DNA from: Bacteroidales bacterium
GTDB lineage: Bacteria > Bacteroidota > Bacteroidia > Bacteroidales > P3
Assembly (NCBI GenBank): GCA_009785425.1
Contig: WQWI01000005.1
Location: 1-64,000, forward strand
Length of the DNA stretch: 64,000 bases
Direction of reading: 5' to 3'
The translations under genes and the position numbers were made by a program. The notes below the pieces were generated by a model. That model searched no databases and had not been told where the DNA came from. It saw only the letters and a list, made by a program, of their open reading frames with translations. Below are positions 1 through 64,000 of the stretch, in pieces. Position 1 is the stretch's first letter. Each line of letters opens with the position of its first letter.

Positions 1-28
1 GTAAAGACGCAATGCGTTGCGTCTCTAC
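1..28. repeat. 28-bp palindromic dispersed repeat
   Basis: Near-perfect palindrome with arms GTAAAGACGCAA and TTGCGTCTCTAC around a TGCG centre. It has the same length and GTA...TAC ends as the GTAGGGGC palindromes at 22007, 35564 and 60083, so it is probably a sequence variant of the same family. It touches the window edge and may extend further left. Confidence 0.75.
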
Positions 29-471
29 CAATTGGAATTAACAAGAACTGCATTTCTTTTTGGCGAAAGGCGAAAGGAGAAGGGCGAAAGGCGGTTAATT
101 TACCACCGTTTGCCATGCACCGTCTGCCGTATGCCATTAAATAAACTTGTTCTACATAATTTTCCTTGTACAATGTTAGTTAATAGTTAGTAGTTAATAG
201 TTAGCGGAAAATCCCACTCACTATTCACTATTCACAACTAACTAACGTACTTGTTTTGCGATTATATCGCTATTGCTTGGTTTACATAATGTCTAAGAAT
301 AACCCCTATTCTACATTCAGGCAAAATTATACCTTTTTCGAAATTGGGACTGCAAAGTTACAACTTTTTTTTCAATTATGCAAGTTTTTGCGAAAATAAT
401 TTTGCGAAAAAATATAGTTGTCTGATTTTCTGAATAAATCATTTTCGAATATGCGTGTTTTTTTTGTATGC
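29..471. other. Non-coding stretch rich in simple repeats
   Basis: No convincing gene. It holds iterated GCGAAAGG units (about 61-97), a TTAGTTAATAGTTAG-type iteration (about 176-205), and a minus-strand promoter-like box at 352-360. The argH stop codon lies at its right edge. No clear terminator hairpin for the arginine operon was found. Confidence 0.6.
352..360 (-). promoter_or_regulatory. Minus-strand -7 box (TAACTTTGC)
   Basis: The plus strand reads GCAAAGTTA, i.e. TAACTTTGC on the minus strand, the Bacteroidota -7 motif TAnnTTTG. It is preceded by GGGACT, the same context as the boxes upstream of both tRNA genes here (22566 and 56586). It points to a transcript running leftward off the window. 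Confidence 0.45.
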
Positions 472-1770
472 TCAGCTTTCAAACACCTGCATAACTGCCT
501 GCATTTTTTCTGCTATCGCAAATGTACACAGATTTCCAATACTGCCCTCATGGGTGTAGTGCACTTCTTTTGTAGCACTAAAAGTTCCATCAGCAACTTG
601 TTGTCCTACTTTTTGATAAGCATCGCGAAAAGGCATACCTTCCAACGTGAGGCGGTTGACTTCTTCCACAGTAAACAAGTATTTATATTTAGGGTCATCG
701 AGAATATGCAGGTTGATTTCTATGTGTTGCAACATGAATTCTGCAATAGACAAGCACTCTTTCAGTGTATTGATAGCGGGAAACAGGCAATCTTTCATTA
801 ACTGATAGTCGCGATGATACCCATGTGGCAAATTGGTCGTTATCATTGAAAGTTCAGTTGGAAGGTTTTGTAAACGGTTACTTTTGCCACGAACAAGCTC
901 AAATACATCGGGATTTTTTTTGTGAGGCATAATGCTCGAACCGGTTGTCAATTCCTCGGGAAAACTGATAAACCCATAGTTCTGATTACTAAAAATACAG
1001 CAATCAGATGCTAATTTATTGAGTGTTGAAGCAATCGCCGACATGCCACAAGCCATGGCATATTCGGCTTTTCCACGACTCATTTGTGCAGCAATTACAT
1101 TGTAATGCATAGTATCAAAACCGAGCAGTTCTGTGGTGGTTGTTCGATTTAGGGGAAACGAACTTCCATAACCGGCTGCCGAACCAAGCGGATTTTGATT
1201 CACAATTTTATAAGCACCTGAAAAAAGCTGCATATCATCGGCGAAAGCCTCAGCATACGCACCAAACCACAATCCAAACGATGAAGGCATGGCTATTTGA
1301 AAATGTGTATAGCCCGGCATTAAAACGTCCTTATGTTTTTCGCTGAGAGATTGCAATCGTTGAAATAGTTGCAACACCAATTGCGAAATCTGTTGCATTT
1401 CTTCACGCATAAAAAGTTTGAGATCCACCAACACCTGGTCGTTTCGAGAACGTCCCGAATGAATCTTTTTTCCTGTTTCGCCTAATTTTCGGGTAAGCAT
1501 CAATTCCACTTGTGAATGCACATCTTCGACACCGTCTTCAATAGTAAAATCACCGTTTTCCGCTATTTTTAAAATTTCTTGCAAGGCGACAAGCAACTGT
1601 TCGGCTTCGTCTTTACTGAGTAGCCCTATACTTTGCAACATTTGTACATGAGCTAACGAGCCACGCACATCATGTTTTGCTAATTGCAAATCAAGTTCTC
1701 GGTCGTTACCTACAGTAAATTGCTCTACGAATTGATGTGGCTCGCTGCCTTTGCTCCAAAGTTTATTCAT
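472..1770 (-). CDS. argH: Argininosuccinate lyase
   Basis: 432 aa. Cleaves argininosuccinate to arginine and fumarate, the last step of arginine synthesis, in the cytoplasm. The fumarase/ASL superfamily signature is clear (GSSIMPHKKNPD, about residues 278-289), and the N-terminus LWSKGSEP and HSGRSRNDQV are typical of ArgH. Length is slightly below the usual 440-460 aa but all core motifs are present. The ATG lies inside the end of the upstream deacylase gene (8-nt overlap), which implies translational coupling. It is the last gene of a four-gene minus-strand arginine operon. Confidence 0.95.
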   Translation of the reverse strand: MNKLWSKGSEPHQFVEQFTVGNDRELDLQLAKHDVRGSLAHVQMLQSIGLLSKDEAEQLLVALQEILKIAENGDFTIEDGVEDVHSQVELMLTRKLGETGKKIHSGRSRNDQVLVDLKLFMREEMQQISQLVLQLFQRLQSLSEKHKDVLMPGYTHFQIAMPSSFGLWFGAYAEAFADDMQLFSGAYKIVNQNPLGSAAGYGSSFPLNRTTTTELLGFDTMHYNVIAAQMSRGKAEYAMACGMSAIASTLNKLASDCCIFSNQNYGFISFPEELTTGSSIMPHKKNPDVFELVRGKSNRLQNLPTELSMITTNLPHGYHRDYQLMKDCLFPAINTLKECLSIAEFMLQHIEINLHILDDPKYKYLFTVEEVNRLTLEGMPFRDAYQKVGQQVADGTFSATKEVHYTHEGSIGNLCTFAIAEKMQAVMQVFES

Positions 1771-2812
1771 GATTAAATGCTTTTAAAAATTCGATATACC
1801 GCAAAACACCGTCCTCAATTTCTTTGATATAAACAAATTCATCGGCTTGATGTGAGCGTGCAGAATCGCCTACTCCCATCTTGATTGCAGGAAACGGCAT
1901 ATTTACCATATCGGAAGTTGTTGGCGAAACAAAACGCTCAATGCCGAGTGCAATCGCTGTTTGCACCAAGCGGTGGTTTTCATTGATACAAGAAGCAATG
2001 TGTTTGGTCGAACGTGGTACTACGTCGCATTTCACATGCTGTCGGATAATGTCAACTATCTCTGTATTATCATACACATCGGTAGAACGAATATCAACAA
2101 CAAAGCGACATTCGCTTGGAACAACATTGTGTTGCGTGCCGGCACTGATTTGCGTAACACTCATCTTTACTTCACCCATCAGCGACGATATTTTTGGAAA
2201 ACAAAACTCGCGAAACCAGTTGATGTCGTCAATAGCGTGATATAAAGCATTGTCGCCTTCGTTGCGTGCAGCGTGACCGGATACCCCGTGTGCCATGCAA
2301 TCGAGAACCAATAACCCTCGTTCGGCAATAGCTGCTTTCATTTGCGTAGGTTCGCCCACAATAGCACAGTCAATTTTCGGAAGATGTTTTAACAGCAACG
2401 CAATGCCGTTATCGCCCGTTACCTCCTCCTCTGCCGTGATTGCCAAAATGAGATTATAGCTCATTTTCTTATCGTAGTAATGGCAAAAAGCCTGTATCAA
2501 CGCCACCACCGAAGCACCGGCATCATTACTGCCCAAACCAAACAATTTTCCGTCTTTTTCGAGAGGTGTAAAAGGGTCTAAAGTATAGGTAGCAGTGGGC
2601 TTGACCGTATCGTGATGTGAGTTCAGCAACAAAGTGGGCTTGTTCTCATCAAAATACAAATTTCGAGCATATACGTTGTTTTTTATCCGTTGCGGAGAAA
2701 CACCTTTTACCGACAAAAAATCAAAAATAATCTCTGCCGTTTTTTCTTCTTCATAAGAAAACGAAGGCGTAGAAATGAGTCGTTTCAGTATAGTAATGGC
2801 TTCGGTCATCAT
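1763..2812 (-). CDS. argE: M20 family N-acyl-citrulline/ornithine deacylase (ArgE-like)
   Basis: 349 aa, M20 di-zinc peptidase family. Visible metal and catalytic motifs are NSHHDTV, the GSNDAGAS segment, AEEEVTG and GEPT. In Bacteroidota this enzyme removes the N-acyl group from citrulline rather than ornithine, because carbamoylation happens on the acylated intermediate. The position between argG and argH supports an arginine role. An 11-nt gap follows argG and the end overlaps argH by 8 nt. The start could also be the second Met (2809). The exact acyl group, acetyl or succinyl, cannot be read from the sequence. Confidence 0.85.
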   Translation of the reverse strand: MMTEAITILKRLISTPSFSYEEEKTAEIIFDFLSVKGVSPQRIKNNVYARNLYFDENKPTLLLNSHHDTVKPTATYTLDPFTPLEKDGKLFGLGSNDAGASVVALIQAFCHYYDKKMSYNLILAITAEEEVTGDNGIALLLKHLPKIDCAIVGEPTQMKAAIAERGLLVLDCMAHGVSGHAARNEGDNALYHAIDDINWFREFCFPKISSLMGEVKMSVTQISAGTQHNVVPSECRFVVDIRSTDVYDNTEIVDIIRQHVKCDVVPRSTKHIASCINENHRLVQTAIALGIERFVSPTTSDMVNMPFPAIKMGVGDSARSHQADEFVYIKEIEDGVLRYIEFLKAFNHE

Positions 2813-2823
2813 CTTGTAAATTC

Positions 2824-4017
2824 TCAGTTTTGTTTTTTGTGAGTGGTAAAATACATATTCATTTGACTGGCTAAAATAGTTGTAAAGCCTTTCACATCTT
2901 CTCCTGTAAATGCACTGTTCATTTCTCCATAATTGCCAAATTTTGAATTCATCAAGTCGTATTCACTTTCGCAACCTGTGAGCGAAAAATGATAGGGTTG
3001 TAATTTCACATCAACGCTTCCACTGACGTAGGTTTGTGTGCTTTCCATAAACGTTTCTATATTTCGCATAACAGGATCGAGATATTGGGCTTCGTGCAGC
3101 AACATGCCGTACCAATTCGCAAGCATTTCTTTCCAGTACTGCTGCCATTTTGTGAGAACATGCTTTTCGAGCAAATGATGTGCTTTGATAAGAATAAGCG
3201 GTGCTGCAGCTTCAAAACCCACACGACCTTTAAGTCCTGTAATGGTATCGCCAACATGCACATCACGACCAATACCATAAGGACTTGCCAGCGAATTCAA
3301 CATGCGTATAGCCTCCACAGGACTCATCTTTTTCCCGTTAATACCAATCGGTTCTCCTTTTTCGAAAAGAATAGATAACTTTTCGCTACCTTGTTTGGAA
3401 CAAGGAGTCGGATAAGCCTCTTCGGGCAATTCGCCTTTGGCAGTCAGCGTTTCCACGCCACCTACACTGGTACCCCACAACCCTTGATTGATGGAATATT
3501 TGGCTTTACTCCAAGGAAAGTCATAGCCATGCTTTTTGAGATAGTCTATTTCCTCTTGTCGTGAAATTTTAAGATCACGAATGGGTGTAATGATTTCAAT
3601 ACTCGGTGCCAGCACTTGAAATATCAAATCAAAACGCACTTGGTCGTTTCCCGCACCTGTACTGCCGTGAGCAATATATTTTGCACCTATCTTTTTTGCA
3701 TACTCAATCAATGCAATAGCCTGAAAAGCCCTTTCAGCACTCACTGACAGAGGGTAGGTGGAGTTTTTCAAAATGTTTCCGAAAATAAGATATTTGATTC
3801 CTTTGTTGTAAAAATTTTCCGTCTCTTCGAGAGTAACGTGGCCTTCACTTCCTAATGCAATGGCTTTTTTTTCCATTTCGGCAAGTTCGTCTTTTGTGAA
3901 ACCACCAGTGTTTACAAGTGCTGTATGCACTTCCAGTTGTTTTTCATTTTTTAGATATTTTACGCAAAACGAAGTGTCTAACCCTCCGCTGAATGCTAAT
4001 AAAACTTTATTGTTCAT
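2824..4017 (-). CDS. argG: Argininosuccinate synthase
   Basis: 397 aa. Condenses citrulline and aspartate using ATP. The N-terminal PP-loop LLAFSGGLDTSFC is diagnostic, and the STGAGNDQVRFD segment matches the citrulline/aspartate site of the family. Full length (about 400 aa). It lies 5 nt after the GNAT gene and 11 nt before argE' in the same operon. Confidence 0.95.
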   Translation of the reverse strand: MNNKVLLAFSGGLDTSFCVKYLKNEKQLEVHTALVNTGGFTKDELAEMEKKAIALGSEGHVTLEETENFYNKGIKYLIFGNILKNSTYPLSVSAERAFQAIALIEYAKKIGAKYIAHGSTGAGNDQVRFDLIFQVLAPSIEIITPIRDLKISRQEEIDYLKKHGYDFPWSKAKYSINQGLWGTSVGGVETLTAKGELPEEAYPTPCSKQGSEKLSILFEKGEPIGINGKKMSPVEAIRMLNSLASPYGIGRDVHVGDTITGLKGRVGFEAAAPLILIKAHHLLEKHVLTKWQQYWKEMLANWYGMLLHEAQYLDPVMRNIETFMESTQTYVSGSVDVKLQPYHFSLTGCESEYDLMNSKFGNYGEMNSAFTGEDVKGFTTILASQMNMYFTTHKKQN

Positions 4018-4022
4018 GATGT

Positions 4023-4727
4023 CTATGGTGTTAAATTATTATTATTTTGTTCGATTTGCTTGCGTAAAGCGTTCCGCTTACGTAATAAACGTTGACGACG
4101 AAGCAGGTGTTTTACAAAAATGATTGGTCTTTCAAAAATAAATCGCCAAGGAAGTTTTTGGGGTATAATAAGAATTCTATTCATCTTAGGTCTTCTTGGT
4201 TTTTCGGGATCAAACATTAGCCCCGTGCACAAACATATTTTGTAATCATTACGTTGTAGAATATCAAAATTTTTACAACCCTCACACCCTTTCCAAAATT
4301 CAATATCACGAGTAAGTTCCGAAAAAGTTACCGGCACAAAACCCAAGTCCGAATTGATTTTCATCACTGCCAAACCTGTGGTAATGCTGAATATCTTGGC
4401 TTTCGGATATAATTTTCGTGAAAGCATAAAAATGTTTTTCTTAATTCTGCGTGCAAGTCCGGAGTAACGATAATCCAGATCCACGACTAATCCGGAATTC
4501 GCCACAAACATACCGTGGCTCCATGTTTCGATGTAGGAAAACCCTACTGCTCGATCGTTGTCCAACGCAATAACCGACTTGCCTGATTTTATTTTCTCGG
4601 CAATATATTCAAGCGAACGATTGACAATACCTGATCCTTTTTGCTGAGATGTAATTCGGATTAAATCACAAACAGATTGTGTATATTGCATGTGAGTTGC
4701 ATCTGCAACTACAATTCTTAGAGCCAT
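4023..4727 (-). CDS. GNAT N-acetyltransferase, probable ArgA-like N-acetylglutamate synthase
   Basis: 234 aa GNAT-fold protein. The acetyl-CoA-binding core is around SGLVVDLDYRYSGLARRIK (about residues 79-97), and a Cys-rich segment WKGCEGCKNFD follows. A GNAT gene at the head of a Bacteroidota arginine cluster directly before argG is generally taken to be the N-acetylglutamate synthase for the first step. The C-terminus is basic (RRQRLLRKRNALRKQ). First gene of the operon, with a minus-strand promoter box at 4872-4880 and a leader of about 145 nt. Confidence 0.7.
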   Translation of the reverse strand: MALRIVVADATHMQYTQSVCDLIRITSQQKGSGIVNRSLEYIAEKIKSGKSVIALDNDRAVGFSYIETWSHGMFVANSGLVVDLDYRYSGLARRIKKNIFMLSRKLYPKAKIFSITTGLAVMKINSDLGFVPVTFSELTRDIEFWKGCEGCKNFDILQRNDYKICLCTGLMFDPEKPRRPKMNRILIIPQKLPWRFIFERPIIFVKHLLRRQRLLRKRNALRKQIEQNNNNLTP

Positions 4728-4812
4728 AATTTAATGGGTAAAAAAGTAAGAAAAAAATAATTGTTTTGCCTGCATCCACAAGCGTGCGGCACATAGCCAC
4801 ACATTAAATATC

Positions 4813-4826
4813 CGCCCCTACGGGCG
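4813..4826. repeat. Small GC-rich hairpin in the arginine-operon leader
   Basis: Arms CGCCC and GGGCG around CTAC, inside the predicted 5' leader of the arginine operon. It may be a fragment of the CGCCCCTAC repeat family rather than a dedicated attenuator. No leader peptide was recognised. Confidence 0.4.
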
Positions 4827-4871
4827 TCGGCATCGGAGTTGATATGAAAACTTGTTATTCATTTTCGGAGT

Positions 4872-4880
4872 GCAAAGTTA
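4872..4880 (-). promoter_or_regulatory. Promoter -7 box of the arginine operon
   Basis: TAACTTTGC on the minus strand, matching TAnnTTTG, 145 nt upstream of the GNAT start. It is the only good match in this gap on that strand. Confidence 0.6.
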
Positions 4881-4923
4881 ATAAAAAAAAATGAAATTAC
4901 AATTTTTTTTCACATTTTTTTTA

Positions 4924-4932
4924 TATCTTTGC
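4924..4932 (+). promoter_or_regulatory. Promoter -7 box of the helicase gene
   Basis: TATCTTTGC, 6 nt before the ATG at 4939. This spacing suggests a leaderless mRNA and rules out the upstream in-frame ATG at 4891, which would lie before the promoter. Confidence 0.65.
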
Positions 4933-4938
4933 ACCTCA

Positions 4939-7599
4939 ATGCAACAAATTCAAGTCTATAAAGCCTCTGCCGGATCCGGAAAAACCTTCCGTTTGGCATT
5001 GGAATACCTAAAACTTCTGCTTTCAAAATCCAACGCACATCGGAATATCTTGGCGGTTTCGTTTACTAATAAAGCCACCGGCGAAATGAAACAACGCATC
5101 TTGGGCGAACTTTACGGCATGGCAAACGGTTGCGAAAAGTCGGATATCTATCTTCAGATTCTGTCGGAAGAAACAGGGCTTTCAGAAGATGCCATTCGTC
5201 AGAAATCCGCCAAAGCCTTGAATGAGATTATACACGATTACGGCTTTTTTAACGTTGAAACCATTGATAGTTTTTATCAGCGTGTGCTCAGAAATATGGC
5301 AAAAGAATTAGGTCTGGGAGCTTATTTCAACATCGAATTGGATAGTCAAAAAGCTTTGAAAGAGGCCATACGTTCGCTAATTCTGAGTTTGTCGAACGAT
5401 ACGAAATCACTGCAATGGATTTGTAAAATCATCGAAGACGATGCTGCGAATGAGAAATACAGCAAATCCATCGAAAAAGATTTGATTGCAACCGGAAAAC
5501 AAATTTTTGAAGAGGTTTTTAAGCGTCATCAAGTAGAAATCGAAACATTTTTTCAAGATAAAAGACAGGTTGATGAATACGTGAAAGCCCTGTATGCACG
5601 CAGAAATTCAGCAATTGCAAAACGACCGTCATTCCGAGCGAAGCCAAGGAATCCCCTTGAAGTAGGAGGATGTCTCGACTTCGCTCGACATGACGACGAA
5701 AACGAAATCGAGATTAACTCTTGTGATTTGGTGCTGAAGCACCTGCGAAATATGGGGTTGCTGAGCGATATTTCTCGACATTTGGCAATGTTAAATCATG
5801 AACAGAACAGATTTTTGTTAGCAGATACATCTGCCCTGCTCGGTAGGTTGATTGGGGATAACGACGCATCGTTTTTATACGAGAAAATCGGTGCAAATTT
5901 ACACCATATTTTGATTGATGAGTTTCAAGACACGTCGGATTTGCAGTGGAAAAATTTCAAACCTCTATTTTTGGAAAACCTTTCAAAAGGCTATTCAAAT
6001 CTGATCGTTGGTGATGTTAAGCAAGCGATTTATCGTTGGCGGAACAGTAATTGGGAAACGCTAAATTCTATCGAAAATCAATTTGAAGAATATTCAAAAC
6101 ATGCGGTAAACGTGAACACGCTGAATACGAATTATCGCACCGATAGCCGAATTGTAAATTTCAACAACTCATTTTTCCAAAAGACGATAGCATCTTTAAA
6201 GCAGCGATTTGAAGCAGAAATTGGGGGCAATCGTCAGGATTTAATCGAAACTTTGGACAAAGCGTATAGAGATGTTTGTCAAACGCCAAATCGCACGGAA
6301 GCAAAGGGATTTGTGGAAGTTCGATTTGTAGAAAAAGACGGACGAAAATCTCAGCAACCACAAGCCATTGTTGAAACAATGTTGAGATTGCAAGAGGCAA
6401 AAATCAAACCGGAAGATATTATGATTTTGGTAAGAAGTAAAAACAGCATCACAAAAATTTCCGAAGCGTTTGAAGCACATCTTTCCAAAAATCCGAGCAT
6501 AGATGAAGATACAAAAAACTATTTCAAGTTGGTATCGGACGAAGCATTTCGATTGTCGTCATCGTCGGCAGTTTGTCTAATTATAGACGCATTGCGTGCA
6601 TTGTCGAAAAACGAAGATTCGATTGCTTTCGCTCAATTAGCCTACACGTACCAAGAGCAAATACAATCAAATTTCAAAGAAAGTATTACAGATTTCTTCA
6701 TGTCACACAAAATTGGTTTTGATCTACCTTTTCAAGATTATCTGCCTAAACAATTTTTTGAAGACTATACCACACTTCAAAAACTTCCGTTGTACGAATT
6801 AGCCGAAAAGATCATTGCAATTTTCAACTTGTCAGAACAAAAAAATCAGCATGCTTTTTTGTATGGTTTTCTGGACCTCTTAAGCACATTCGTCGCTCAA
6901 GATGGCAGTAATATCGAAGACTTCCTCGAATATTGGACAGATGAGTTGCAAAACAAAACCATTACAATTAACGCACAAGTTTCGGGCGTTCGGATTTTGA
7001 CCATTCATAAGTCGAAAGGCTTGGAATTTCACACGGTTGTCGTGCCTTTTTGCGAATGGAATATGGATGAAATCGCTTTTGAACAGCTGGTTTGGCATGA
7101 ATCTGTAGGGGCGGGGTTTCCTCGCCCTGCCAACAACTGTTGTGATAAGGGCGGGCAAACCCCGCCCCTACATTGTGACATATTTGAGCAAATGCCGCTA
7201 ATTCCATTGAATTACGGAAAAACACTCAAAAATTCACATTTTTTCACCGATTTTCAGAACGAAACCTTGAAACTTTGGGTGGATAACCTGAATTTACTGT
7301 ATGTGGCATTGACTCGTCCGAAACATAATCTGCTTGTTTTGGCAGACGCATTGCCGAAAAAATCCGAAATACTTCGTGTATCAAATTTATTACACAATTC
7401 CGTAAATCCATTAATTGACGGTATTTTTCAAGAAGGCGAAGTGCTCCCATCTACAGAAAAGCACGAAGAAATCCTTGACGGAAATGTTTTCAAAATTCCG
7501 TTGAAAACAATCGAGGTGCCATTTTCAGTTGCCGAAAAACAACCCACATTTTATCTTTCGAAAGAAGCGAAAGAGTGGTATTGTGAAAGCCCAATATAG
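4939..7599 (+). CDS. UvrD/RecB-like superfamily 1 helicase, C-terminus apparently missing
   Basis: 886 aa from the ATG at 4939. Walker A is at about residues 8-16 (KASAGSGKT), motif II is DEFQDTSDLQW (about 328), VGDVKQAIYRWR is motif III and LTIHKSKGLEF is motif V. This is the Bacteroidota AddA/RecB-like helicase-nuclease family, in which proteins are usually over 1000 aa and end in a nuclease domain. Here the frame stops just after the helicase core, so that domain seems absent. Two dispersed repeats are read through in frame (5627-5695 and 7104-7172). The last 42 nt recur in inverted orientation at 46682-46723. Likely a truncated but possibly active helicase, or a decaying gene. Confidence 0.8.
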   Translation: MQQIQVYKASAGSGKTFRLALEYLKLLLSKSNAHRNILAVSFTNKATGEMKQRILGELYGMANGCEKSDIYLQILSEETGLSEDAIRQKSAKALNEIIHDYGFFNVETIDSFYQRVLRNMAKELGLGAYFNIELDSQKALKEAIRSLILSLSNDTKSLQWICKIIEDDAANEKYSKSIEKDLIATGKQIFEEVFKRHQVEIETFFQDKRQVDEYVKALYARRNSAIAKRPSFRAKPRNPLEVGGCLDFARHDDENEIEINSCDLVLKHLRNMGLLSDISRHLAMLNHEQNRFLLADTSALLGRLIGDNDASFLYEKIGANLHHILIDEFQDTSDLQWKNFKPLFLENLSKGYSNLIVGDVKQAIYRWRNSNWETLNSIENQFEEYSKHAVNVNTLNTNYRTDSRIVNFNNSFFQKTIASLKQRFEAEIGGNRQDLIETLDKAYRDVCQTPNRTEAKGFVEVRFVEKDGRKSQQPQAIVETMLRLQEAKIKPEDIMILVRSKNSITKISEAFEAHLSKNPSIDEDTKNYFKLVSDEAFRLSSSSAVCLIIDALRALSKNEDSIAFAQLAYTYQEQIQSNFKESITDFFMSHKIGFDLPFQDYLPKQFFEDYTTLQKLPLYELAEKIIAIFNLSEQKNQHAFLYGFLDLLSTFVAQDGSNIEDFLEYWTDELQNKTITINAQVSGVRILTIHKSKGLEFHTVVVPFCEWNMDEIAFEQLVWHESVGAGFPRPANNCCDKGGQTPPLHCDIFEQMPLIPLNYGKTLKNSHFFTDFQNETLKLWVDNLNLLYVALTRPKHNLLVLADALPKKSEILRVSNLLHNSVNPLIDGIFQEGEVLPSTEKHEEILDGNVFKIPLKTIEVPFSVAEKQPTFYLSKEAKEWYCESPI
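5627..5695. repeat. In-frame dispersed repeat, CGTCAT...ATGACG family
   Basis: 69 nt with ends CGTCAT and ATGACG, containing CATTCCGAGCGAAG and GGATGTCTCGACTTCGC. It adds 23 codons (SFRAKPRNPLEV... in part) to the helicase gene without a stop. Both modules recur in the intergenic copy at 14771-14862. Confidence 0.8.
7104..7172. repeat. In-frame dispersed repeat, TGTAG...CTACA family
   Basis: 69 nt from TGTAGGGGCGGGGTTTC to AAACCCCGCCCCTACA, read as SVGAGF...GGQTPPLH in the helicase. The same two halves occur in leuS (15802-15879) and, intergenically, at 44289-44390. Confidence 0.85.
7558..7599. repeat. 42-bp segment repeated inverted at 46682-46723
   Basis: The last 42 nt of the helicase gene, including its TAG stop, are identical to the reverse complement of 46682-46723. 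Identity ends at both edges. Either the second copy derives from this gene or both derive from a mobile element that truncated it. Confidence 0.8.
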
Positions 7600-7657
7600 A
7601 GACAAACTAAACGACCATGCACTGAAAGCACATGGGTTTAATTGAAAGAATGAAGTT

Positions 7658-7684
7658 CTTTATGGCAAAGCGAAACGGAGCATT
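7658..7684 (+). repeat. 27-nt repeat shared with the transposase remnant
   Basis: CTTTATGGCAAAGCG followed by AAACGGAGCATT. It matches 56350-56376 at 25 of 27 positions. It lies between the truncated helicase gene and the end of gpmI, so it may be mobile-element debris. Confidence 0.55.
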
Positions 7685-7688
7685 GCCC

Positions 7689-9224
7689 TTAAATTTTTAT
7701 CGTACTCTCATTGAAATGTGAGGAAACCTCCACGCCCAGCAATTCGCAGACAGTCGAAGCAATATTGGTCAGCCCCCATTTGCCGTCTTTGATTTTTAGA
7801 TTTGGTGTCGCAAAAGGCAGAATAATAAACGGAACAGGGCTATTTGTATGTGCACTGCGTGGATCGCCATTTTCGTATTTCATAAATTCTGCGTTGCCGT
7901 GATCGGATGTTATAATAAGATTTACATTGTGTTTTTCGGCTTGTTCGATCAGTTTTCCAAGCATAATATCCACAGTTTTGCAGGCAGTTACAGTAGCGTC
8001 AAAATCGCCGGTATGTCCTACCATATCCGGTCCGGGGAGATTTAATTTTATAAAATCAAAGTTATTGATATTGGCAATTGCATCGTCCACAATTTTTTCT
8101 GTTTGCATTTTTGGTGCAGTGTTATACATATTGGCACAAACATCCGATGGAAACTCCTTCCAAATCTCTAATTTTTCATTAAAAGGTTTGGCACGATTAC
8201 CATTGAAAAAATAGGTTAAATGTCCAAATTTTACGGTTTCGGTAACAGAATATTGTCGCACGCCTTTGGAAACAAGCCATTCAGACAGTGTGTTTTTAAT
8301 ACTTGGTGGCGGACAAAGATATGTTTTGGGGATTTCCAACTCCGCATCGTATTGCAAAACGCCGGCGAAAACACAGTTGTCGATCTCTTTGTATTGTTCC
8401 GCAGTTAAATACTTGCCGTTTTCAAACATTTGGCACGTTTCAACCGCACGATCTCCTCGGTAATTCAGCAAAAGAACGCTATCGCCATTTTTGACTAACC
8501 AATCTTTTTCCAAGATAAACGCAGGCATCGTCTCATCCGTCATTTCAGGACGACTTGCATATTCTTTTTCAATCGCCGTTTGGATGTTATCCACGACTGT
8601 TCCATTGCCCTTAACACAAATTTCTACGGTGTTGGTCAGAAGTTTTGTATCCGTTTCGTACCTGTCCATCACCAAAACGCTTCGACCGGCGACAGTGGCT
8701 ATTTTTGCATCAATATTGTGTTCTGCAATAAAATCACGGATGTCGTTTATGTATTTCATCGCGCTTTGTGTCGCCACATCACGACCATCCAAAAGCCCGT
8801 GTATCGAAACCTTTATGCCTTCTTTGGCGCACTTTTTCAACATCGGAAAAAGGTGGTTGTATATATCACTATGAAGTCTGCCGTCGCTAATAAGTGTAAA
8901 AATATTGAGTTTTGTGTTTTTGGCGTTGTTGCTTAATTTTTTCCACGTATCGCTCTCAAAAATTTGACCACTTTCAAACTGTTCATTAAGTAGTGCCAGC
9001 CCTTGTTTAATATGCTGACCCGCACCAATAGCGTTATGACCAACTTCACTGTTTCCGGCATCTTTTTCATCGGCAAGACCCACCTCAAATCCACTCGCAG
9101 TTATTTGCGTGCTTGGGAAATTTTTCATAGCATTCCAAAGATTCGGCATATCCAGGGTTGCGTTGCCGTATTGGTCAGGGTTGATGCCTAAACCGTCGAT
9201 GATGCACAATATTGTTTTATTCAT
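7689..9224 (-). CDS. gpmI: 2,3-bisphosphoglycerate-independent phosphoglycerate mutase
   Basis: 511 aa. Interconverts 3- and 2-phosphoglycerate through a phosphoserine intermediate with two metal ions. Asp10 (CIIDG) and the nucleophile Ser59 in GNSEVGH are present, as is the C-terminal TSDHGNAE metal motif. I chose the start at 9224 (MNKTIL) because an upstream in-frame extension of 51 residues is not family-like and would run over the promoter at 9268-9276. Full length for the family. No operon partner. Confidence 0.95.
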   Translation of the reverse strand: MNKTILCIIDGLGINPDQYGNATLDMPNLWNAMKNFPSTQITASGFEVGLADEKDAGNSEVGHNAIGAGQHIKQGLALLNEQFESGQIFESDTWKKLSNNAKNTKLNIFTLISDGRLHSDIYNHLFPMLKKCAKEGIKVSIHGLLDGRDVATQSAMKYINDIRDFIAEHNIDAKIATVAGRSVLVMDRYETDTKLLTNTVEICVKGNGTVVDNIQTAIEKEYASRPEMTDETMPAFILEKDWLVKNGDSVLLLNYRGDRAVETCQMFENGKYLTAEQYKEIDNCVFAGVLQYDAELEIPKTYLCPPPSIKNTLSEWLVSKGVRQYSVTETVKFGHLTYFFNGNRAKPFNEKLEIWKEFPSDVCANMYNTAPKMQTEKIVDDAIANINNFDFIKLNLPGPDMVGHTGDFDATVTACKTVDIMLGKLIEQAEKHNVNLIITSDHGNAEFMKYENGDPRSAHTNSPVPFIILPFATPNLKIKDGKWGLTNIASTVCELLGVEVSSHFNESTIKI

Positions 9225-9267
9225 GTTTTTTATTTCTGAGTTATGCGAATAATCGCAATTTTTTTTT

Positions 9268-9276
9268 GCAAAGATA
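9268..9276 (-). promoter_or_regulatory. Promoter -7 box of gpmI
   Basis: TATCTTTGC on the minus strand, 43 nt upstream of the gpmI start. Simple AT-rich iterations (ATTGAAAATTGAG) lie just upstream. Confidence 0.65.
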
Positions 9277-9394
9277 CGAAATTTAATTGAAAATTGAGAA
9301 TTGAAAAATGAGACATAGAGATTTTTTCCAAAATGCCATTTTTTTTCGTATCCTTGCGGTCTTCTAATTGTGGACAATCAAAAAAGCAATGAGC

Positions 9395-9730
9395 TTAACC
9401 ATGCTGCAATACTTTGTAATTTTCATCGCCCAAAACAATTTTTAGAACTTCCTCACGTTTTTTTTCGTTCAGCTGAATCGTTAATGTAGCGTTTATTTCG
9501 TGTTGACTTTGTGAACGTTTAACGTACACATCTGGGTACGTAATAATGTCAATGACATGCATATCAAGCGCTAAAGCAATTTGCTCTAATGTGCTGTACT
9601 TTAGTTTTCGCTTTCCGTTCTCAATCAGACCATAGCTGGGTTGTTCAATTTTAAGTTTTTCAGCAATAAAGTCCTGACTAACGCCTTTTTGCGTTCTAAT
9701 GTCTTTGATTTTTTCTAAGATTGTTTTCAT
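9395..9730 (-). CDS. Small Xre-family helix-turn-helix regulator
   Basis: 111 aa. An N-terminal HTH_3/Xre domain is clear (residues 4-60: KIKDIRTQKGVSQDFIAEKL, then SYGLIENGKRKLKYSTLEQIALAL). The C-terminal 50 residues are charged with no known domain. No toxin or phage genes are adjacent, so the target is unknown. A TATCTTTA box (9735-9742) sits immediately upstream of the ATG, suggesting a leaderless and possibly self-regulated gene. Confidence 0.85.
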   Translation of the reverse strand: MKTILEKIKDIRTQKGVSQDFIAEKLKIEQPSYGLIENGKRKLKYSTLEQIALALDMHVIDIITYPDVYVKRSQSQHEINATLTIQLNEKKREEVLKIVLGDENYKVLQHG

Positions 9731-9734
9731 GCTC

Positions 9735-9742
9735 TAAAGATA
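9735..9742 (-). promoter_or_regulatory. Candidate -7 box of the Xre regulator
   Basis: TATCTTTA on the minus strand (TAnnTTTG with the last base changed), 4 nt before the ATG. Weak but well placed. Confidence 0.35.
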
Positions 9743-9910
9743 GTTAATTGATTTGTAAATAATTAAAACTTTTGTTGAAAAATAATGTCATCTTGATTTG
9801 GAAATTAAAGCAAAATGTATTGTCTTTGCAACTCAAGTGTACAAAATGATATTGCAGTACCCTTGTGTGTGAAAAATATTTTTTTACTAATTATTAAACT
9901 ATTAACTACG

Positions 9911-10837
9911 ATGAAAAAAAATCTTACTTTACTGTTCTTACTTTTTGCAAGCAAGCTTGTTTATTTCCCAAATTCCACTGTTAGTGCAGCCAATTTGGTA
10001 ACAGTGACCTGGACGGGCACAGCGGATTCACTCACTCCACCTCCCGGAATCACGGTTTCAGGCCTGGAAACAGGCTCAATTACCATTGATGGTACACCAA
10101 CTCAGGTTGGTACTTTCACTTTTACCATTACAACTATTGGAAGTGATGCTTGCGAGCCAGACACCATTACCGGAACTATCACAGTAAATCCGCCGCTTCC
10201 TATGACGTTTTGTAATGACCTTCAACCGGGCTGGGGCAATATTCCTTTGGGAGCAACATTTGCTTCTACCAATGAGTGGACAATTCTGGGTACCGATGGA
10301 AGACCTACGCAAATTTGGTCTGATGCTGTAGTTGCTACTGCTTGTGCGAACAGAACGATGCTTGCCACTGGTGGTCAATTTAATGTCAATGCTGATTGTC
10401 GCAACAGCGTAAATAATAATAACTTTACCGGTCATTACTTCAGTTGGTGTGCTGTGATGCGCTTTGCTGATGAGCTTTGTCCTGCTCCTTGGCGTGTTCC
10501 TTCGCGGGAAGACTTTATTGATTTAGATTTGAATTTAGGTGGAACAGGTGCAAATCGTAATGTTGCAGAAGGCACTGCTACCGGAGCTATTACTTTGGGT
10601 TATTTCAGTAGTACTGCTGCTAACTCTCCGCAAAGCCGTTGGGGCGGTGCTCGCTTTACCGGCCTCGGTGGTCAACTCGGGGCTCAGAATTCGCGCTACT
10701 GGTCTTCTACAGAGACCATCGGAAGCACCGGAGTATTGAACAATGCTTTCCACCTGCACTTTAATGTGAACAGCGTGAACCCTCAGGAAGGACACGGTAA
10801 AACTAACGCCATGGCCGTCCGCTGCGTCCGCAATTAA
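9911..10837 (+). CDS. Secreted FISUMP-domain protein
   Basis: 308 aa from the ATG at 9911, which begins a signal peptide (MKKNLTLLFLLF...). Residues about 27-120 look like an Ig-like region (PTQVGTFTFTITTIGSDACEPDT). Residues about 125-308 form the Fibrobacter succinogenes major paralogous domain, with CPAPWRVPSREDF, YWSSTE and the terminal AVRCVRN typical of that family. The family is surface-exposed with no established function. It is monocistronic and ends at a strong terminator. A second FISUMP protein is at 60136-61230. Confidence 0.8.
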   Translation: MKKNLTLLFLLFASKLVYFPNSTVSAANLVTVTWTGTADSLTPPPGITVSGLETGSITIDGTPTQVGTFTFTITTIGSDACEPDTITGTITVNPPLPMTFCNDLQPGWGNIPLGATFASTNEWTILGTDGRPTQIWSDAVVATACANRTMLATGGQFNVNADCRNSVNNNNFTGHYFSWCAVMRFADELCPAPWRVPSREDFIDLDLNLGGTGANRNVAEGTATGAITLGYFSSTAANSPQSRWGGARFTGLGGQLGAQNSRYWSSTETIGSTGVLNNAFHLHFNVNSVNPQEGHGKTNAMAVRCVRN

Positions 10838-10848
10838 AATTTTAGGTT

Positions 10849-10876
10849 GGGGCAGGGTTTGGCTGCCCCTTTTTTT
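10849..10876 (+). terminator. Rho-independent terminator after the FISUMP gene
   Basis: Stem GGGGCAG / CTGCCCC with a 7-nt loop, followed by seven T residues, 11 nt after the stop codon. Confidence 0.85.
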
Positions 10877-10969
10877 AGTTATCAACAAAACCGCCAATTT
10901 ACTAACAAATTTATACGAAAATCGGGATTTTTGCGTTATATAGGGTAGGAACTATAAAAACGCAAAATT

Positions 10970-11452
10970 ATGGAAAACCAAGAGCAAAAAATCCTTGAAG
11001 CAAAACAAAAAATTAAGAACGTCCTAACCGCCGACAAAAACACATCAAAACGACCGGCAAAAGAGGTGATTTTTCCGGTTTTAGAAAATGATGCTAAAGA
11101 ATTGAGTGTTGCCACAGGATTAAAGATAACAACAGAGTACAAGCATGTTGTTGATAAAAGCGGAATAAATCATGCATTTAATCACCATGGGAGTGATAAA
11201 GAAACATTGAGAGGGCAGATGCGATTAACCGATGATGATATACTTAAAATTCCCGAAATAATTATCGGTTACGATGGTGTTAGACGACCGCTAAATCAAA
11301 AAGGCGATCCTGCAAAAACGTACAACGGAAACGATTTAATTCAATACGAGAAAACATTTCACGATGGAACAACGTATTATGTAGAGGAAGTAAGAACAGG
11401 CAGAAAGGAACTCGCTTTTTCCTCTATGTGGAAAAGAAAAAGGAAAGGCTGA
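10970..11452 (+). CDS. Small PBECR-like nuclease-domain protein
   Basis: 160 aa, no signal peptide. The N-terminal 40 residues are charged and helical. The C-terminal part (about 60-155) resembles the phage-Barnase-EndoU-ColicinE5/D-RelE-like nuclease (PBECR) group: INHAFNHHGSD, LTDDDILKIPEII and YYVEEVRTGRKELAFSSM match its His, I-P-I-I and C-terminal strand patterns. Such domains usually cap phage or polymorphic-toxin proteins; here it stands alone without a visible immunity gene. The assignment rests on motif resemblance only. Confidence 0.5.
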   Translation: MENQEQKILEAKQKIKNVLTADKNTSKRPAKEVIFPVLENDAKELSVATGLKITTEYKHVVDKSGINHAFNHHGSDKETLRGQMRLTDDDILKIPEIIIGYDGVRRPLNQKGDPAKTYNGNDLIQYEKTFHDGTTYYVEEVRTGRKELAFSSMWKRKRKG

Positions 11453-11467
11453 AAACCTTTCCTTTAG
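11441..11467 (+). terminator. Terminator overlapping the PBECR gene stop codon
   Basis: Stem AGGAAAGG / CCTTTCCT with a 7-nt loop, followed by a short T-rich tail. The TGA stop of the upstream gene lies in the loop region. Confidence 0.65.
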
Positions 11468-11584
11468 TTAGGGAACGAACAGTTGCCGATATTTCTACCT
11501 CCTCCGCTCTAACGTCCAAAACGAATACCCTATGCTCTGTTCTGCAAAGTTACAACAATTTTTTGAAAAAACCAAATTTTTTCG

Positions 11585-11592
11585 TATCTTTG
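11585..11592 (+). promoter_or_regulatory. Promoter -7 box of the cytochrome c maturation gene
   Basis: TATCTTTG, only 5 nt before the ATG at 11598, so the mRNA is probably leaderless and the in-frame ATG at 11532 is not the start. Confidence 0.6.
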
Positions 11593-11597
11593 AAGTG

Positions 11598-12623
11598 ATG
11601 AAAAAAATGATAACATTGATTTTACGTAAAAGTGTAGCATTTTGGCTCACTCACGTAGGACTTTTTTTGACTTTGCTATTCGCAGGTCTGGGGACTTTTG
11701 AACACCAAAGACTCAATGTTCGAGCATTTACAGGACTACCGGAACACATCGCTATAAGCGATAATCGAGAGTTTTATCACCTGCCATTTCGAATTTTATT
11801 CAAAAATTTTGAAGCTGAATTTCATGAAAATGGTCAGTCTAAATCTTACAAAGCGGATGTTGTTTTGATCAGCGACGATACGCAGGAGCGAACTGCGATT
11901 CGAGTGAATCACCCTGCACGATTTATGGGGTACGACATCTATTTGTCGAGTTATGATCAAAGAAATCCAACTCCGGAGTACGTGATTCTATTGGTCATTT
12001 ACGACCCTTGGGGTTATGCCAAATATGTTGCAATTATCATGCTTTTGATAGGATTATTTTTGTACATTTGGAGACTAAAATTTGCTGAAAATTCTACTAT
12101 TGCGTGGATTGTATTGGTTGCAGGAATAGGATTCTGCTTCATACCGCTTTGGGGATATTTGTTTGATGGAAAAAATTTAATTCCTGCCTTACGAAGCTGG
12201 TGGTTTGTGCCGCATATTGTAGTATATATGTTCAGCTATGCAGCACTGTCGATTGCTTGTTTATTAAGTATTTACATCCTCTCCACAAACAGTCAAAAAT
12301 CAAAAACCAAAAATCAAAAATGTATTCACTCCTCAATCAATTTCACACTAGCCATAGGCACAATGTTGATGGGAATTGGCTTGCTTTTCGGATCATTGTG
12401 GGCAAAAGAGGCTTGGGGAGGCTTTTGGGCGTTTAGCCTAAAGGAAAATTTGGCGGCAATCGCATGGGTTGCATTTTTGGGTACACTGCATTTCAGATAT
12501 TTTTACAAAGATCGCCACAAAACCTTAGCGATATTGGTAATTGTAGCTTATCTTCTTTTGCAACTGTGCTGGTTTGGCGTAGGTCTCTTTCCTGAATCTT
12601 GGCAGGGTTTGCATCAATACTAA
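11598..12623 (+). CDS. ResB/CcsA-like cytochrome c maturation membrane protein
   Basis: 341 aa. The N-terminal half has a transmembrane helix followed by a ResB-like periplasmic part (YKADVVLISDD, VNHPARFMGYDIYLSSYD). The C-terminal half has several helices like CcsA, with WWFVPHIVVYMFSYAAL carrying a conserved His. System II cytochrome c synthases need a WWD heme-handling motif; here the equivalent segment reads WGGFWAFSLKEN, without the usual Trp-Asp-Pro. A repeat-like insert QKSKTKNQK interrupts a loop. It may therefore be a degenerate or divergent synthase. Confidence 0.75.
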   Translation: MKKMITLILRKSVAFWLTHVGLFLTLLFAGLGTFEHQRLNVRAFTGLPEHIAISDNREFYHLPFRILFKNFEAEFHENGQSKSYKADVVLISDDTQERTAIRVNHPARFMGYDIYLSSYDQRNPTPEYVILLVIYDPWGYAKYVAIIMLLIGLFLYIWRLKFAENSTIAWIVLVAGIGFCFIPLWGYLFDGKNLIPALRSWWFVPHIVVYMFSYAALSIACLLSIYILSTNSQKSKTKNQKCIHSSINFTLAIGTMLMGIGLLFGSLWAKEAWGGFWAFSLKENLAAIAWVAFLGTLHFRYFYKDRHKTLAILVIVAYLLLQLCWFGVGLFPESWQGLHQY

Positions 12624-12635
12624 TTTTGCGAAAAG

Positions 12636-12667
12636 TTTGTATCTTTCATAATTTTTCGTAACTTTGC
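12636..12667 (+). promoter_or_regulatory. dxr promoter with -33 and -7 elements
   Basis: TTTG at 12636-12639, then 19 nt, then TAACTTTGC at 12659-12667. This is the textbook Bacteroidota arrangement, 29 nt before the dxr ATG. Confidence 0.7.
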
Positions 12668-12696
12668 AAATTGGGCGGATATGCCCTAGTTACCCT

Positions 12697-13869
12697 ATGA
12701 ACAAAAAACGCATCGCCATATTAGGTTCTACCGGCTCAATCGGAACACAGGCTTTGGAAGTGACTTCCGAGCAATCGGAACGTTTTGAAGTGGAAGTTTT
12801 GACTGCACAAAACCAGTGGGAGTTGTTGGTAAAGCAAGCCATTCAATACACGCCGAATGCTGTAGTTATCGGTAATGAAACGCATTACAAAGATGTGAAA
12901 AATGCGTTAGACCCTCACGACATCAAAGTTTTTGCAGGGGCAAAAGCCATGAGCGAAGTAGTTGAAATGCATACGGTAGATATGGTGCTAACGGCTATAG
13001 TCGGCTCTGCTGGCTTATTGCCGACGATTCATGCCATCAAGGCAAAAAAGCCGATTGCTTTGGCAAACAAAGAAACTTTGGTTGTTGCCGGTGAGTTGAT
13101 TTCAGCGTTAACACTTGAACATAAAGTTCTCGTATTGCCTGTGGATTCCGAGCATTCGGCGATTTTTCAATGCTTGTGCGGCGAGTATGACAATTCGATT
13201 GAAAAACTTATTTTGACAAGTTCCGGTGGCCCGTTTCGAGGAAAAAACACTTCGGAACTGCAGCATATTACCAAGCGTGAAGCCTTGAAACATCCAACGT
13301 GGACGATGGGACAGAAAATTACAATCGACTCTGCAACACTGATGAACAAAGGACTTGAGGTAATTGAAGCCAAGTGGTTGTTTGATGTGGATTTTGACCA
13401 AATCGAAGTGGTGGTTCATCCGCAATCCATTATACATTCTGCTGTTCAATTTGCCGATGGTTCGATAAAAGCACAGTTGGGATTGCCTGATATGAAGTTA
13501 CCCATACAGTACGCAATGGCTTATCCCGAGCGGCTTCCAACGGATTATCCGAGATTTGATTTTACCGAAATGGGACAGTTAACATTTGAAAAACCGGATA
13601 TGATAACATTCCGAAACCTGCAATTAGCCTACGATTCCGGACGTATGGGCGGGAACGCCCCTTGCATTTTGAACGCTGCCAACGAAATCGCTGTTGAAGC
13701 ATTTTTGCAAGATAAAATCGGTTTTTTGCAAATGTCCGACATCATCGAAACCTGCCTAAAAACAATACCTTTCGAGAAAAACATCACTCTGGAAATACTA
13801 ACCGAAACCGATAAAGAAACACGACTTTTTGCAGAAAAGGTAATCAAAACTCAAAAATCTAAAATCTAA
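12697..13869 (+). CDS. dxr: 1-deoxy-D-xylulose-5-phosphate reductoisomerase
   Basis: 390 aa. Second enzyme of the MEP isoprenoid pathway, NADPH-dependent. The Rossmann start (KRIAILGSTGSIGTQALEV), NKETLVVAG, PVDSEHSAIFQCL metal site, SSGGPF and the MNKGLEVIEAKWLF motif are all present. The ATG at 12697 is preferred to an upstream one because it precedes the conserved start directly. ispF, from the same pathway, is at 49093. Leads a run of three genes with 7- and 2-nt gaps. Confidence 0.95.
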   Translation: MNKKRIAILGSTGSIGTQALEVTSEQSERFEVEVLTAQNQWELLVKQAIQYTPNAVVIGNETHYKDVKNALDPHDIKVFAGAKAMSEVVEMHTVDMVLTAIVGSAGLLPTIHAIKAKKPIALANKETLVVAGELISALTLEHKVLVLPVDSEHSAIFQCLCGEYDNSIEKLILTSSGGPFRGKNTSELQHITKREALKHPTWTMGQKITIDSATLMNKGLEVIEAKWLFDVDFDQIEVVVHPQSIIHSAVQFADGSIKAQLGLPDMKLPIQYAMAYPERLPTDYPRFDFTEMGQLTFEKPDMITFRNLQLAYDSGRMGGNAPCILNAANEIAVEAFLQDKIGFLQMSDIIETCLKTIPFEKNITLEILTETDKETRLFAEKVIKTQKSKI

Positions 13870-13876
13870 AATCGCA

Positions 13877-14095
13877 ATGCGCCGTCTCTTAAAATACCTG
13901 CTGACTCTGCTTGTTTTGTCGTTATTTTTCATTACGACAACGTCATGCGCTTCGCAGAGAAACACGCCACAAAGAGGGCAGCATCCGACTATGCAAAACA
14001 ATAGGAGAGCGATGGATTGCGATTGTCCCAGATTCGATCGACATGGAAATCCAATAAGCAATGTTCACCGCAATAACAGGCGTAACAGAAGATAG
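13877..14095 (+). CDS. Small lipoprotein of unknown function
   Basis: 72 aa with a hydrophobic signal and a plausible lipobox (TTTSCAS, Cys25). The mature part is short, Arg/Asn-rich and contains CDCPRFDRHGN. It lies 7 nt after dxr and 2 nt before the SprT-like gene, so it is probably co-transcribed. Confidence 0.65.
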   Translation: MRRLLKYLLTLLVLSLFFITTTSCASQRNTPQRGQHPTMQNNRRAMDCDCPRFDRHGNPISNVHRNNRRNRR

Positions 14096-14097
14096 CA

Positions 14098-14718
14098 ATG
14101 AAAAAACTTTATGATTTGCGTGCAAATTTAATGCCGTTTATTCCCGAAAAATCGCTTGACGAAGTGGTTATTTTGCTTCAAAAATATCCGATTCATTTGG
14201 GTTTGATGGCTCCGAGAAGCCGTGTGTTTGGCGACTATCGTGCACCGCAAAGAAACGGTGAATTTCATAAGATAACCGTCAATGGCGATTTGAATAAGTA
14301 CGCATTTTTGATTACGCTTTTGCATGAATACGCACATTTATTGGTGTTTGTAGAGCACGGTCCTCGTGCACAATCGCACGGAAATGAGTGGAAATCCGCA
14401 TTTCGCCAACTGCTTCGACGCCTCATACAATTAGAAATTTTTCCGGAAGATATTGGTTTGGCGCTACAAAACTACATGATAAAAACTCCCGCATCAACGG
14501 CTACAGACCCTCGATTGATGCGTGTTTTAGAGCGTTACAACACAAGAAAACGTCCCGAAAATGAAATCACTGTGGAGCAACTTCCGCCAAGAGCACGTTT
14601 CAAATATAATGGCGATTTTTTTGAAAAAGGTGAACGTTTGCGAAAAAATTATACCTGTATTCGACTTTCTGACGGAGCAAAGTTTCGGTTTAGTCCGGTA
14701 GCAAAAGTTGCGTTGTAA
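14098..14718 (+). CDS. SprT-like zinc metalloprotein
   Basis: 206 aa. The HEYAH motif (residues about 79-83, with a second HGNEW further on) places it in the SprT-like family. Eukaryotic relatives (Spartan) act on DNA-protein crosslinks; the bacterial function is unproven. It ends with a small beta-rich region (FKYNGDFFEKGERLRKNYTCIRL). Third gene after dxr. Confidence 0.8.
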   Translation: MKKLYDLRANLMPFIPEKSLDEVVILLQKYPIHLGLMAPRSRVFGDYRAPQRNGEFHKITVNGDLNKYAFLITLLHEYAHLLVFVEHGPRAQSHGNEWKSAFRQLLRRLIQLEIFPEDIGLALQNYMIKTPASTATDPRLMRVLERYNTRKRPENEITVEQLPPRARFKYNGDFFEKGERLRKNYTCIRLSDGAKFRFSPVAKVAL

Positions 14719-14770
14719 TGCTGACTTTTTAGTTGAGGTGTCGGAGATAATTTGTAGCCATATGGCAAGG

Positions 14771-14862
14771 GGATGTCTCGACTCCGCTTTCCTCCTCCCA
14801 CCCATTTGCCCTATTCTCGTCATTCCGAGCGAGCACACGTAGTGTGCGAAGTCGAGGAATCT
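14771..14862. repeat. Intergenic dispersed repeat, CGTCATTCCGAGC family
   Basis: Contains GGATGTCTCGACTCCGC (14771-14787), CGTCATTCCGAGCGA (14818-14832), a GCACAC-GTA-GTGTGC hairpin (14833-14847, sharing one boundary G context) and GAAGTCGAGGAATC. The first two modules match the in-frame copy at 5627-5695, in rearranged order. Confidence 0.7.
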
Positions 14863-14887
14863 GTTTGCTATTTATCCTTTTTTTTTG

Positions 14888-14896
14888 TATCTTTGC
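14888..14896 (+). promoter_or_regulatory. leuS promoter -7 box
   Basis: TATCTTTGC, 24 nt before the leuS ATG. Confidence 0.65.
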
Positions 14897-14920
14897 ACTT
14901 GAATTCGAAACCCTAAAACA

Positions 14921-17782
14921 ATGGACTATAATTTCAAAGAAATCGAAGCCAAATGGCAAAAATACTGGAAAGAACACAAAACGTTCAAAGCGGAAATTGA
15001 CCATGAAAAACCGAAATATTATGTGCTGGATATGTTTCCCTACCCTTCGGGAGCAGGCTTGCATGTAGGGCATCCGCTTGGCTATATTGCGAGTGATATT
15101 TATTCGAGATACAAGCGTTTGAAAGGTTTTAATGTGTTGCATCCTATGGGCTATGATGCCTATGGTTTGCCTGCCGAGCAATACGCCATCCAAACCGGAC
15201 AACATCCGGCAATTACAACCGAAAAAAACATAGCACGATACCGTGAACAGTTAGGTAAATTAGGGTTTTCCTTTGATTTGGAACGTGAAATCATAACATC
15301 GGAGCCAAATTACTATCATTGGACACAATGGACATTTATACAACTTTTCGAGCATTGGTACTGCATTCGTGCAAACGCGGCACGCCCAATCTCGCTGTTG
15401 ATAGATATTTTTAACGAGCAAGGCAATCGCAAAGTTAAAGCCGAATGCACTGAAACACCGATTTTTACGGCAGAAGAATGGAAAGCTAAATCCGAAAAAG
15501 AACAACAAGAAATTTTGATGAACTACCGATTGGCTTATTTGTCGGTAACTACCGTGAATTGGTGTCCGAAATTAGGTACGGTTTTGGCAAATGATGAAGT
15601 GGTTAACGGACTTTCGGAGCGTGGTGGATATCCTGTGGAACGCAAACCGATGCTGCAATGGGCACTTCGTGTATCGGCATACGCTGAAAGGCTTTTGCAA
15701 GGATTGGAAACCATCGATTGGACGGATTCGTTGAAAGATATGCAACGGAATTGGATTGGGAAATCATTAGGTTGCGAAATAAATTTTGATATTGCCCCTG
15801 CTGTAGGGGCAGGGTCCACCTGCCCCAATGAACAATCCACCTACCCCAATGAACAGGGCGGGCAAACCCCGCCCCTACAGATATTCACAACCCGCCCGGA
15901 TACCATTTTCGGTTCCACGTTTATGGTGCTTTGCCCCGAACACGAACTGGTCGAAACCATTACAACACCCGAGCAAAAACAAGCCGTTGATGATTATGTG
16001 AAATGGGCTAAAAACCGCTCGGAGCGCGAACGTCAGACCGAAGTAAATAAAATTACAGGTGTGTTCACAGGCTGCTATGCGATTAACCCATTTAACAATC
16101 AAAAAATTCCGATTTGGATTGCAGATTATGTGTTGGCAGGCTACGGAACCGGTGCAATTATGGCTGTTCCGGCACACGATAGTCGGGATTACAAGTTTGC
16201 AAAACATTTCAATTTGCCTATTATTCAAGTGGTGGAGGGTGGCGATATTTCTGAAGAAGCGTTCGAAGCCAAAGACGGTACCATGATAAATTCCGACTTT
16301 ATTAACGGTATGAATGTGAAAAATGCGATTGACGCCGTTGTGAAAAAAACAGAAGAATTGGGTATTGGAAAAGGTAAAATAAATTACCGTTTGCGTGATG
16401 CAACTTTCAGTCGCCAACGTTACTGGGGCGAGCCTTTTCCGATTTATTACAAAGATGGAATGCCTTATGCTCTTGACGAAAAAGATTTGCCGTTGTTGCT
16501 TCCCGAAGTAAATAAATATCTGCCAACGGAAACCGGTGAACCGCCATTAGCACGTGCGAAAAATTGGACAACCAAAGATGGTTATCCGCTTGAAACATCA
16601 ACAATGCCGGGCTTTGCAGGCTCTTCGGCGTATTATTTGCGCTATATGGATCCGCATAATTCTACGGGTTTGGTCGGTCAGGAAGCCGTGGATTATTGGC
16701 AAACCGTGGATTTGTACATCGGCGGAACGGAGCACGCTACAGGTCACTTGATTTATTCACGTTTTTGGAATAAATTTTTGTTCGACATCGGAATTGCCAA
16801 AACTGACGAGCCTTTCCAAAAACTCATCAATCAAGGCATGATTCAAGGACGCTCTAATTTTGTGTATCGCATTGTCGGCACAAATAAATTTGTATCTTAC
16901 AATCTTCGCACTAACTATGAGATTCAACCGCTTCATGTAGATATCAGTATCGTGGAAAATGATATTTTAGATATTGAAAAATTTAAACAATGGATGCCCG
17001 ATTTTGCTAATGCTGAGTTTATTTTAGAAGACGGAAAGTATGTGTGCGGACACGAGGTCGAAAAAATGTCAAAATCGTTTCACAATGTACAAAATCCGGA
17101 CGATTTGGTTGAAAAATACGGAGCAGATACGTTGCGAATGTACGAGATGTTTTTAGGTCCGTTGGAGCAGTCCAAACCTTGGGACACGCAAGGCATCGAA
17201 GGCGTTTTTCGTTTTTTGAAAAAAGTATGGCGTATGTATCACCAAAACGATGGCGAATTTTTTCTTTCGGACGAAGAGCCGACAGAAAGAGGCTTGAAAG
17301 TTTTGCATAAAACTATTCGTAAAATTGAGGATGACACCGAACGCTTTTCCTTTAATACCGCCGTTTCTGCGTTTATGATTGCTGTAAATGACTTGTCGGA
17401 TTGGAAGTGTAACAAACGTGCGATTTTGGAGCCGTTTGCGATTTTGTTGTCGCCATACGCACCGCATATTGCCGAGGAATTGTGGAATAAATGTAGGGGC
17501 GGGGTTTGCCCGCCCGGGCAGGTAAACCCTGCCCCTACGGGGACGATTTCAATGGAACAATACCCAAAATTTGAAGAAAAATATGTGCTTGAAAACACGT
17601 TTACTTACCCGATTTCGTTCAACGGAAAAACACGTTTTATGCTCGAACTGCCAATAGATATGCCGAACTCAGAAATCGAAAAATCAGTTTTGGCACACGC
17701 CGACACACAAAAATGGTTAGCAGGAAATGCTCCAAAAAAGGTGATTGTCGTTCCAAAGAAAATCGTGAATGTGGTGGTGTAA
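14921..17782 (+). CDS. leuS: Leucyl-tRNA synthetase with two repeat-encoded insertions
   Basis: 953 aa class I synthetase. HIGH-type motif LHVGH (residues 47-51), editing domain with [10 protein letters not shown], and KMSKS near residue 714 are intact. Two segments are foreign to the family: residues about 295-319 (VGAGSTCP...GGQTPPL) just before the editing-domain TTRPDT motif, and residues about 858-873 (CRGGVCPPG...PAPTG) in the C-terminal anticodon-binding region. Both are encoded by TGTAG...CTACA palindromic repeats. The reading frame is kept, so the protein is presumably functional with surface insertions. Confidence 0.95.
15802..15879. repeat. In-frame TGTAG...CTACA repeat in leuS (copy 1)
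   Basis: 78 nt, from TGTAGGGGCAGGGTCC to AAACCCCGCCCCTACA, with a short internal duplication of CCCCAATGAACA. It is translated in the same frame as the helicase copy (VGAG...GGQTPPL). Confidence 0.85.
17492..17539. repeat. In-frame TGTAG...CTAC repeat in leuS (copy 2)
   Basis: 48 nt hairpin with arms GTAGGGGCGGGGTTTGCC and an imperfect complement ending GCCCCTAC. It is read in a different frame from copy 1 (RGGVCPPG...PAPTG), still without a stop. Confidence 0.85.
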
Positions 17783-17837
17783 ATCTTAAACAAAAAATAT
17801 TTCTCAAAAAATATTTGGCAAAGTCAAAAACTTTGCT

Positions 17838-17846
17838 TAACTTTGC
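17838..17846 (+). promoter_or_regulatory. serC promoter -7 box
   Basis: TAACTTTGC, 43 nt before the serC ATG; a TTTG lies about 20 nt further upstream. Confidence 0.6.
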
Positions 17847-17889
17847 AAAATCCAAGAATTTAACTTAACAATAAAAAATACACAAAAAC

Positions 17890-18981
17890 ATGAAACACAA
17901 TTTCAACGCAGGACCTGTTGTATTGCCGAAAGAGGCGATCGAAGCAACAATCAACGCAATTCGCGACTTTGCCGGAACAGGCATTGGTCTTTTGGAAATT
18001 TCTCATCGCACACCGGGCTGGGAAAAAGTTATGGCAGAAGTCGAGCAACTTTGGCGAGACCTTTTGAACATTCCGGACAACTATCGCGTACTCTTCTTGG
18101 GTGGAGGTGCAAGTACTCAATTCTACAGTGTTCCGATGAACTTGATGAGCAAAAAATCCGCTTACTTAGTAACGGGCGTTTGGGCAAAGAAAGCCGCTGA
18201 GGAAGCTCAAAAACTCACTAACCTCGGTACTGTTGAAGTAGTAGCTTCTTCGAAAGACAAAAATTTCAACTACATTCCGAAGGGATACAATATTCCTACG
18301 GATGCGGACTATTTCCACATTACGACAAACAACACGATTTACGGTACTGAAATCCATACAGACATAGACTCTCCGATTAATTTGGTAGCAGATATGTCGT
18401 CGGATATCATGAGCCGTCCGGTTGATGTTTCGAAGTATGCATTGATTTACGGCGGAGCTCAGAAAAACGTAGGTCCGGCAGGCGTTACGTTTGTGATTGT
18501 TCGTGAAGATATTCTCAAAAAAGAAAAAGGTTCGTTGCCGACAATGATTGATTATCGCACGCATTTCGACAAAGAAGCTCCGAACAATAATTCGATGTTC
18601 AATACACCTCCCGTACTTCCGATTTACACCATGTATGAAACTTTGAAGTGGGTAAAAGCCAACGGTGGTCTTGAAGGCATGTACAAACGTAATGTTGAAA
18701 AAGCAGCTTTGTTGTATGACGAGATTGATCGCAATCCAATGTTTATAGGCACTGCGGAAAAAGAAGATCGTTCGTTGATGAATGTTTGTTTTGTGATGAA
18801 CAAAGGTCACGAAGACAAAGAGGACGCATTTATGACATTGGCGAAAGAGCGTGGTATGGTCGGAATCAAAGGACACCGTTCTGTGGGCGGTTTCCGTGCT
18901 TCAATTTACAATGCTTGCCCGATTGAAAGCGTGAAAGCACTTGTGGCTTGCATGCAAGAATTTGAGAAGCTACATGTTTAA
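17890..18981 (+). CDS. serC: Phosphoserine aminotransferase
   Basis: 363 aa. PLP-dependent conversion of 3-phosphohydroxypyruvate to phosphoserine. N-terminal [11 protein letters not shown], the GGGAST phosphate-binding segment and the PLP lysine in [12 protein letters not shown] are clear, as is [15 protein letters not shown] near the C-terminus. Full length. It leads a serine-biosynthesis run with serA, separated by a four-helix-bundle gene. Confidence 0.95.
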
Positions 18982-19015
18982 TTGTTGAATTGTTTAATCG
19001 TTGAATTGACTTGAG
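18982..19015 (+). repeat. AATTGTTGAATTG-type simple iteration, left flank of the four-helix gene
   Basis: Iterated TTGTTGAATTGTTTAATCG-like units between serC and the next gene. A related motif in reverse complement (TTAAACACTTAAAC, 19399-19428) lies on the other side of that gene. Confidence 0.5.
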
Positions 19016-19399
19016 GTGGAGTATAAATTTGCTTTTGAAAGGTTGGATGTTTGGAAATTATCCCGAGTGTTTGTGAAAGAAATATACACGCTACTCCAAA
19101 AATTCCCAAGATCTGAAAATTTCAATCTCAGAGATCAAATTCAGCGAGCAACCATATCAACATCATTAAACATTGCAGAGGGAAGCGGTCGTTCGTCTTT
19201 TAAAGAGCAGGCTCGGTTTTCAGAGATAGCATACAGCTCGTTGATGGAAGTTTACTGTGCGTTAGCTTTGTCTAAAGATTTGGGCTACATCACAGAAGAA
19301 GACCTTGAATCTTACAAGCCAAAAATTTCTGAACTTTCAAACAAAATCAACGCTCTAAAAAACAGCCAACTCAAAAGACACAACACGACCAACAATTAA
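19016..19399 (+). CDS. Four-helix bundle protein (S23/IVP family)
   Basis: 127 aa with a GTG start. Sequence pattern FERLDVWKLSRVFVKEIY, LRDQIQRATISTSLNIAEGSGR and ARFSEIAYSSLMEVYCAL is diagnostic for the four-helix-bundle family first seen in 23S rRNA intervening sequences and in Avd proteins of diversity-generating retroelements. No reverse transcriptase or rRNA gene is nearby. It separates serC and serA and is flanked by simple AT-rich iterations in inverse orientation, suggesting a gained cassette. Confidence 0.85.
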   Translation: MEYKFAFERLDVWKLSRVFVKEIYTLLQKFPRSENFNLRDQIQRATISTSLNIAEGSGRSSFKEQARFSEIAYSSLMEVYCALALSKDLGYITEEDLESYKPKISELSNKINALKNSQLKRHNTTNN

Positions 19400-19429
19400 A
19401 CACTTAAACAATTAAACACTTAAACAACA

Positions 19430-20338
19430 ATGAAAATATTAGTCGCTACCGAAAAACCGTTTGCAAAAGCAGCGGTTGATGGCATCAGAGCCATCGTTGA
19501 ACAAGCTGGTCATGAATTAGTCTTGTGTGAAAAATACACAGACGTTTCTGAATTTCACAAGGCTGTAGAAGATGTTGAAGCACTTATTGTGCGCTCCGAC
19601 AAAGTTACAGCAGATGTTGTGAATGCTGCAAAAAATCTGAAAATAGTTGTACGTGCAGGTGCAGGATTCGACAATCTTGACCTTGCTGCATGTTCTGCAA
19701 AAGGCATCGTGTGTATGAACACACCGGGCCAAAACTCCAATGCTGTTGCAGAATTGGCATTGAGCATGATGCTGTACATGGCTCGCTTCGCAGGATCGGG
19801 TACAGAACTCAGTGGAAAAAAGATGGGAATCCATGCTTACGGGTACATTGGACGTTTAGTTGCCGCACTTGGCAAGGGTTTTGGAATGGAAGTGTATGCT
19901 TTCGATCCATTCGTAAAAGCTGAGGCGATTCAAGCTGACGGCGTAAAAGTGGTGAATACCATTGAGGAGTTGTACAGCACGTGTAACTACATTTCGCTAC
20001 ACATACCTGCAAATGCAGAGACCAAAAAATCCATCGGCTACAATTTGCTTAGCAAGATGCCGAAAGGTGGGTGTTTGGTGAACACTGCCCGTAAGGAAGT
20101 CATCAACGAGGAGGAATTGCTAAAAGTTATGACTGAGCGTGAAGATTTGAAATACGCTACTGATGTTGCAGCTGACAACCAAGCCGAACTCAACGAAAAA
20201 ATTGGAGTTCGTGTATACGCCACTCCGAAAAAGATGGGTGCCGAAACCGTTGAAGCCAATATGAATGCAGGTTTGGCAGCAGCCAGCCAGATTTGCAAGT
20301 TTTTTGCAACCGGCGATACGACTTTCAAAGTTAATTAA
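19430..20338 (+). CDS. serA: D-3-phosphoglycerate dehydrogenase, short form
   Basis: 302 aa. Oxidises 3-phosphoglycerate with NAD+, the first step of serine synthesis. The NAD fold is around MGIHAYGYIGRLVAALGKGF (about residues 130-149), and the substrate/catalytic region RAGAGFDNLDL and NTARKEVINEEELL is typical. It lacks the C-terminal ACT regulatory domain of the long form, as is usual in Bacteroidota. It follows serC and the four-helix gene. Confidence 0.9.
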   Translation: MKILVATEKPFAKAAVDGIRAIVEQAGHELVLCEKYTDVSEFHKAVEDVEALIVRSDKVTADVVNAAKNLKIVVRAGAGFDNLDLAACSAKGIVCMNTPGQNSNAVAELALSMMLYMARFAGSGTELSGKKMGIHAYGYIGRLVAALGKGFGMEVYAFDPFVKAEAIQADGVKVVNTIEELYSTCNYISLHIPANAETKKSIGYNLLSKMPKGGCLVNTARKEVINEEELLKVMTEREDLKYATDVAADNQAELNEKIGVRVYATPKKMGAETVEANMNAGLAAASQICKFFATGDTTFKVN

Positions 20339-20357
20339 AAACTAAAACCATAAACGT

Positions 20358-21989
20358 ATGAACAACGCAATTTTTAACTATCCGTTGCCCCAAAATGAGC
20401 CGATTAAATCGTATGCTCCGGGCACCCCCGAACGAAGGGCTTTGAAAGATGCACTTAAAGAGTTATCTTCAAAACAAATCGAAATTCCGATGATTATCGG
20501 CGGAAAAGAAATCCGCACCGGCAAAATAGGAAAAGTGGTCATGCCGCACAATCACAAACACGTGTTGGCAACCTATCACCAATGTACCGAAAAAGAAGTG
20601 AAAATGGCAATTGACGCCGCCATGAAAGCAAAAAAAACATGGGGCGAAATGCCATTTGTTGATCGTGCTTCGATCATGTTGAAAATCGCAGATTTGCTGG
20701 CAACGAAATACCGCTATGTTGTCAATGCTGCGACGATGCTCGGACAAAGCAAGAATCCGTATCAAGCCGAGATTGATACGCCTTGTGAATTGATCGACTT
20801 TTTGCGTTTCAATGTGCATTTTGCACAGGAAATTTACCGCAATCAGCCTATTCACGATAACTTGATGTTGAATCGTTTAGAATATCGTCCGTTGGAAGGA
20901 TTTATTTTGTCGGTTACTCCGTTCAACTTCACGGCTATTGCAGGAAATCTCAACCTTGCTCCGGCTTTGATGGGCAACGTTTGTATTTGGAAGCCCTCAA
21001 CGACCTCGCTTTACTCGAACTATATTTTGATGAAAATTTTTGAGGAAGCCGGATTGCCTGCCGGTGTAATCAATTTTATACCGGGTTCCGGAAATTTAAT
21101 TGGTACGGTTTGTACCGAACATAAAGATTTTGGAGGCTTCCACTTCACGGGTGGAAACACTGTTTTCAATAGTGTTTGGGAAAAAATCGGAAAAAATTTG
21201 CCAAAATATAAATCTTATCCAAAAATTGTTGGCGAAACCGGTGGAAAAGATTTTATCTTTGTTCACGAGTCTGCTGATGTGGAGGCGCTTTGCGTAGCAT
21301 TATTGCGTGGTGCATTCGAATACCAAGGTCAGAAATGTTCAGCGGCTTCACGTGCATACATTCCTGAAAGTCTTTGGAAAGAAGTGAAAATTCGCTTGGA
21401 AAAAATGGTAAAAACCGTAAAAATGGGCGATGTTTCTGATTTTTCAAATCTCGTGAATGCCGTAATTGATGAAGCTTCATTCGATAATTGCATGAGATAT
21501 ATCGAACATGCGAAAAAAGCGAAAGACGCACAAATCATTATCGGTGGAAAAGGCGACAAGAAAAAAGGTTATTTTGTTGAACCTACCGTGATTTTGACGA
21601 CTAATCCGAAATACAAATCTATGGAAGAAGAAATTTTCGGACCAATTTTGACGATTTATGTTTACAAAAACGCCGACTACAAAAAGACGTTAGATTTGTG
21701 TGATGCAACTTCTCCGTATGCTTTAACCGGATCAATTTTTGCACAAAGTCGTGAAGCAATTTTAATCGCAGACGAAAAACTTCGCTATGCCGCCGGAAAC
21801 TACTATATCAATGATAAGTGTACTGGTGCTGTAGTAGGGCAACAGCCTTTCGGAGGTGCACGTGCTTCGGGAACCAACGACAAAGCAGGGTCTTACCTCA
21901 ACTTGATTCGTTGGACGAGTCCGCGAACCATCAAGGAAACCCTTGTTCCGCCTGTGGATTTCACGTATCCATTTATGCAGGAAAAATAA
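20358..21989 (+). CDS. pruA: L-glutamate gamma-semialdehyde (1-pyrroline-5-carboxylate) dehydrogenase
   Basis: 543 aa aldehyde dehydrogenase. Oxidises glutamate semialdehyde from proline breakdown to glutamate with NAD+. Signature pieces are SVTPFNFTAIAGNL, VGETGGKDFIFVH (catalytic Glu) and the nucleophilic Cys in YQGQKCSAASRAY. The length and N-terminal segment match the separate-chain PruA type. It lies 19 nt after serA, so it is likely co-transcribed; no proline dehydrogenase is seen in the window. Confidence 0.9.
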   Translation: MNNAIFNYPLPQNEPIKSYAPGTPERRALKDALKELSSKQIEIPMIIGGKEIRTGKIGKVVMPHNHKHVLATYHQCTEKEVKMAIDAAMKAKKTWGEMPFVDRASIMLKIADLLATKYRYVVNAATMLGQSKNPYQAEIDTPCELIDFLRFNVHFAQEIYRNQPIHDNLMLNRLEYRPLEGFILSVTPFNFTAIAGNLNLAPALMGNVCIWKPSTTSLYSNYILMKIFEEAGLPAGVINFIPGSGNLIGTVCTEHKDFGGFHFTGGNTVFNSVWEKIGKNLPKYKSYPKIVGETGGKDFIFVHESADVEALCVALLRGAFEYQGQKCSAASRAYIPESLWKEVKIRLEKMVKTVKMGDVSDFSNLVNAVIDEASFDNCMRYIEHAKKAKDAQIIIGGKGDKKKGYFVEPTVILTTNPKYKSMEEEIFGPILTIYVYKNADYKKTLDLCDATSPYALTGSIFAQSREAILIADEKLRYAAGNYYINDKCTGAVVGQQPFGGARASGTNDKAGSYLNLIRWTSPRTIKETLVPPVDFTYPFMQEK

Positions 21990-22006
21990 TGTGGCATGGT
22001 GTGTGT

Positions 22007-22034
22007 GTAGGGGCAAATAATTATTTGCCCCTAT
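22007..22034. repeat. Intergenic 28-bp palindrome, GTAGGGGC family
   Basis: TAGGGGCAAATAA and its exact reverse complement form a perfect 26-bp palindrome between pruA and rpsT. The same sequence with one mismatch is inside the BspA-like gene at 35564-35591. Confidence 0.85.
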
Positions 22035-22054
22035 TCCACAACAAACGCACAAAA

Positions 22055-22081
22055 AAAACGGAACGCTTTGCGTTCCGTTTT
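22055..22081. terminator. Bidirectional terminator between pruA and rpsT
   Basis: Stem AAAACGGAACGC / GCGTTCCGTTTT with a TTT loop, flanked by A and T runs on both sides. It serves convergent pruA (+) and rpsT (-). Confidence 0.9.
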
Positions 22082-22100
22082 TTATATCATGCACCAAAAT

Positions 22101-22355
22101 TTATGCAGCAGCATTGGCTTTTTTCATCAACTTCGACTTCAAGTTAGAAGCTTTGTTTTTGTGAATAACACCTTTTTTCGCCAATTTGTCGATTTTTTCA
22201 ATGACCGAAGGCATTGTCTCAACCATTGCAGATTTTTCTGTCAACGCACGAAAATCTCTCAACGAGTTACGCATAGTTTTTGCGTGTAAACGATTGGAAA
22301 GTCTTTTTCTTGCATTGCTACGAATGCGTTTTTTTGCTGATTTATGGTTTGCCAT
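22101..22355 (-). CDS. rpsT: 30S ribosomal protein S20
   Basis: 84 aa. Binds 16S rRNA early in small-subunit assembly. The basic N-terminus MANHKSAKKRIRSNARKR and the HKNKASNLKSKL stretch are typical of S20. It lies downstream of tRNA-Glu on the same strand with no promoter box between them, so the two may share a transcript. Confidence 0.95.
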   Translation of the reverse strand: MANHKSAKKRIRSNARKRLSNRLHAKTMRNSLRDFRALTEKSAMVETMPSVIEKIDKLAKKGVIHKNKASNLKSKLMKKANAAA

Positions 22356-22362
22356 AATTTTT

Positions 22363-22400
22363 TAGTTAGCGGTTAATGGTTAGTGGCTAATAGTCAGATG
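22363..22400. repeat. TTAGTTAGCGGTTAATGG-type simple iteration
   Basis: Iterated GTTAG/GTTAATGGTTAG units between rpsT and tRNA-Glu. The same kind of iteration occurs at about 176-205. Confidence 0.55.
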
Positions 22401-22444
22401 AAACCTCTTTTCACTTTTTAACTTTTCCACTTTTCACTGTTATG

Positions 22445-22518
22445 TACCCCGTAGGGGATTCGAACCCCTGATCTTCAGGATGAAAACCTGATGTCCTAGG
22501 CCTCTAGACGAACGGGGC
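22445..22518 (-). tRNA. tRNA-Glu (anticodon UUC)
   Basis: 74-nt cloverleaf on the minus strand. The acceptor stem GCCCCGT pairs with ACGGGGT (G1-U72 wobble), the anticodon stem TCAGG/CCTGA has loop TTTTCAT, and the T arm is CAGGGGTTCGAATCCCCT. The CCA end is not encoded. Confidence 0.95.
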
Positions 22519-22565
22519 ATAGGGTTTTTGAACATTTCCCGATTTAATTTTCTCAAAATCGGACT

Positions 22566-22574
22566 GCAAAGATA
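22566..22574 (-). promoter_or_regulatory. Promoter -7 box of tRNA-Glu/rpsT
   Basis: TATCTTTGC on the minus strand followed by AGTCC, a context shared with the tRNA-Leu promoter at 56586. It is 48 nt upstream of the tRNA. Confidence 0.65.
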
Positions 22575-22608
22575 CGACTTTTTTTTGAAAAAACCAAATT
22601 TTTTTTGA

Positions 22609-24222
22609 TTATCTGCTTTTTTGTTCACTCACAATCGCTAAAATACTTGCAACACCGTCTATTGCAGAAGATGTGATGCCTCCGGCATAACCCGCACCTT
22701 CTCCGCAAGGATAAAGGTTTTCAAGGTTGGGGTGTCTACGTTCTTCATTTCGAGAAATTCTAACGGGCGATGAGGTGCGGGATTCTAGGCCGATCAACAT
22801 GGCGTCGTTGGTCAAAAAGCCACGCTTTTTTTTATCAAACTCCAAGAACGCACTTCGCAACGCAGAGGTGATAAAATCCGGTAATATCGTGTTGAAATCT
22901 ACAGATACCAGCCCTCGATGATACGTACTTTCGTTCAATGTTTTGGATATCTTTCCTTTGACGAAGTCGTATAATTTTTGTGCCGGTGCTTGGTAGTTTT
23001 CACCCCCGGCTTCAAAAAAACGTTTTTCTACAGACTCTCTGAAACGTAAGCCGGACAAGGGATTGTTCCCTTCGACAAGCTCAGGGAACTTGTGACCGGT
23101 GGCTGAGCTTGTCGAAGCCACATCCGCACCAGCAAAATCATCAACATCTACTGTAACAACAATCCCCGAATTTGCAAACGGCGAATTTCGTTGAGAATTT
23201 GACATTCCATTCACAACCAAGGTTCTTTCCGTTGTAGATGCCGGAATAATCACACCACCCGGACACATACAAAATGAAAACACCCCTCGCCCATTGACTT
23301 GCGCGGTAAGGCTGTAAGTTGCTGCTTCCAAATACGGACTGCGAGGTGAAGAATGGTATTGAATCTTATCAATCAACGCTTGCGGATGCTCTACACGAAC
23401 GCCCATCGCAAAAGGCTTTGCTTCGATTGCATAATTGTTTTTGTGAAACCATTCGTAAATATCATTCGCCGAATGCCCGGTGCACAAAAGAACAGTTTCG
23501 CAAGGCGTCGAACTACCATTTTGATCAACAACGGCAACAATTTTCCTGTTTTTAACAACAAAATCGCAGACCTGTGTATTAAAGCGGATTTCGCCACCAT
23601 ACGAAAGAATTGTTTCGCGAATATTCTGAATGATTTTTGGTAATTTATCTGAGCCGATATGTGGATGTGCATCTACCAAGATATTTTCATCTGCTCCGTG
23701 AAATATCAGTGTTTTCAGTGCTCCGGAAACGTCGCCACGTTTGGTCGAGCGTGTGAAAAGTTTGCCATCCGAAAATGTGCCGGCACCGCCTTCGCCAAAA
23801 CAATAGTTGGAGTTTTCGTTCAAAATTCCTTTTGCCGACAATGCCGCGATGTCTTTTTTTCGTTCGCTTACGGATTTCCCACGCTCCAAAATAACAGGTT
23901 TTAAGCCGTGTTCCAAACATTTCAACGCAGCAAATAACCCGGCAGGACCTGCACCAATAATCAAAATTTCTCGCGATTTTTCATCAACTTTTTTGTAATC
24001 AAATCGGATAACTTCTTTTTCAAATTTAGAATCTTTCGAAAAAACTTCCACACGAAGCCTAATCAGCACGTGCTTAGATCGCCCGTCGATAGATCGTTTG
24101 AGAATATTGATATGATTGATTTCGGAAAGTTTAATGCCGGTTTTTTGAGAAACCAGTCGTTTGAATTGTTCCGGATTAGCAGCAATTTCAGGGCTAACAG
24201 CAATTTCAAGACTCTTGATCAT
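22609..24222 (-). CDS. COG2509-type FAD-dependent dehydrogenase with in-frame repeat
   Basis: 537 aa. After an N-terminal domain of about 85 residues comes a Rossmann motif (ILIIGAGPAGLFAAL), and GEGGAGTFSDGKLFTR is the signature of this uncharacterised FAD-dependent oxidoreductase family. The C-terminal FAD region (YPCGEGAGYAGGITSSAIDG) is also present. Residues about 368-386 (VASTSSATGHKFPELVEGN in part) are encoded by a CTTCGACAAGCTCAG repeat. Last gene of the hisS-hutH-porT operon, overlapping porT by 1 nt. Substrate unknown. Confidence 0.85.
   Translation of the reverse strand: MIKSLEIAVSPEIAANPEQFKRLVSQKTGIKLSEINHINILKRSIDGRSKHVLIRLRVEVFSKDSKFEKEVIRFDYKKVDEKSREILIIGAGPAGLFAALKCLEHGLKPVILERGKSVSERKKDIAALSAKGILNENSNYCFGEGGAGTFSDGKLFTRSTKRGDVSGALKTLIFHGADENILVDAHPHIGSDKLPKIIQNIRETILSYGGEIRFNTQVCDFVVKNRKIVAVVDQNGSSTPCETVLLCTGHSANDIYEWFHKNNYAIEAKPFAMGVRVEHPQALIDKIQYHSSPRSPYLEAATYSLTAQVNGRGVFSFCMCPGGVIIPASTTERTLVVNGMSNSQRNSPFANSGIVVTVDVDDFAGADVASTSSATGHKFPELVEGNNPLSGLRFRESVEKRFFEAGGENYQAPAQKLYDFVKGKISKTLNESTYHRGLVSVDFNTILPDFITSALRSAFLEFDKKKRGFLTNDAMLIGLESRTSSPVRISRNEERRHPNLENLYPCGEGAGYAGGITSSAIDGVASILAIVSEQKSR
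23065..23121. repeat. In-frame paired palindromes, CTTCGACAAGCTCAG family
   Basis: 57 nt made of two hairpins (GTTCCC...GGGAAC at 23065-23089 and GTGGC...GCCAC at 23099-23121) carrying the core TTCGACAAGCTCA in opposite orientations. It adds 19 codons. Relatives are at 42897, 43163 and 36855. Confidence 0.85.
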
Positions 24223-25004
24223 TATTCGAGATTTATCGCTATTAAAAGATTTCTGGATGTCAATCGATCGATACCGTTAGTGAAAACATTGTTCTCGCGA
24301 ATAAGCATATCTCTTAGGCCAAAAGCCATTTTGATTTCTATACCCACTCTGTTTCCGAAACGAAAATAAAAATCAAATCCGGCTCCGACTGTAAACAAAA
24401 AATCGTCTCGCTCTAATCTTATCTCAGCATCCCTGATATCGTTGGTTTGTTCTTGTCTTTGTCTACGAGCTGAAAGCATATCTAAACTGTATCTGAAACC
24501 TGCAATTACGTAAGGACGCAGGCTTCTGTCACGCATACCGCTCCACTTCAATTCCAAAGGAATATCCAACGTTGTAGAATGTATAGTTTTTCTCATTGGT
24601 GTGATCTGATTTTGAAGCCTCAACGTATAGTCCAGATGCCGAGAACCAAGAGAAATAGTTGCACCGGTGCGAAGGTCCAAAAAATAGTGGAGGCTTTTAT
24701 TGAAAAGTGCCCCAACTGTAAATCCAATAGTGCCGGCAGGTTGAACACCGAAGAGAGTATCGTTTGCAAAATTATCTTGCATTCTAACACTAAAATCCAT
24801 GTGATTAGCACCAAGTATAAAGCCAAAATGATGGGGTCTCAATGTGTGATGCGTCCAATTAGGAATAGGAGAGCGTGCTGTTCGTTGTGGAAAAAGCTCT
24901 GCGATTCTAGATTGTTGTGCAAAAGCACCTAACCATGAGCACATGGCGATAGATAATATGACGATTCTTTTTAACTTCAAAGTCGTGACTTTAGGTATTT
25001 TCAT
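24222..25004 (-). CDS. porT: T9SS outer-membrane protein PorT
   Basis: 260 aa from the Met at 25004, which starts a signal peptide (LKRIVILSIAMCSWLGAFAQ). The mature part begins PNWTHHTLRPHHFGFILGANHMDF, the typical opening of the PorT beta-barrel of type IX secretion, and continues as alternating strands (PLELKWSGM, PYVIAGFRYS, FTVGAGFDFYFRF, GIEIKMAFGL). It overlaps hutH by 14 nt and the oxidoreductase by 1 nt. Other T9SS genes here are porZ, porV and porU. The placement in a histidine-named operon is odd. Confidence 0.8.
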   Translation of the reverse strand: MKIPKVTTLKLKRIVILSIAMCSWLGAFAQQSRIAELFPQRTARSPIPNWTHHTLRPHHFGFILGANHMDFSVRMQDNFANDTLFGVQPAGTIGFTVGALFNKSLHYFLDLRTGATISLGSRHLDYTLRLQNQITPMRKTIHSTTLDIPLELKWSGMRDRSLRPYVIAGFRYSLDMLSARRQRQEQTNDIRDAEIRLERDDFLFTVGAGFDFYFRFGNRVGIEIKMAFGLRDMLIRENNVFTNGIDRLTSRNLLIAINLE

Positions 25005-26502
25005 TAAAATCGAAAAGATGCCTGTTGTAGTAGAGAAAGTCAGTGGTCTCATGGATATGAGGATACATCAATTCATCGGTTTCAATGAATGGAATCACCT
25101 TTCGATACTCTGAAATGAGGGCTTCAATTTTCGGAGAAGATTTTTGGGGATGTCTGAATTTCAACGCTTGTGCGGCATTGAAAAGTTCTATGGCTAAAAC
25201 AGATTCGGTGTTTTTTATAACTTTGTATAGTTTGGTCGCTGCATTTGCTCCCATACTAACATGATCTTCTTGACTTTGAGATGACTCTATGGAGTCCACG
25301 GAAGCCGGCGTACAAAGTTGTTTGTTTTGACTGACAATGGATGCGGCTGTGTATTGCGGAATCATAAAGCCACTGTTTATTCCGGGTTCTGCAACCAAAA
25401 AGTTAGGTAAGCCTCGCTTTCCACTAATCAATTGGTAAACTCTACGTTCGGAAATATTGCCCAATTCAGCCATAGCGATGGCGAGAAAATCCATAGCCAA
25501 AGCTAAAGGTTGTCCGTGAAAATTACCTGCCGAAATGATCAAATCTTCGTCAACAAATATGGTCGGATTATCTGTAACGGCATTGATTTCATTGGTCACA
25601 ACTTCCTTAACGTAACTGATTGTATCTTTTGTAGCTCCGTGTACTTGCGGGATACAGCGAAATGAGTAGGGGTCTTGAACATGTTCTTTCGGACGATTGA
25701 TTAACTCGCTTCCTTCTAAAAGATGTCTGATATTTTTTGCCGTTTCAATTTGCCCTTTGTGATGACGAATGCTCTGAATGAGTTCGTGAAACGGACTGAT
25801 ACGCCCATCGAACGCGTCTAACGAAATAGCAGAAATGAAATCTGCTTGTTTGGATAACCGCATGCAATGGATTAAAGAACGTACTGCATAAGCACTCATG
25901 AATTGTGTGCCGTTTAGAAGTGCTAAACCTTCTTTGCTTTTCAGTTCAATCGGCTTCCAAGACAAGGCATCTAAAACCTGTGCAGAGTTCAAACGAGAAT
26001 TATTGTAATAGACTTCACCAAGTCCGAGCAATGGCAGACAAAGGTGTGCCAAAGGCGACAAATCACCCGATGCACCTAAAGAGCCTTGTTGATAAACCAC
26101 AGGCAAAACATTGCTATTGAACATGTCTATCAAGCGTTGAACTGTTACTAACTGAACACCCGAATGTCCGTACGACAACGATTGAACTTTTAGTAAAAGC
26201 ATAATTCTTACAATCGATAGCGAAATCTCATCGCCGGTTCCACAAGCGTGTGAAACAACTAAATTGCGTTGCAATTGTGCTAATTCTTCGTGCGAAATTG
26301 TATGATTGCAAAGAGAGCCAAATCCTGTGTTTATCCCATAAATAGGCTCTTTTTGTACTTCCATCTTTTTATCTAAGTAGTTGCGGCAACGTTCGATATT
26401 TTCGATAGCTTTTTCTGATAATTCCAAGGTAGCCTTTGAAGAAATGATTTCGTTTATCAACTCTACAGTCAGCGGCTCCGACAGAATTTGAAATTTTTTC
26501 AT
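24991..26502 (-). CDS. hutH: Histidine ammonia-lyase family protein
   Basis: 503 aa. The MIO cofactor forms from Ala144-Ser145-Gly146 in [14 protein letters not shown]. The selectivity segment reads [11 protein letters not shown] with Ser-His, as in histidine lyases rather than the Phe/Tyr-type. It would release ammonia from histidine to give urocanate; however, no other hut genes are visible here, so a biosynthetic aromatic-lyase role cannot be excluded. The start overlaps the hisS stop by 4 nt. Confidence 0.85.
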
Positions 26503-27851
26503 AATTTTGATAACAATTTGGTTAATTGCTCAACGGACATTTTTTCTTGTTGACCGTTTTGCATGGTTTTTATTGTGATTGTGTTGTTTTTTATTTCGTC
26601 TTCGCCGATAATCGCAACGTATGGAATGCGATTACTATTGGCATAATTGAATTGCTTTTGCATTTTTGCCGTATCAGGATACAATTCGCAAGCAATATTT
26701 TTTTCTCTCAAAAGCTTCAAAATAGGAAGAATAACACGAGTTTCGGCACGTCCGAAATTGACAAACAGAATTTGCGATCCAACACCCGAACTTTCCGGGA
26801 ACAAATTTAATTCGGTCATCACATCATAGATTCTATCTGCTCCGAACGAAACACCAACTCCCGACATATTTTTCAATCCGAAAATTCCTGCCAAGTCATC
26901 ATAGCGACCACCTCCGCAAATGCTTCCCATAACCGCATCTAAAGCTTTTACTTCAAAAATGGAGCCCGTGTAATAATTCAATCCTCGTGCTAAAGTCAAA
27001 TCTAATTCACACGGCATATATAATTTCAAATCGGCGACATATTCAAACAATTCAGCCATTTCAGCAATTCCACTCATGCCGATTTCCGAATTGTTCAACA
27101 TTGTTTTTAACGTTTCGATTTTTTCTTCAAAACTGCCTTTCATTAGTAGAATCGGCTGTAATTTAGTAATCGCTTCTGCTGAAATTTTTGTGCTTAACTC
27201 TTCGTTTACTTTTTCCAATCCAATTTTGTCGATTTTGTCAATTGCTATGGTAATATCAACGATTTTTTCAGGAAATCCGATAGTTTCAGCGATTCCGGCT
27301 AAAATTTTTCGGTTGTTGATTTTGGTTACAACCCGAATGTTAAGTGCCTTGTAAACATCGTCAATGATATTCAGTAATTCGGCTTCATTCAGTAGCGATG
27401 TGCTTCCGATGACATCTACGTCGCACTGAAAAAACTCACGATAGCGCCCTTTTTGAGGACGATCGGCACGCCAAACAGGCTGTATTTGGTAGCGCTTGAA
27501 TGGAAATGTCAATTCATTTTGATGTTGAACGACAAATCTCGCAAATGGCACAGTCAAATCGTAGCGCAATCCTTTTTCACTAATAATCGTGCTGAGTTTT
27601 TTTGAGTCTTGAGCAAAATCTACCCCATTCGAAAAATCGCCGGAGTTGAGAATTTTGAACAGCAATTTATCGCCTTCTTCGCCGTATTTTCCAAGTAGGG
27701 AAGATAAATTCTCCATTGCCGGAGTTTCAATCGGCAGGTAGGCGTAATGTTCGAAAATTCGTCGAACTGTTTCAAAAATATGATTTCGCTTCATCATTTC
27801 TTGAGGGGCGAAATCTCGAGTTCCTTTGGGTATGGAGGGTTTTTGAGCCAT
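26499..27851 (-). CDS. hisS: Histidyl-tRNA synthetase
   Basis: 450 aa class II synthetase. Motif 2 region ([22 protein letters not shown]), the histidine motif [14 protein letters not shown] and the glycine-rich [11 protein letters not shown] are intact, followed by a C-terminal anticodon-binding domain. First gene of the operon hisS-hutH-porT-COG2509, transcribed from the compact divergent promoter at 27925-27960. Confidence 0.95.
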
Positions 27852-27924
27852 TATCTAACTTTAGTAGCCTGCTTCACAAAAGCAAAATCATTGAAAGTAA
27901 AGTTCACAGCATATACACATTTTT

Positions 27925-27960
27925 TTTGCAAAGATACAATTTTTTTCGTAATTTTGCAAA
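27925..27960. promoter_or_regulatory. Compact divergent promoter hisS/pncA
   Basis: Minus -7 box TATCTTTGC (27928-27936) and plus -7 box TAATTTTGC (27949-27957), 12 nt apart. Each box overlaps the TTTG (-33) of the opposite promoter with about 20-nt spacing. The 36-bp module recurs at 30683-30718 with one difference. Confidence 0.75.
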
Positions 27961-27984
27961 GTTTAGCAACAAAAACACTTGAAA

Positions 27985-28626
27985 ATGTCAAAAAGAATTC
28001 TAATCGTGGTTGATGTGCAGAATGATTTTCTTGAAGGCGGTGCATTGGCTTGCGAGGGTGGTAAGGCTATAATCCCTCGTATCAATTCTATTTTAGATAA
28101 TTACGACTATGTCATTGCAACCCAAGACTGGCATTCGGACGACCACATGAGTTTTGTCAAATCCAAAGAGGAGCTATTCACAACTGTTTCGTTAGAGAAT
28201 GAAGAAGGCAAATGCGAACAAACGCTTTGGCCTAAACATTGTCTACAAAACACGTTTGGTGCGGAGTTCCCAAAAGATTTGGACTCTCACAAATTTAATA
28301 TAATTGTACGTAAAGGTTCAAACCCTCTGATTGATAGTTATAGCGGTCTTTACGATAATGCAATGACAAAAAATGAAGTGATTTTTAGAAATCCAACGGG
28401 ACTTTCCGGAGTCTTAAAAGAATTAGATTGCGAAGATTGCTGTACTGATGTTTGCGGTATTGCTACTGATGTTTGCGTTAGATTTACGGTGAATGATATT
28501 TTGGATTTGGGTCTAAATAGCAAAGTCCGAATTATCGAAAATTGCTGTGTTGGTGTCACGAAAGAGGGGCACGAGCATACGATTGCTGAGTTTAAAGAAA
28601 AAGGTGTAGACACCATATTGGCATAG
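27985..28626 (+). CDS. pncA: Nicotinamidase
   Basis: 213 aa from the ATG at 27985. Hydrolyses nicotinamide to nicotinate. The isochorismatase-like fold shows catalytic Asp (VVDVQNDF), the metal site DWHSDDH, WPKHCLQ, Lys in RKGSNP and nucleophilic Cys in GIATDVCV. It is followed 45 nt later by pncB, the next enzyme of NAD salvage. Confidence 0.93.
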   Translation: MSKRILIVVDVQNDFLEGGALACEGGKAIIPRINSILDNYDYVIATQDWHSDDHMSFVKSKEELFTTVSLENEEGKCEQTLWPKHCLQNTFGAEFPKDLDSHKFNIIVRKGSNPLIDSYSGLYDNAMTKNEVIFRNPTGLSGVLKELDCEDCCTDVCGIATDVCVRFTVNDILDLGLNSKVRIIENCCVGVTKEGHEHTIAEFKEKGVDTILA

Positions 28627-28659
28627 ATTGCTTATGGTTCAAGATTAGAATAAAATGCG

Positions 28660-28668
28660 TATCTTTGC
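28660..28668 (+). promoter_or_regulatory. pncB promoter -7 box
   Basis: TATCTTTGC ends 3 nt before the pncB ATG, so initiation at or near the A of ATG and a leaderless mRNA are likely. Confidence 0.65.
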
Positions 28669-28671
28669 AAA

Positions 28672-29862
28672 ATGAAAAACATTCCGATAATTACCAGTTT
28701 GGCCGACCTTGATTTATATTTCATAACTATGGGGGCGGCATGGTTTCACAATTATCCGAATGGAACAGCATCTTTTCGTTTTTTGGATAGAAAAAAACAA
28801 TTGCCTGTGACAGAAGAATTTGTTCAGAAAATAAATGAACAGTTAGACTATTTGTGCGAACTGCAATTTACAAAAGAAGAATTACACTTTATTTTCGACC
28901 TCAGATATTTGAAAAATATGAGGGGCTACAAAGAATTTTTGCGTAATTTCAGACTACGGCGAGAGTTGATAGAATGCAAAATACATAAATGTGCCGATGG
29001 AGAGCCTTGTATTGATATAAAGATCAAAGAGGACTGCGTAATCACAACTCAATTTTTTGAGATTTTTACGTTGGCTATAGTGAATGAACTATATAGTCGA
29101 GAAATGTATCCAAATATGGATGAAAACGTCCTGCGAAAAAGCATAAAAGAGCGAGTTCCAACGATTAAAAATATACAAATCCCTTTCATGGAATTTGGCA
29201 CAAGACGCAGGTTCAGCAAGCTTTATCAAGATATTCTTTTGGGAAATTTGGTCGAAAACAACAATATTAATCTTGTGGGTACCAGCAATGTGTATCTTGC
29301 CATGAAGTATGGCATCAAAGCCATGGGAACAATGGCACATTCGTGGATTATGTTTCATCAGGCTTTAGATGATGTTCCTGTGGGAATGAGCCAAAAAAAA
29401 GCGTTTGAGATTTGGCAAAATACGTTTAAAGGCGATAATGGGTATGCCCTCACGGATACTTTAGGTACAGATAAGTTTCTGAAAGACTTTACATATTTGG
29501 ATGCTCTTACGTTTACGGGGTTGCGACATGATAGTGGCGACCCGCACAAATGGGCAGATAAAATGCTGAATATGTACCGTATTTATGATATAAATCCTGA
29601 ATCGAAAACTTTAATTTTTAGTGATAGTATCAATGCCGAAACAGCGAATAATTTGAGCGAATTGAAGAAGTCAGTAAACGTTATTGCCGGCATTGGCTCT
29701 TATTTGACAAATCCTATCAATCCTACACATTGTGTTGTAAAAATGGAAACAGCAAATGGCGATAAACCTGTTGCGAAATTGAGTGATGAGCCAAGTAAAG
29801 CACAGTGCAATGACAAAAATTATTTGGAATACCTCAAGCGTATTTGTGATGGCGGGTATTAA
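28672..29862 (+). CDS. pncB: Nicotinate phosphoribosyltransferase
   Basis: 396 aa. Makes nicotinate mononucleotide from nicotinate and PRPP. FMEFGTRRRFS, GTSNVYLAMKYGIKAMGTMAHSW (auto-phosphorylated His) and FTGLRHDSGDP are family signatures. Full length. It has its own promoter box and follows pncA; nadD for the next step is at 57532. Confidence 0.95.
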   Translation: MKNIPIITSLADLDLYFITMGAAWFHNYPNGTASFRFLDRKKQLPVTEEFVQKINEQLDYLCELQFTKEELHFIFDLRYLKNMRGYKEFLRNFRLRRELIECKIHKCADGEPCIDIKIKEDCVITTQFFEIFTLAIVNELYSREMYPNMDENVLRKSIKERVPTIKNIQIPFMEFGTRRRFSKLYQDILLGNLVENNNINLVGTSNVYLAMKYGIKAMGTMAHSWIMFHQALDDVPVGMSQKKAFEIWQNTFKGDNGYALTDTLGTDKFLKDFTYLDALTFTGLRHDSGDPHKWADKMLNMYRIYDINPESKTLIFSDSINAETANNLSELKKSVNVIAGIGSYLTNPINPTHCVVKMETANGDKPVAKLSDEPSKAQCNDKNYLEYLKRICDGGY

Positions 29863-29911
29863 TTTCAAAAGCGGTCGGAAGATTTTTCTTTCGCCCATTT
29901 TTTGTTAACTG

Positions 29912-30187
29912 CTAATCATTAAGGTTACTGTTTTTAGCACTTCTGTATTCAAATTCCGATTCAGCAGCGATACTTTGTTCTACTTCAAAGGAATAAGTTT
30001 TTTGCTCTGCTTGAACCTCTGCTAACACTTTGTAGTAACGTTTCAACGCTTTTTCTCCGCGTTCTTTGTAATATGCACTACGTGCTTCACGAGTCATATC
30101 CTTAGTCATTTCATAGTCATAATCGCGAACTTTGCGAATATCCTCTAATGTGAAGTTTGGACCGATATCTAATTTTACATCTTTCAT
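29912..30187 (-). CDS. Putative antitoxin partner of the PIN protein
   Basis: 91 aa, highly charged and helical, no recognised domain. Its ATG overlaps the PIN gene stop by 4 nt, so the two are translationally coupled. Small size and coupling suggest an antitoxin, but no DNA-binding motif can be named. In this pair the putative toxin gene comes first, the reverse of the usual VapBC order. Confidence 0.6.
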   Translation of the reverse strand: MKDVKLDIGPNFTLEDIRKVRDYDYEMTKDMTREARSAYYKERGEKALKRYYKVLAEVQAEQKTYSFEVEQSIAAESEFEYRSAKNSNLND

Positions 30188-30663
30188 AAAACCTCCTTTT
30201 CTAAAAACATATTGGGTGGAACAATCATTATTTCTTGATAGTTGTTTATTGCGTTAACTATTTTCACTCCCTCAATTGTTCGAACATTGACTAGATCCCG
30301 AAAATTCCAAGAAATTAAGTAGTCACAATTGTGAATAACCGATAATGCAATATGCAAGCAATCATTAAAGTTTTTCTGCGACAGAACGCTTCTATCTATG
30401 TATTCATCGGCTAAACTTTCGGCCTCTTCGTCTTGTTCTAAAACTAAAGGATCTATTTCGGCTACTTTGCTATTCATAAATGTTCGTTTCGGCTCCTGAC
30501 AACGCTCTATCTCGTCAATAACAACATTTGAAATAACTACATCGTACTTTCCGGTTTTCAAAATATCCCAAAATGCCAATGTTTCCGCCATTTTCTCGGG
30601 CGTGTCAGGAGCATCCAGATGGCTGATAACAGACGTATCAAGATATAATTTGAGTTTTCGCAT
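30184..30663 (-). CDS. PIN-domain protein, probable VapC-like ribonuclease toxin
   Basis: 159 aa from the ATG at 30663. PIN fold acidic residues are visible: Asp near the N-terminus (LKLYLDTSVIS), Glu in NVVIDEIER, and Asp in NFNDCLHIALSVIHNCDYLISWNFRDL. Members cleave RNA, often tRNA or mRNA. Transcribed from the compact divergent promoter at 30683-30718. Confidence 0.8.
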   Translation of the reverse strand: MRKLKLYLDTSVISHLDAPDTPEKMAETLAFWDILKTGKYDVVISNVVIDEIERCQEPKRTFMNSKVAEIDPLVLEQDEEAESLADEYIDRSVLSQKNFNDCLHIALSVIHNCDYLISWNFRDLVNVRTIEGVKIVNAINNYQEIMIVPPNMFLEKEVL

Positions 30664-30682
30664 TGCAATAATGAGAATAGTT

Positions 30683-30718
30683 TTTGCAAAGTTACAATTT
30701 TTTTCGTAATTTTGCAAA
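30683..30718. promoter_or_regulatory. Compact divergent promoter PIN/acyltransferase
   Basis: Minus -7 box TAACTTTGC (30686-30694) and plus -7 box TAATTTTGC (30707-30715), with mutually overlapping TTTG (-33) elements. 35 of 36 positions match 27925-27960. Confidence 0.75.
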
Positions 30719-30738
30719 AAAAACTGACCTCTTTTGAT

Positions 30739-32097
30739 ATGGCAAAAACATTAACCGAAAAATTGTGCAAAAACGACTGGAAATACACTTTGAGTCGTTT
30801 ATTCTTGACAACCCCGAATCACAAACGATATTATCGGCATACCCATGTCATTGGCAAGGAAAACATCCCTTCGGAAGGACCGTTGATTTACGCGGCAAAT
30901 CATCAAAATGCACTTATGGACGCTATGGCGATTGTGACCACTCAAAAGCATCAGACTATTTTCGTTGCGCGTGCCGATATTTTCAGAAAACCGTTCATCA
31001 TAAAGATCTTGCATTTTATGCGAATTTTGCCGATTTATCGCAAACTTGACGGCGGGAAAAACCAAGACAATTATGACAACAATCAAGAAACATTTGAAAT
31101 TGTTGATCATATTCTTCGTGCAGGAAGGGTTCATGGCATTATGCCCGAAGGACGATTCAATCCGTATAAACGTTTGGCTCCGCTCCAAAAAGGAATTTTT
31201 CGAATAGCCCTGAAAGCACAAGAGTTTTTCGGAACAGAGGGAGGCATAAAAATTGTTCCGATCGGAATCAGTTGGCAAGACCGAAAAGAATTTTTTAAAG
31301 ATGTAACAATCGTTTACGGAAAACCGATTCCGGTTGCGGAGTTTTTTCCGCTTTATCAAGAAAGTCCTGCGAAAGCCTACTTGAAAATGCAGGAAAAACT
31401 ATCTGCGGAAATTAGCAAATTGATGATCGATATTCGTAGTGAAACGCACTACAAAACCATCGAAAACATTCGCGAAACATTTGGTTATGAATACACAAAA
31501 GCAACCAGTCGCAATCCGAATAATCCGAAAGAACGCTTGGAAGCTGAACAAAATTTAGTGAGAAAATTAGATGAATTTTCCGAAAAAAATGATCCGAAAA
31601 TACAGACCTTAGAACAAACATTTCCCAAGTATAAAGAGGGTTTGGACAAACTGAAAATTCGTTCGTGGTTGTTGCGAAAAAAGAAAGTTGCTTGGTATGA
31701 ATTTCTGAAAGATTGGGCTATTTTATTGCTTGGATTTCCGATTGCTGTAATCGGTGCAATTCTTGGATTTTTACCGTTGAGATTGATGAGAAAATATGAA
31801 AAACTGATCAAAGATCAGCAGTTTTTGAGTTCGACAAAATATGTTGTATCCATGATGGTTCGGAGCTTGCAGAATTTAATCCTGATAATCATTGCATGTT
31901 TTGTTGCTCCTAATTTCGCAATGCTTGGATTGATGCTTGCATTGATTTGGTTTGCCGAACGAATGATGTTATTTTATGTTGAACATTACAAACGCACAGT
32001 TGGAAAGTTCAGATATTGCAGGCGTTTGACAAAAAAATGTCATTTGCTGAGTGAATTGAAAGAGCAGAGGGAGCAAATGATAGCTATATTTTCATAA
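30739..32097 (+). CDS. 1-acyl-sn-glycerol-3-phosphate acyltransferase family protein
   Basis: 452 aa. The PlsC signature is present: NHQNALMDAM (HX4D with Asp, the His/Asp pair) and MPEGRFNPYKRL. Two hydrophobic stretches (WAILLLGFPIAVIGAILGFLP and a second about residues 370-420) suggest membrane anchoring in the C-terminal half. Likely moves an acyl chain onto a glycerolipid or related lipid; the larger size than PlsC leaves the exact acceptor open. porZ follows closely. Confidence 0.85.
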   Translation: MAKTLTEKLCKNDWKYTLSRLFLTTPNHKRYYRHTHVIGKENIPSEGPLIYAANHQNALMDAMAIVTTQKHQTIFVARADIFRKPFIIKILHFMRILPIYRKLDGGKNQDNYDNNQETFEIVDHILRAGRVHGIMPEGRFNPYKRLAPLQKGIFRIALKAQEFFGTEGGIKIVPIGISWQDRKEFFKDVTIVYGKPIPVAEFFPLYQESPAKAYLKMQEKLSAEISKLMIDIRSETHYKTIENIRETFGYEYTKATSRNPNNPKERLEAEQNLVRKLDEFSEKNDPKIQTLEQTFPKYKEGLDKLKIRSWLLRKKKVAWYEFLKDWAILLLGFPIAVIGAILGFLPLRLMRKYEKLIKDQQFLSSTKYVVSMMVRSLQNLILIIIACFVAPNFAMLGLMLALIWFAERMMLFYVEHYKRTVGKFRYCRRLTKKCHLLSELKEQREQMIAIFS

Positions 32098-32105
32098 TTT
32101 TTTCG

Positions 32106-32114
32106 TATCTTTGC
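32106..32114 (+). promoter_or_regulatory. porZ promoter -7 box
   Basis: TATCTTTGC ends 8 nt before the chosen ATG at 32123. Confidence 0.6.
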
Positions 32115-32122
32115 GAATCGCA

Positions 32123-34480
32123 ATGAATGGTTTGAAAAATATCTTTTGGTTTGTTCTCTGGCTTTGTCCTCTGCTCGTTTTCTCTCAACGAAGCGGGGTA
32201 GGACGGTGGCAAGATCATTATTCCTACAATAATGTTTTGTCTATTGTCGTTTTGCGAAATGAAATTAGCGGTGTAACTGAAAACGGTTTATTTTTTTTCA
32301 ACCCAAGAGAAAACAGCATTCGGCGGAAAACTACAGTACAAGGGCTGAGTGGCGTTGGAATTACGGCCTCTGCCTATGACCCTTCAACGCGGATTCAAAT
32401 AGTAGGTTATGAAGACGGCAACATTGATTTGGTTCTTCAAAATGGTAGAGTTGTCAATATCCCTGACTTGCAACGCTGGCAGACGCCGGGAAGCAAAAGA
32501 ATCAATAAAATCGTTATCGAAAATAGCCAAAGAGTCTTTCTTTGCACTGATTTCGGCATTGTTGTAGTGAACTTGAACAGGCGAGAAATTTCAGAAACAT
32601 ATTTTATCGGAGAAAATAATTCGCATTTGCAAGTCAGAGATATTGCATTTAGTAACGATTCGATTTTTGCTGCAACGGAAAACGGTTTGAAGAGAGCATA
32701 TCGGCGTTCTCGGCGATTGAGTAATTTTCGAGAATGGGAGCAAGTTCTCGTTAATTCACAGATTGAGCGACCGATAGAAAGTGTGTCTACTTGGAATGAT
32801 AATTTGATTGTTCATCAACGCTCAACTCGAAACGATCAAGCTTACGACACTATTTGGCGGCGTGACTCCGAAAACGAATGGCATATATTGGATACAATTT
32901 CCACAAGTAAGATCAAAGTCAGCAATAATCGCCTGTTTCAACTTCGAAGAAAACCAGATGTGGACTATCTTCGTGAAATTCGTGAATTTAATTCCGATTT
33001 TCAAATTTTACGCAGGTTTGGCAGTAATTCGCAGGAACCGGATTTGTGGGGATTAGTGGATTTTGAAGTGGATGTAGAAAATAATTTGTGGCTTTCAACA
33101 GGTTTTAATGGATTAACACGGCTTACTCCAAATTGGATGTTTGTTGGTGATATTTTGCCACGAGGACCGGCGAGTAACAATGTTTATTCATTGACTCACA
33201 GTTTGACGACATTATATTCTGCAAATGGTAACGTCAATGCAGGTGATTGGTCGCCGGGTTGGCGAACTTTTGCGGTGGATTTTTTTAGAAATGGAAATTG
33301 GGAACTCTTGGAAAGTCGTCATCTTCCGGGTGGGTGGGTTGCAGATGCGGTTGCTGTTGCAGAAAATCCGAGCAATCCCAATGTTTTTGTTGTTGCATCG
33401 TGGCATGCAGGTGTAGTGCAGCGTAATGCAGACAGAAGCGTTACAATTTTCGACAGTACAAATAGCACTTTAAAACCTTTTTGGGACGGTTGGCAGTACA
33501 TCACTCGTATCGGAGATGTAAATTTTGACAGAAGAAATCAACTTTGGGCAACTATGACAAGAGGTGAACATCATTTGCACAGGCGGGCAGTTTCAGGAGA
33601 ATGGACAGCCTTTGATCTGGGGCATCTTATCCCGGCAAATCCTACGTCAGATGCAAAAGAGTTTATTGTTGATTATCACAATCAACTTTGGATTCGAACC
33701 CGATGGGGCGGGTTGGTGTTTTTCAGAGAGTATAATAACAGTGCAGGTTTTCAGGCGTTGCGAGCAAACTTAACTCGTGGAAACGACCAGCAAATCACGG
33801 TTATCAATACTTTAGTAGAAGACCGAAGAGGTTATGTTTGGCTGGGTACTGACAGAGGAATTTTGGTTAATTACACATCAAGGCAATTGTTTAATAATCC
33901 TGTCGGTTTGGAGTCAACCGTAGAGTTTAGAACCGTCAATTATGCGGGGCGTCCATTGCTCGAAAATGAGAATGTAACGGCAATTGCAGTTGACGGAGCG
34001 GATCGAAAATGGTTTGGAACATCGTCGAGTGGCGTGTTTCTAATGTCTGCCGATGGAAGAGAAATGCTTAGACATTACACCGCACAGAACAGTCCGCTAA
34101 ATTCCAACACAATCACGGCTTTGGCGATAAATCCAAGAACAGGAACCGTGTACATTGGAACCGACAGAGGTTTGATGTCGTACGGTGGAGATGCAACTGT
34201 TGGAAATAGGACCGAGCAAAACATTGTGGTTATACCAAATCCTGTTCGTGCTGATTTCACAGGGGAAATCTCGATTCAGGGTTTGGTTGAAAATGCACAT
34301 GTTCGCATTACGGATGTGAGTGGCGTTTTGGTTTTTGAGACTACAGCAAGAGGCGGAATGGCAACTTGGAATGGTAAGACCCGGAACGGTCAGCGTGTAA
34401 GACCCGGTGTTTATTTAGTGTTTGCAACCAACGATGATGGTTCTGTCGGCTCTGTCGGTAGGATTTTCTTTAGCAGATAA
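32123..34480 (+). CDS. porZ: T9SS protein PorZ-like, beta-propeller
   Basis: 785 aa. Signal peptide, then GRWQDHYSYNNVLSIV and repeated propeller blades of the two-component-regulator type (WLGTDRGILVNY, WFGTSSSGVFLM, YIGTDRGLMSY), ending in a T9SS C-terminal sorting-like domain (IPNPVRADFTG, GVYLVFATNDDG). The N-terminal pattern, length and recO neighbour match PorZ, the surface subunit of the T9SS attachment complex. The ATG at 32123 follows the promoter by 8 nt. An ordinary propeller-type T9SS cargo is the alternative. Confidence 0.75.
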   Translation: MNGLKNIFWFVLWLCPLLVFSQRSGVGRWQDHYSYNNVLSIVVLRNEISGVTENGLFFFNPRENSIRRKTTVQGLSGVGITASAYDPSTRIQIVGYEDGNIDLVLQNGRVVNIPDLQRWQTPGSKRINKIVIENSQRVFLCTDFGIVVVNLNRREISETYFIGENNSHLQVRDIAFSNDSIFAATENGLKRAYRRSRRLSNFREWEQVLVNSQIERPIESVSTWNDNLIVHQRSTRNDQAYDTIWRRDSENEWHILDTISTSKIKVSNNRLFQLRRKPDVDYLREIREFNSDFQILRRFGSNSQEPDLWGLVDFEVDVENNLWLSTGFNGLTRLTPNWMFVGDILPRGPASNNVYSLTHSLTTLYSANGNVNAGDWSPGWRTFAVDFFRNGNWELLESRHLPGGWVADAVAVAENPSNPNVFVVASWHAGVVQRNADRSVTIFDSTNSTLKPFWDGWQYITRIGDVNFDRRNQLWATMTRGEHHLHRRAVSGEWTAFDLGHLIPANPTSDAKEFIVDYHNQLWIRTRWGGLVFFREYNNSAGFQALRANLTRGNDQQITVINTLVEDRRGYVWLGTDRGILVNYTSRQLFNNPVGLESTVEFRTVNYAGRPLLENENVTAIAVDGADRKWFGTSSSGVFLMSADGREMLRHYTAQNSPLNSNTITALAINPRTGTVYIGTDRGLMSYGGDATVGNRTEQNIVVIPNPVRADFTGEISIQGLVENAHVRITDVSGVLVFETTARGGMATWNGKTRNGQRVRPGVYLVFATNDDGSVGSVGRIFFSR

Positions 34481-34483
34481 ATC

Positions 34484-35050
34484 ATGTATATTCGAACACG
34501 CGGAATAGTTCTGAGCCATTTGAAATACGGCGAAACAAGTCTTATTGTTCGTGTTTTTACTGAACATTCCGGCTTGCAATCGTTCATCATAAAAGGATTT
34601 CGCTCGTCTAAAAATAAAGGAAAAATCTCGCTTTTTCAACCGCTATCTTTAATCGAAATAGATTTGCCCGAGCACAGCAAATCCGAACTTCTGAATTTCA
34701 AAGATGCACGTGCGTTGTATCACTATTCAAGCATCTCAAATACGATTGAAAAACACAGTATTTTTGTATTTCTTTCGGAAGTTTTGAGTAAAATTTTGTG
34801 TTTTTCGCAAGCCGAGGATGAATTGTTTGAATTTGTTTACAACTCGCTCATCTCGCTCGACAACATAAGGGAACCTTGCAATAATTTTCATTTGATTTTT
34901 TTGAATGATCTGACGAACTATTTGGGCATTCGCCCGATAGAAAACCAATCGCTAGGCAACCTGCATTCTATCTTAGAGTACTACGGGCAACACGTACCGA
35001 ATTTTTTGCCGATAAAATCTCATGTTATTCTGCGCGAAGTGTTACGGTAA
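34484..35050 (+). CDS. recO: DNA repair protein RecO, shortened
   Basis: 188 aa, 3 nt after porZ. The N-terminal OB-fold (GIVLSHLKYGETSLIVRVFTEHSGLQSFIIKG) is clear. Bacteroidota RecO is usually about 240 aa; here the chain jumps from NYLGIRPIENQSL to the C-terminal helix HSILEYYGQHVPNFLPIKSHVILREVL, so roughly 40-50 residues of the middle/C-terminal part seem missing. It may be a compact active form or a deletion allele. Confidence 0.85.
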   Translation: MYIRTRGIVLSHLKYGETSLIVRVFTEHSGLQSFIIKGFRSSKNKGKISLFQPLSLIEIDLPEHSKSELLNFKDARALYHYSSISNTIEKHSIFVFLSEVLSKILCFSQAEDELFEFVYNSLISLDNIREPCNNFHLIFLNDLTNYLGIRPIENQSLGNLHSILEYYGQHVPNFLPIKSHVILREVLR

Positions 35051-35051
35051 A

Positions 35052-35071
35052 TAGGGCAACCGCATCAAAAT
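35052..35071. repeat. 20-nt repeat, inverted copy at 37168-37187
   Basis: TAGGGCAACCGCATC then AAAAT, starting just after the recO stop. 19 of 20 positions match the reverse complement of 37168-37187, so the two copies bracket the BspA-like gene. A partial copy (CGCATCAAAATAA) is at 46875-46887. Confidence 0.7.
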
Positions 35072-35087
35072 TGTCCTATTGTTTTAT

Positions 35088-35292
35088 TGCCCATCGGGCA
35101 TATATATCAATAGAAAACCGTTATCCAACATCACGTGTAGCCCGTAGGGCTTTCACATCTATTCAATTTTCAACAGCAAAAGCATAATGAGTGCAGATAT
35201 TGTATTTGACATTTTTTTGATGTGAAACACCTACGGTGTTTTAGGGTTTGGTGACACATTGTTTTCTATTGATATTGTTGCCCTACGGGCAA
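35088..35292. repeat. 205-nt symmetric multi-hairpin element
   Basis: Nested inverted repeats in mirror order: TGCCC-ATC-GGGCA (35088-35100), ATATCAATAGAAAAC (35104-35118), AGCCC-GTA-GGGCT (35139-35151), TTTCACATC (35151-35159), then GATGTGAAA (35219-35227), ACACC-TAC-GGTGT (35227-35239), GTTTTCTATTGATAT (35261-35275) and TTGCCC-TAC-GGGCAA (35278-35292). No open frame spans it. It could be a MITE-like element or a structured RNA. Confidence 0.75.
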
Positions 35293-35309
35293 GGTTTTTT
35301 TGCAAAAAT

Positions 35310-35335
35310 AAGGGCGTTGCACACAACGCCCCTAC
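35310..35335. repeat. GGGCGTTG...CAACGCCCCTAC palindrome
   Basis: 26-nt palindrome of the GTAGGGGCG family close to the end of the BspA-like gene. It may double as a terminator hairpin, although the T run is missing. Confidence 0.7.
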
Positions 35336-35357
35336 AATAAATTTCAGGTCATTTTTT

Positions 35358-36800
35358 TTACTGCTTCACAATCCTTATCGACTGTTCGCCGATACGCAGA
35401 ATATACACACCATTTGGCAAATGCCCTAACCAAATTGTTTGGGTTGTGCTTGTTATTTGTTGCGTGTGAACGAAACTTCCGTTTGCGTTTAGCACATATA
35501 GCATCGCACCGATTTCGGCGTTGGTGATGTGGATTTGGTCTGTGAATGGATTGGGGTGTACCTGTAGGGGTAAATAATTATTTGCCCCTACATCGACGAT
35601 TGATGTAGGGTCTGCCGTAACTGTAATGTTAAAATCCTGCGTAAAATCCGTTGTTGCTGTTGCTCCGTTTGCAATTGTAGCACGAACGGTAACTGTTCCC
35701 GCCGATGTTGTGTTGAGCGTATTGCCGTTGATTGTTGCACCTGTTGTGCCTGCATCTTGAACGCTCCACACGATGGTTTGATTTATTGCATCGCTCGGAT
35801 TTACGGTGCCGGTTAGTGTGAGTGGTGTGCCTGCTGTTGCGGTTGTTGGCACGTTTGTGATATTGGCTACTGCGACAAATATTGCCTCAACGCACGAAAA
35901 AACTTGCCAACCATCAGCAGTTCTATAAGCCGAAATCGAGGCTTCGGGCACATGCAAACAAGCCGTAGCCGGTAAACCTGAAAAAGCATTACCATCTATC
36001 GTCGGCGGTATAGTGCGATGTACCGTTATTGACGATAGATTAATATTATTTGCAAACGCCACCTGTCCGATTGTTGTTACGCCTGTGCCAATGGTTACAG
36101 AGGTTAACGCTGGATTATCTGCAAACGCCACCTGTCCAATTGAAGTTACATTGTCAGGAATAATTATTGAGGTTAAGCCTGTGTTTTGAAACGCACCGTT
36201 TTCGATTGTTGTTACGCCTGTGCCAAGGGTTACAGAAGTTAACGCTGGATTACGTGCAAACGCCATTTGCCCAATTGAAGTTACATTGTCAGGAATAATT
36301 ATTGAGGTTAAGCCTGTGCTGATAAACGCAGAATTTTCAATTCTTGTTACGCCTGTGCCAATGGTTGCAGAAGTTAACGCTCCATTACCTCCAAACGCCC
36401 CACCTCCAATTGAAGTTACATTGTCAGGAATAATTATTGAGGTTAAGCCTGTGTTCCAAAACACATTATCTCTGATTGTTGTTACGTTTGTGCCAATGGT
36501 TACGGAAGTTAGCCCGGTTAATCCCACAAACGCTCGAATTCCGATTGAAGTTACTCGTTCCTCTATAACTACAGCAGAGAACAAATCTCGATTTTCGACT
36601 GTTCCCCACGGTGCGTCAGTAACTCCACCTGGGCTACTAAAATTAACCATTGTTGCAGTGTTGGTTGCGTGAGTTACTCTAATTCGGAGTGTGTCGTCAG
36701 CGATAGTCCAAGTTAGGTCTCCGGAAGTGCCGGAGGTTTGTGCGAAACCTGCAAGGCTTGTTGCGAGGATTAGGGCGAGGGATAAAAGTGGTTTTTTCAT
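35358..36800 (-). CDS. BspA-type leucine-rich-repeat surface protein, T9SS cargo
   Basis: 480 aa from the Met at 36800. Signal peptide (KKPLLSLALILATSLAGFAQ), then LRR_5/BspA-like repeats (residues about 75-275) including three nearly identical 45-residue units at 118-252. A bacterial Ig-like domain follows (about 335-410, LTGTVNPSDAINQTIVWSV). The C-terminal T9SS sorting domain is HPNPFTDQIHI...NGVYILRIGEQSIRIVKQ. Between the Ig and sorting domains, residues VGANNYLPLQ come from an in-frame palindromic repeat. BspA-like proteins often mediate adhesion; that role is inferred. Confidence 0.85.
   Translation of the reverse strand: MKKPLLSLALILATSLAGFAQTSGTSGDLTWTIADDTLRIRVTHATNTATMVNFSSPGGVTDAPWGTVENRDLFSAVVIEERVTSIGIRAFVGLTGLTSVTIGTNVTTIRDNVFWNTGLTSIIIPDNVTSIGGGAFGGNGALTSATIGTGVTRIENSAFISTGLTSIIIPDNVTSIGQMAFARNPALTSVTLGTGVTTIENGAFQNTGLTSIIIPDNVTSIGQVAFADNPALTSVTIGTGVTTIGQVAFANNINLSSITVHRTIPPTIDGNAFSGLPATACLHVPEASISAYRTADGWQVFSCVEAIFVAVANITNVPTTATAGTPLTLTGTVNPSDAINQTIVWSVQDAGTTGATINGNTLNTTSAGTVTVRATIANGATATTDFTQDFNITVTADPTSIVDVGANNYLPLQVHPNPFTDQIHITNAEIGAMLYVLNANGSFVHTQQITSTTQTIWLGHLPNGVYILRIGEQSIRIVKQ
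35563..35592. repeat. In-frame 30-nt palindrome in the BspA-like gene
   Basis: TGTAGGGGTAAATAA followed by TTATTTGCCCCTACA; one mismatch from a perfect palindrome. Encodes VGANNYLPLQ on the minus strand. The intergenic twin is at 22007-22034. Confidence 0.85.
36045..36449. repeat. Three tandem 135-nt units in the BspA-like gene
   Basis: Each unit encodes GLTSIIIPDNVTSIG plus 30 further residues; units are nearly identical in DNA as well as protein, so copy number may vary by recombination. Confidence 0.8.
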
Positions 36801-36854
36801 AATGATTGTATGTTTATTTGTTTGTTTGCTTATTGGGTTATTCGCACAAAAAAA

Positions 36855-36891
36855 CACATCGGGCGTTTCGACAGGCTCAACGTCCGATGTG
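36855..36891. repeat. Hairpin of the TTCGACAGGCTCA family upstream of the BspA-like gene
   Basis: Arms CACATCGG / CCGATGTG plus CGTT / AACG enclose TTCGACAGGCTCA. It would lie in the 5' leader if the BspA-like gene is transcribed from 37088-37096. Confidence 0.7.
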
Positions 36892-37167
36892 CGGAATTTA
36901 TCATATTGCAAAAAAAATCTATCTTTGCAATTTGGTTTTTTCTAAAACTAAATAATGCGGGTGGGTGGGAGTTTAGGAGGTGTGTGTGTGTGTGTGTTTA
37001 CACAAATATCCGAGAAAAGCAAGTTTTTTCGGCAAAAGTTTTGAGTATTTTTTAACACATTTAACATTGGGTTACACATAAAGATTTGCAAAGATACGAA
37101 ATTTTTTCGAAATATCAAACGTAGGTCTACCCGCCCCTACAATTAGAAATGTGTATTTTTATCAATT

Positions 37168-37187
37168 ATTTTGATGCGGCTGCCCTA
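37168..37187. repeat. Inverted partner of the 35052-35071 repeat
   Basis: ATTTTGATGCGGCTGCCCTA, reverse complement of 35052-35071 with one mismatch. Confidence 0.7.
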
Positions 37188-37310
37188 ACGGTAAACGTGA
37201 AACCCGTACCAATATAGCATCAAGACAGGGTTTTTTGTGCGAAACCTTAAATTTTTTTAAGGTTTAACACTTTTTAAGGATTTTTTTGCGATTTGTGTTT
37301 GTTTTTTGCA

Positions 37311-37319
37311 TAACTTTGC
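37311..37319 (+). promoter_or_regulatory. Promoter -7 box of the 37360 gene
   Basis: TAACTTTGC, 40 nt before the ATG, with TTTG about 18-20 nt upstream. Confidence 0.6.
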
Positions 37320-37359
37320 GGAAACAAAAACATTTTTTTTTCTGAAAAACGTAAAAACT

Positions 37360-37845
37360 ATGGAAAAAGAATCGCAAAAACGAACAAACAGGGAGTTAAA
37401 AGACCCTTCAAACTTGCCTCACTATTTAGACATATTGGATATTGAGGACAAACATTTTACAAATCCGTCAAGAACAACGGAGGGGTTGAGTTTGCCGACT
37501 TTACCACAACAAGTTGTTGAGATGATGAATTGTCTGCCCACAAAATACTTAGTGATAAGCGGCACGGTATTGAAACGGAACAGAAGCAGGCATCGAGAGT
37601 TGGTAGAACACAAAGGCTTAAAACCTCAAAGAGCAAAAAGAGTTTTGAAGCAAGCGTTGTACCAAGCAGACGAAATAGAATTTGGAAGAAATCCCACATA
37701 TAGATTTCTAAAAAGCTTCAAAGATCAGATTAACAAAAAAGAATACAATGCCGTTGCTACGGTTAGTCCAGTATCACAAGTTTATGCTGATTGCATGGAA
37801 GTTATCGACTGGTTTATATACGAAAAAATGAAGCCGAAACCGTAA
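37360..37845 (+). CDS. Unknown protein, possible nuclease-like fold
   Basis: 161 aa, no signal peptide, basic. I do not recognise it. The central part (YLVISGTVLKRNRSRHRELVEHKGLKPQRAKRVLKQALYQADEIEFG) followed by YNAVATVSP and CMEVIDWFIYEK is loosely like PBECR-type nuclease domains, with an N-R-x-R-H-x-E-L stretch that could be functional. It stands alone with its own promoter. The assignment is weak. Confidence 0.55.
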   Translation: MEKESQKRTNRELKDPSNLPHYLDILDIEDKHFTNPSRTTEGLSLPTLPQQVVEMMNCLPTKYLVISGTVLKRNRSRHRELVEHKGLKPQRAKRVLKQALYQADEIEFGRNPTYRFLKSFKDQINKKEYNAVATVSPVSQVYADCMEVIDWFIYEKMKPKP

Positions 37846-38039
37846 AAGCAAAAAACAGAAACAAATGGTGAGTTCGGTGTGATCACCGCCACTACTTCCG
37901 TAATGATTAGCCCATTTGACTCTGCTTTCTATGGTACAAAGTTACGATATTTTTTTCAATTTTGCAAATTTATTTTCTTTAAGGTCGAAATCCCTCCGGC
38001 ACGGCAAAAGCGAAATTTGGCAAATTCGATTTTTTTTCG

Positions 38040-38048
38040 TAACTTTGC
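38040..38048 (+). promoter_or_regulatory. Promoter -7 box of the tricorn-like gene
   Basis: TAACTTTGC, 20 nt before the ATG at 38069. A degenerate copy of the divergent promoter module (ACAAAGTTAC...CAATTTTGCAAA) lies further upstream at about 37936-37969. Confidence 0.6.
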
Positions 38049-38068
38049 ATACAAAATAAAATCATGCC

Positions 38069-41000
38069 ATGAAAAAAATCCTCATTCTCTCACTGTTTGC
38101 CCTTTCGTATTTGGGATTTGCCCAAACTAACGTGTCTTGGATTCGTTATCCGAGCATCTCCCCTGACGGAACACAAATTGCTTTTATGTACAAAGGCGAC
38201 ATTTTTAAGGTTGGAATTGACGGCGGTCGTGCCGTACAACTAACATCTAATCCGGCTTATAATTTCAATCCAAGATGGTCGCCGGATGGACAATGGATTG
38301 CATTTAATTCTAATCGTTATGGAAGTCAAGATGTGTTTATAATGCCTTCCGAGGGCGGTAATCCACGGAGATTAACAACGCACTCCGGAAATGAAAGATT
38401 ACAAACTTTTTCTCCGGATGGCAGATATGTTTACTTCACTGCCAACATTCAACATCCGGCGTCTTTTACACATTTTCCTGCTGGTTGGGCAGTACAATTA
38501 TTCAGAGTTTCTGTCGAAGGAGGACGCCCGTTCATGGTTCTACCAAACGCAATGAACAGAGTAGACATCAGCAGCGATGGAAGTTTCTTGGTATATGAAC
38601 ATATTGTTGGAGGTGAAAATGAATGGCGAAAGCACCAAACATCAGCAGTTTCTCGCGATCTTTGGAAGTACAATTTCACGACAAGAGAATTTACTCAACT
38701 TACCGATTATCCTTTCGATAATAGAAATCCTGTTTTGAGCCAAGACGGACAAACAGTTTATTTTATGAGCGAACGTGCAGGAAGTTTCAACATTTGGAGA
38801 GCTCCGATTAACAACCCATCTGCCGCAGTTCAAGTAACTAATCATGAGAACCATCCTGTTCGTTTTGTTTCGATGAGCAACAACGGAACACTTTGCTATA
38901 CGTTCAATGGTTTTGTTCATGTTTTGCCTCCAAACGGACAACCAAGACAAATTCAAATTGATGTTTTCCGCGACAGCGAAACAGTTAGAACTCAATTTGT
39001 AACAACTGGTGCAACGGAAGCAGTTTTTTCTCCAAATGGAAGAGAAGTTGCAATAGTTGTTCGTGGTGATGTTTACGTTACTTCTGTAGAATTTGAAACT
39101 ACGGTACGCATCACAAACACACCGGGAACAGAACGATGGGTGAGTTGGGCTCCGGACGGAAGAAGTCTCGTGTTTGCAAGCGAACAACAAGGAAATTGGA
39201 CTGTAAAAATCGCACGAAATGCAGCAGAAAACGAACCTTATTTTTTCAGTTCGAACAATATCGTTGTAGAGCATCTTGTTAATGACGATAATTTCCAAGA
39301 TTTTCAACCGGTATTTGCTCCAAACGGAAGAGAGGTTGCATTTTTGAGAAATCGTACACAGATACACGTTATTGATATACCAACAGGACGAATTCGTCAG
39401 GTTACAGATGGAAGTCAGAATTTTTCGGCGAGCGATGGCAGCCAAACCTTTGCATGGTCGCCGGATAGCAGATGGATTGTATTAACGTTTATGGGAACCG
39501 CTCCTCGTCATCCTTTCCTCGACATTGGTTTGGTTTCGGCACAAGGCGGTCCCATCACCAATCTTACGAATAGTGGATATATGCAAAGCGCTCCAAGATT
39601 TGCGATGCACGGTAATGTGATTTTATTTTCAAGCGATCGTTTCGGAATGCGCTCGCATGCATCGTGGGGTTCGCAAAGAGACGTGTTTGGAGTTTTTCTG
39701 ACACAAGAAGCTCTCGACAGATTTAGAATGAGCAGAGAAGACGTTGCTTTGTATAACGAACGCCACCGTCTTGCTACAGGAAGTGCGAGAAGACAAGATA
39801 CTGTTATGCCCGATATTCAATTAAGAAATATCGAAAATCGTATCGAACGCTTAACGATCCACTCTACCGATTTAGGCGGATTTGCGATAACTCCGAATGG
39901 AGAAAGATTATTCTATTTTGCACGCGTTGAAAGAGGTTTCGACCTTTGGATGCGTGATTTTACAAATAACGAAACGCGATTAGTACAAAGATTGAATCTG
40001 CAAGGTGGTGGTGCGAGTCTTCAAATTTGTCCAAGAGGCGAACGCCTATTGGTTGTTGCAGGAGGGAATATCTTCACTTTAGATGTGAGAAATACACAAA
40101 ATCGTACAAATGTTACATTCAGAGCACAAGTTGATACAGACCCGTTTGATCGCCGTGAAGAGATTTTTAAGCACGTTTGGAGAACAGTTGACGCTATGTT
40201 TTATCGTGAAGATTTGCATGGAGTTGACTGGGACGCAATGATGGAACACTATGCTCAATTCTTACCTCATATCAATAACTATTGGGATTTTGCGCAACTT
40301 TTGAGCGAATTTTTGGGAGAATTAAACGCATCGCACACAGGTGGTACTTACAGTCCACCTACCGGAAACTTAGCACAAACAGGACGAGTGGGTTTGTTGT
40401 TCGATTTGATAACACGCGAAAGAGGTCTCAGAATTGAAGAAGTTATTGCAAACGGCCCGTTCGACAATGCAAGAAGCAGAGTTAGAGCAGGACATTATCT
40501 AACAAGGATTAATGGTGTAGAAATTACAGAAAACACAGACTTTTTTGCACTTCTGAACGGAACAATTGGAAGAGAAGTTACATTCACATTCAGAGATGGA
40601 AGAAACGAATATACCGAAAGAATCCGTCCGATTGCTGCCGGAGCTACGACTAATCCTGCTGCCGAAAATGGAATGCTTTACCAACGTTGGGTACAAAACC
40701 AACGCGACCGCGTAGCACAATTATCGAATGGTAGGCTTGGTTTCGTACATGTTCAAGGTATGAACGATGCCGCTTATCGTACAATCTGGTCTGAAATGTT
40801 TGGTCTCAACTACGGAAAAGAAGGCATCATTATTGACGTGCGTTTCAACGGAGGCGGACGTATGCACGAATGCCTTGAAGTTTTGATGAGCGGTACGAAA
40901 TACTTAGAGCAAGTTCCTCGCGGACAAAAAATCAATAATCAGCCGACCAGACGCTGGCTCAGACCTTCGGTAATGCTTCAAAACGAAGCGAGTTATTCCA

Positions 41001-41341
41001 ACGCACATGGAACACCTTGGGTTTACAGAGAGATGGGTATCGGAAACCTCGTAGGTATGCCTGTGCCCGGTACAATGACAACTGTTTGGTGGACCAACTT
41101 TTCTTACCCACAGGGACTGCGTTATGGAATTCCAATCGCCGGATTTATCGACAGACATGGAAATTTCTTGGAAAATTTGCAACTATATCCGGATTATCAA
41201 GTTAGAAACGAACCCAATATACTTTGGCAAAACCGCGATCAACAAGTTGAAGAAGCTGTAAGAGTTCTCTTGCGAGAAGTGGATAACTTTGAAGATCCGT
41301 GGAGAAATATGGAACATAACCAACCAAACACAAATAGATAA
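38069..41341 (+). CDS. Secreted tricorn-like S41 protease
   Basis: 1090 aa. Signal peptide (KKILILSLFALSYLGFAQ), then WD40-like PD40 propeller repeats over about residues 25-680 (SPDGTQIAFMYKG, SPDGQWIAFNSNRYG, APDGRSLVFASEQQG, SPDSRWIVLTFMG). A tricorn core region with NASHTGG (candidate catalytic His) comes next, then a PDZ domain (about 790-860), and an S41 domain with IIIDVRFNGGG and NEASYSNAHGTPW, where Ser is the likely nucleophile. Probably degrades peptides in the periplasm or outside the cell. The CoA-transferase gene follows 3 nt later. Confidence 0.9.
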   Translation: MKKILILSLFALSYLGFAQTNVSWIRYPSISPDGTQIAFMYKGDIFKVGIDGGRAVQLTSNPAYNFNPRWSPDGQWIAFNSNRYGSQDVFIMPSEGGNPRRLTTHSGNERLQTFSPDGRYVYFTANIQHPASFTHFPAGWAVQLFRVSVEGGRPFMVLPNAMNRVDISSDGSFLVYEHIVGGENEWRKHQTSAVSRDLWKYNFTTREFTQLTDYPFDNRNPVLSQDGQTVYFMSERAGSFNIWRAPINNPSAAVQVTNHENHPVRFVSMSNNGTLCYTFNGFVHVLPPNGQPRQIQIDVFRDSETVRTQFVTTGATEAVFSPNGREVAIVVRGDVYVTSVEFETTVRITNTPGTERWVSWAPDGRSLVFASEQQGNWTVKIARNAAENEPYFFSSNNIVVEHLVNDDNFQDFQPVFAPNGREVAFLRNRTQIHVIDIPTGRIRQVTDGSQNFSASDGSQTFAWSPDSRWIVLTFMGTAPRHPFLDIGLVSAQGGPITNLTNSGYMQSAPRFAMHGNVILFSSDRFGMRSHASWGSQRDVFGVFLTQEALDRFRMSREDVALYNERHRLATGSARRQDTVMPDIQLRNIENRIERLTIHSTDLGGFAITPNGERLFYFARVERGFDLWMRDFTNNETRLVQRLNLQGGGASLQICPRGERLLVVAGGNIFTLDVRNTQNRTNVTFRAQVDTDPFDRREEIFKHVWRTVDAMFYREDLHGVDWDAMMEHYAQFLPHINNYWDFAQLLSEFLGELNASHTGGTYSPPTGNLAQTGRVGLLFDLITRERGLRIEEVIANGPFDNARSRVRAGHYLTRINGVEITENTDFFALLNGTIGREVTFTFRDGRNEYTERIRPIAAGATTNPAAENGMLYQRWVQNQRDRVAQLSNGRLGFVHVQGMNDAAYRTIWSEMFGLNYGKEGIIIDVRFNGGGRMHECLEVLMSGTKYLEQVPRGQKINNQPTRRWLRPSVMLQNEASYSNAHGTPWVYREMGIGNLVGMPVPGTMTTVWWTNFSYPQGLRYGIPIAGFIDRHGNFLENLQLYPDYQVRNEPNILWQNRDQQVEEAVRVLLREVDNFEDPWRNMEHNQPNTNR

Positions 41342-41344
41342 ATC

Positions 41345-42832
41345 ATGCGAAAAATTATGACAGCTGAAGAGGCTGCAACTTTGATTAAGAACGACGATAA
41401 CGTTGGATTTAGCGGTTTCACAGCAGCAGGCTGTGCTAAAGCCGTCCCCGTAGCATTGGCAGAACGAGCCAAAGCCGAACACGCAGCGGGAAGACCATTT
41501 AAAATTGGAATGTTTACCGGTGCATCTACCGGTGATAGTATTGATGGTGCGCTTGCTCGTGCTAACGCCATCAAATTTCGTACACCTTATCAATCCAGTC
41601 TTGATCTACGTAATGCGATCAATGCACAAGAGGTGCCATATTTCGATATGCATCTTTCACATTTGACGCCCATGCTACGTCACGGCTTTTTGGGCAAGAT
41701 AGATACAGCCATTATAGAAGCATCTGACGTCACGGAGAATGGAGAGATTGTGCTTACAAGTAGCGTTGGTATCACACCAACCATTTGCAGGGTGGCAGAG
41801 AAAATCATTGTGGAAGTCAATCAAAGACATCCCAAGGCTCTTCGTGGAGTTCACGATTTTTACATTCCGAAAGATCAACCTCAACGCGAAGCGATACCGG
41901 TTTACAGACCTTCTGATCGTGCCGGACTGCCCTATATCAAAGTGGATCCTGCGAAAATAGTTGCAATTGTGGAAACAGATCTGCCCGATGAAACCGGTGC
42001 TTTTGCTCCTGTTGATGAGATTACAGCAAAAATAGGTGACAATGTGGCTAATTTTTTGGTTGGCGAACTGAAAGCCGGACACATTCCTAAAGAATTTCTT
42101 CCGGTGCAATCAGGCGTTGGCAACATCGCAAATGCAGTATTGGCTGCTATGGGAGAAAACAAGTCTATTCCGATGTTTGAGGTTTATACCGAAGTTATTC
42201 AAGATGCAGTTATTGCATTGATGAAATCAGATCGTGTAAGTTTTGCCAGCGGATGTTCTTTCACTGTGAGTAATCCTGTGATGGATGAACTTTACAGTAA
42301 TTTAGACATCTTTAAGCCCAAACTGTTGTTGCGTTCACAAGAAATGTCGAACCATCCTGAAATAATTCGCAGACTTGGGCTAATCGCAACCAACACAGCA
42401 CTTGAGGCGGACATTTTCGGCAATGTCAACTCTACACATGTATTAGGAACGAAAATGATGAACGGTATAGGTGGATCGGGTGACTTTACGCGTAATGCAT
42501 ATTTGTCTATCTTCGTAACACCATCGGTGGCAAAAGGTACGAGTATTAGTGCAATTGTGCCTATGGTGTCGCATTTAGATCACAACGAACATTCGGTGAA
42601 TATATTAATTACCGAACAAGGCGTTGCCGACTTGCGTGGAAAATCACCTATCCAACGCGCTCACACGATCATTGAGAATTGCGTACATCCCGAATACAAG
42701 CAACTTCTGCGAGACTATCTCAAGTTAGGCAGTGGACACACGCCACACAACCTTCGTGCATGCTTCGAATTCCACAATGCTTTCAGCGACACTAAGGATA
42801 TGCGTAATGTGGATTGGTCGAAGTTTAGATAG
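41345..42832 (+). CDS. Succinyl-CoA:acetate CoA-transferase (acetyl-CoA hydrolase/transferase family)
   Basis: 495 aa. Moves CoA between succinyl-CoA and acetate in fermentative acetate formation. The candidate catalytic Glu is in FEVYTEVIQDAV; GIGGSGDFTRNAYLSIF and EQGVADLRGKSPIQRA are family motifs. The length matches the succinate CoA-transferase subgroup. Only 3 nt separate it from the protease stop, which suggests one transcript, although the functions look unrelated. Confidence 0.88.
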   Translation: MRKIMTAEEAATLIKNDDNVGFSGFTAAGCAKAVPVALAERAKAEHAAGRPFKIGMFTGASTGDSIDGALARANAIKFRTPYQSSLDLRNAINAQEVPYFDMHLSHLTPMLRHGFLGKIDTAIIEASDVTENGEIVLTSSVGITPTICRVAEKIIVEVNQRHPKALRGVHDFYIPKDQPQREAIPVYRPSDRAGLPYIKVDPAKIVAIVETDLPDETGAFAPVDEITAKIGDNVANFLVGELKAGHIPKEFLPVQSGVGNIANAVLAAMGENKSIPMFEVYTEVIQDAVIALMKSDRVSFASGCSFTVSNPVMDELYSNLDIFKPKLLLRSQEMSNHPEIIRRLGLIATNTALEADIFGNVNSTHVLGTKMMNGIGGSGDFTRNAYLSIFVTPSVAKGTSISAIVPMVSHLDHNEHSVNILITEQGVADLRGKSPIQRAHTIIENCVHPEYKQLLRDYLKLGSGHTPHNLRACFEFHNAFSDTKDMRNVDWSKFR

Positions 42833-42848
42833 TTTCAAGTATAAATTG

Positions 42849-42857
42849 TATTTTTGC
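42849..42857 (+). promoter_or_regulatory. Promoter-like -7 box in the palindrome-rich gap
   Basis: TATTTTTGC, 31 nt before an ATG (42880) whose frame stops after 13 codons inside a repeat. It could drive the CsgG-like gene through the hairpin region. Confidence 0.4.
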
Positions 42858-42896
42858 AAAAAATAACATTAAACCGCCTATGAAAAAACCTGCGTG

Positions 42897-42921
42897 CTAC
42901 ACCGAGCTTGTCGAAGTGTAG
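42897..42921. repeat. CTACAC...GTGTAG hairpin, CTTCGACAAGCTCAG family
   Basis: Arms CTACAC and GTGTAG enclose CGAGCTTGTCGAA. It ends the short frame that begins at 42880. Confidence 0.75.
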
Positions 42922-42961
42922 TAATGCGAAAACATACATAAAAAGCGTTTACGCTGTTCTG

Positions 42962-43071
42962 ATGCTCGAAAATTAGGAACCTTCAGTCGTCAGGAGAATA
43001 AGTATAGTAGATGCTCGTGCTTAGCACGGGCTACTTATTCTTGACGGCGGGTCTCCTAATACCTCGAGCAT
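42962..43071. repeat. 110-nt long imperfect hairpin
   Basis: Outer arms ATGCTCGA (42962-42969) and TCGAGCAT (43064-43071), then TTAGGA / TCCTAA, CGTCA / TGACG, GAATAAGTA / TACTTATTC, GTAG / CTAC, and the tip CGTGCT-T-AGCACG (43016-43028). No coding potential. It may be a structured RNA or a palindromic element. Confidence 0.75.
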
Positions 43072-43162
43072 GGATATAAGTCTGTGCTTTTTTTTATGCC
43101 GAAATCCCGCCCGTAGGGCGATACATGACTAACCGCAGGCGTAGCCTGTGGATTTCCACCTC

Positions 43163-43197
43163 GTCCCTGCCCTTCGACAAGCTCAGGGAGCAGGGAC
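43163..43197. repeat. GTCCCTGC...GCAGGGAC hairpin, CTTCGACAAGCTCAG family
   Basis: 35-nt hairpin with core CCTTCGACAAGCTCAGG, closely related to the in-frame copy at 23065-23089. Confidence 0.8.
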
Positions 43198-43257
43198 ACC
43201 CCCGCTGGCGGGGGGATATCACAGTCACAATCTATACCACATAACAACAAAAAACCT

Positions 43258-44256
43258 ATGAAAAAAATCATCACCACAATCACAATTGCCATGCTATCAA
43301 CCATAGCAATCATGGCGGAAAACCAAAGAGTAGCGGTATTCAACCCCGCAGGAAATGCAGACCAACATGTCAATGAAATTGTTCGCGAAATTTTCAGTTC
43401 CGTAATTGTAAATACAGACGGATACGTTGTTCTCGAACGCTCGTTGATTGACCGAGTTCTTGCCGAAAACCGATTTCAAGCAGAGGGCTTAGTTGACGAT
43501 GCACAAATCAGCGAAATGGGACGAATGATGGGTGCAAATTTGGCATTCGTAACCAGTTTGACAAGAATGAGCGACGGAAATTTCTTCGTTTCCGCAAGGC
43601 TTATTGATGTTACGACCGCACGCATCGAACGCCAACAAACCGCACGAACAAGCCGTGCCAGCGAAACAGAACTGATAACTACTACTGAAAGATTAGCACG
43701 AGAAATGTTTGCTCAAACAGCACAGCCACCTACACGTGCTCAACAGCCTGCTCGCCAACAACAGACACAACAACCAACACGCCCTGCTGTTGAAACACCA
43801 CCTGTAATGGCTACTGCGGATATGCTTGTTGCAGATAGACGAAGAGTTTTAAGAGGTGGAGTAGAATTAGAGCAAGACGAAGTGCGACAAATAATATCGA
43901 ATGCAAATAATTTTTCGGCTTTGCAGCTGTATGATAGGGCTATGCGAAGGAACAAAGTCGCGAATACTCTTTGGTGGACTGTACCTTCTGGCATATTTGT
44001 AGTTGCCGCAACGGGTTTTACTTTTTCCAATAGCAGCTACGCATTTTTTGAAGTAGTAGGGTTTAGTTTGTTCATTGCTGCAACTGGAACGGTAGTAGCT
44101 ATTGTACCTATTACACTTCTGAATTTGGGAAGCAGAAACGATGTGCGAAATGCTGTAAGTATGCACAATCGTAGTTTAAACCGAGCCGACAACACCAACA
44201 TCGAATTAAATTTCGGCATAACCCAAAACGGTGTTGGTTTGGTGTTGAATTTTTAA
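43258..44256 (+). CDS. CsgG/LpoB-like envelope protein with C-terminal membrane segments
   Basis: 332 aa. Signal peptide, then a CsgG-like alpha/beta region (QRVAVFNPAGNADQHVNEIVREIFSSVIVNTDGYVVLERSLIDRVLAENRFQAEGL in part, and GANLAFVTSLTRM). A Gln/Thr/Pro linker (about 160-185) leads to a region with two hydrophobic helices (about 241-285). The family includes secretion pores and lipoproteins that sense or activate envelope machinery. Two LPP20-like genes follow, so the three may form one envelope system. Confidence 0.7.
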   Translation: MKKIITTITIAMLSTIAIMAENQRVAVFNPAGNADQHVNEIVREIFSSVIVNTDGYVVLERSLIDRVLAENRFQAEGLVDDAQISEMGRMMGANLAFVTSLTRMSDGNFFVSARLIDVTTARIERQQTARTSRASETELITTTERLAREMFAQTAQPPTRAQQPARQQQTQQPTRPAVETPPVMATADMLVADRRRVLRGGVELEQDEVRQIISNANNFSALQLYDRAMRRNKVANTLWWTVPSGIFVVAATGFTFSNSSYAFFEVVGFSLFIAATGTVVAIVPITLLNLGSRNDVRNAVSMHNRSLNRADNTNIELNFGITQNGVGLVLNF

Positions 44257-44288
44257 CGTTCGCCACAACCGTTGGCAATCGAAAACCC

Positions 44289-44390
44289 GTAGGGGCGGGG
44301 TTCACCCGCCCCCGGTAATCATTCGCCACAATCGCTAACAGCGCCACAAACGCCACAAACGCAGACAGGGCGGGCAGACCCCGCCCCTAC
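44289..44390. repeat. 102-nt GTAGGGGC...GCCCCTAC element, intergenic
   Basis: Left half GTAGGGGCGGGGTTCACCCG and right half CGGGCAGACCCCGCCCCTAC are inverted copies, with a spacer carrying CGCCACAA/CGCTAACA iterations. The right end supplies the TAG stop of the ParE-like gene. Longest copy of the family here. Confidence 0.85.
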
Positions 44391-44725
44391 ACACGAACCT
44401 TGCGAGTATCACGAATCCTGCCGATACTCGATGCAGAATGAACAATATCTAAAACTTCAATACGATGTTCAGTAATCCTATAAATAATCAAATGTGCATC
44501 CAAAACGATGTTGCGATACATCCGACTCTTTGTCGGAATATGGCGGCATTCGGGATAGAGCAGGTACCAACGGGGCAGGCTGTCAATGGCTTTTTGGATT
44601 TTTTCATCGTAGATCTCAGCTTGAGCATAACCAAAAGTTTCGATCGTGTAGTCGTAGGTATTCCAACGACTTTCATCAAACTCATCAGTAGTTATATACG
44701 GCTTGCGAGATATTCCTTCTTCCAT
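44387..44725 (-). CDS. ParE/RelE-type toxin
   Basis: 112 aa. Pattern QKAIDSLPRWYLLYPECRHI, YRNIVLDAHLIIYRITEHRIEVLDIVHSA is the ParE/RelE-superfamily toxin core. Relatives poison gyrase or cut mRNA at the ribosome. It overlaps the antitoxin gene by 34 nt. Its TAG stop falls within the end of the dispersed repeat at 44289-44390. Transcribed opposite to the flanking CsgG and LPP20 genes. Confidence 0.8.
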   Translation of the reverse strand: MEEGISRKPYITTDEFDESRWNTYDYTIETFGYAQAEIYDEKIQKAIDSLPRWYLLYPECRHIPTKSRMYRNIVLDAHLIIYRITEHRIEVLDIVHSASSIGRIRDTRKVRV

Positions 44726-44958
44726 TGCTCGTGCTTCTTTTTATGCTCTTCAGCCGTTGAATATCTTCCTTCCTCAATGCCTTTTTCGATACTACGAATA
44801 TACTCCAAAAACTCCTCTTGCGTGCAATGGAACGGGACATTGGGATTCCATTTGTTAGACGTTGAGGCATTGGTAATTTCAGTATCACCATATTCTGCAT
44901 ACTCACGAAAAGTTTTCGCACGAATAGCGTCTTTTGGGCGTGCTACAGTAGGATTCAT
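44692..44958 (-). CDS. Antitoxin of the ParE-like pair
   Basis: 88 aa, charged and helical at the C-terminus (EYIRSIEKGIEEGRYSTAEEHKKKHEQWKKEYL), a layout common in ParD-like antitoxins. First gene of the pair, with promoter box at 44983-44991 and 34-nt overlap with the toxin. The N-terminal DNA-binding part is not clearly identifiable. Confidence 0.7.
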   Translation of the reverse strand: MNPTVARPKDAIRAKTFREYAEYGDTEITNASTSNKWNPNVPFHCTQEEFLEYIRSIEKGIEEGRYSTAEEHKKKHEQWKKEYLASRI

Positions 44959-44982
44959 AACGCAAAAAATTAATTTGACATT

Positions 44983-44991
44983 GCAAAGTTA
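44983..44991 (-). promoter_or_regulatory. Promoter -7 box of the toxin-antitoxin pair
   Basis: TAACTTTGC on the minus strand, 24 nt before the antitoxin ATG. Confidence 0.6.
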
Positions 44992-45033
44992 CAAAAAAAA
45001 AGTGAATTACAAACCATAAAAATCAAAAACATC

Positions 45034-45600
45034 ATGAAAACACTAAAACTCACAACAATCGCACTAATCCTAATCGCTGTGTTCACAGCGTGTAGAAGCC
45101 AGCATCCCACCATTCAAGCAGGTTCCGAACGTGTAACCATTCCGTTTCAAAGCCGTGAATTTCGTACAGACGAAAACAATTTCCGTGCTGTGAACACCGG
45201 AAACAGCGTTGACTACGCTATGGCAAGACGTATCGCCATGCAAAACGCAAGAACAGAACTTGCCTCCGGAATTGAGGCTGTCGTAAAGGCTGTAACAGAA
45301 CAATATGCCGACCAACGACAAGTGGGCAACCGCCAAGAATTTCAAACAAGATTGGAAGAATTATCTCGCACGGTAGTCAATCAAAGACTGAATGATGTCC
45401 GTGAACTCGGCACAGAAGTATTTCGTGAGCAAGACGGCAGAATTACCGTTTGGGTTGCCATTGAAATGCCGAAAGATGCTTTGGTAAACAGCCTCAACGA
45501 CCGCCTTTCGAGAGACGAAAGATTGCGATTGGATTTTGACCAACATCTGTTTCGTCAGACATTCGATGCAGAAATGCGAAAATTTCAAGAAAATCGCTAA
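45034..45600 (+). CDS. LPP20-family lipoprotein
   Basis: 188 aa. Lipobox FTACRS (Cys20). An LPP20-like domain follows (YAMARRIAMQNARTELASGIEAVVKAVTEQY and VWVAIEMPKDALVNSL). Related proteins are surface lipoproteins in Helicobacter. Adjacent to another LPP20-like gene (6-nt gap) and downstream of the CsgG-like gene, so an envelope-associated complex is plausible; function unknown. Confidence 0.75.
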   Translation: MKTLKLTTIALILIAVFTACRSQHPTIQAGSERVTIPFQSREFRTDENNFRAVNTGNSVDYAMARRIAMQNARTELASGIEAVVKAVTEQYADQRQVGNRQEFQTRLEELSRTVVNQRLNDVRELGTEVFREQDGRITVWVAIEMPKDALVNSLNDRLSRDERLRLDFDQHLFRQTFDAEMRKFQENR

Positions 45601-45606
45601 AATTTT

Positions 45607-46647
45607 ATGCAAAAATTTTCGATAATTTTAATTTTGTCCTTGGTTTCGCTTGCTCTTTTTGGGCAAGTGAAACCAAGTTGGACAAACGCATCCATGCGTG
45701 AAATCAATTTTCCGTCAAATGTGTTTTTTACAGGATATACACAAGGTACAGCACATAGGGGCGAAAGCATTGCAGAGGCAACACAACGTTTGTCGAGAGA
45801 TGCACAGGGGTTGCTCGTGGAAAGCATTCGTGTTAGAGTAGAAAGTGCGACAACCTCGCAAACTATAAGCACACAAATCAATCAAAACGAACGTTTGACT
45901 TCCGAATTTATATCAGAAGTTCGAACGACTACCACTGCTGAAGTTGTCGGAATGAACACAGAAACCTTTCACGACAGAGAAACGGGACTAATCCACGCTT
46001 TTGCATTCGTCAATCGTTTCGAGTTGATTGGTTTTTATAGGGCAAATCTTTCGATGAATTTAACGCAAATCGAGGGTTTGCTCAACACCGTTCAAAATTT
46101 GGAAACCAACGGTGAAAAAGCAAGAGCGAGGCAACAATTGGAAACTGCAATTCCGCTAATAGAACAAGTTCGTTACGCCCAAAGTTTACTTATTGCAATT
46201 GACCAAAACAGTTCGCCCGAAAATCTGCAATTGCAAAGAACCGAACAACTGCAAAACTCATTTATACAACAGCAAGCCCGCTTGGCACAAGCAGTGTACG
46301 TGTTTGTGGAAAGTAGTGAAAATTTGTTTGGTGCAAACGTAAACATCGTAAGTAGCCGAGTAAAAGCGGAATTATCACAAATGGGTTGCAGTTTTACCGA
46401 CGACATTTTGAGAGCGGATTGGCGCTTGACAATCACGGTTACAACTCGCATTCACGGCGAAACTCATGGTTTTTTGGTTTCGTATGCCGATGTACAAATC
46501 AATTTGTTTGATGTTCGCAGAAATCGTTCTGTTTTTCAAGACGAATTTTCGCAACGAGGTATTGCTCCAACGCAAGAACAATCTGCCAGACGAGCACTTT
46601 CGGATGTCGTTCCGATTATTGTTGAACGAATTTCGCCGTGGTTTTAG
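45607..46647 (+). CDS. LPP20-like exported protein
   Basis: 346 aa. Signal peptide (FSIILILSLVSLALFGQ). The first 160 residues resemble LPP20 (AEATQRLSRDAQGLLVESIRVRVES, GLIHAFAFVNRFELIGFY). The middle is helical (QIEGLLNTVQNLETNGEKARARQQLE), and the C-terminal third contains WRLTITVTTRIHG and YADVQINLFDVRRNRSVFQDEF. It probably works with the two genes upstream. Confidence 0.7.
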   Translation: MQKFSIILILSLVSLALFGQVKPSWTNASMREINFPSNVFFTGYTQGTAHRGESIAEATQRLSRDAQGLLVESIRVRVESATTSQTISTQINQNERLTSEFISEVRTTTTAEVVGMNTETFHDRETGLIHAFAFVNRFELIGFYRANLSMNLTQIEGLLNTVQNLETNGEKARARQQLETAIPLIEQVRYAQSLLIAIDQNSSPENLQLQRTEQLQNSFIQQQARLAQAVYVFVESSENLFGANVNIVSSRVKAELSQMGCSFTDDILRADWRLTITVTTRIHGETHGFLVSYADVQINLFDVRRNRSVFQDEFSQRGIAPTQEQSARRALSDVVPIIVERISPWF

Positions 46648-46681
46648 CGGCTATTGATACAATTATTGTAAAATTTTGCTC

Positions 46682-46723
46682 CTATATTGGGCTTTCACAA
46701 TACCACTCTTTCGCTTCTTTCGA
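46682..46723. repeat. Inverted copy of the helicase 3' end
   Basis: Exact reverse complement of 7558-7599 over 42 nt, not part of any gene here. Confidence 0.8.
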
Positions 46724-46912
46724 TATAATTTCAGAAATCAAAATTTATTCGTGTATTTGCAGAAAAATATCAGAAAATCCACTAATCTAATCTTGAACCT
46801 TATTTTATTTCACGGAATAAAGATACAGACTTTTTCGGATTGAGCAAATTTATTATACTATTGCATAAGTCAATCGCATCAAAATAACAGCCTTCTATGG
46901 ATCTTCAAACAA

Positions 46913-46946
46913 AAAACCCACCGAAACATTAGTAACAGTGGGTTTT
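46913..46946. terminator. Bidirectional terminator between the LPP20 and M13 peptidase genes
   Basis: Arms AAAACCCAC / GTGGGTTTT with a 16-nt loop, A-rich before and T-rich after, between convergent genes. Confidence 0.85.
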
Positions 46947-46967
46947 ATTATGAGTTGAAAATACCAA

Positions 46968-48989
46968 CTACCAAATTCTCGCACGATTTTCAGGTGCCAA
47001 CCACATGCCATCGCCAGGCTGAACATTGAACGCATTAACAAATGCATCACTATGCGGAACAGCTCCATTTACACGCCATCTCGGCAACGAGTGAACACCC
47101 GTTTGCGTTTGACGTAAAATTTCTCTTTCGCGGATATTTCCTGCCCAAACCGTAGCATACGCAATGAAAAAGCGCTGCGAAGGTGTGAAGCCTTGTAGCT
47201 CTTGTCCTAATCTATACTGCTCGGTTCTTTGGAATGCCGAATATGCAATTGCCAAACCTCCATTATCGGAGATATTTTCGCCAAGTGTAAGCACACCATT
47301 CGCGAATACGCCAGGTGCAACTTCGATTGCATTGAAATGATCCACCAAAATTTGAGTACGCTCGCTGAAACGTCTCTCGTCTTCTGCTGTCCACCAATCC
47401 GTAAGGTTTCCGAGCTTATCATATCTGCGACCTTGATCGTCGAAACCATGCGTGATTTCGTGACCAATAACCATACCAATTGCACCATAATTCAATGCAT
47501 CGTCGCCGTGCATAAAGAAAAACGGTGGTTGCAAAATTCCGGCAGGGAAGCCAATAGTGTTTGTTGTTGCCATGTAATAGGCATTAACCGTATGTGGATT
47601 CATTAGTAGTCTGTCTAAATCAACCGGGCTATTGATGTCGGCAAGCATTCGGTTGTGATGAAATCTTCTTCCGCGTCTCATGTTTGCAAGATACGAATCT
47701 GCAGCATTGACAACAAATTCTGAATAATCCATCCACTCTTTAGGATACCCGATTAAAACTCGCATTGTACTTAATTTTAAGTGTGCTTGCTCTTTGGTTT
47801 CATCACTCATCCACTCCAAACCATCAATGCGGTCAGCCATTGCCAACAAAAGATTTTGCACCAATTCTTCCATACGTTGTCTTGCAATTGGAGGAAAATG
47901 TTCTGCCACGTATTTTTTTCCAACAGCTTCGCCAAGAACACCATCTAATGTACTTACAACTGTTTTCCAGCGCTCTTCTTGTGCTTCAGTTCCGCTTAAT
48001 GCTCTTCCGAAATACTCAAAACTTGCTTCTCCGAAATTTGTTGACAAAAATGGTCCGGCTGATCTGAGGAGATTAAACGTTAGGTAGCTTCTCAATTGAC
48101 CCATCGAATTGGTTCTTAAAATATTCGTTAAGTTTCGGAAAAAGATCGGATTTCTTACGTTGAGTTCTTCAACACATGTAAGGCCAAGCATATCGAAATA
48201 CTCTCTCCAATTGATAACCGGTGCCATTCTTTGAAGGTCTCCAACGGTCATTTTGTTGAATGTATTGCGTGGGTCGCGAAGCTCAATACGTGGCATAGTA
48301 ACTCTTGCGATTGCAGTTTCTATGTGCATCACATCTTCTGTCATTTGAAGAGCTTGTTGGTTAGTGAAACCGGCCAATTCAAAGGTTGTAGTAAGAAATG
48401 TTCTGTAGGCTTCACGAAGTCTTATCGAGCGTTCGTCGTCTTGAAGATAAAGATCACGGTCGCCCATACCTAAACCCGGTTGAGAAATGTGGGCGATGTT
48501 CATTCTGCTATTATCTAAATCTGCTGCAGCAAAAAGTCCGAAGAAGGGCATAAATCCCTGCTGATGCTGTGATTTAATGTAACGAACTACATCGTCAAGC
48601 GTGGATAATGCTTGAATTGTGGCAAGATCGTCAAGAATAGGCGTAATGCCTTCTCTGTTTAGGCGAGCAGTATCCATGCCTAAAGTAAAAAGATCACCGA
48701 TTTTTTGAGCATTCGATCCTTGTGGATGTCTTTGTTGGCTCAACGTTTCGATTATATCTTTGACGATGATTTGAGTTTCTCGACGCAGTTTGTCGAACGT
48801 TCCAAAACGTGCTAAATCGTCAGGAATTGGATTTGCAGCTTGCCATCCGCCTGTAGCGAATTGGTAAAAGTCATGTGTAGGACAGATACTTTTGTCCAAG
48901 TTTGAAAGGTCGAGTCCTTGCATAGTTGGTCTTGTTTCGCAGCTGACTAAAAAAGCCAAGCATGCCATTGAGATTAGGATTTTTTTCAT
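46968..48989 (-). CDS. M13 family metallopeptidase lipoprotein (PepO-like)
   Basis: 673 aa. Lipobox FLVSCET (Cys17). Zinc site HEITHGFDDQGR with downstream GENISDNGG supplying the third ligand, and the NAYYM and VNGAVPHSDAF substrate motifs of the neprilysin family are present. Cleaves short peptides on the cell surface or in the periplasm. Promoter box at 49046-49054. Confidence 0.93.
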   Translation of the reverse strand: MKKILISMACLAFLVSCETRPTMQGLDLSNLDKSICPTHDFYQFATGGWQAANPIPDDLARFGTFDKLRRETQIIVKDIIETLSQQRHPQGSNAQKIGDLFTLGMDTARLNREGITPILDDLATIQALSTLDDVVRYIKSQHQQGFMPFFGLFAAADLDNSRMNIAHISQPGLGMGDRDLYLQDDERSIRLREAYRTFLTTTFELAGFTNQQALQMTEDVMHIETAIARVTMPRIELRDPRNTFNKMTVGDLQRMAPVINWREYFDMLGLTCVEELNVRNPIFFRNLTNILRTNSMGQLRSYLTFNLLRSAGPFLSTNFGEASFEYFGRALSGTEAQEERWKTVVSTLDGVLGEAVGKKYVAEHFPPIARQRMEELVQNLLLAMADRIDGLEWMSDETKEQAHLKLSTMRVLIGYPKEWMDYSEFVVNAADSYLANMRRGRRFHHNRMLADINSPVDLDRLLMNPHTVNAYYMATTNTIGFPAGILQPPFFFMHGDDALNYGAIGMVIGHEITHGFDDQGRRYDKLGNLTDWWTAEDERRFSERTQILVDHFNAIEVAPGVFANGVLTLGENISDNGGLAIAYSAFQRTEQYRLGQELQGFTPSQRFFIAYATVWAGNIREREILRQTQTGVHSLPRWRVNGAVPHSDAFVNAFNVQPGDGMWLAPENRARIW

Positions 48990-49045
48990 GAGTATTTTTG
49001 ATTTTTAGTATAGTTTATCGTTCTTCAAGACACAGTTTCGCCCAT

Positions 49046-49054
49046 GCAAAGGTA
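49046..49054 (-). promoter_or_regulatory. Promoter -7 box of the M13 peptidase gene
   Basis: TACCTTTGC on the minus strand, 56 nt upstream of the start. Confidence 0.55.
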
Positions 49055-49092
49055 CAAAAAAAAACTGAAACATCAAGAAAAAAATGACTTTT

Positions 49093-49566
49093 TTATTTCA
49101 ACAGAACCACAGCCTGTGCCGAAACGCCTTCTTCACGTCCTTCGAATCCCATTTTTTCGGTGGTTGTGGCTTTGATAGAAATACAGTCCTCGTCTATACC
49201 CAGGATGTTTGCTAAGATAGATTTCATTTGTGGAATATAATTTGAGATTTTTGGTGTTTGTAGTACAATTGTACTATCAATATTTCCAATATTATATCCT
49301 TTTTCGTGAAGCTTTGCAACGACACTTTCCAACAGAACCTTGCTGTCGATATCTTTGTATTTCTCCTCTTTATCCGAAAAGTGAAATCCGATATCTCTTA
49401 AATTTGCAGCACCCAACAAGGCATCGCAAATAGCGTGTATCAACACATCACCGTCCGAATGCCCCAAGCTTCCTTTTGTGTGCGGAATTTCGATACCGCC
49501 AAGAACAAATTTTCGTCCTTCAACCAAACGATGCACGTCGTAGCCTTGTCCAATGCGGATGTTCAT
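49093..49566 (-). CDS. ispF: 2-C-methyl-D-erythritol 2,4-cyclodiphosphate synthase
   Basis: 157 aa from the Met at 49566. Fifth enzyme of the MEP pathway. The GQGYDVHRL metal motif (Asp and His), GHSDGDVLIHAICDALLGA, FSDKEEKYKDIDS and ATTEKMGFEGREEG are all typical. It lies 4 nt after porV; a porU-porV-ispF order is recalled from Porphyromonas gingivalis, but was not looked up. Confidence 0.93.
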   Translation of the reverse strand: MNIRIGQGYDVHRLVEGRKFVLGGIEIPHTKGSLGHSDGDVLIHAICDALLGAANLRDIGFHFSDKEEKYKDIDSKVLLESVVAKLHEKGYNIGNIDSTIVLQTPKISNYIPQMKSILANILGIDEDCISIKATTTEKMGFEGREEGVSAQAVVLLK

Positions 49567-49570
49567 TTGT

Positions 49571-50776
49571 TTATGTGTTTTGCCTACGCATATGTTCCGC
49601 AAAGTTGAAACGCAACGAGAAACGCATGGTATTTCTCAACGGATTTACAGCAGCAGCCATATTGTTGGTACGAGGCAGGAGATAAGCGAAGTCGACTTCA
49701 AAAACATTGAACCGCAAACCCGCACCGACTGTAAAAAATTGGCGTCCGCCTTTGTTTCTATGTTCGTGAAAATACCCGGCACGAACAGAAAATACCTGGT
49801 TATAAGTATATTCTATGCCAAAGCTAATTTTGATTTCTTGCATTTTTTCGCGAAATCCGCCCGGTGCAACATGAAGAGAATTGAATATTCCCTCCATAAC
49901 GCCCAGTTCTCGTGGATCTCGACTGGTTGTATCGCCTCGAGCAAGCGGTGTAGGGACAAGTAATTTATTAAAATCCAGCATGACTGTAATCTCGTTGAAT
50001 TGATCTATTTGCCTGGTGTAAGCACCGCCCAATCGCAAGTTTGCAGGCAAAAAATCTCTCAACATTGCTTCCGAATACGAAATTTTTGCTCCGATATTCG
50101 AGATATTCAAGCCCAAAGCGAACGAACTGGGTTCGGAACCTCGTATGATGTCTCGTGTGTAAAACATCGAAACATCAACTGCCCCGGAATTTGCTGCTCT
50201 CGTTCTGACGCCTGTAGTATGATCTTGAAAACCGCTCCCTAAATCGGAACGAATGTATCGCCCGGTAACAGCAAGAGAAAAATGCTCGGTAAGCCTTCTC
50301 GAAAGGCTTACATCAAAAGCATATTCATTTGGACGACGAACATCAGGTGGGTCATCTCGATCTCTCCGAAATGTAACTTCTCCCAGAGAAAAATACCGCA
50401 TAGAGGCTCCAAGCACCCAATTGTTGTCAAGACGATAGTAACCTGCTAAATACAACAAGTTCATATCTCGAACCAACATTCGCAACCAAGGTGTGTAAGT
50501 TAACGAAATACCGAAATCATCTTCGATAAATGCGAATTTTGCGGCGTTCCAATGCTGCGAATTTATGTCCGGTGAAGACGCGACTCCGGCATCGCCCATG
50601 CCACTGGCTCGAGCATCCGGCGAAATCAACAAAAAGGGTACAGCGGTAATGATATTTCCACCGGTTGCCCATGCTGCATCCTCGTCATAGTTACCACTAC
50701 CAGCCTGAGCCAAAAGATTTTGGCAAACAAAAAGTAAAAGTAAAGCAATTGCGATTTTCCTAAACCAAAAAGGCAT
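49571..50776 (-). CDS. porV: T9SS outer-membrane shuttle protein PorV
   Basis: 401 aa from the Met at 50776. Signal peptide (FRKIAIALLLLFVCQNLLAQ). FLLISPDARASGMGDAGVASSPDINSQHWN in part is the hallmark N-terminal motif of PorV/LptO, followed by FadL-like barrel strands. PorV carries cargo from the translocon to the PorU attachment complex, consistent with porU being next to it. It has its own promoter box at 50837-50845. Confidence 0.92.
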   Translation of the reverse strand: MPFWFRKIAIALLLLFVCQNLLAQAGSGNYDEDAAWATGGNIITAVPFLLISPDARASGMGDAGVASSPDINSQHWNAAKFAFIEDDFGISLTYTPWLRMLVRDMNLLYLAGYYRLDNNWVLGASMRYFSLGEVTFRRDRDDPPDVRRPNEYAFDVSLSRRLTEHFSLAVTGRYIRSDLGSGFQDHTTGVRTRAANSGAVDVSMFYTRDIIRGSEPSSFALGLNISNIGAKISYSEAMLRDFLPANLRLGGAYTRQIDQFNEITVMLDFNKLLVPTPLARGDTTSRDPRELGVMEGIFNSLHVAPGGFREKMQEIKISFGIEYTYNQVFSVRAGYFHEHRNKGGRQFFTVGAGLRFNVFEVDFAYLLPRTNNMAAAVNPLRNTMRFSLRFNFAEHMRRQNT

Positions 50777-50836
50777 AATTTCGAATTTTAAAGTACATTG
50801 GGTACGAAATAGGACATAGTTTTGGGTTTTAATTTG

Positions 50837-50845
50837 CAAAGATAC
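50837..50845 (-). promoter_or_regulatory. porV promoter -7 box
   Basis: TATCTTTGC on the minus strand, 60 nt before the porV start, in the short porU-porV gap. Confidence 0.65.
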
Positions 50846-50893
50846 GATTTTTTTTGAATATAGCAAGCAGATTGCGAACGAAGTGAAAAATGA

Positions 50894-53800
50894 CTACATA
50901 CCAATAATTAATTTTTCTGTTCTATATGCCACACTACCGTCCTCAAAAACGACTCGAAGCCTGTAAAGATACATGCCTTGCCCGAGCCTGCTTCCCAAAT
51001 CTATCGCTTCTGTGGAGATTGCAAAGCCGGTGGCACTTGGAGATTCTTGCGGTGGAGTAGTGGGCGTTATTCGGGTTACCCAGCGTCCGGACACATCAAA
51101 AAAGTCGATTTCCCAATGCATAACTCTCCTCGGAGCGTTATGTGTGAAATAAAATTGTGTGAAATCTCTAACCGGATTCGGATGATTGTAAAGTGTGCCG
51201 ATAATTTGATTTTCCGCCTCCACGACGACAAATTCTAAGGTTGTATCTGCCGAAATGTTGAAAACATTGGACACCCTCAAATTTATAGAGTATCGTCCGG
51301 GTGCTAAATTAAACATTTGATGCCTCACACTACCAAAAGTTCCGGCACTTGTGATACTATCTGTTATATAAGAATCGTTGAGCCAAATTTGATTTCTGTA
51401 ATCGTCGTTGATGATTAAACGGATATTATGCCCAATTCCTGAACCGGAATGATTAATGCCGTATTGATCGTGAATGTGTGCTAATAAAATCGGATTCGGA
51501 CAACTGATATTTCCGCTTCGGAAATTTTCATTATTGAGGAATAATTCTAAAATTGGAGGCTCGGCAACCAAATCAAAATTATCGCCAAATCCACCAATAA
51601 TCACATCGTTGAAAACACCTGTTGCATCGACCAAATTATCTCTACAAAAGGCATAATAGCTGATTTTCCCGAAGCCATAGGTGAAATTAATGCTTTTCGG
51701 CGTCATAAATTCAACTCTAAATTCGCCGTTAATTACGGGAACTCGACCTCTGTAAATGATATTATTTTGGACATAGAAAGGAATAATCGGGTTTCGTCCG
51801 TGTGCCGTGCTATTGTTGTGCCCTAAGGTCTGAGCTCGTGTAGGTTTATCAAACACTGTGATGGTGATTTCGCCATTAAAGTTTGATAAAAAAACACTGT
51901 CGAAATCTACAATTCTTCCGGAAATACTCGCACGATCCAACGCTCTTATGGTGTCTATTCCGTCTGCTACGGAATTTCCATTAATCGAATCCGTGACAAT
52001 TCGATGTTTCGGCAAAGCCAATGAAATCGCGGGATCCCCGAGCAAAACAAACTGTCTGATGTTATGTGTATTTCGCATTCTGTTTTTGGACAGCTTCATG
52101 GTTTCGCCTAAACTACGGGCACTTCCATCATCACGTCGTTGCAAAACAAAACGATTCCACACACCATGAAACTCATCGTTTGGGTGTGTATAAGCCACTC
52201 GTGTGGCTCCGATATGTGCAACAGCGGCACCTCTTGGCGACAACACAGACCATTCGCCACCTGAAATCAAATTGGGATCGTCATATTGTGCAAAATTACA
52301 GGATGCCGTGAAAAATACGAAAAGTCGATCGATATTTCCAAAATTCTGAATATCCGTAACATTCATAATATCTTCATCTGCCAAAGTAACCGGCCCGCTA
52401 TGTCCCTGATAGTTCAAAACCAACGTGCCTCGTTCGATACGTTGTCGCAGTGCCTCTTTTGCAGCAGGAAAGCGTGCTCCGCTTGGTGTGGCTACCTGCG
52501 GAAATGCATCAATGTAGATTTTTTCGACATTGATTTCTCTGAATCTTGTGTTGAAATCAGTTTCAAAATAATTCGCACGGTTAGAACCTGACGCATGATA
52601 TGGATGCGACATGGCTTCAAAGGTTTGAACAAAGGGCTCGGTAACACCATCGTCGGCTAAATTTGTAACCACATTTCGCCAATCGCCAAAATTGCGGAGT
52701 TGTGGCGTTGCGTAATCAATCGTTTTGTTGACTAACGTTCGTGCTTGTTCGATTGTTCGTGCAGGAAAGCGACCTATTCCAATTCGCAAACTGTCTATGC
52801 CGTTATTATTAAATCCGGTTTCTCCATCTGCCAAAAAGCCGAAAAAACCATCGGATGCAAAACTTTGACCTTCGACCAATCCCGTAGGAAATTGATAATT
52901 TAATACAAAATTTCCTCCGCTCGTTCGATTTCGATAATCGTAAGACGGCGATCCGAAAAGCAACAAATATCGGGGCAAAATATCCGAATTTTCAGCCAGT
53001 GCTTTATTTCTGAAATGCCGCATCATTCGCCGAATTGCCATAGGGTCTTGCCGTCCGTACGAAAATTCGTTAAATACTTCTTGAGGTGAAATAAGCAAAA
53101 CATTCAGATTTCGACTACGGTGAAATTCTGCCAAACGCTCGGCCTCTTCACGAAAATTCGGATGAACAACCATCACATATTCGACGTCGGTTTTAGCATG
53201 AAAATTTTGATTTGGGACAGCTTCAAATTGAGTTATTGTGCGAATGTGATTATCGGAGAATCCTATAAACTCCGGCATTCCGGAAAGAGATGCGGAAAAT
53301 GCAAACGTATTTCCGGAGGTCGTTTGGTTGATTCTTCTTGGATTTAACGGATTGGAAACATCCCAAACTTGCGTGGTTTGATTTGCCGAGCTAACTTCAA
53401 ATCTGCCAATTCCGGACGTTTGATCCGTAAATCGAAATTGCAAAGGTGTGTTTATGTTTCCGAGCGACAGGCTTCGCCGATAGTGAAGGACCATGTAGTC
53501 CAAATGCATCCAGCTTGAATTGTTTGTAAGCCTTGTGTATTCAAACGAAATGCGAGGTCGTTCGGACGTAAAATTCCAAGAAAAATCACGAATGGTGTCC
53601 ATCGCAAATACACCACGACCTCTGTTTCGCCTTATAAATAACGTATCTTGGCGATTATTGTTATTGTTTGATGACATTACGACAAATGCCGGCTCGTTAA
53701 CTACAACACGAGTTCTGATATTCACAACAGAGTCAGTTATCAAGCCCGGCAAATGCAGGTCTATATTCACATTTCGTGTAACCTGGTCCATTCGTTCGCC

Positions 53801-54358
53801 AAACCATTCTTGACTTGATCTGAACGGATTAACCAAATCTCTTTCGTGAAGAAAATAATCTCTGAAATGGGTAATAGTTATGTTCGGAGTTCCGGCAATA
53901 TTTGGTTTGTTTTCTATGCGTTTTCCGTTTCCGGAGAAATCTGTTGTTAAAAAATACACCATCACATCGGTAAAAACATTGGTGTGATGCAGATGTCTTC
54001 TTTGCGTTGGATTCCAGGTCCAGGTGTGTGGTGACTGTCCATAAAACAAGATATAGTTGCCGGGTCCGAATGTTCCGTTATTATCTCTCACAAAAATTGC
54101 AATTTCTTGCAAATCGAAAGTTTCGTCGGCAATATTTTCTATTGGAATTGCTCCGTTTGGCCCTCCGAACAAAGCGATTTGATGTGTTGGAACGGGCATT
54201 TGCAAAACGCCCCTACTTAGTAAATCGTTGTATGTAATTCTGTAAATACCGTTTTCGGAAACAGTGATACGATGCCACGAACCCGTTGATAACACAGCGG
54301 ACTGAGCCTGCATCTGAACTAAAGCCAGAGTAAATAGTATCAGCAAAATATTTTTCAC
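50894..54358 (-). CDS. porU: T9SS sortase PorU (C25 peptidase family)
   Basis: 1154 aa from a GTG start at 54358 (a TTG one codon upstream is the alternative). Signal peptide, gingipain-like catalytic domain with His in LNYQGHSGPV and Cys in FFTASCNFAQYDDP, and a C-terminal sorting-type domain (NHPNPVRDFTQFYF...GMYLYRLRV). PorU removes the sorting signal of cargo and joins it to anionic lipopolysaccharide at the cell surface. The start codon is 2-5 nt from the promoter box, so the mRNA is probably leaderless. Confidence 0.93.
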   Translation of the reverse strand: MKNILLILFTLALVQMQAQSAVLSTGSWHRITVSENGIYRITYNDLLSRGVLQMPVPTHQIALFGGPNGAIPIENIADETFDLQEIAIFVRDNNGTFGPGNYILFYGQSPHTWTWNPTQRRHLHHTNVFTDVMVYFLTTDFSGNGKRIENKPNIAGTPNITITHFRDYFLHERDLVNPFRSSQEWFGERMDQVTRNVNIDLHLPGLITDSVVNIRTRVVVNEPAFVVMSSNNNNNRQDTLFIRRNRGRGVFAMDTIRDFSWNFTSERPRISFEYTRLTNNSSWMHLDYMVLHYRRSLSLGNINTPLQFRFTDQTSGIGRFEVSSANQTTQVWDVSNPLNPRRINQTTSGNTFAFSASLSGMPEFIGFSDNHIRTITQFEAVPNQNFHAKTDVEYVMVVHPNFREEAERLAEFHRSRNLNVLLISPQEVFNEFSYGRQDPMAIRRMMRHFRNKALAENSDILPRYLLLFGSPSYDYRNRTSGGNFVLNYQFPTGLVEGQSFASDGFFGFLADGETGFNNNGIDSLRIGIGRFPARTIEQARTLVNKTIDYATPQLRNFGDWRNVVTNLADDGVTEPFVQTFEAMSHPYHASGSNRANYFETDFNTRFREINVEKIYIDAFPQVATPSGARFPAAKEALRQRIERGTLVLNYQGHSGPVTLADEDIMNVTDIQNFGNIDRLFVFFTASCNFAQYDDPNLISGGEWSVLSPRGAAVAHIGATRVAYTHPNDEFHGVWNRFVLQRRDDGSARSLGETMKLSKNRMRNTHNIRQFVLLGDPAISLALPKHRIVTDSINGNSVADGIDTIRALDRASISGRIVDFDSVFLSNFNGEITITVFDKPTRAQTLGHNNSTAHGRNPIIPFYVQNNIIYRGRVPVINGEFRVEFMTPKSINFTYGFGKISYYAFCRDNLVDATGVFNDVIIGGFGDNFDLVAEPPILELFLNNENFRSGNISCPNPILLAHIHDQYGINHSGSGIGHNIRLIINDDYRNQIWLNDSYITDSITSAGTFGSVRHQMFNLAPGRYSINLRVSNVFNISADTTLEFVVVEAENQIIGTLYNHPNPVRDFTQFYFTHNAPRRVMHWEIDFFDVSGRWVTRITPTTPPQESPSATGFAISTEAIDLGSRLGQGMYLYRLRVVFEDGSVAYRTEKLIIGM

Positions 54359-54363
54359 CAATA

Positions 54364-54371
54364 CAAAGATA
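54364..54371 (-). promoter_or_regulatory. porU promoter -7 box
   Basis: TATCTTTG on the minus strand, ending 2 nt before TTG and 5 nt before GTG. Confidence 0.6.
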
Positions 54372-54396
54372 CAAAAAAAAACGGAACCTGCCTATT

Positions 54397-56142
54397 TTAT
54401 TTCGTGACGGCTAATTTTAATTCCTCTAATTGTTCGGTGCTGATGCTTGACGGAGCGTCAAGCATTACATCGCGTCCGGCGTTGTTTTTCGGAAATGCAA
54501 TATAATCTCGGATTGATTCTGATCCTCCAAGCAGCGAGCAAAGACGGTCGAAGCCGAACGCAATACCTCCGTGTGGAGGAGCGCCGAATTCGAACGCATC
54601 CAGCAAAAAACCGAATTGTTTTTGTGCTTCTTCCTCCGAAAATCCAAGCGTTTTGAACATGTTATTTTGCAAATCACGATTGAAAATTCGGATTGAACCA
54701 CCGCCAACTTCCACGCCGTTAATGACCAAGTCGTAAGCATTGGCGCGCACCGCACCCGGATCGGTTTCGAGTAAGTGAATATCTTCCAATTTTGGCGATG
54801 TAAATGGATGATGTTTGGCGAAAAATCGTTGCTGTTCCTCGCCCCACTCCAATAATGGAAAATCAACAACCCAAATCGGTGAAAACACGTTTGGATCACG
54901 TAATCCCAAACGTTCGCCCATTTCCAAACGAAGTTCGGAAAGTTGTTTTTGTGCTTTTTCGCGAACACCTGCCATAATTAAAATCAAATCGCCGGCTTTG
55001 GCATCAAATTTTGCACCAATCGCTTTCAAATCGGCTTCGTTGAAAAATTTATCAACCGACGATTTTACCGTTCCGTCCAAATTAAATTTGATATAAACCA
55101 AGCCGTTTGCACCTATTTGTGGGCGTTTCACAAAATCTGTCAATTCGTCCAATTGTTTACGCGTATATTCCGAACAACCGTTTGTACAAATCCCGACAAC
55201 CAATTCAGCATCGTCAAACACCTTGAAATCTTTGCCTTTTGCGACATCGTTCAGTTCAACAAATTTCATTTCAAAACGTGTGTCCGGCTTGTCACAACCG
55301 TAATAGGTCATCGCATCTGCATAAGTCATTTGTGGAAACGTAGGTACATCAACGTTTTTCACGACTTTGAACAAATGCCTTGTCAAATTTTCAAATGTTT
55401 CCAAGACATCGTCTTGCGTTACAAACGACATTTCGCAGTCGATTTGCGTAAATTCCGGCTGACGGTCGGCACGCAAATCCTCATCTCTGAAACAGCGTAC
55501 AATCTGGAAATAGCGATCATAACCGGAAACCATCAACAATTGCTTGAATGTCTGTGGCGATTGCGGAAGTGCGTAAAATTCACCTTCGTTCATGCGTGAC
55601 GGCACTACAAAGTCACGTGCACCTTCGGGTGTAGATTTGATCAAAAACGGTGTTTCGACCTCGATAAAATTCAGACTATTCAGGTAGTTCCGTGTTTCGA
55701 TAGCCATTTTGTGTCGAAGCAAAATATTGTTGTAAACAGGCGTTCGGCGGAGGTCGAGATAGCGATATTTCATACGAAGTTCATCGCCACCATCCGACTG
55801 GTCTTCAATGGTGAATGGCGGTGTTTTCGACTCGTTCAGAATCTCAATTTTTTCAACAAAAATTTCGATGTCTCCCGTTGGAATTTTTGTGTTTTTGTTG
55901 CTTCTTTCGGCAACTTTTCCGGTTATTTGCAACACGTATTCACGTCCGAGTTTGCGGGCTTTTTCGCAAAGTTCGGCATTGGTTTCCATGTTGAATGCCA
56001 ATTGCGTAATGCCGTAGCGATCACGCAAGTCAATAAACGTCATTCCGCCCAAGTCGCGTGAACGTTGCACCCAACCGCAAAGCGTTACGGTTTGTCCAAC
56101 GTTGTTGATATTTAATTCTCCGCAGGTGTGTGTTCTTAGCAT
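54397..56142 (-). CDS. aspS: Aspartyl-tRNA synthetase
   Basis: 581 aa from the Met at 56142, which gives the usual [11 protein letters not shown] start; an upstream in-frame Met would add 6 residues. OB-fold anticodon domain ([22 protein letters not shown]), class II motif 2 ([23 protein letters not shown] in part) and motif 3 ([13 protein letters not shown]) are complete. The bacterial GAD insertion is present. Confidence 0.95.
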
Positions 56143-56163
56143 ATTTTTCTTATTTTTCAACCA

Positions 56164-56172
56164 ACAAAGATA
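56164..56172 (-). promoter_or_regulatory. aspS promoter -7 box
   Basis: TATCTTTGT on the minus strand, 21 nt before the aspS start. Confidence 0.55.
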
Positions 56173-56234
56173 CGAAAAAAAATTGTTTTTTCAAAAAATA
56201 TTGTACCGGACTTGGCAATTTGATATAGCCTCTG

Positions 56235-56243
56235 TATCTTTGC
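56235..56243 (+). promoter_or_regulatory. Promoter -7 box before the transposase remnant
   Basis: TATCTTTGC, 14 nt before the ATG at 56258. Confidence 0.5.
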
Positions 56244-56257
56244 ATCAAAAAAAGTTT

Positions 56258-56467
56258 ATGAAGTGTCCAAAATGTCAAGCCATCAATCGCATTGAGAATG
56301 GTGTTATCATAGCCTTACAGCGTTACAAGTGCAAAGACTGTGGCTGTATCTTTATGGCAAAGCGGAACGGAGCGTTATCTATACCGACTTGCCAATTCCT
56401 TCTTTTGGCCATCAGCAGGTTTCCTGTGCAAAAAGTTGAATTTTTGGGCAATAAAAAAAGACAGTAA
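56258..56467 (+). pseudogene. Transposase N-terminal fragment (zinc ribbon)
   Basis: 69 codons. MKCPKCQAINRIENG and ALQRYKCKDCGCIF form the two Cys pairs of the zinc-ribbon N-terminus found in IS1/IS1595-like transposases. After CGCIF the sequence no longer follows the family and instead carries the 27-nt repeat also seen at 7658-7684 (FMAKRNGAL). No DDE catalytic region or inverted ends are visible, so this is a remnant. Confidence 0.6.
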
Positions 56468-56481
56468 AAACTGTCTTTGAG

Positions 56482-56565
56482 TGCCCGGAACAAGATTCGA
56501 ACTTGCACACCGTAACCGGCGCCACCCCCTCAAAGTGGTATGTCTACCAATTCCACCATCCGGGC
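56482..56565 (-). tRNA. tRNA-Leu (anticodon GAG)
   Basis: 84 nt with a long variable arm, on the minus strand. Acceptor GCCCGGA pairs with TCCGGGC; anticodon stem CCACT/GGTGG with loop TTGAGGG. CCA is not encoded. Confidence 0.93.
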
Positions 56566-56585
56566 ATTTTTCAAAAAATAGGACT

Positions 56586-56594
56586 GCAAAGTTA
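56586..56594 (-). promoter_or_regulatory. tRNA-Leu promoter -7 box
   Basis: TAACTTTGC on the minus strand followed by AGTCC, 20 nt upstream of the tRNA; the same context as tRNA-Glu. Confidence 0.65.
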
Positions 56595-56690
56595 CAAAAA
56601 AAAAATGATATTTACAAAAAAACAACGTAATTAACTTTCAGTTGTTGAAAATTATTCGGAAACACTATACAAATATCGACAACAAACAGC

Positions 56691-56699
56691 TAACTTTGC
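56691..56699 (+). promoter_or_regulatory. Promoter -7 box of the 56729 gene and nadD
   Basis: TAACTTTGC, 29 nt before the ATG. Confidence 0.6.
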
Positions 56700-56728
56700 A
56701 GTGTCGCTTTTGAAAAAACTGTTTTATC

Positions 56729-57529
56729 ATGTCGAAATCTTTACTACAAACCCGTATCGTTGACAAACTTGAAGTCATTGCAACTCAAGTGGACTCTATG
56801 AACAAGTTCGGAAAAAACATTCCGCTGCTCCATTTAGATGTTTTGAAATCAAATATTCGTACATTGTACGAACAGATTTGCGAATTAGAGCGTGGACAGA
56901 TGCACTCTATAAGTGCACAAAAAACAGTGCACAGCCTATTTAGCTCAGAGGAAACTATCGCTTCAAAACATGAAGAAAAGCATGACGTTGTCCCCGAAAT
57001 TCCGGTCAATATCGTTGAGATAAAAGAGGAAGTTGTTGTGGAAACCATCACGGAAACGATTGTCGAAACTCCAGTTTCAACTGTTATTGAAGAGGCACCC
57101 TTGCTACATGTTGAAGCAGTGTTAGAAGAGATAATTTTTGAGGAACAAATGGAGGAACAACCTGAAGTCCAGAACTCCATTCCTGATATTTTTTCATCCT
57201 TGCAAACCATTGTCGATCGCTACAAAACACCTGATTCTACGCTGAATGAAGCAATGGCAATATCCAACTCTTCCACCATCAATACGGCTGTAAAGCAAGT
57301 TCGAGATTTAAAATCGGCTATTGGTATCAACGAGAAGTTTTTGTTCATCAACGATCTCTTCAAAGGCAACATGAAAGAATATACCGACACGATTGTGATG
57401 TTGAGTGACGCCGAAACCTTAGACTCCGTACACGAAGTTTTGGCTCCGGTTAAAGGTAAGTATGGGTGGTCTGAAGATTCTATTGCTTACGTAACGCTGA
57501 TTGACTTCCTGCAACGCAAATTTGTTTAA
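56729..57529 (+). CDS. Conserved acidic cytoplasmic protein of unknown function
   Basis: 266 aa, no signal. N-terminal helical region (about 1-60), a long Glu/Val-rich low-complexity linker (about 75-150), and a conserved C-terminal domain (about 165-266) with SAIGINEKFLFINDLFKGNMKEY. The pattern recurs in Bacteroidota proteins of unknown role, as far as I recall. Co-transcribed with nadD (2-nt gap). Confidence 0.75.
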   Translation: MSKSLLQTRIVDKLEVIATQVDSMNKFGKNIPLLHLDVLKSNIRTLYEQICELERGQMHSISAQKTVHSLFSSEETIASKHEEKHDVVPEIPVNIVEIKEEVVVETITETIVETPVSTVIEEAPLLHVEAVLEEIIFEEQMEEQPEVQNSIPDIFSSLQTIVDRYKTPDSTLNEAMAISNSSTINTAVKQVRDLKSAIGINEKFLFINDLFKGNMKEYTDTIVMLSDAETLDSVHEVLAPVKGKYGWSEDSIAYVTLIDFLQRKFV

Positions 57530-57531
57530 TC

Positions 57532-58044
57532 ATGTCCCATGTCGGGCTTTATTTTGGTTCGTTCAATCCCGTTCATGACGGGCATTTGGTGATTGCTGAA
57601 TATATGCTTGAACATGCTTGTATTGACGAACTCTGGTTTGTTTTGTCGCCACAAAATCCACTGAAAAACCCGAACGATTTGTGGTCAAATGAAAAACGTT
57701 TTGAACTTCTGAAATCCGCTATTGACGGGAAGTCCAAAATGTCAATTTGCACAGTAGAATGGGATATGCCCAAGCCGTCTTTTACGATTGACACACTTGA
57801 AAAGTTGTCGCAATTGAACCCTGACGCAACATTCTCTATTATTATGGGGTCAGATAATTTAGAAAAAATCGAACAGTGGAAATCATTTGAGACTATTTTG
57901 AGCACTTACAAAGTTTTTGTATATCCTCGTCCGAATACTGTGAGAAATCAGTACTTTCAGCATCCAAATGTAACCGTTTTTAATGCTCCACCGCTGAATA
58001 TTTCTTCTACACAGATTCGTTCGGCGACACCGAACGAGATTTAG
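57532..58044 (+). CDS. nadD: Nicotinate-nucleotide adenylyltransferase, C-terminally short
   Basis: 170 aa. GLYFGSFNPVHDGHLVIAEYML contains the nucleotidyltransferase GxFxPxHxGH motif and ISSTQIR is the second signature. Converts nicotinate mononucleotide to deamido-NAD. Family members are usually about 190 aa; here the chain ends 7 residues after ISSTQIR (SATPNEI), missing the last helix. The gene end is only 6 nt from the convergent thioredoxin gene, which may explain the loss. Confidence 0.88.
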   Translation: MSHVGLYFGSFNPVHDGHLVIAEYMLEHACIDELWFVLSPQNPLKNPNDLWSNEKRFELLKSAIDGKSKMSICTVEWDMPKPSFTIDTLEKLSQLNPDATFSIIMGSDNLEKIEQWKSFETILSTYKVFVYPRPNTVRNQYFQHPNVTVFNAPPLNISSTQIRSATPNEI

Positions 58045-58050
58045 GGTGCA

Positions 58051-59193
58051 CTACTCGCGGAATAAATTTTCTAAAAAATCAAACAATTCGTCGCCTCTCA
58101 GATTTATTGCAATAACAATACCTTGCGGGTCGATCAGAAAACTTTGAGGTATTGAGCGGATGCCATAAGCACGAGCTACGGCGTTATTCCAACCGTTGAG
58201 GTCGGAAACTTGAGTCCACGTCAAGCCGTCGCTTTCAATTGCATTTAACCACGCATCTCTTCGATTTCTTTGGTCTAAAGAAACACCCAAAATTTCAAAA
58301 CCGCGGTCTCTGAAGGCTGCGTGTGCTCTGACTTTATTCGGATTTTCCTGCCGACACGGACCACACCATGAAGCCCAAAAATCAAGTAGGACATATTTTC
58401 CTCGAAAATCCGACAAGCTGACCGGATTTCCATCCGGATCATTTTGTGTGAAGTCAGGGGCTTTTCTTCCGATACCTACAGTCTGTGCAGCTTCTATGCG
58501 TTGTGCAAACGCACGTCCAGCATGAGTATTGCGTAAATTTTCGTCAATAGACAAGAATAAAGGCTCTATTTCTTCAACATCAAAATCTTGTCCAACCGAT
58601 TCGGAAATAGCAACTACGCTGAAAAACGAGTTCGGATAAGTCCGAGCGTATTCTTGTTGTTTCTGCCTGCGTTCGTCCAAAAGTGAGCGGAATATCCCAT
58701 TCATTTCATTCATAAAATCCCTATCTTCTCTTTGTTCGGGCGTTGCTTGTGCAAGTTTTTCGTTCATTCTTGCCGAAATTTCCCAAATTTGTCCTCCGAT
58801 AAATTCGATATAACGTTGATGTGCCTCATTGATTGGAGAATTGATAAACGTCACATTTTGCAAGAAATCGGGAGAACTTATCTCCACAATTCCAGGCTCC
58901 AAGTACATGATAAACATTTGTCCGGCTCGAGCAGCAGAATCAAGCCCAACGCCTGCATAGTCCACAATCAAACGGGAAGGCACCGGTTCGCTGATCATTC
59001 CTGAAAAGGAAAATTCCCCGTTGTGAAGAAAGGCAGAATCTGTGAATTCGTAGGTACCATACCAATAAGTGATGTAAATTTTTGTTGGAGCGTTCCAGTC
59101 TCCGATTTTACCTTTTAGCGTAAAGGTTTGTTCATTTGCATAACCAATTATCGCAAACAGGCAACAACACATAAACAAGATGATTTTTTTCAT
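58051..59193 (-). CDS. TlpA/ResA-like thiol-disulfide oxidoreductase with N-terminal DUF4369-type domain
   Basis: 380 aa. Signal peptide, then a beta-rich N-terminal domain (FTLKGKIGDWNAPTKIYITY) usual in Bacteroidota thioredoxin fusions. A C-terminal thioredoxin fold (about 240-380) has the active site WASWCGPCRQE. Works in the periplasm, probably on secreted protein thiols. Last gene of the SusCD-containing minus-strand run. Confidence 0.9.
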   Translation of the reverse strand: MKKIILFMCCCLFAIIGYANEQTFTLKGKIGDWNAPTKIYITYWYGTYEFTDSAFLHNGEFSFSGMISEPVPSRLIVDYAGVGLDSAARAGQMFIMYLEPGIVEISSPDFLQNVTFINSPINEAHQRYIEFIGGQIWEISARMNEKLAQATPEQREDRDFMNEMNGIFRSLLDERRQKQQEYARTYPNSFFSVVAISESVGQDFDVEEIEPLFLSIDENLRNTHAGRAFAQRIEAAQTVGIGRKAPDFTQNDPDGNPVSLSDFRGKYVLLDFWASWCGPCRQENPNKVRAHAAFRDRGFEILGVSLDQRNRRDAWLNAIESDGLTWTQVSDLNGWNNAVARAYGIRSIPQSFLIDPQGIVIAINLRGDELFDFLENLFRE

Positions 59194-59235
59194 TGGTTTG
59201 ATGATTTAGAATGGATTCATTTGGGAACTCAAACA

Positions 59236-60063
59236 TTATTGCTCGCTTGCACCTTGCAGACCTACCAGATAGAGCTGATATTGCCTCCACAAGGTATCAG
59301 TTGTTGTGCCCTCGCCGAAAATATATTCCATGGCGATATCGAAGCTCCATCTTTCGAAATGATATGCCGTGTAATTAAACTTACGTAAAAAGTCCGAGTC
59401 TTTCGTTGTTAGCCATTTTAAGAAAAAACCGGTTGTTTGGTAGCCGTCTCTCCAAGAGCCTCCGAGCCTGCGGTTGCCCGGTGGCAAAAAACCGGCGTAT
59501 GCTCGTACACCATCTGCCAAACCTTCGGTAAAAATCCAAAATTCGTTTATGAGATCCGGTCCCGGACCGTTGGCATAAACTCCAACGCCTCTGGGTTGAG
59601 CTTGATAAACGTGAAGCAGCTCGTGATAAAGAATGCCTCGAGTTTCAAACAGAATAGCCGAATCACTTTGTCCGTTTTGTTCCCAAAACGACTCTACCCA
59701 ACGCGAGGTGTACCCAATACCAACATGAGGCGGGTCGCCCCATTTCCACGACACGCCATCTTGATCAACAAAGTCATATTGAATTGTTTGCACATCAGGA
59801 AGAGCCTGATCATCGGCTGTCCAAAAAATGATTTGTGCCACACGAAGAGCATGTTGCTGAATAAAATCTACCGGATCCGGAACAATGCGGCTGTAAATTT
59901 CCCAGCCCTTTGTTCCTTCTGCATGATTGCTAAAAATAACTTCAGGAAAAGCAAAATTTTCCCAACCGGTTAATTCTTCGGGCGTGTGTTGTTTGTCCGA
60001 GTTACAAGAAACCGCGAACAAACCGAAACACAAAAAAGCAAACAAAAATTGATTTTTTGACAT
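59236..60063 (-). CDS. BSP-family zinc peptidase-like lipoprotein
   Basis: 275 aa. Lipobox FAVSCNS (Cys20). The HELLHVYQ zinc motif within ILYHELLHVYQAQPRGVG and downstream WIFTEGLADGVRAYAGF match the plant/bacterial basic secretory protein (BSP) peptidase family. Activity is not demonstrated for most members. In series with SusC/SusD and the FISUMP lipoprotein. Confidence 0.8.
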   Translation of the reverse strand: MSKNQFLFAFLCFGLFAVSCNSDKQHTPEELTGWENFAFPEVIFSNHAEGTKGWEIYSRIVPDPVDFIQQHALRVAQIIFWTADDQALPDVQTIQYDFVDQDGVSWKWGDPPHVGIGYTSRWVESFWEQNGQSDSAILFETRGILYHELLHVYQAQPRGVGVYANGPGPDLINEFWIFTEGLADGVRAYAGFLPPGNRRLGGSWRDGYQTTGFFLKWLTTKDSDFLRKFNYTAYHFERWSFDIAMEYIFGEGTTTDTLWRQYQLYLVGLQGASEQ

Positions 60064-60082
60064 AAGATGATTTTTTCACTGA

Positions 60083-60110
60083 ATAGGGGCGACATACATG
60101 TCGCCCCTAC
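60083..60110. repeat. 28-bp TAGGGGCGACAT palindrome
   Basis: TAGGGGCGACAT and ATGTCGCCCCTA around AC, between the FISUMP lipoprotein and BSP genes. GTAGGGGC family. Confidence 0.85.
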
Positions 60111-60135
60111 GACAAACAACTATTAACCAAAAGCA

Positions 60136-61230
60136 TTAACGAAGGCAACGAAGAGAAAAGCCACTATTCACACCTATGTTGGCACCAGGAATTGTGACTA
60201 ACACTAACTCCTCTACCATTGAAAAACAATTCCATCTCAATGTTACTCCGTCAGGGCAAGTATTGGTATTCCATGAACCGAACATAAAGCCATTTGCCGG
60301 TGTACAACCCGCACCAGCCGCACTACCTCCTTCAGCTTGGGAAGGTTCATCTTGGTTAGGAGCAGGCGTCCATGTAGCGTTATTCATTATTCCGAATGAT
60401 ACTTGCAAAGCAAGAGCATGATTATCATTCGGTGTGGAAGACCAAAAGAAACCCGAACCTTGCTCAGTACCTCTACCACCTATGTCTGTGCCCTCACTTG
60501 AAAGACTACCACTAAAAATAGCTCCCCAGTCATTGCGATAAGCATCAATAAGTTCCTGAGTAGATGGATTACGACCGACACCTTCTCCTCCCAACAGTAT
60601 ATCTAAAGCGACAAAATCCTGATTAGAAGGGACACGCCATGGATAGGGACAAAGAGAAGATCTGAGTTGGTTCACGGCATTCCAAGAGAACAGGTCTCCA
60701 AAACCATCCTCGTTTCTGATGATTCCTACTTGTGTCGCATGAAATGCTTCGGGGGTGTCAAAAGCGTTCTCTACTTTAACCACATCCGACCAAATTTGTG
60801 TAACCGGACCTTCCGAAAAAGTCCACTCATTGTTGGTCAAGAAACTGATTTCGCCCCAAGTTGGATGCGGACCTCTTGTGATGGTCAAAACAACAGAGTC
60901 ATAAATGTTGTGATTTTCGCTACTAAAAGCAAAAATAACGACTGAGCCTGCATTTTGGGCAGTTACTACTCCGGCTTGGGTAACAACAGCGATATTGTTG
61001 TTGCTACTTTCCCAAATTAGAGATAGATTGTTGGCATCTGTTGGCGAAACCGTTGCCGTCAATTGCAATGTGTTTGGGTTTCCTGTCCCATAAACATTGA
61101 GCGTGGTTGCTGCTGGTGCATTAATAGAAACAGCGGAAACGGAGCGATCCGAATCGTTGCTTCTACAGGAGTTGAAAGCTACCGATAACGCTGCTATGGC
61201 GATAAAGGTATAAATCATTTTTCTTTTCAT
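60136..61230 (-). CDS. FISUMP-domain lipoprotein with Ig-like domain
   Basis: 364 aa. Lipobox in ALSVAFNSCRSND (Cys22). An Ig-like (BIG2-type) domain lies at about 30-115 (LQLTATVSPTDANNLSLIWESSNNNIAVV in part). FISUMP domain at about 125-364 with CPYPWRVPSNQDFVALD, FFWSSTP and the end GFSLRCLR. It lies 37 nt after susD, suggesting a surface accessory of that uptake system. A second FISUMP protein is at 9911. Confidence 0.82.
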   Translation of the reverse strand: MKRKMIYTFIAIAALSVAFNSCRSNDSDRSVSAVSINAPAATTLNVYGTGNPNTLQLTATVSPTDANNLSLIWESSNNNIAVVTQAGVVTAQNAGSVVIFAFSSENHNIYDSVVLTITRGPHPTWGEISFLTNNEWTFSEGPVTQIWSDVVKVENAFDTPEAFHATQVGIIRNEDGFGDLFSWNAVNQLRSSLCPYPWRVPSNQDFVALDILLGGEGVGRNPSTQELIDAYRNDWGAIFSGSLSSEGTDIGGRGTEQGSGFFWSSTPNDNHALALQVSFGIMNNATWTPAPNQDEPSQAEGGSAAGAGCTPANGFMFGSWNTNTCPDGVTLRWNCFSMVEELVLVTIPGANIGVNSGFSLRCLR

Positions 61231-61267
61231 GGTTTTGCGATTTTGTTAGTAATATGTGAATAATTGT

Positions 61268-62779
61268 TTAATGATTTGGCGTTAGGTATGGATTAAAATT
61301 GGTTGCCGATTGGGGAAATGGGAATATCCATAGTGGCGAGTCGGGTCGTAAAACATAAGTTCGTTCAATGATAGGATCGAGAGGCTGTTGAAAAATGCCG
61401 GCATCGGGATCGGGAGGAAAAAAGCCTCCGGCTGCCAAACGCAAGGTTCGAGTTAGTGTTGTCGCCCATTCGGGTTCGGTGTTCCAGCGTTTCAAGTTGA
61501 TGAAATTTCTCAAAGAAGCAAAGTTTTCGTGTCTCGAAACAAGTTGTAAGGCTTCAATCGGGTTTGCAGGAAGAGGGTCGTGCTCGCCATCAAGGGTTCT
61601 GCGTTGGCGAAGCATTTCCAAAATAGCCATTGCTGCTCCGGGATTGCCGCGACGTATGTGAACTTCAGCCTGTGTCAAAAACATATCAACGGTACTCAAA
61701 CCGACACTATTTGGAATAAAATTACAGTACGGAAGCCCTATCCAAAGATTGTGCATCCAACCTGTAGAGCCTATAACTCGAGAAACGCCTTCTCCACTTC
61801 TGATATTAAAATTGAACGGGAACGGAAGGTTCCGCTCCAATGATCCGTGATTAAGGAAAACATCGTTAGGTGCGAAACTTTGCAACAAGTCGGGCGTGAA
61901 CGCAGTTCCTGTAAAAGTTTCGAATATAGAGAACAGCTCCTCCGGATTGAATGCCGGTCTGGAAAATTGAGTACTCCCTCTAAAATCCAACAACGAGCTG
62001 TTAATTTCCAACGATCGGGTTGCAGCCTCATAAGCACCATCAAAATCGCGCACAGCCATTAGCACTTTGGCTCTCACAGCGTGAGCAAAGGCTTTACCTA
62101 CGCGTATTCTCAAAGGATTTAGAGGCAACGAGTTGAGAGCTAATGCCGCATCTAAATCGGCGAGAATAAAGTCATAGACCTCACGAACGGTTCTTTTTCG
62201 CATGTTTGCCGTTAAATCGTGATAGTCGGTTTCAAACATATAAGGAATGCCTCCATCGGTAGCGGCAGTCGCCGGATTGTATGCCCGAGCGTAAAGATTT
62301 ACAGCCAAATAGTGCATGTATGCTCTCAACACCAGAGCCTCTGCTTTGATTTGATTGGCTCTTTCTCTACTCCCTGTGGCATCATCTATTTTAAGCAAAA
62401 TAGGATTGGCAATTGTACCGATGATGCGATAGAAAGCATCGTATGTTGTGCGTGAACTGTTCAAAACTGTGCTGCGATCTATGCTTTCGTCCCAAGTTAC
62501 CAGTATGGACATGGCATTTACGTGTCCTGCTTCGTGGTCGTTGATCAAGCGAAGGATGTCCACACCTCTGGGCAAAAGGTCATTGACAAAAATAACCGGC
62601 TCAAACGACTGTGCCAGTCCACCAAAACGACTTTCATGGTTGAGTAACAATTCCAAATCTTCAACTCTGTCAAGAAGACTTGCTCCTTTTGGCGTGATAT
62701 CCGTAAATTTGGCACAGCCGAGGAAAAACAAAGGTAGCGCAATGATTGCGAATAAGCGGGATATTTTTTTCGTTTCCAT
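61268..62779 (-). CDS. SusD/RagB family outer-membrane lipoprotein
   Basis: 503 aa. Lipobox LFFLGCAKF (Cys22). TPR-like N-terminal helices and the family motif AEALVLRAYMHYLAVNLYARAYNPA are present; the C-terminal segment AEVHIRRGNPGAAMAILEMLRQRR is typical. Binds substrate over the SusC channel. It follows SusC by 5 nt. No glycosidase is visible nearby, so the substrate cannot be predicted. Confidence 0.9.
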   Translation of the reverse strand: METKKISRLFAIIALPLFFLGCAKFTDITPKGASLLDRVEDLELLLNHESRFGGLAQSFEPVIFVNDLLPRGVDILRLINDHEAGHVNAMSILVTWDESIDRSTVLNSSRTTYDAFYRIIGTIANPILLKIDDATGSRERANQIKAEALVLRAYMHYLAVNLYARAYNPATAATDGGIPYMFETDYHDLTANMRKRTVREVYDFILADLDAALALNSLPLNPLRIRVGKAFAHAVRAKVLMAVRDFDGAYEAATRSLEINSSLLDFRGSTQFSRPAFNPEELFSIFETFTGTAFTPDLLQSFAPNDVFLNHGSLERNLPFPFNFNIRSGEGVSRVIGSTGWMHNLWIGLPYCNFIPNSVGLSTVDMFLTQAEVHIRRGNPGAAMAILEMLRQRRTLDGEHDPLPANPIEALQLVSRHENFASLRNFINLKRWNTEPEWATTLTRTLRLAAGGFFPPDPDAGIFQQPLDPIIERTYVLRPDSPLWIFPFPQSATNFNPYLTPNH

Positions 62780-62784
62780 AGCAA

Positions 62785-64000
62785 TTAAAATCTAATATTT
62801 AGTCCAAAAATGAAAGATGTTGGTCTTCGAACACCGCCGAGCACAGGATCATTAACTGTTTCGGGATCTACACGTACATTATTTCTTTTCCACAAAGCCG
62901 GAGGGTGGTCTAACTGGAAACGAACGGTAGCTTGGCTCATTCCAAATCTGCTTATGAGGTTTTGAGGGATGTCGTATCCAAATGAGATGTTGCGAATTTT
63001 TAAAAAATCGGCGTGATGTACATAAATGTCTGCGTTATTGCTTGCGGTTGCACTTCCTCCCATAGCCGGAGCATGTTGAAGAACTCCGGGCACATCGGTA
63101 TCCGGATTTTCCGGTGTCCACCCGCGAAGTATCCATGCCGGCATAGGTCTCCAAGATACAGGAGCGGAATACATACCTGCTTGTAAAGCACGCATCTTGT
63201 GCCCACCCCAGTAAATAGCCAAAACATTCAGTGTAAAACCTCTGTAGCGAAGCGTATTATCTATACCCATAGTTATTTTAGGTTCGGATTGCCCTGCAAA
63301 AACCAATACATCGATACCTCTTCCCAAAATTTCTTCATTCGATATTCGAGATCCGTCCGCAGCGAAGAACGTTTGGCGACCAATGTCATCAAGTCCGCCA
63401 AATCGGTATGCCCACATCGCACTTGATGCAAAACCCTCTCTAAACCTACTACCAACTAATTCTTGTGCTGTGTTTGCAATTAGATCAACATGTGTAACTC
63501 TGTTGTGGTTGTATGCTACTGTTATTCCGGTTGTCCAATTGAACTGATCCCGTCCTCTCACACGAAACCAATCGTAACTGAGTGCTAACTCTACACCTCG
63601 GTTGAAAAGGGCTGCGTTATTCATAAACATAGTCGGGAAGCCAAAGGTGCTTTCGAGTGCTTTGTGTGAAAAGACATCATCGCCTCTTCTGTAATAAAAA
63701 TCTAACGAACCGCGCATACGATTGGTAAATAACCCAAAATCAGCACCGATATTTGCTGTCGTGGTTCTTTCCCATGTCAAAAACGGATTTCCGGGGTTCT
63801 CAACCACGGCTTGAGGCTGTTGATTATGGCGATTTGGAGTTGCCATAGAGGTTGCTGTCATAACACTCGTTGTGCCCAGGTGGATATTTCCGGTTAAGCC
63901 ATAACTTCCGCGAATTTTCAAATAATCAACCCATCTGACATCTCTCATAAAATTTTCTCGTGAAGCAACCCAGCTCAAACCTACAGACCATAGAGGGGCA
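62785..64000 (-). CDS. SusC/RagA TonB-dependent transporter, 5' part outside window
   Basis: At least 405 codons of the C-terminal barrel; the frame is open to the window edge (APLWSVGLSWVASRE in front of KIRGSYGLTGN). SusC-typical segments are RGSYGLTGN, ERTTTANIGADFGLF, DFYYRRGDDVF and GLNIRF at the C-terminus, which ends in an aromatic residue as needed for barrel insertion. Partner of the adjacent SusD. Confidence 0.9.
   Translation of the reverse strand, partial: APLWSVGLSWVASRENFMRDVRWVDYLKIRGSYGLTGNIHLGTTSVMTATSMATPNRHNQQPQAVVENPGNPFLTWERTTTANIGADFGLFTNRMRGSLDFYYRRGDDVFSHKALESTFGFPTMFMNNAALFNRGVELALSYDWFRVRGRDQFNWTTGITVAYNHNRVTHVDLIANTAQELVGSRFREGFASSAMWAYRFGGLDDIGRQTFFAADGSRISNEEILGRGIDVLVFAGQSEPKITMGIDNTLRYRGFTLNVLAIYWGGHKMRALQAGMYSAPVSWRPMPAWILRGWTPENPDTDVPGVLQHAPAMGGSATASNNADIYVHHADFLKIRNISFGYDIPQNLISRFGMSQATVRFQLDHPPALWKRNNVRVDPETVNDPVLGGVRRPTSFIFGLNIRF

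Follow-up and report, generated by a model that had tools for sequence, protein, structure and literature searches.

Elements of the IS200/IS605 family such as IS608 and ISDra2 are single-gene elements of about 600 bp that carry a Y1 transposase and subterminal hairpins, and they are described as devoid of terminal inverted repeats (PMC7290912). For TnpA-Y1 subclass 1.2, which is found in Bacteroidetes and Cyanobacteria, no REP is listed and the terminal structures typical of IS200 are generally absent (Quentin et al. 2018, PMC6006769). PATEs, from Haloquadratum and Halanaerobium, are short, consist only of palindromic ends of IS200/IS605 type and are presumably moved in trans (PMC7290912). 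REPINs and BIMEs, with the REPtrons of RAYTs, combine inverted hairpin pairs next to a Y1 transposase with non-autonomous copies (PMC3116915), and in TIRtrons (TIRYT) a Y1 gene lies between terminal inverted repeats, some of them self-complementary (Di Nocera et al. 2013, PMC3733652).

Here we describe a 206-nt element in a stretch of 64,000 nt of a Bacteroidales genome, called the window below. Its full-length parents have the gene content, size and subterminal hairpins of IS200/IS605 elements but differ from them in their clear mirror-image ends. With subclass 1.2 they share a Y1/HuH protein of about 150 aa with the motifs Y...Q..HH, WQ and D/N-H-u-H, a low copy number and the occurrence in Bacteroidetes, whereas the mirrored double hairpins, the TAGAA box and the non-autonomous derivatives are absent from the published description. 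Like a PATE, the element is short with palindromic ends; unlike in PATEs, the deletion can be traced to its exact repeats, a parent is seen at an orthologous site, and the ends are mirror-symmetric. REPINs and BIMEs differ in their GTAG foot and in their class of transposase, and they lack the gene remnant found inside the present element. TIRtron proteins belong mostly to subclass 2.1, with a helix-turn-helix tail and GGGGWSAS, whereas those found here are short class 1 proteins. The element is ordinary in kind; what is new is that members of subclass 1.2 have conserved mirror-symmetric ends and that the birth of a miniature is visible.

Anatomy of the element

The element lies between two convergent genes, recO (plus strand, ending at 35050) and a gene for an LRR/secreted protein (minus strand, 35358-36911, ending at 35358), both named from the original prediction and from translations read by eye. 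That prediction had reported four hairpins with 3-nt loops and two inverted repeats of 15 and 9 bp in mirror order, all of which can be read directly in the DNA. Of its limits, 35088-35292, the right one holds and the true start lies 1 nt further out, at 35087. The features are as follows.

35087-35292, no strand assigned: very probable MITE-like, non-autonomous form of a Y1-transposase element with an internal deletion, 206 nt, based on genome copies and alignment to full-length parents
35051-35086, plus strand: extra flanking segment with a hairpin, AATAGGGCAA to TTGTCCTATT, found elsewhere only at the C6 copy and built around a 21-nt core that is a small repeat in its own right
35087-35100, plus strand: outer left end hairpin TTGCCC-ATC-GGGCA, with core GCCC-ATC-GGGC at 35089-35099, conserved in 7 aligned ends
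35104-35118, plus strand: left terminal box ATATCAATAGAAAAC (TAGAA box), with 8 exact genome matches; anchors a hairpin at fixed offset
35139-35151, plus strand: inner left hairpin AGCCC-GTA-GGGCT, with core GCCC-GTA-GGGC at 35140-35150 and covariation
35159-35167, plus strand: deletion junction in a 9-nt near-repeat, CTATTCAAT, where the alignment places about 393 nt of missing parent sequence
35159-35212, minus strand: decayed, frameshifted 5' end of the transposase gene, where the parent reads M-S-N-T-Y-T-Q-I-Y-I-H-Y-V-F-A-V-Q-N-R
35225-35241, plus strand: inner right hairpin AAACACC-TAC-GGTGTTT, three pairs of which show double compensatory changes
35261-35275, minus strand: right terminal box GTTTTCTATTGATAT, with exact genome matches of the terminal motif
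35278-35292, plus strand: outer right end hairpin TTGCCC-TAC-GGGCAA, directly followed by a T-run, a terminator-like site for recO

Both inverted repeats are perfect: ATATCAATAGAAAAC (35104-35118) pairs with GTTTTCTATTGATAT (35261-35275) over 15 bp and TTTCACATC (35151-35159) with GATGTGAAA (35219-35227) over 9 bp. Combined with the hairpins, they make up a 32-nt terminal inverted repeat (84%) and an inner one of 18 nt (89%). This order had been thought unlikely to arise by chance, and folding the sequence bears this out, with z = -6.9 for RNA and z = -5.7 for single-stranded DNA and not one of 200 shuffles as stable in either case. The further claim that no ordinary terminator is present holds only in part, since a terminator-like hairpin with a T-run (35278-35302) forms the right edge; the structures themselves are transposon ends.

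Copies of the element and the full-length parent

The genome of the window (G000; 71% complete, 1.63 Mb, 49 contigs) holds three deleted copies on three contigs, namely the window copy (206 bp, 100%), C6:9158-9372 (216 bp, 92%) and C16:31696-31905 (211 bp, 89%). All three are diverged and one junction is common to them all. The recommended genome search for the terminal motif, ATATCAATAGAAA, gave eight mismatch-free matches, which form four inverted pairs: those of the three short copies and that of an element on contig C8. There, partial matches at C8:59685-59759 and C8:60160-60303 lie on either side of a Y1_Tnp gene (C8:59864-60208). This is the one full-length copy seen in the 71% of the genome that is represented, and its ends share only about 74-87% identity with the window copy. 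Among the options that the original prediction had offered, these copies single out the MITE. Used alone as a copy finder, GCCCNNNGGGC was rejected as unspecific (13 matches against 7 in the control).

Full-length elements of 615-624 bp were found on C8, on G001:C6 and G001:C3 of a congener, and on G010:C157. In these, the transposase gene sits between two inner hairpins; beyond them lie ATATCAATAGAAA on the left and TTTCTATTGATAT on the right, and an outer hairpin forms each end. Alignment to three of them shows a single deletion: positions 1-81 of the window element correspond to parent positions 1-81, and positions 67/73-206 to parent positions 468/474-617. About 393 bp, two thirds of the length, were lost, and the remaining parts are joined within a 9-nt near-repeat, CTATYCRAT, of which the transposase gene has one copy at its end and another near its start. 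It follows from this alignment that the window element carries in its middle, on the minus strand, the first ~20 codons of the transposase in decayed form. As the three short copies have one junction, the deletion was probably a single event whose product then multiplied. Both parental ends are thus kept without the transposase, in three copies dispersed over three contigs, and we are highly confident that the window element is a MITE-like miniature of a ~617-bp Y1/HuH (IS200-type) transposase element. The small number of deleted copies and the divergence of all of them indicate that activity is not recent.

A longer unit, from 35051 to about 35306 and including a flanking hairpin at 35050-35080, is common to the window and C6 copies, which thus have extra flanks of 36 nt (35051-35086) and, at the opposite end, of about 14 nt in common. 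One of these two copies may therefore stem from a flank-inclusive duplication and not from exact transposition. A 21-nt repeat, ATAGGGCAACCGCATCAAAAT, occurs in the window at 35051-35071 and 37168-37188 and also at G000:C10:45280 and C9:67745; up to 3 mismatches it was found in seven places, against 0 in the control. We also noted a promoter-like motif of the TAnnTTTG type, AATAATTCYRYACCTTTG, which has 14 genome matches, with sites at C8:59637, C8:60319, C6:9130, C16:31681 and C16:31942 of G000. Three of the four element copies have it no further than about 50 nt away; with so few copies, this is at most a hint that the element may insert near promoters.

A full-length element at the orthologous site of a sister species

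In G001, the full-length element at C6:63690-64307, with an intact gene, sits at the site orthologous to that of the deleted C16 copy. The flanks are colinear: on one side they match at ~79% over about 180 bp, together with a part of the element, and on the other at 89-90% over 960 + 2700 bp (about 3.6 kb). This colinearity identifies a single site, occupied by a 617-bp element with its gene intact in the sister species and by a 211-bp deleted form in G000. The birth of a miniature transposon can therefore be followed in one case, with the full and the deleted element at one site in sister species and the deletion repeats visible. Beside the deleted element, 1.1 kb (G000:C16 ~31908-33013), with a gene for a RhuM-like protein as judged by eye, is absent from the G001 site.

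IS200/IS605 elements are expected to insert 3' of a fixed tetra- or pentanucleotide and to cause no duplication. At recO, none of the congeners was seen to carry the element, and no clean empty site was found. The genes downstream of recO differ among the congeners, so that neither the insertion point nor a target sequence or target duplication can be read there.

The transposase belongs with IS200-type Y1 proteins

The parent protein has 153 aa and matches Pfam Y1_Tnp PF01797 with 97.6 bits (E 7e-28). It scores 74.8 bits against the NCBIfam IS200/IS605 model NF033573, over the cut-off of 55, and 26.9 bits against the REP-associated model NF047646, under the cut-off of 80. Its sequence similarity to solved IS200/IS605 transposases is weak. 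The catalytic HuH and the tyrosine are invariant in five aligned proteins, as in a Y1 transposase of the IS200/IS605 family. A search with an HMM gave 115 genes of relatives, with lengths mostly of 150-153 aa; 103 of the 111 readable motifs have Y...Q..HH. Compared with the published signature motifs rather than with the authors' HMM, the transposase fits TnpA-Y1 subclass 1.2 (Y...Q..HH, WQ, D-H-[IV]-H, ~148 aa).

Mirrored ends are conserved across Bacteroidota

We counted end hairpins (loop of 3-4 nt, at least 5 bp, within 150 nt of the gene) at the loci with full flanks, with controls taken 700 nt away. Of the 111 loci, 74% had such hairpins flanking the gene left and right; the figures were 0% for 1110 dinucleotide shuffles and 2% for the 95 controls. 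Some loci were entered twice (e.g. L008 and L135), which puts the independent count slightly below 111. Record titles assign the loci to Bacteroidales, Flavobacteriaceae, Cytophagales, Balneolales, Saprospiraceae and Chitinophagaceae. Upstream loops in the 111 loci read GTA or GTTA and downstream ones TAC or TAAC, and so mirror each other. The layout of hairpin, TAGAA box and inner hairpin recurs, mirrored on both sides, across Bacteroidota. In a scan anchored on TAGAA and blind to hairpins, 77 of 117 ends had a hairpin at a single offset (loop start at -18 or -19), while every other offset was represented at most 4 times. The left arm is shifted between ends with 3-nt and 4-nt loops.

The pairing itself is conserved. 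In the class with 3-nt loops, stem pair 4 is T-A in 20 ends, G-C in 7 and C-G in 6, and stem pair 5 is T-A in 16, G-C in 13 and A-T in 2. Double-change cells numbered 32 against 12.5 expected (0/500 shuffles), a count whose weight lies on the outer pairs, as the ends were preselected for stems of at least 3 pairs. Compensatory changes also occur in the inner hairpins among near copies of the window element. The original prediction had named a unique copy with unconserved pairing as the observation that would speak against it; the element is multicopy and its pairing is maintained by such changes.

These elements therefore combine the subterminal hairpins at both ends that are expected of IS200/IS605 with ends that mirror each other, and the parent is best described as an IS200-type element with aberrant ends, not as a textbook IS200. 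For these members, the conserved ends contradict the published account of subclass 1.2, whose lack of REP and, generally, of typical IS200 ends is a descriptive and not a protein-defining trait. We found no published account of these ends in the open-access literature, most subscription papers lying outside the search. Subclass 1.2 HuH transposases, thought to be without recognisable ends, thereby gain a defined DNA substrate that is found throughout the phylum and lends itself to in vitro tests. The symmetry of the ends is a puzzle for a single-strand, strand-specific transposition.

Alternative explanations and proposed mechanism

Short hairpins in inverted pairs with polar GTA/TAC loops would also be expected of a REPIN or BIME, in which REP hairpins are spread by a RAYT as inverted pairs and do not derive from a whole transposon, and at least nine gene-less copies of joined right and left ends in G010 point the same way. 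Here, however, a remnant of the transposase lies in the middle, and a single deletion suffices to align both halves with one full-length element. The tetranucleotide GT[AG]G that marks the 5' foot of REP hairpins is missing, GTA lying in the loop instead; the transposase motif is Y...Q and not the Y...NP of class 2 RAYTs, and the protein falls on the IS200 side of the two model cut-offs (26.9 against 80 bits for the REP-associated model). We thus regard a REPIN origin as very unlikely. Less likely still is a structured non-coding RNA or bidirectional terminator with a regulatory role between recO and its convergent neighbour. The very stable fold, the hairpin with T-run at 35278-35302 and the convergent intergenic position would suit it, but the structure is not conserved at recO in the congeners, and copies at unrelated places led us to reject a single structured RNA. 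The Rfam search of the window gave a tRNA as its sole match and no RNA family over the gathering score at the element, so that the structured-RNA option is not needed: transposon ends account for the structures. A side effect as a terminator is compatible with the miniature transposon. Other short palindromes do occur in the genome and in the window, but a chance palindrome in repeat-rich intergenic sequence has a negligible probability given the shuffles, the multiple copies and the homologous ends found throughout the phylum.

With the miniature transposon as the preferred explanation, we propose the following scheme. The parent ends consist of an outer hairpin with a 3-4 nt loop, a TAGAA box about 15 nt inside and an inner hairpin by the gene, the right end mirroring the left. 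Slippage or recombination between the two 9-nt near-repeats in the transposase gene took out about 393 bp; what remains, as the alignment shows, is the two ends and ~20 decayed codons. The deleted form then gave rise to the copies seen at three sites. By analogy with its Y1 class, the enzyme would act on single-stranded DNA and recognise the outer hairpin, with nearby bases as a guide. An element that had lost its gene but kept both ends could then be mobilised by an enzyme encoded elsewhere, and the miniature was most likely moved or copied in this way, in trans, by a Y1 transposase to which its ends were recognisable as folded single strands. At its present place the window element is probably inert, save as a transcription stop between convergent genes.

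More tentatively, and with rather less than even confidence, we suggest that the subclass 1.2 elements of Bacteroidota may form a distinct type of transposon, defined by mirrored double-hairpin ends and a TAGAA box, whose ends spread as whole elements, as miniatures and as joined right-left pairs (those of G010, possibly captured circle junctions). If true, IS200 elements and REPINs would be connected through their mechanism.

Other repeats and transposase groups

In G010, a genome of the same family, joined ends with no transposase gene between them occur at C176:1489-1649, at C43:7112-7264 and in at least 7 more places (L177-L185), in the order right end, AAATA, left end. They may represent REPIN-like units or, alternatively, captured circle junctions.

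Seventeen nt to the right of the window element lies a palindrome, AAGGGCGTTGCACACAACGCCCCTAC (35309-35334), that is GTAG-tagged on the minus strand. The window also contains three 'double-foot' REP-like palindromes of the form GTAGGGG(Y)...(R)CCCCTAC, at 22007-22034, 35564-35591 and 60083-60110, with 0 expected by chance; the one at 35564 is in frame inside the LRR gene, just before the C-terminal region. A second Y1 group in G000, represented by L009 (C11), L010 (C33) and L015 (C40), has 2-3 hairpins per side with GAA/TTC-type loops and a spacer resembling ATCAATAG.
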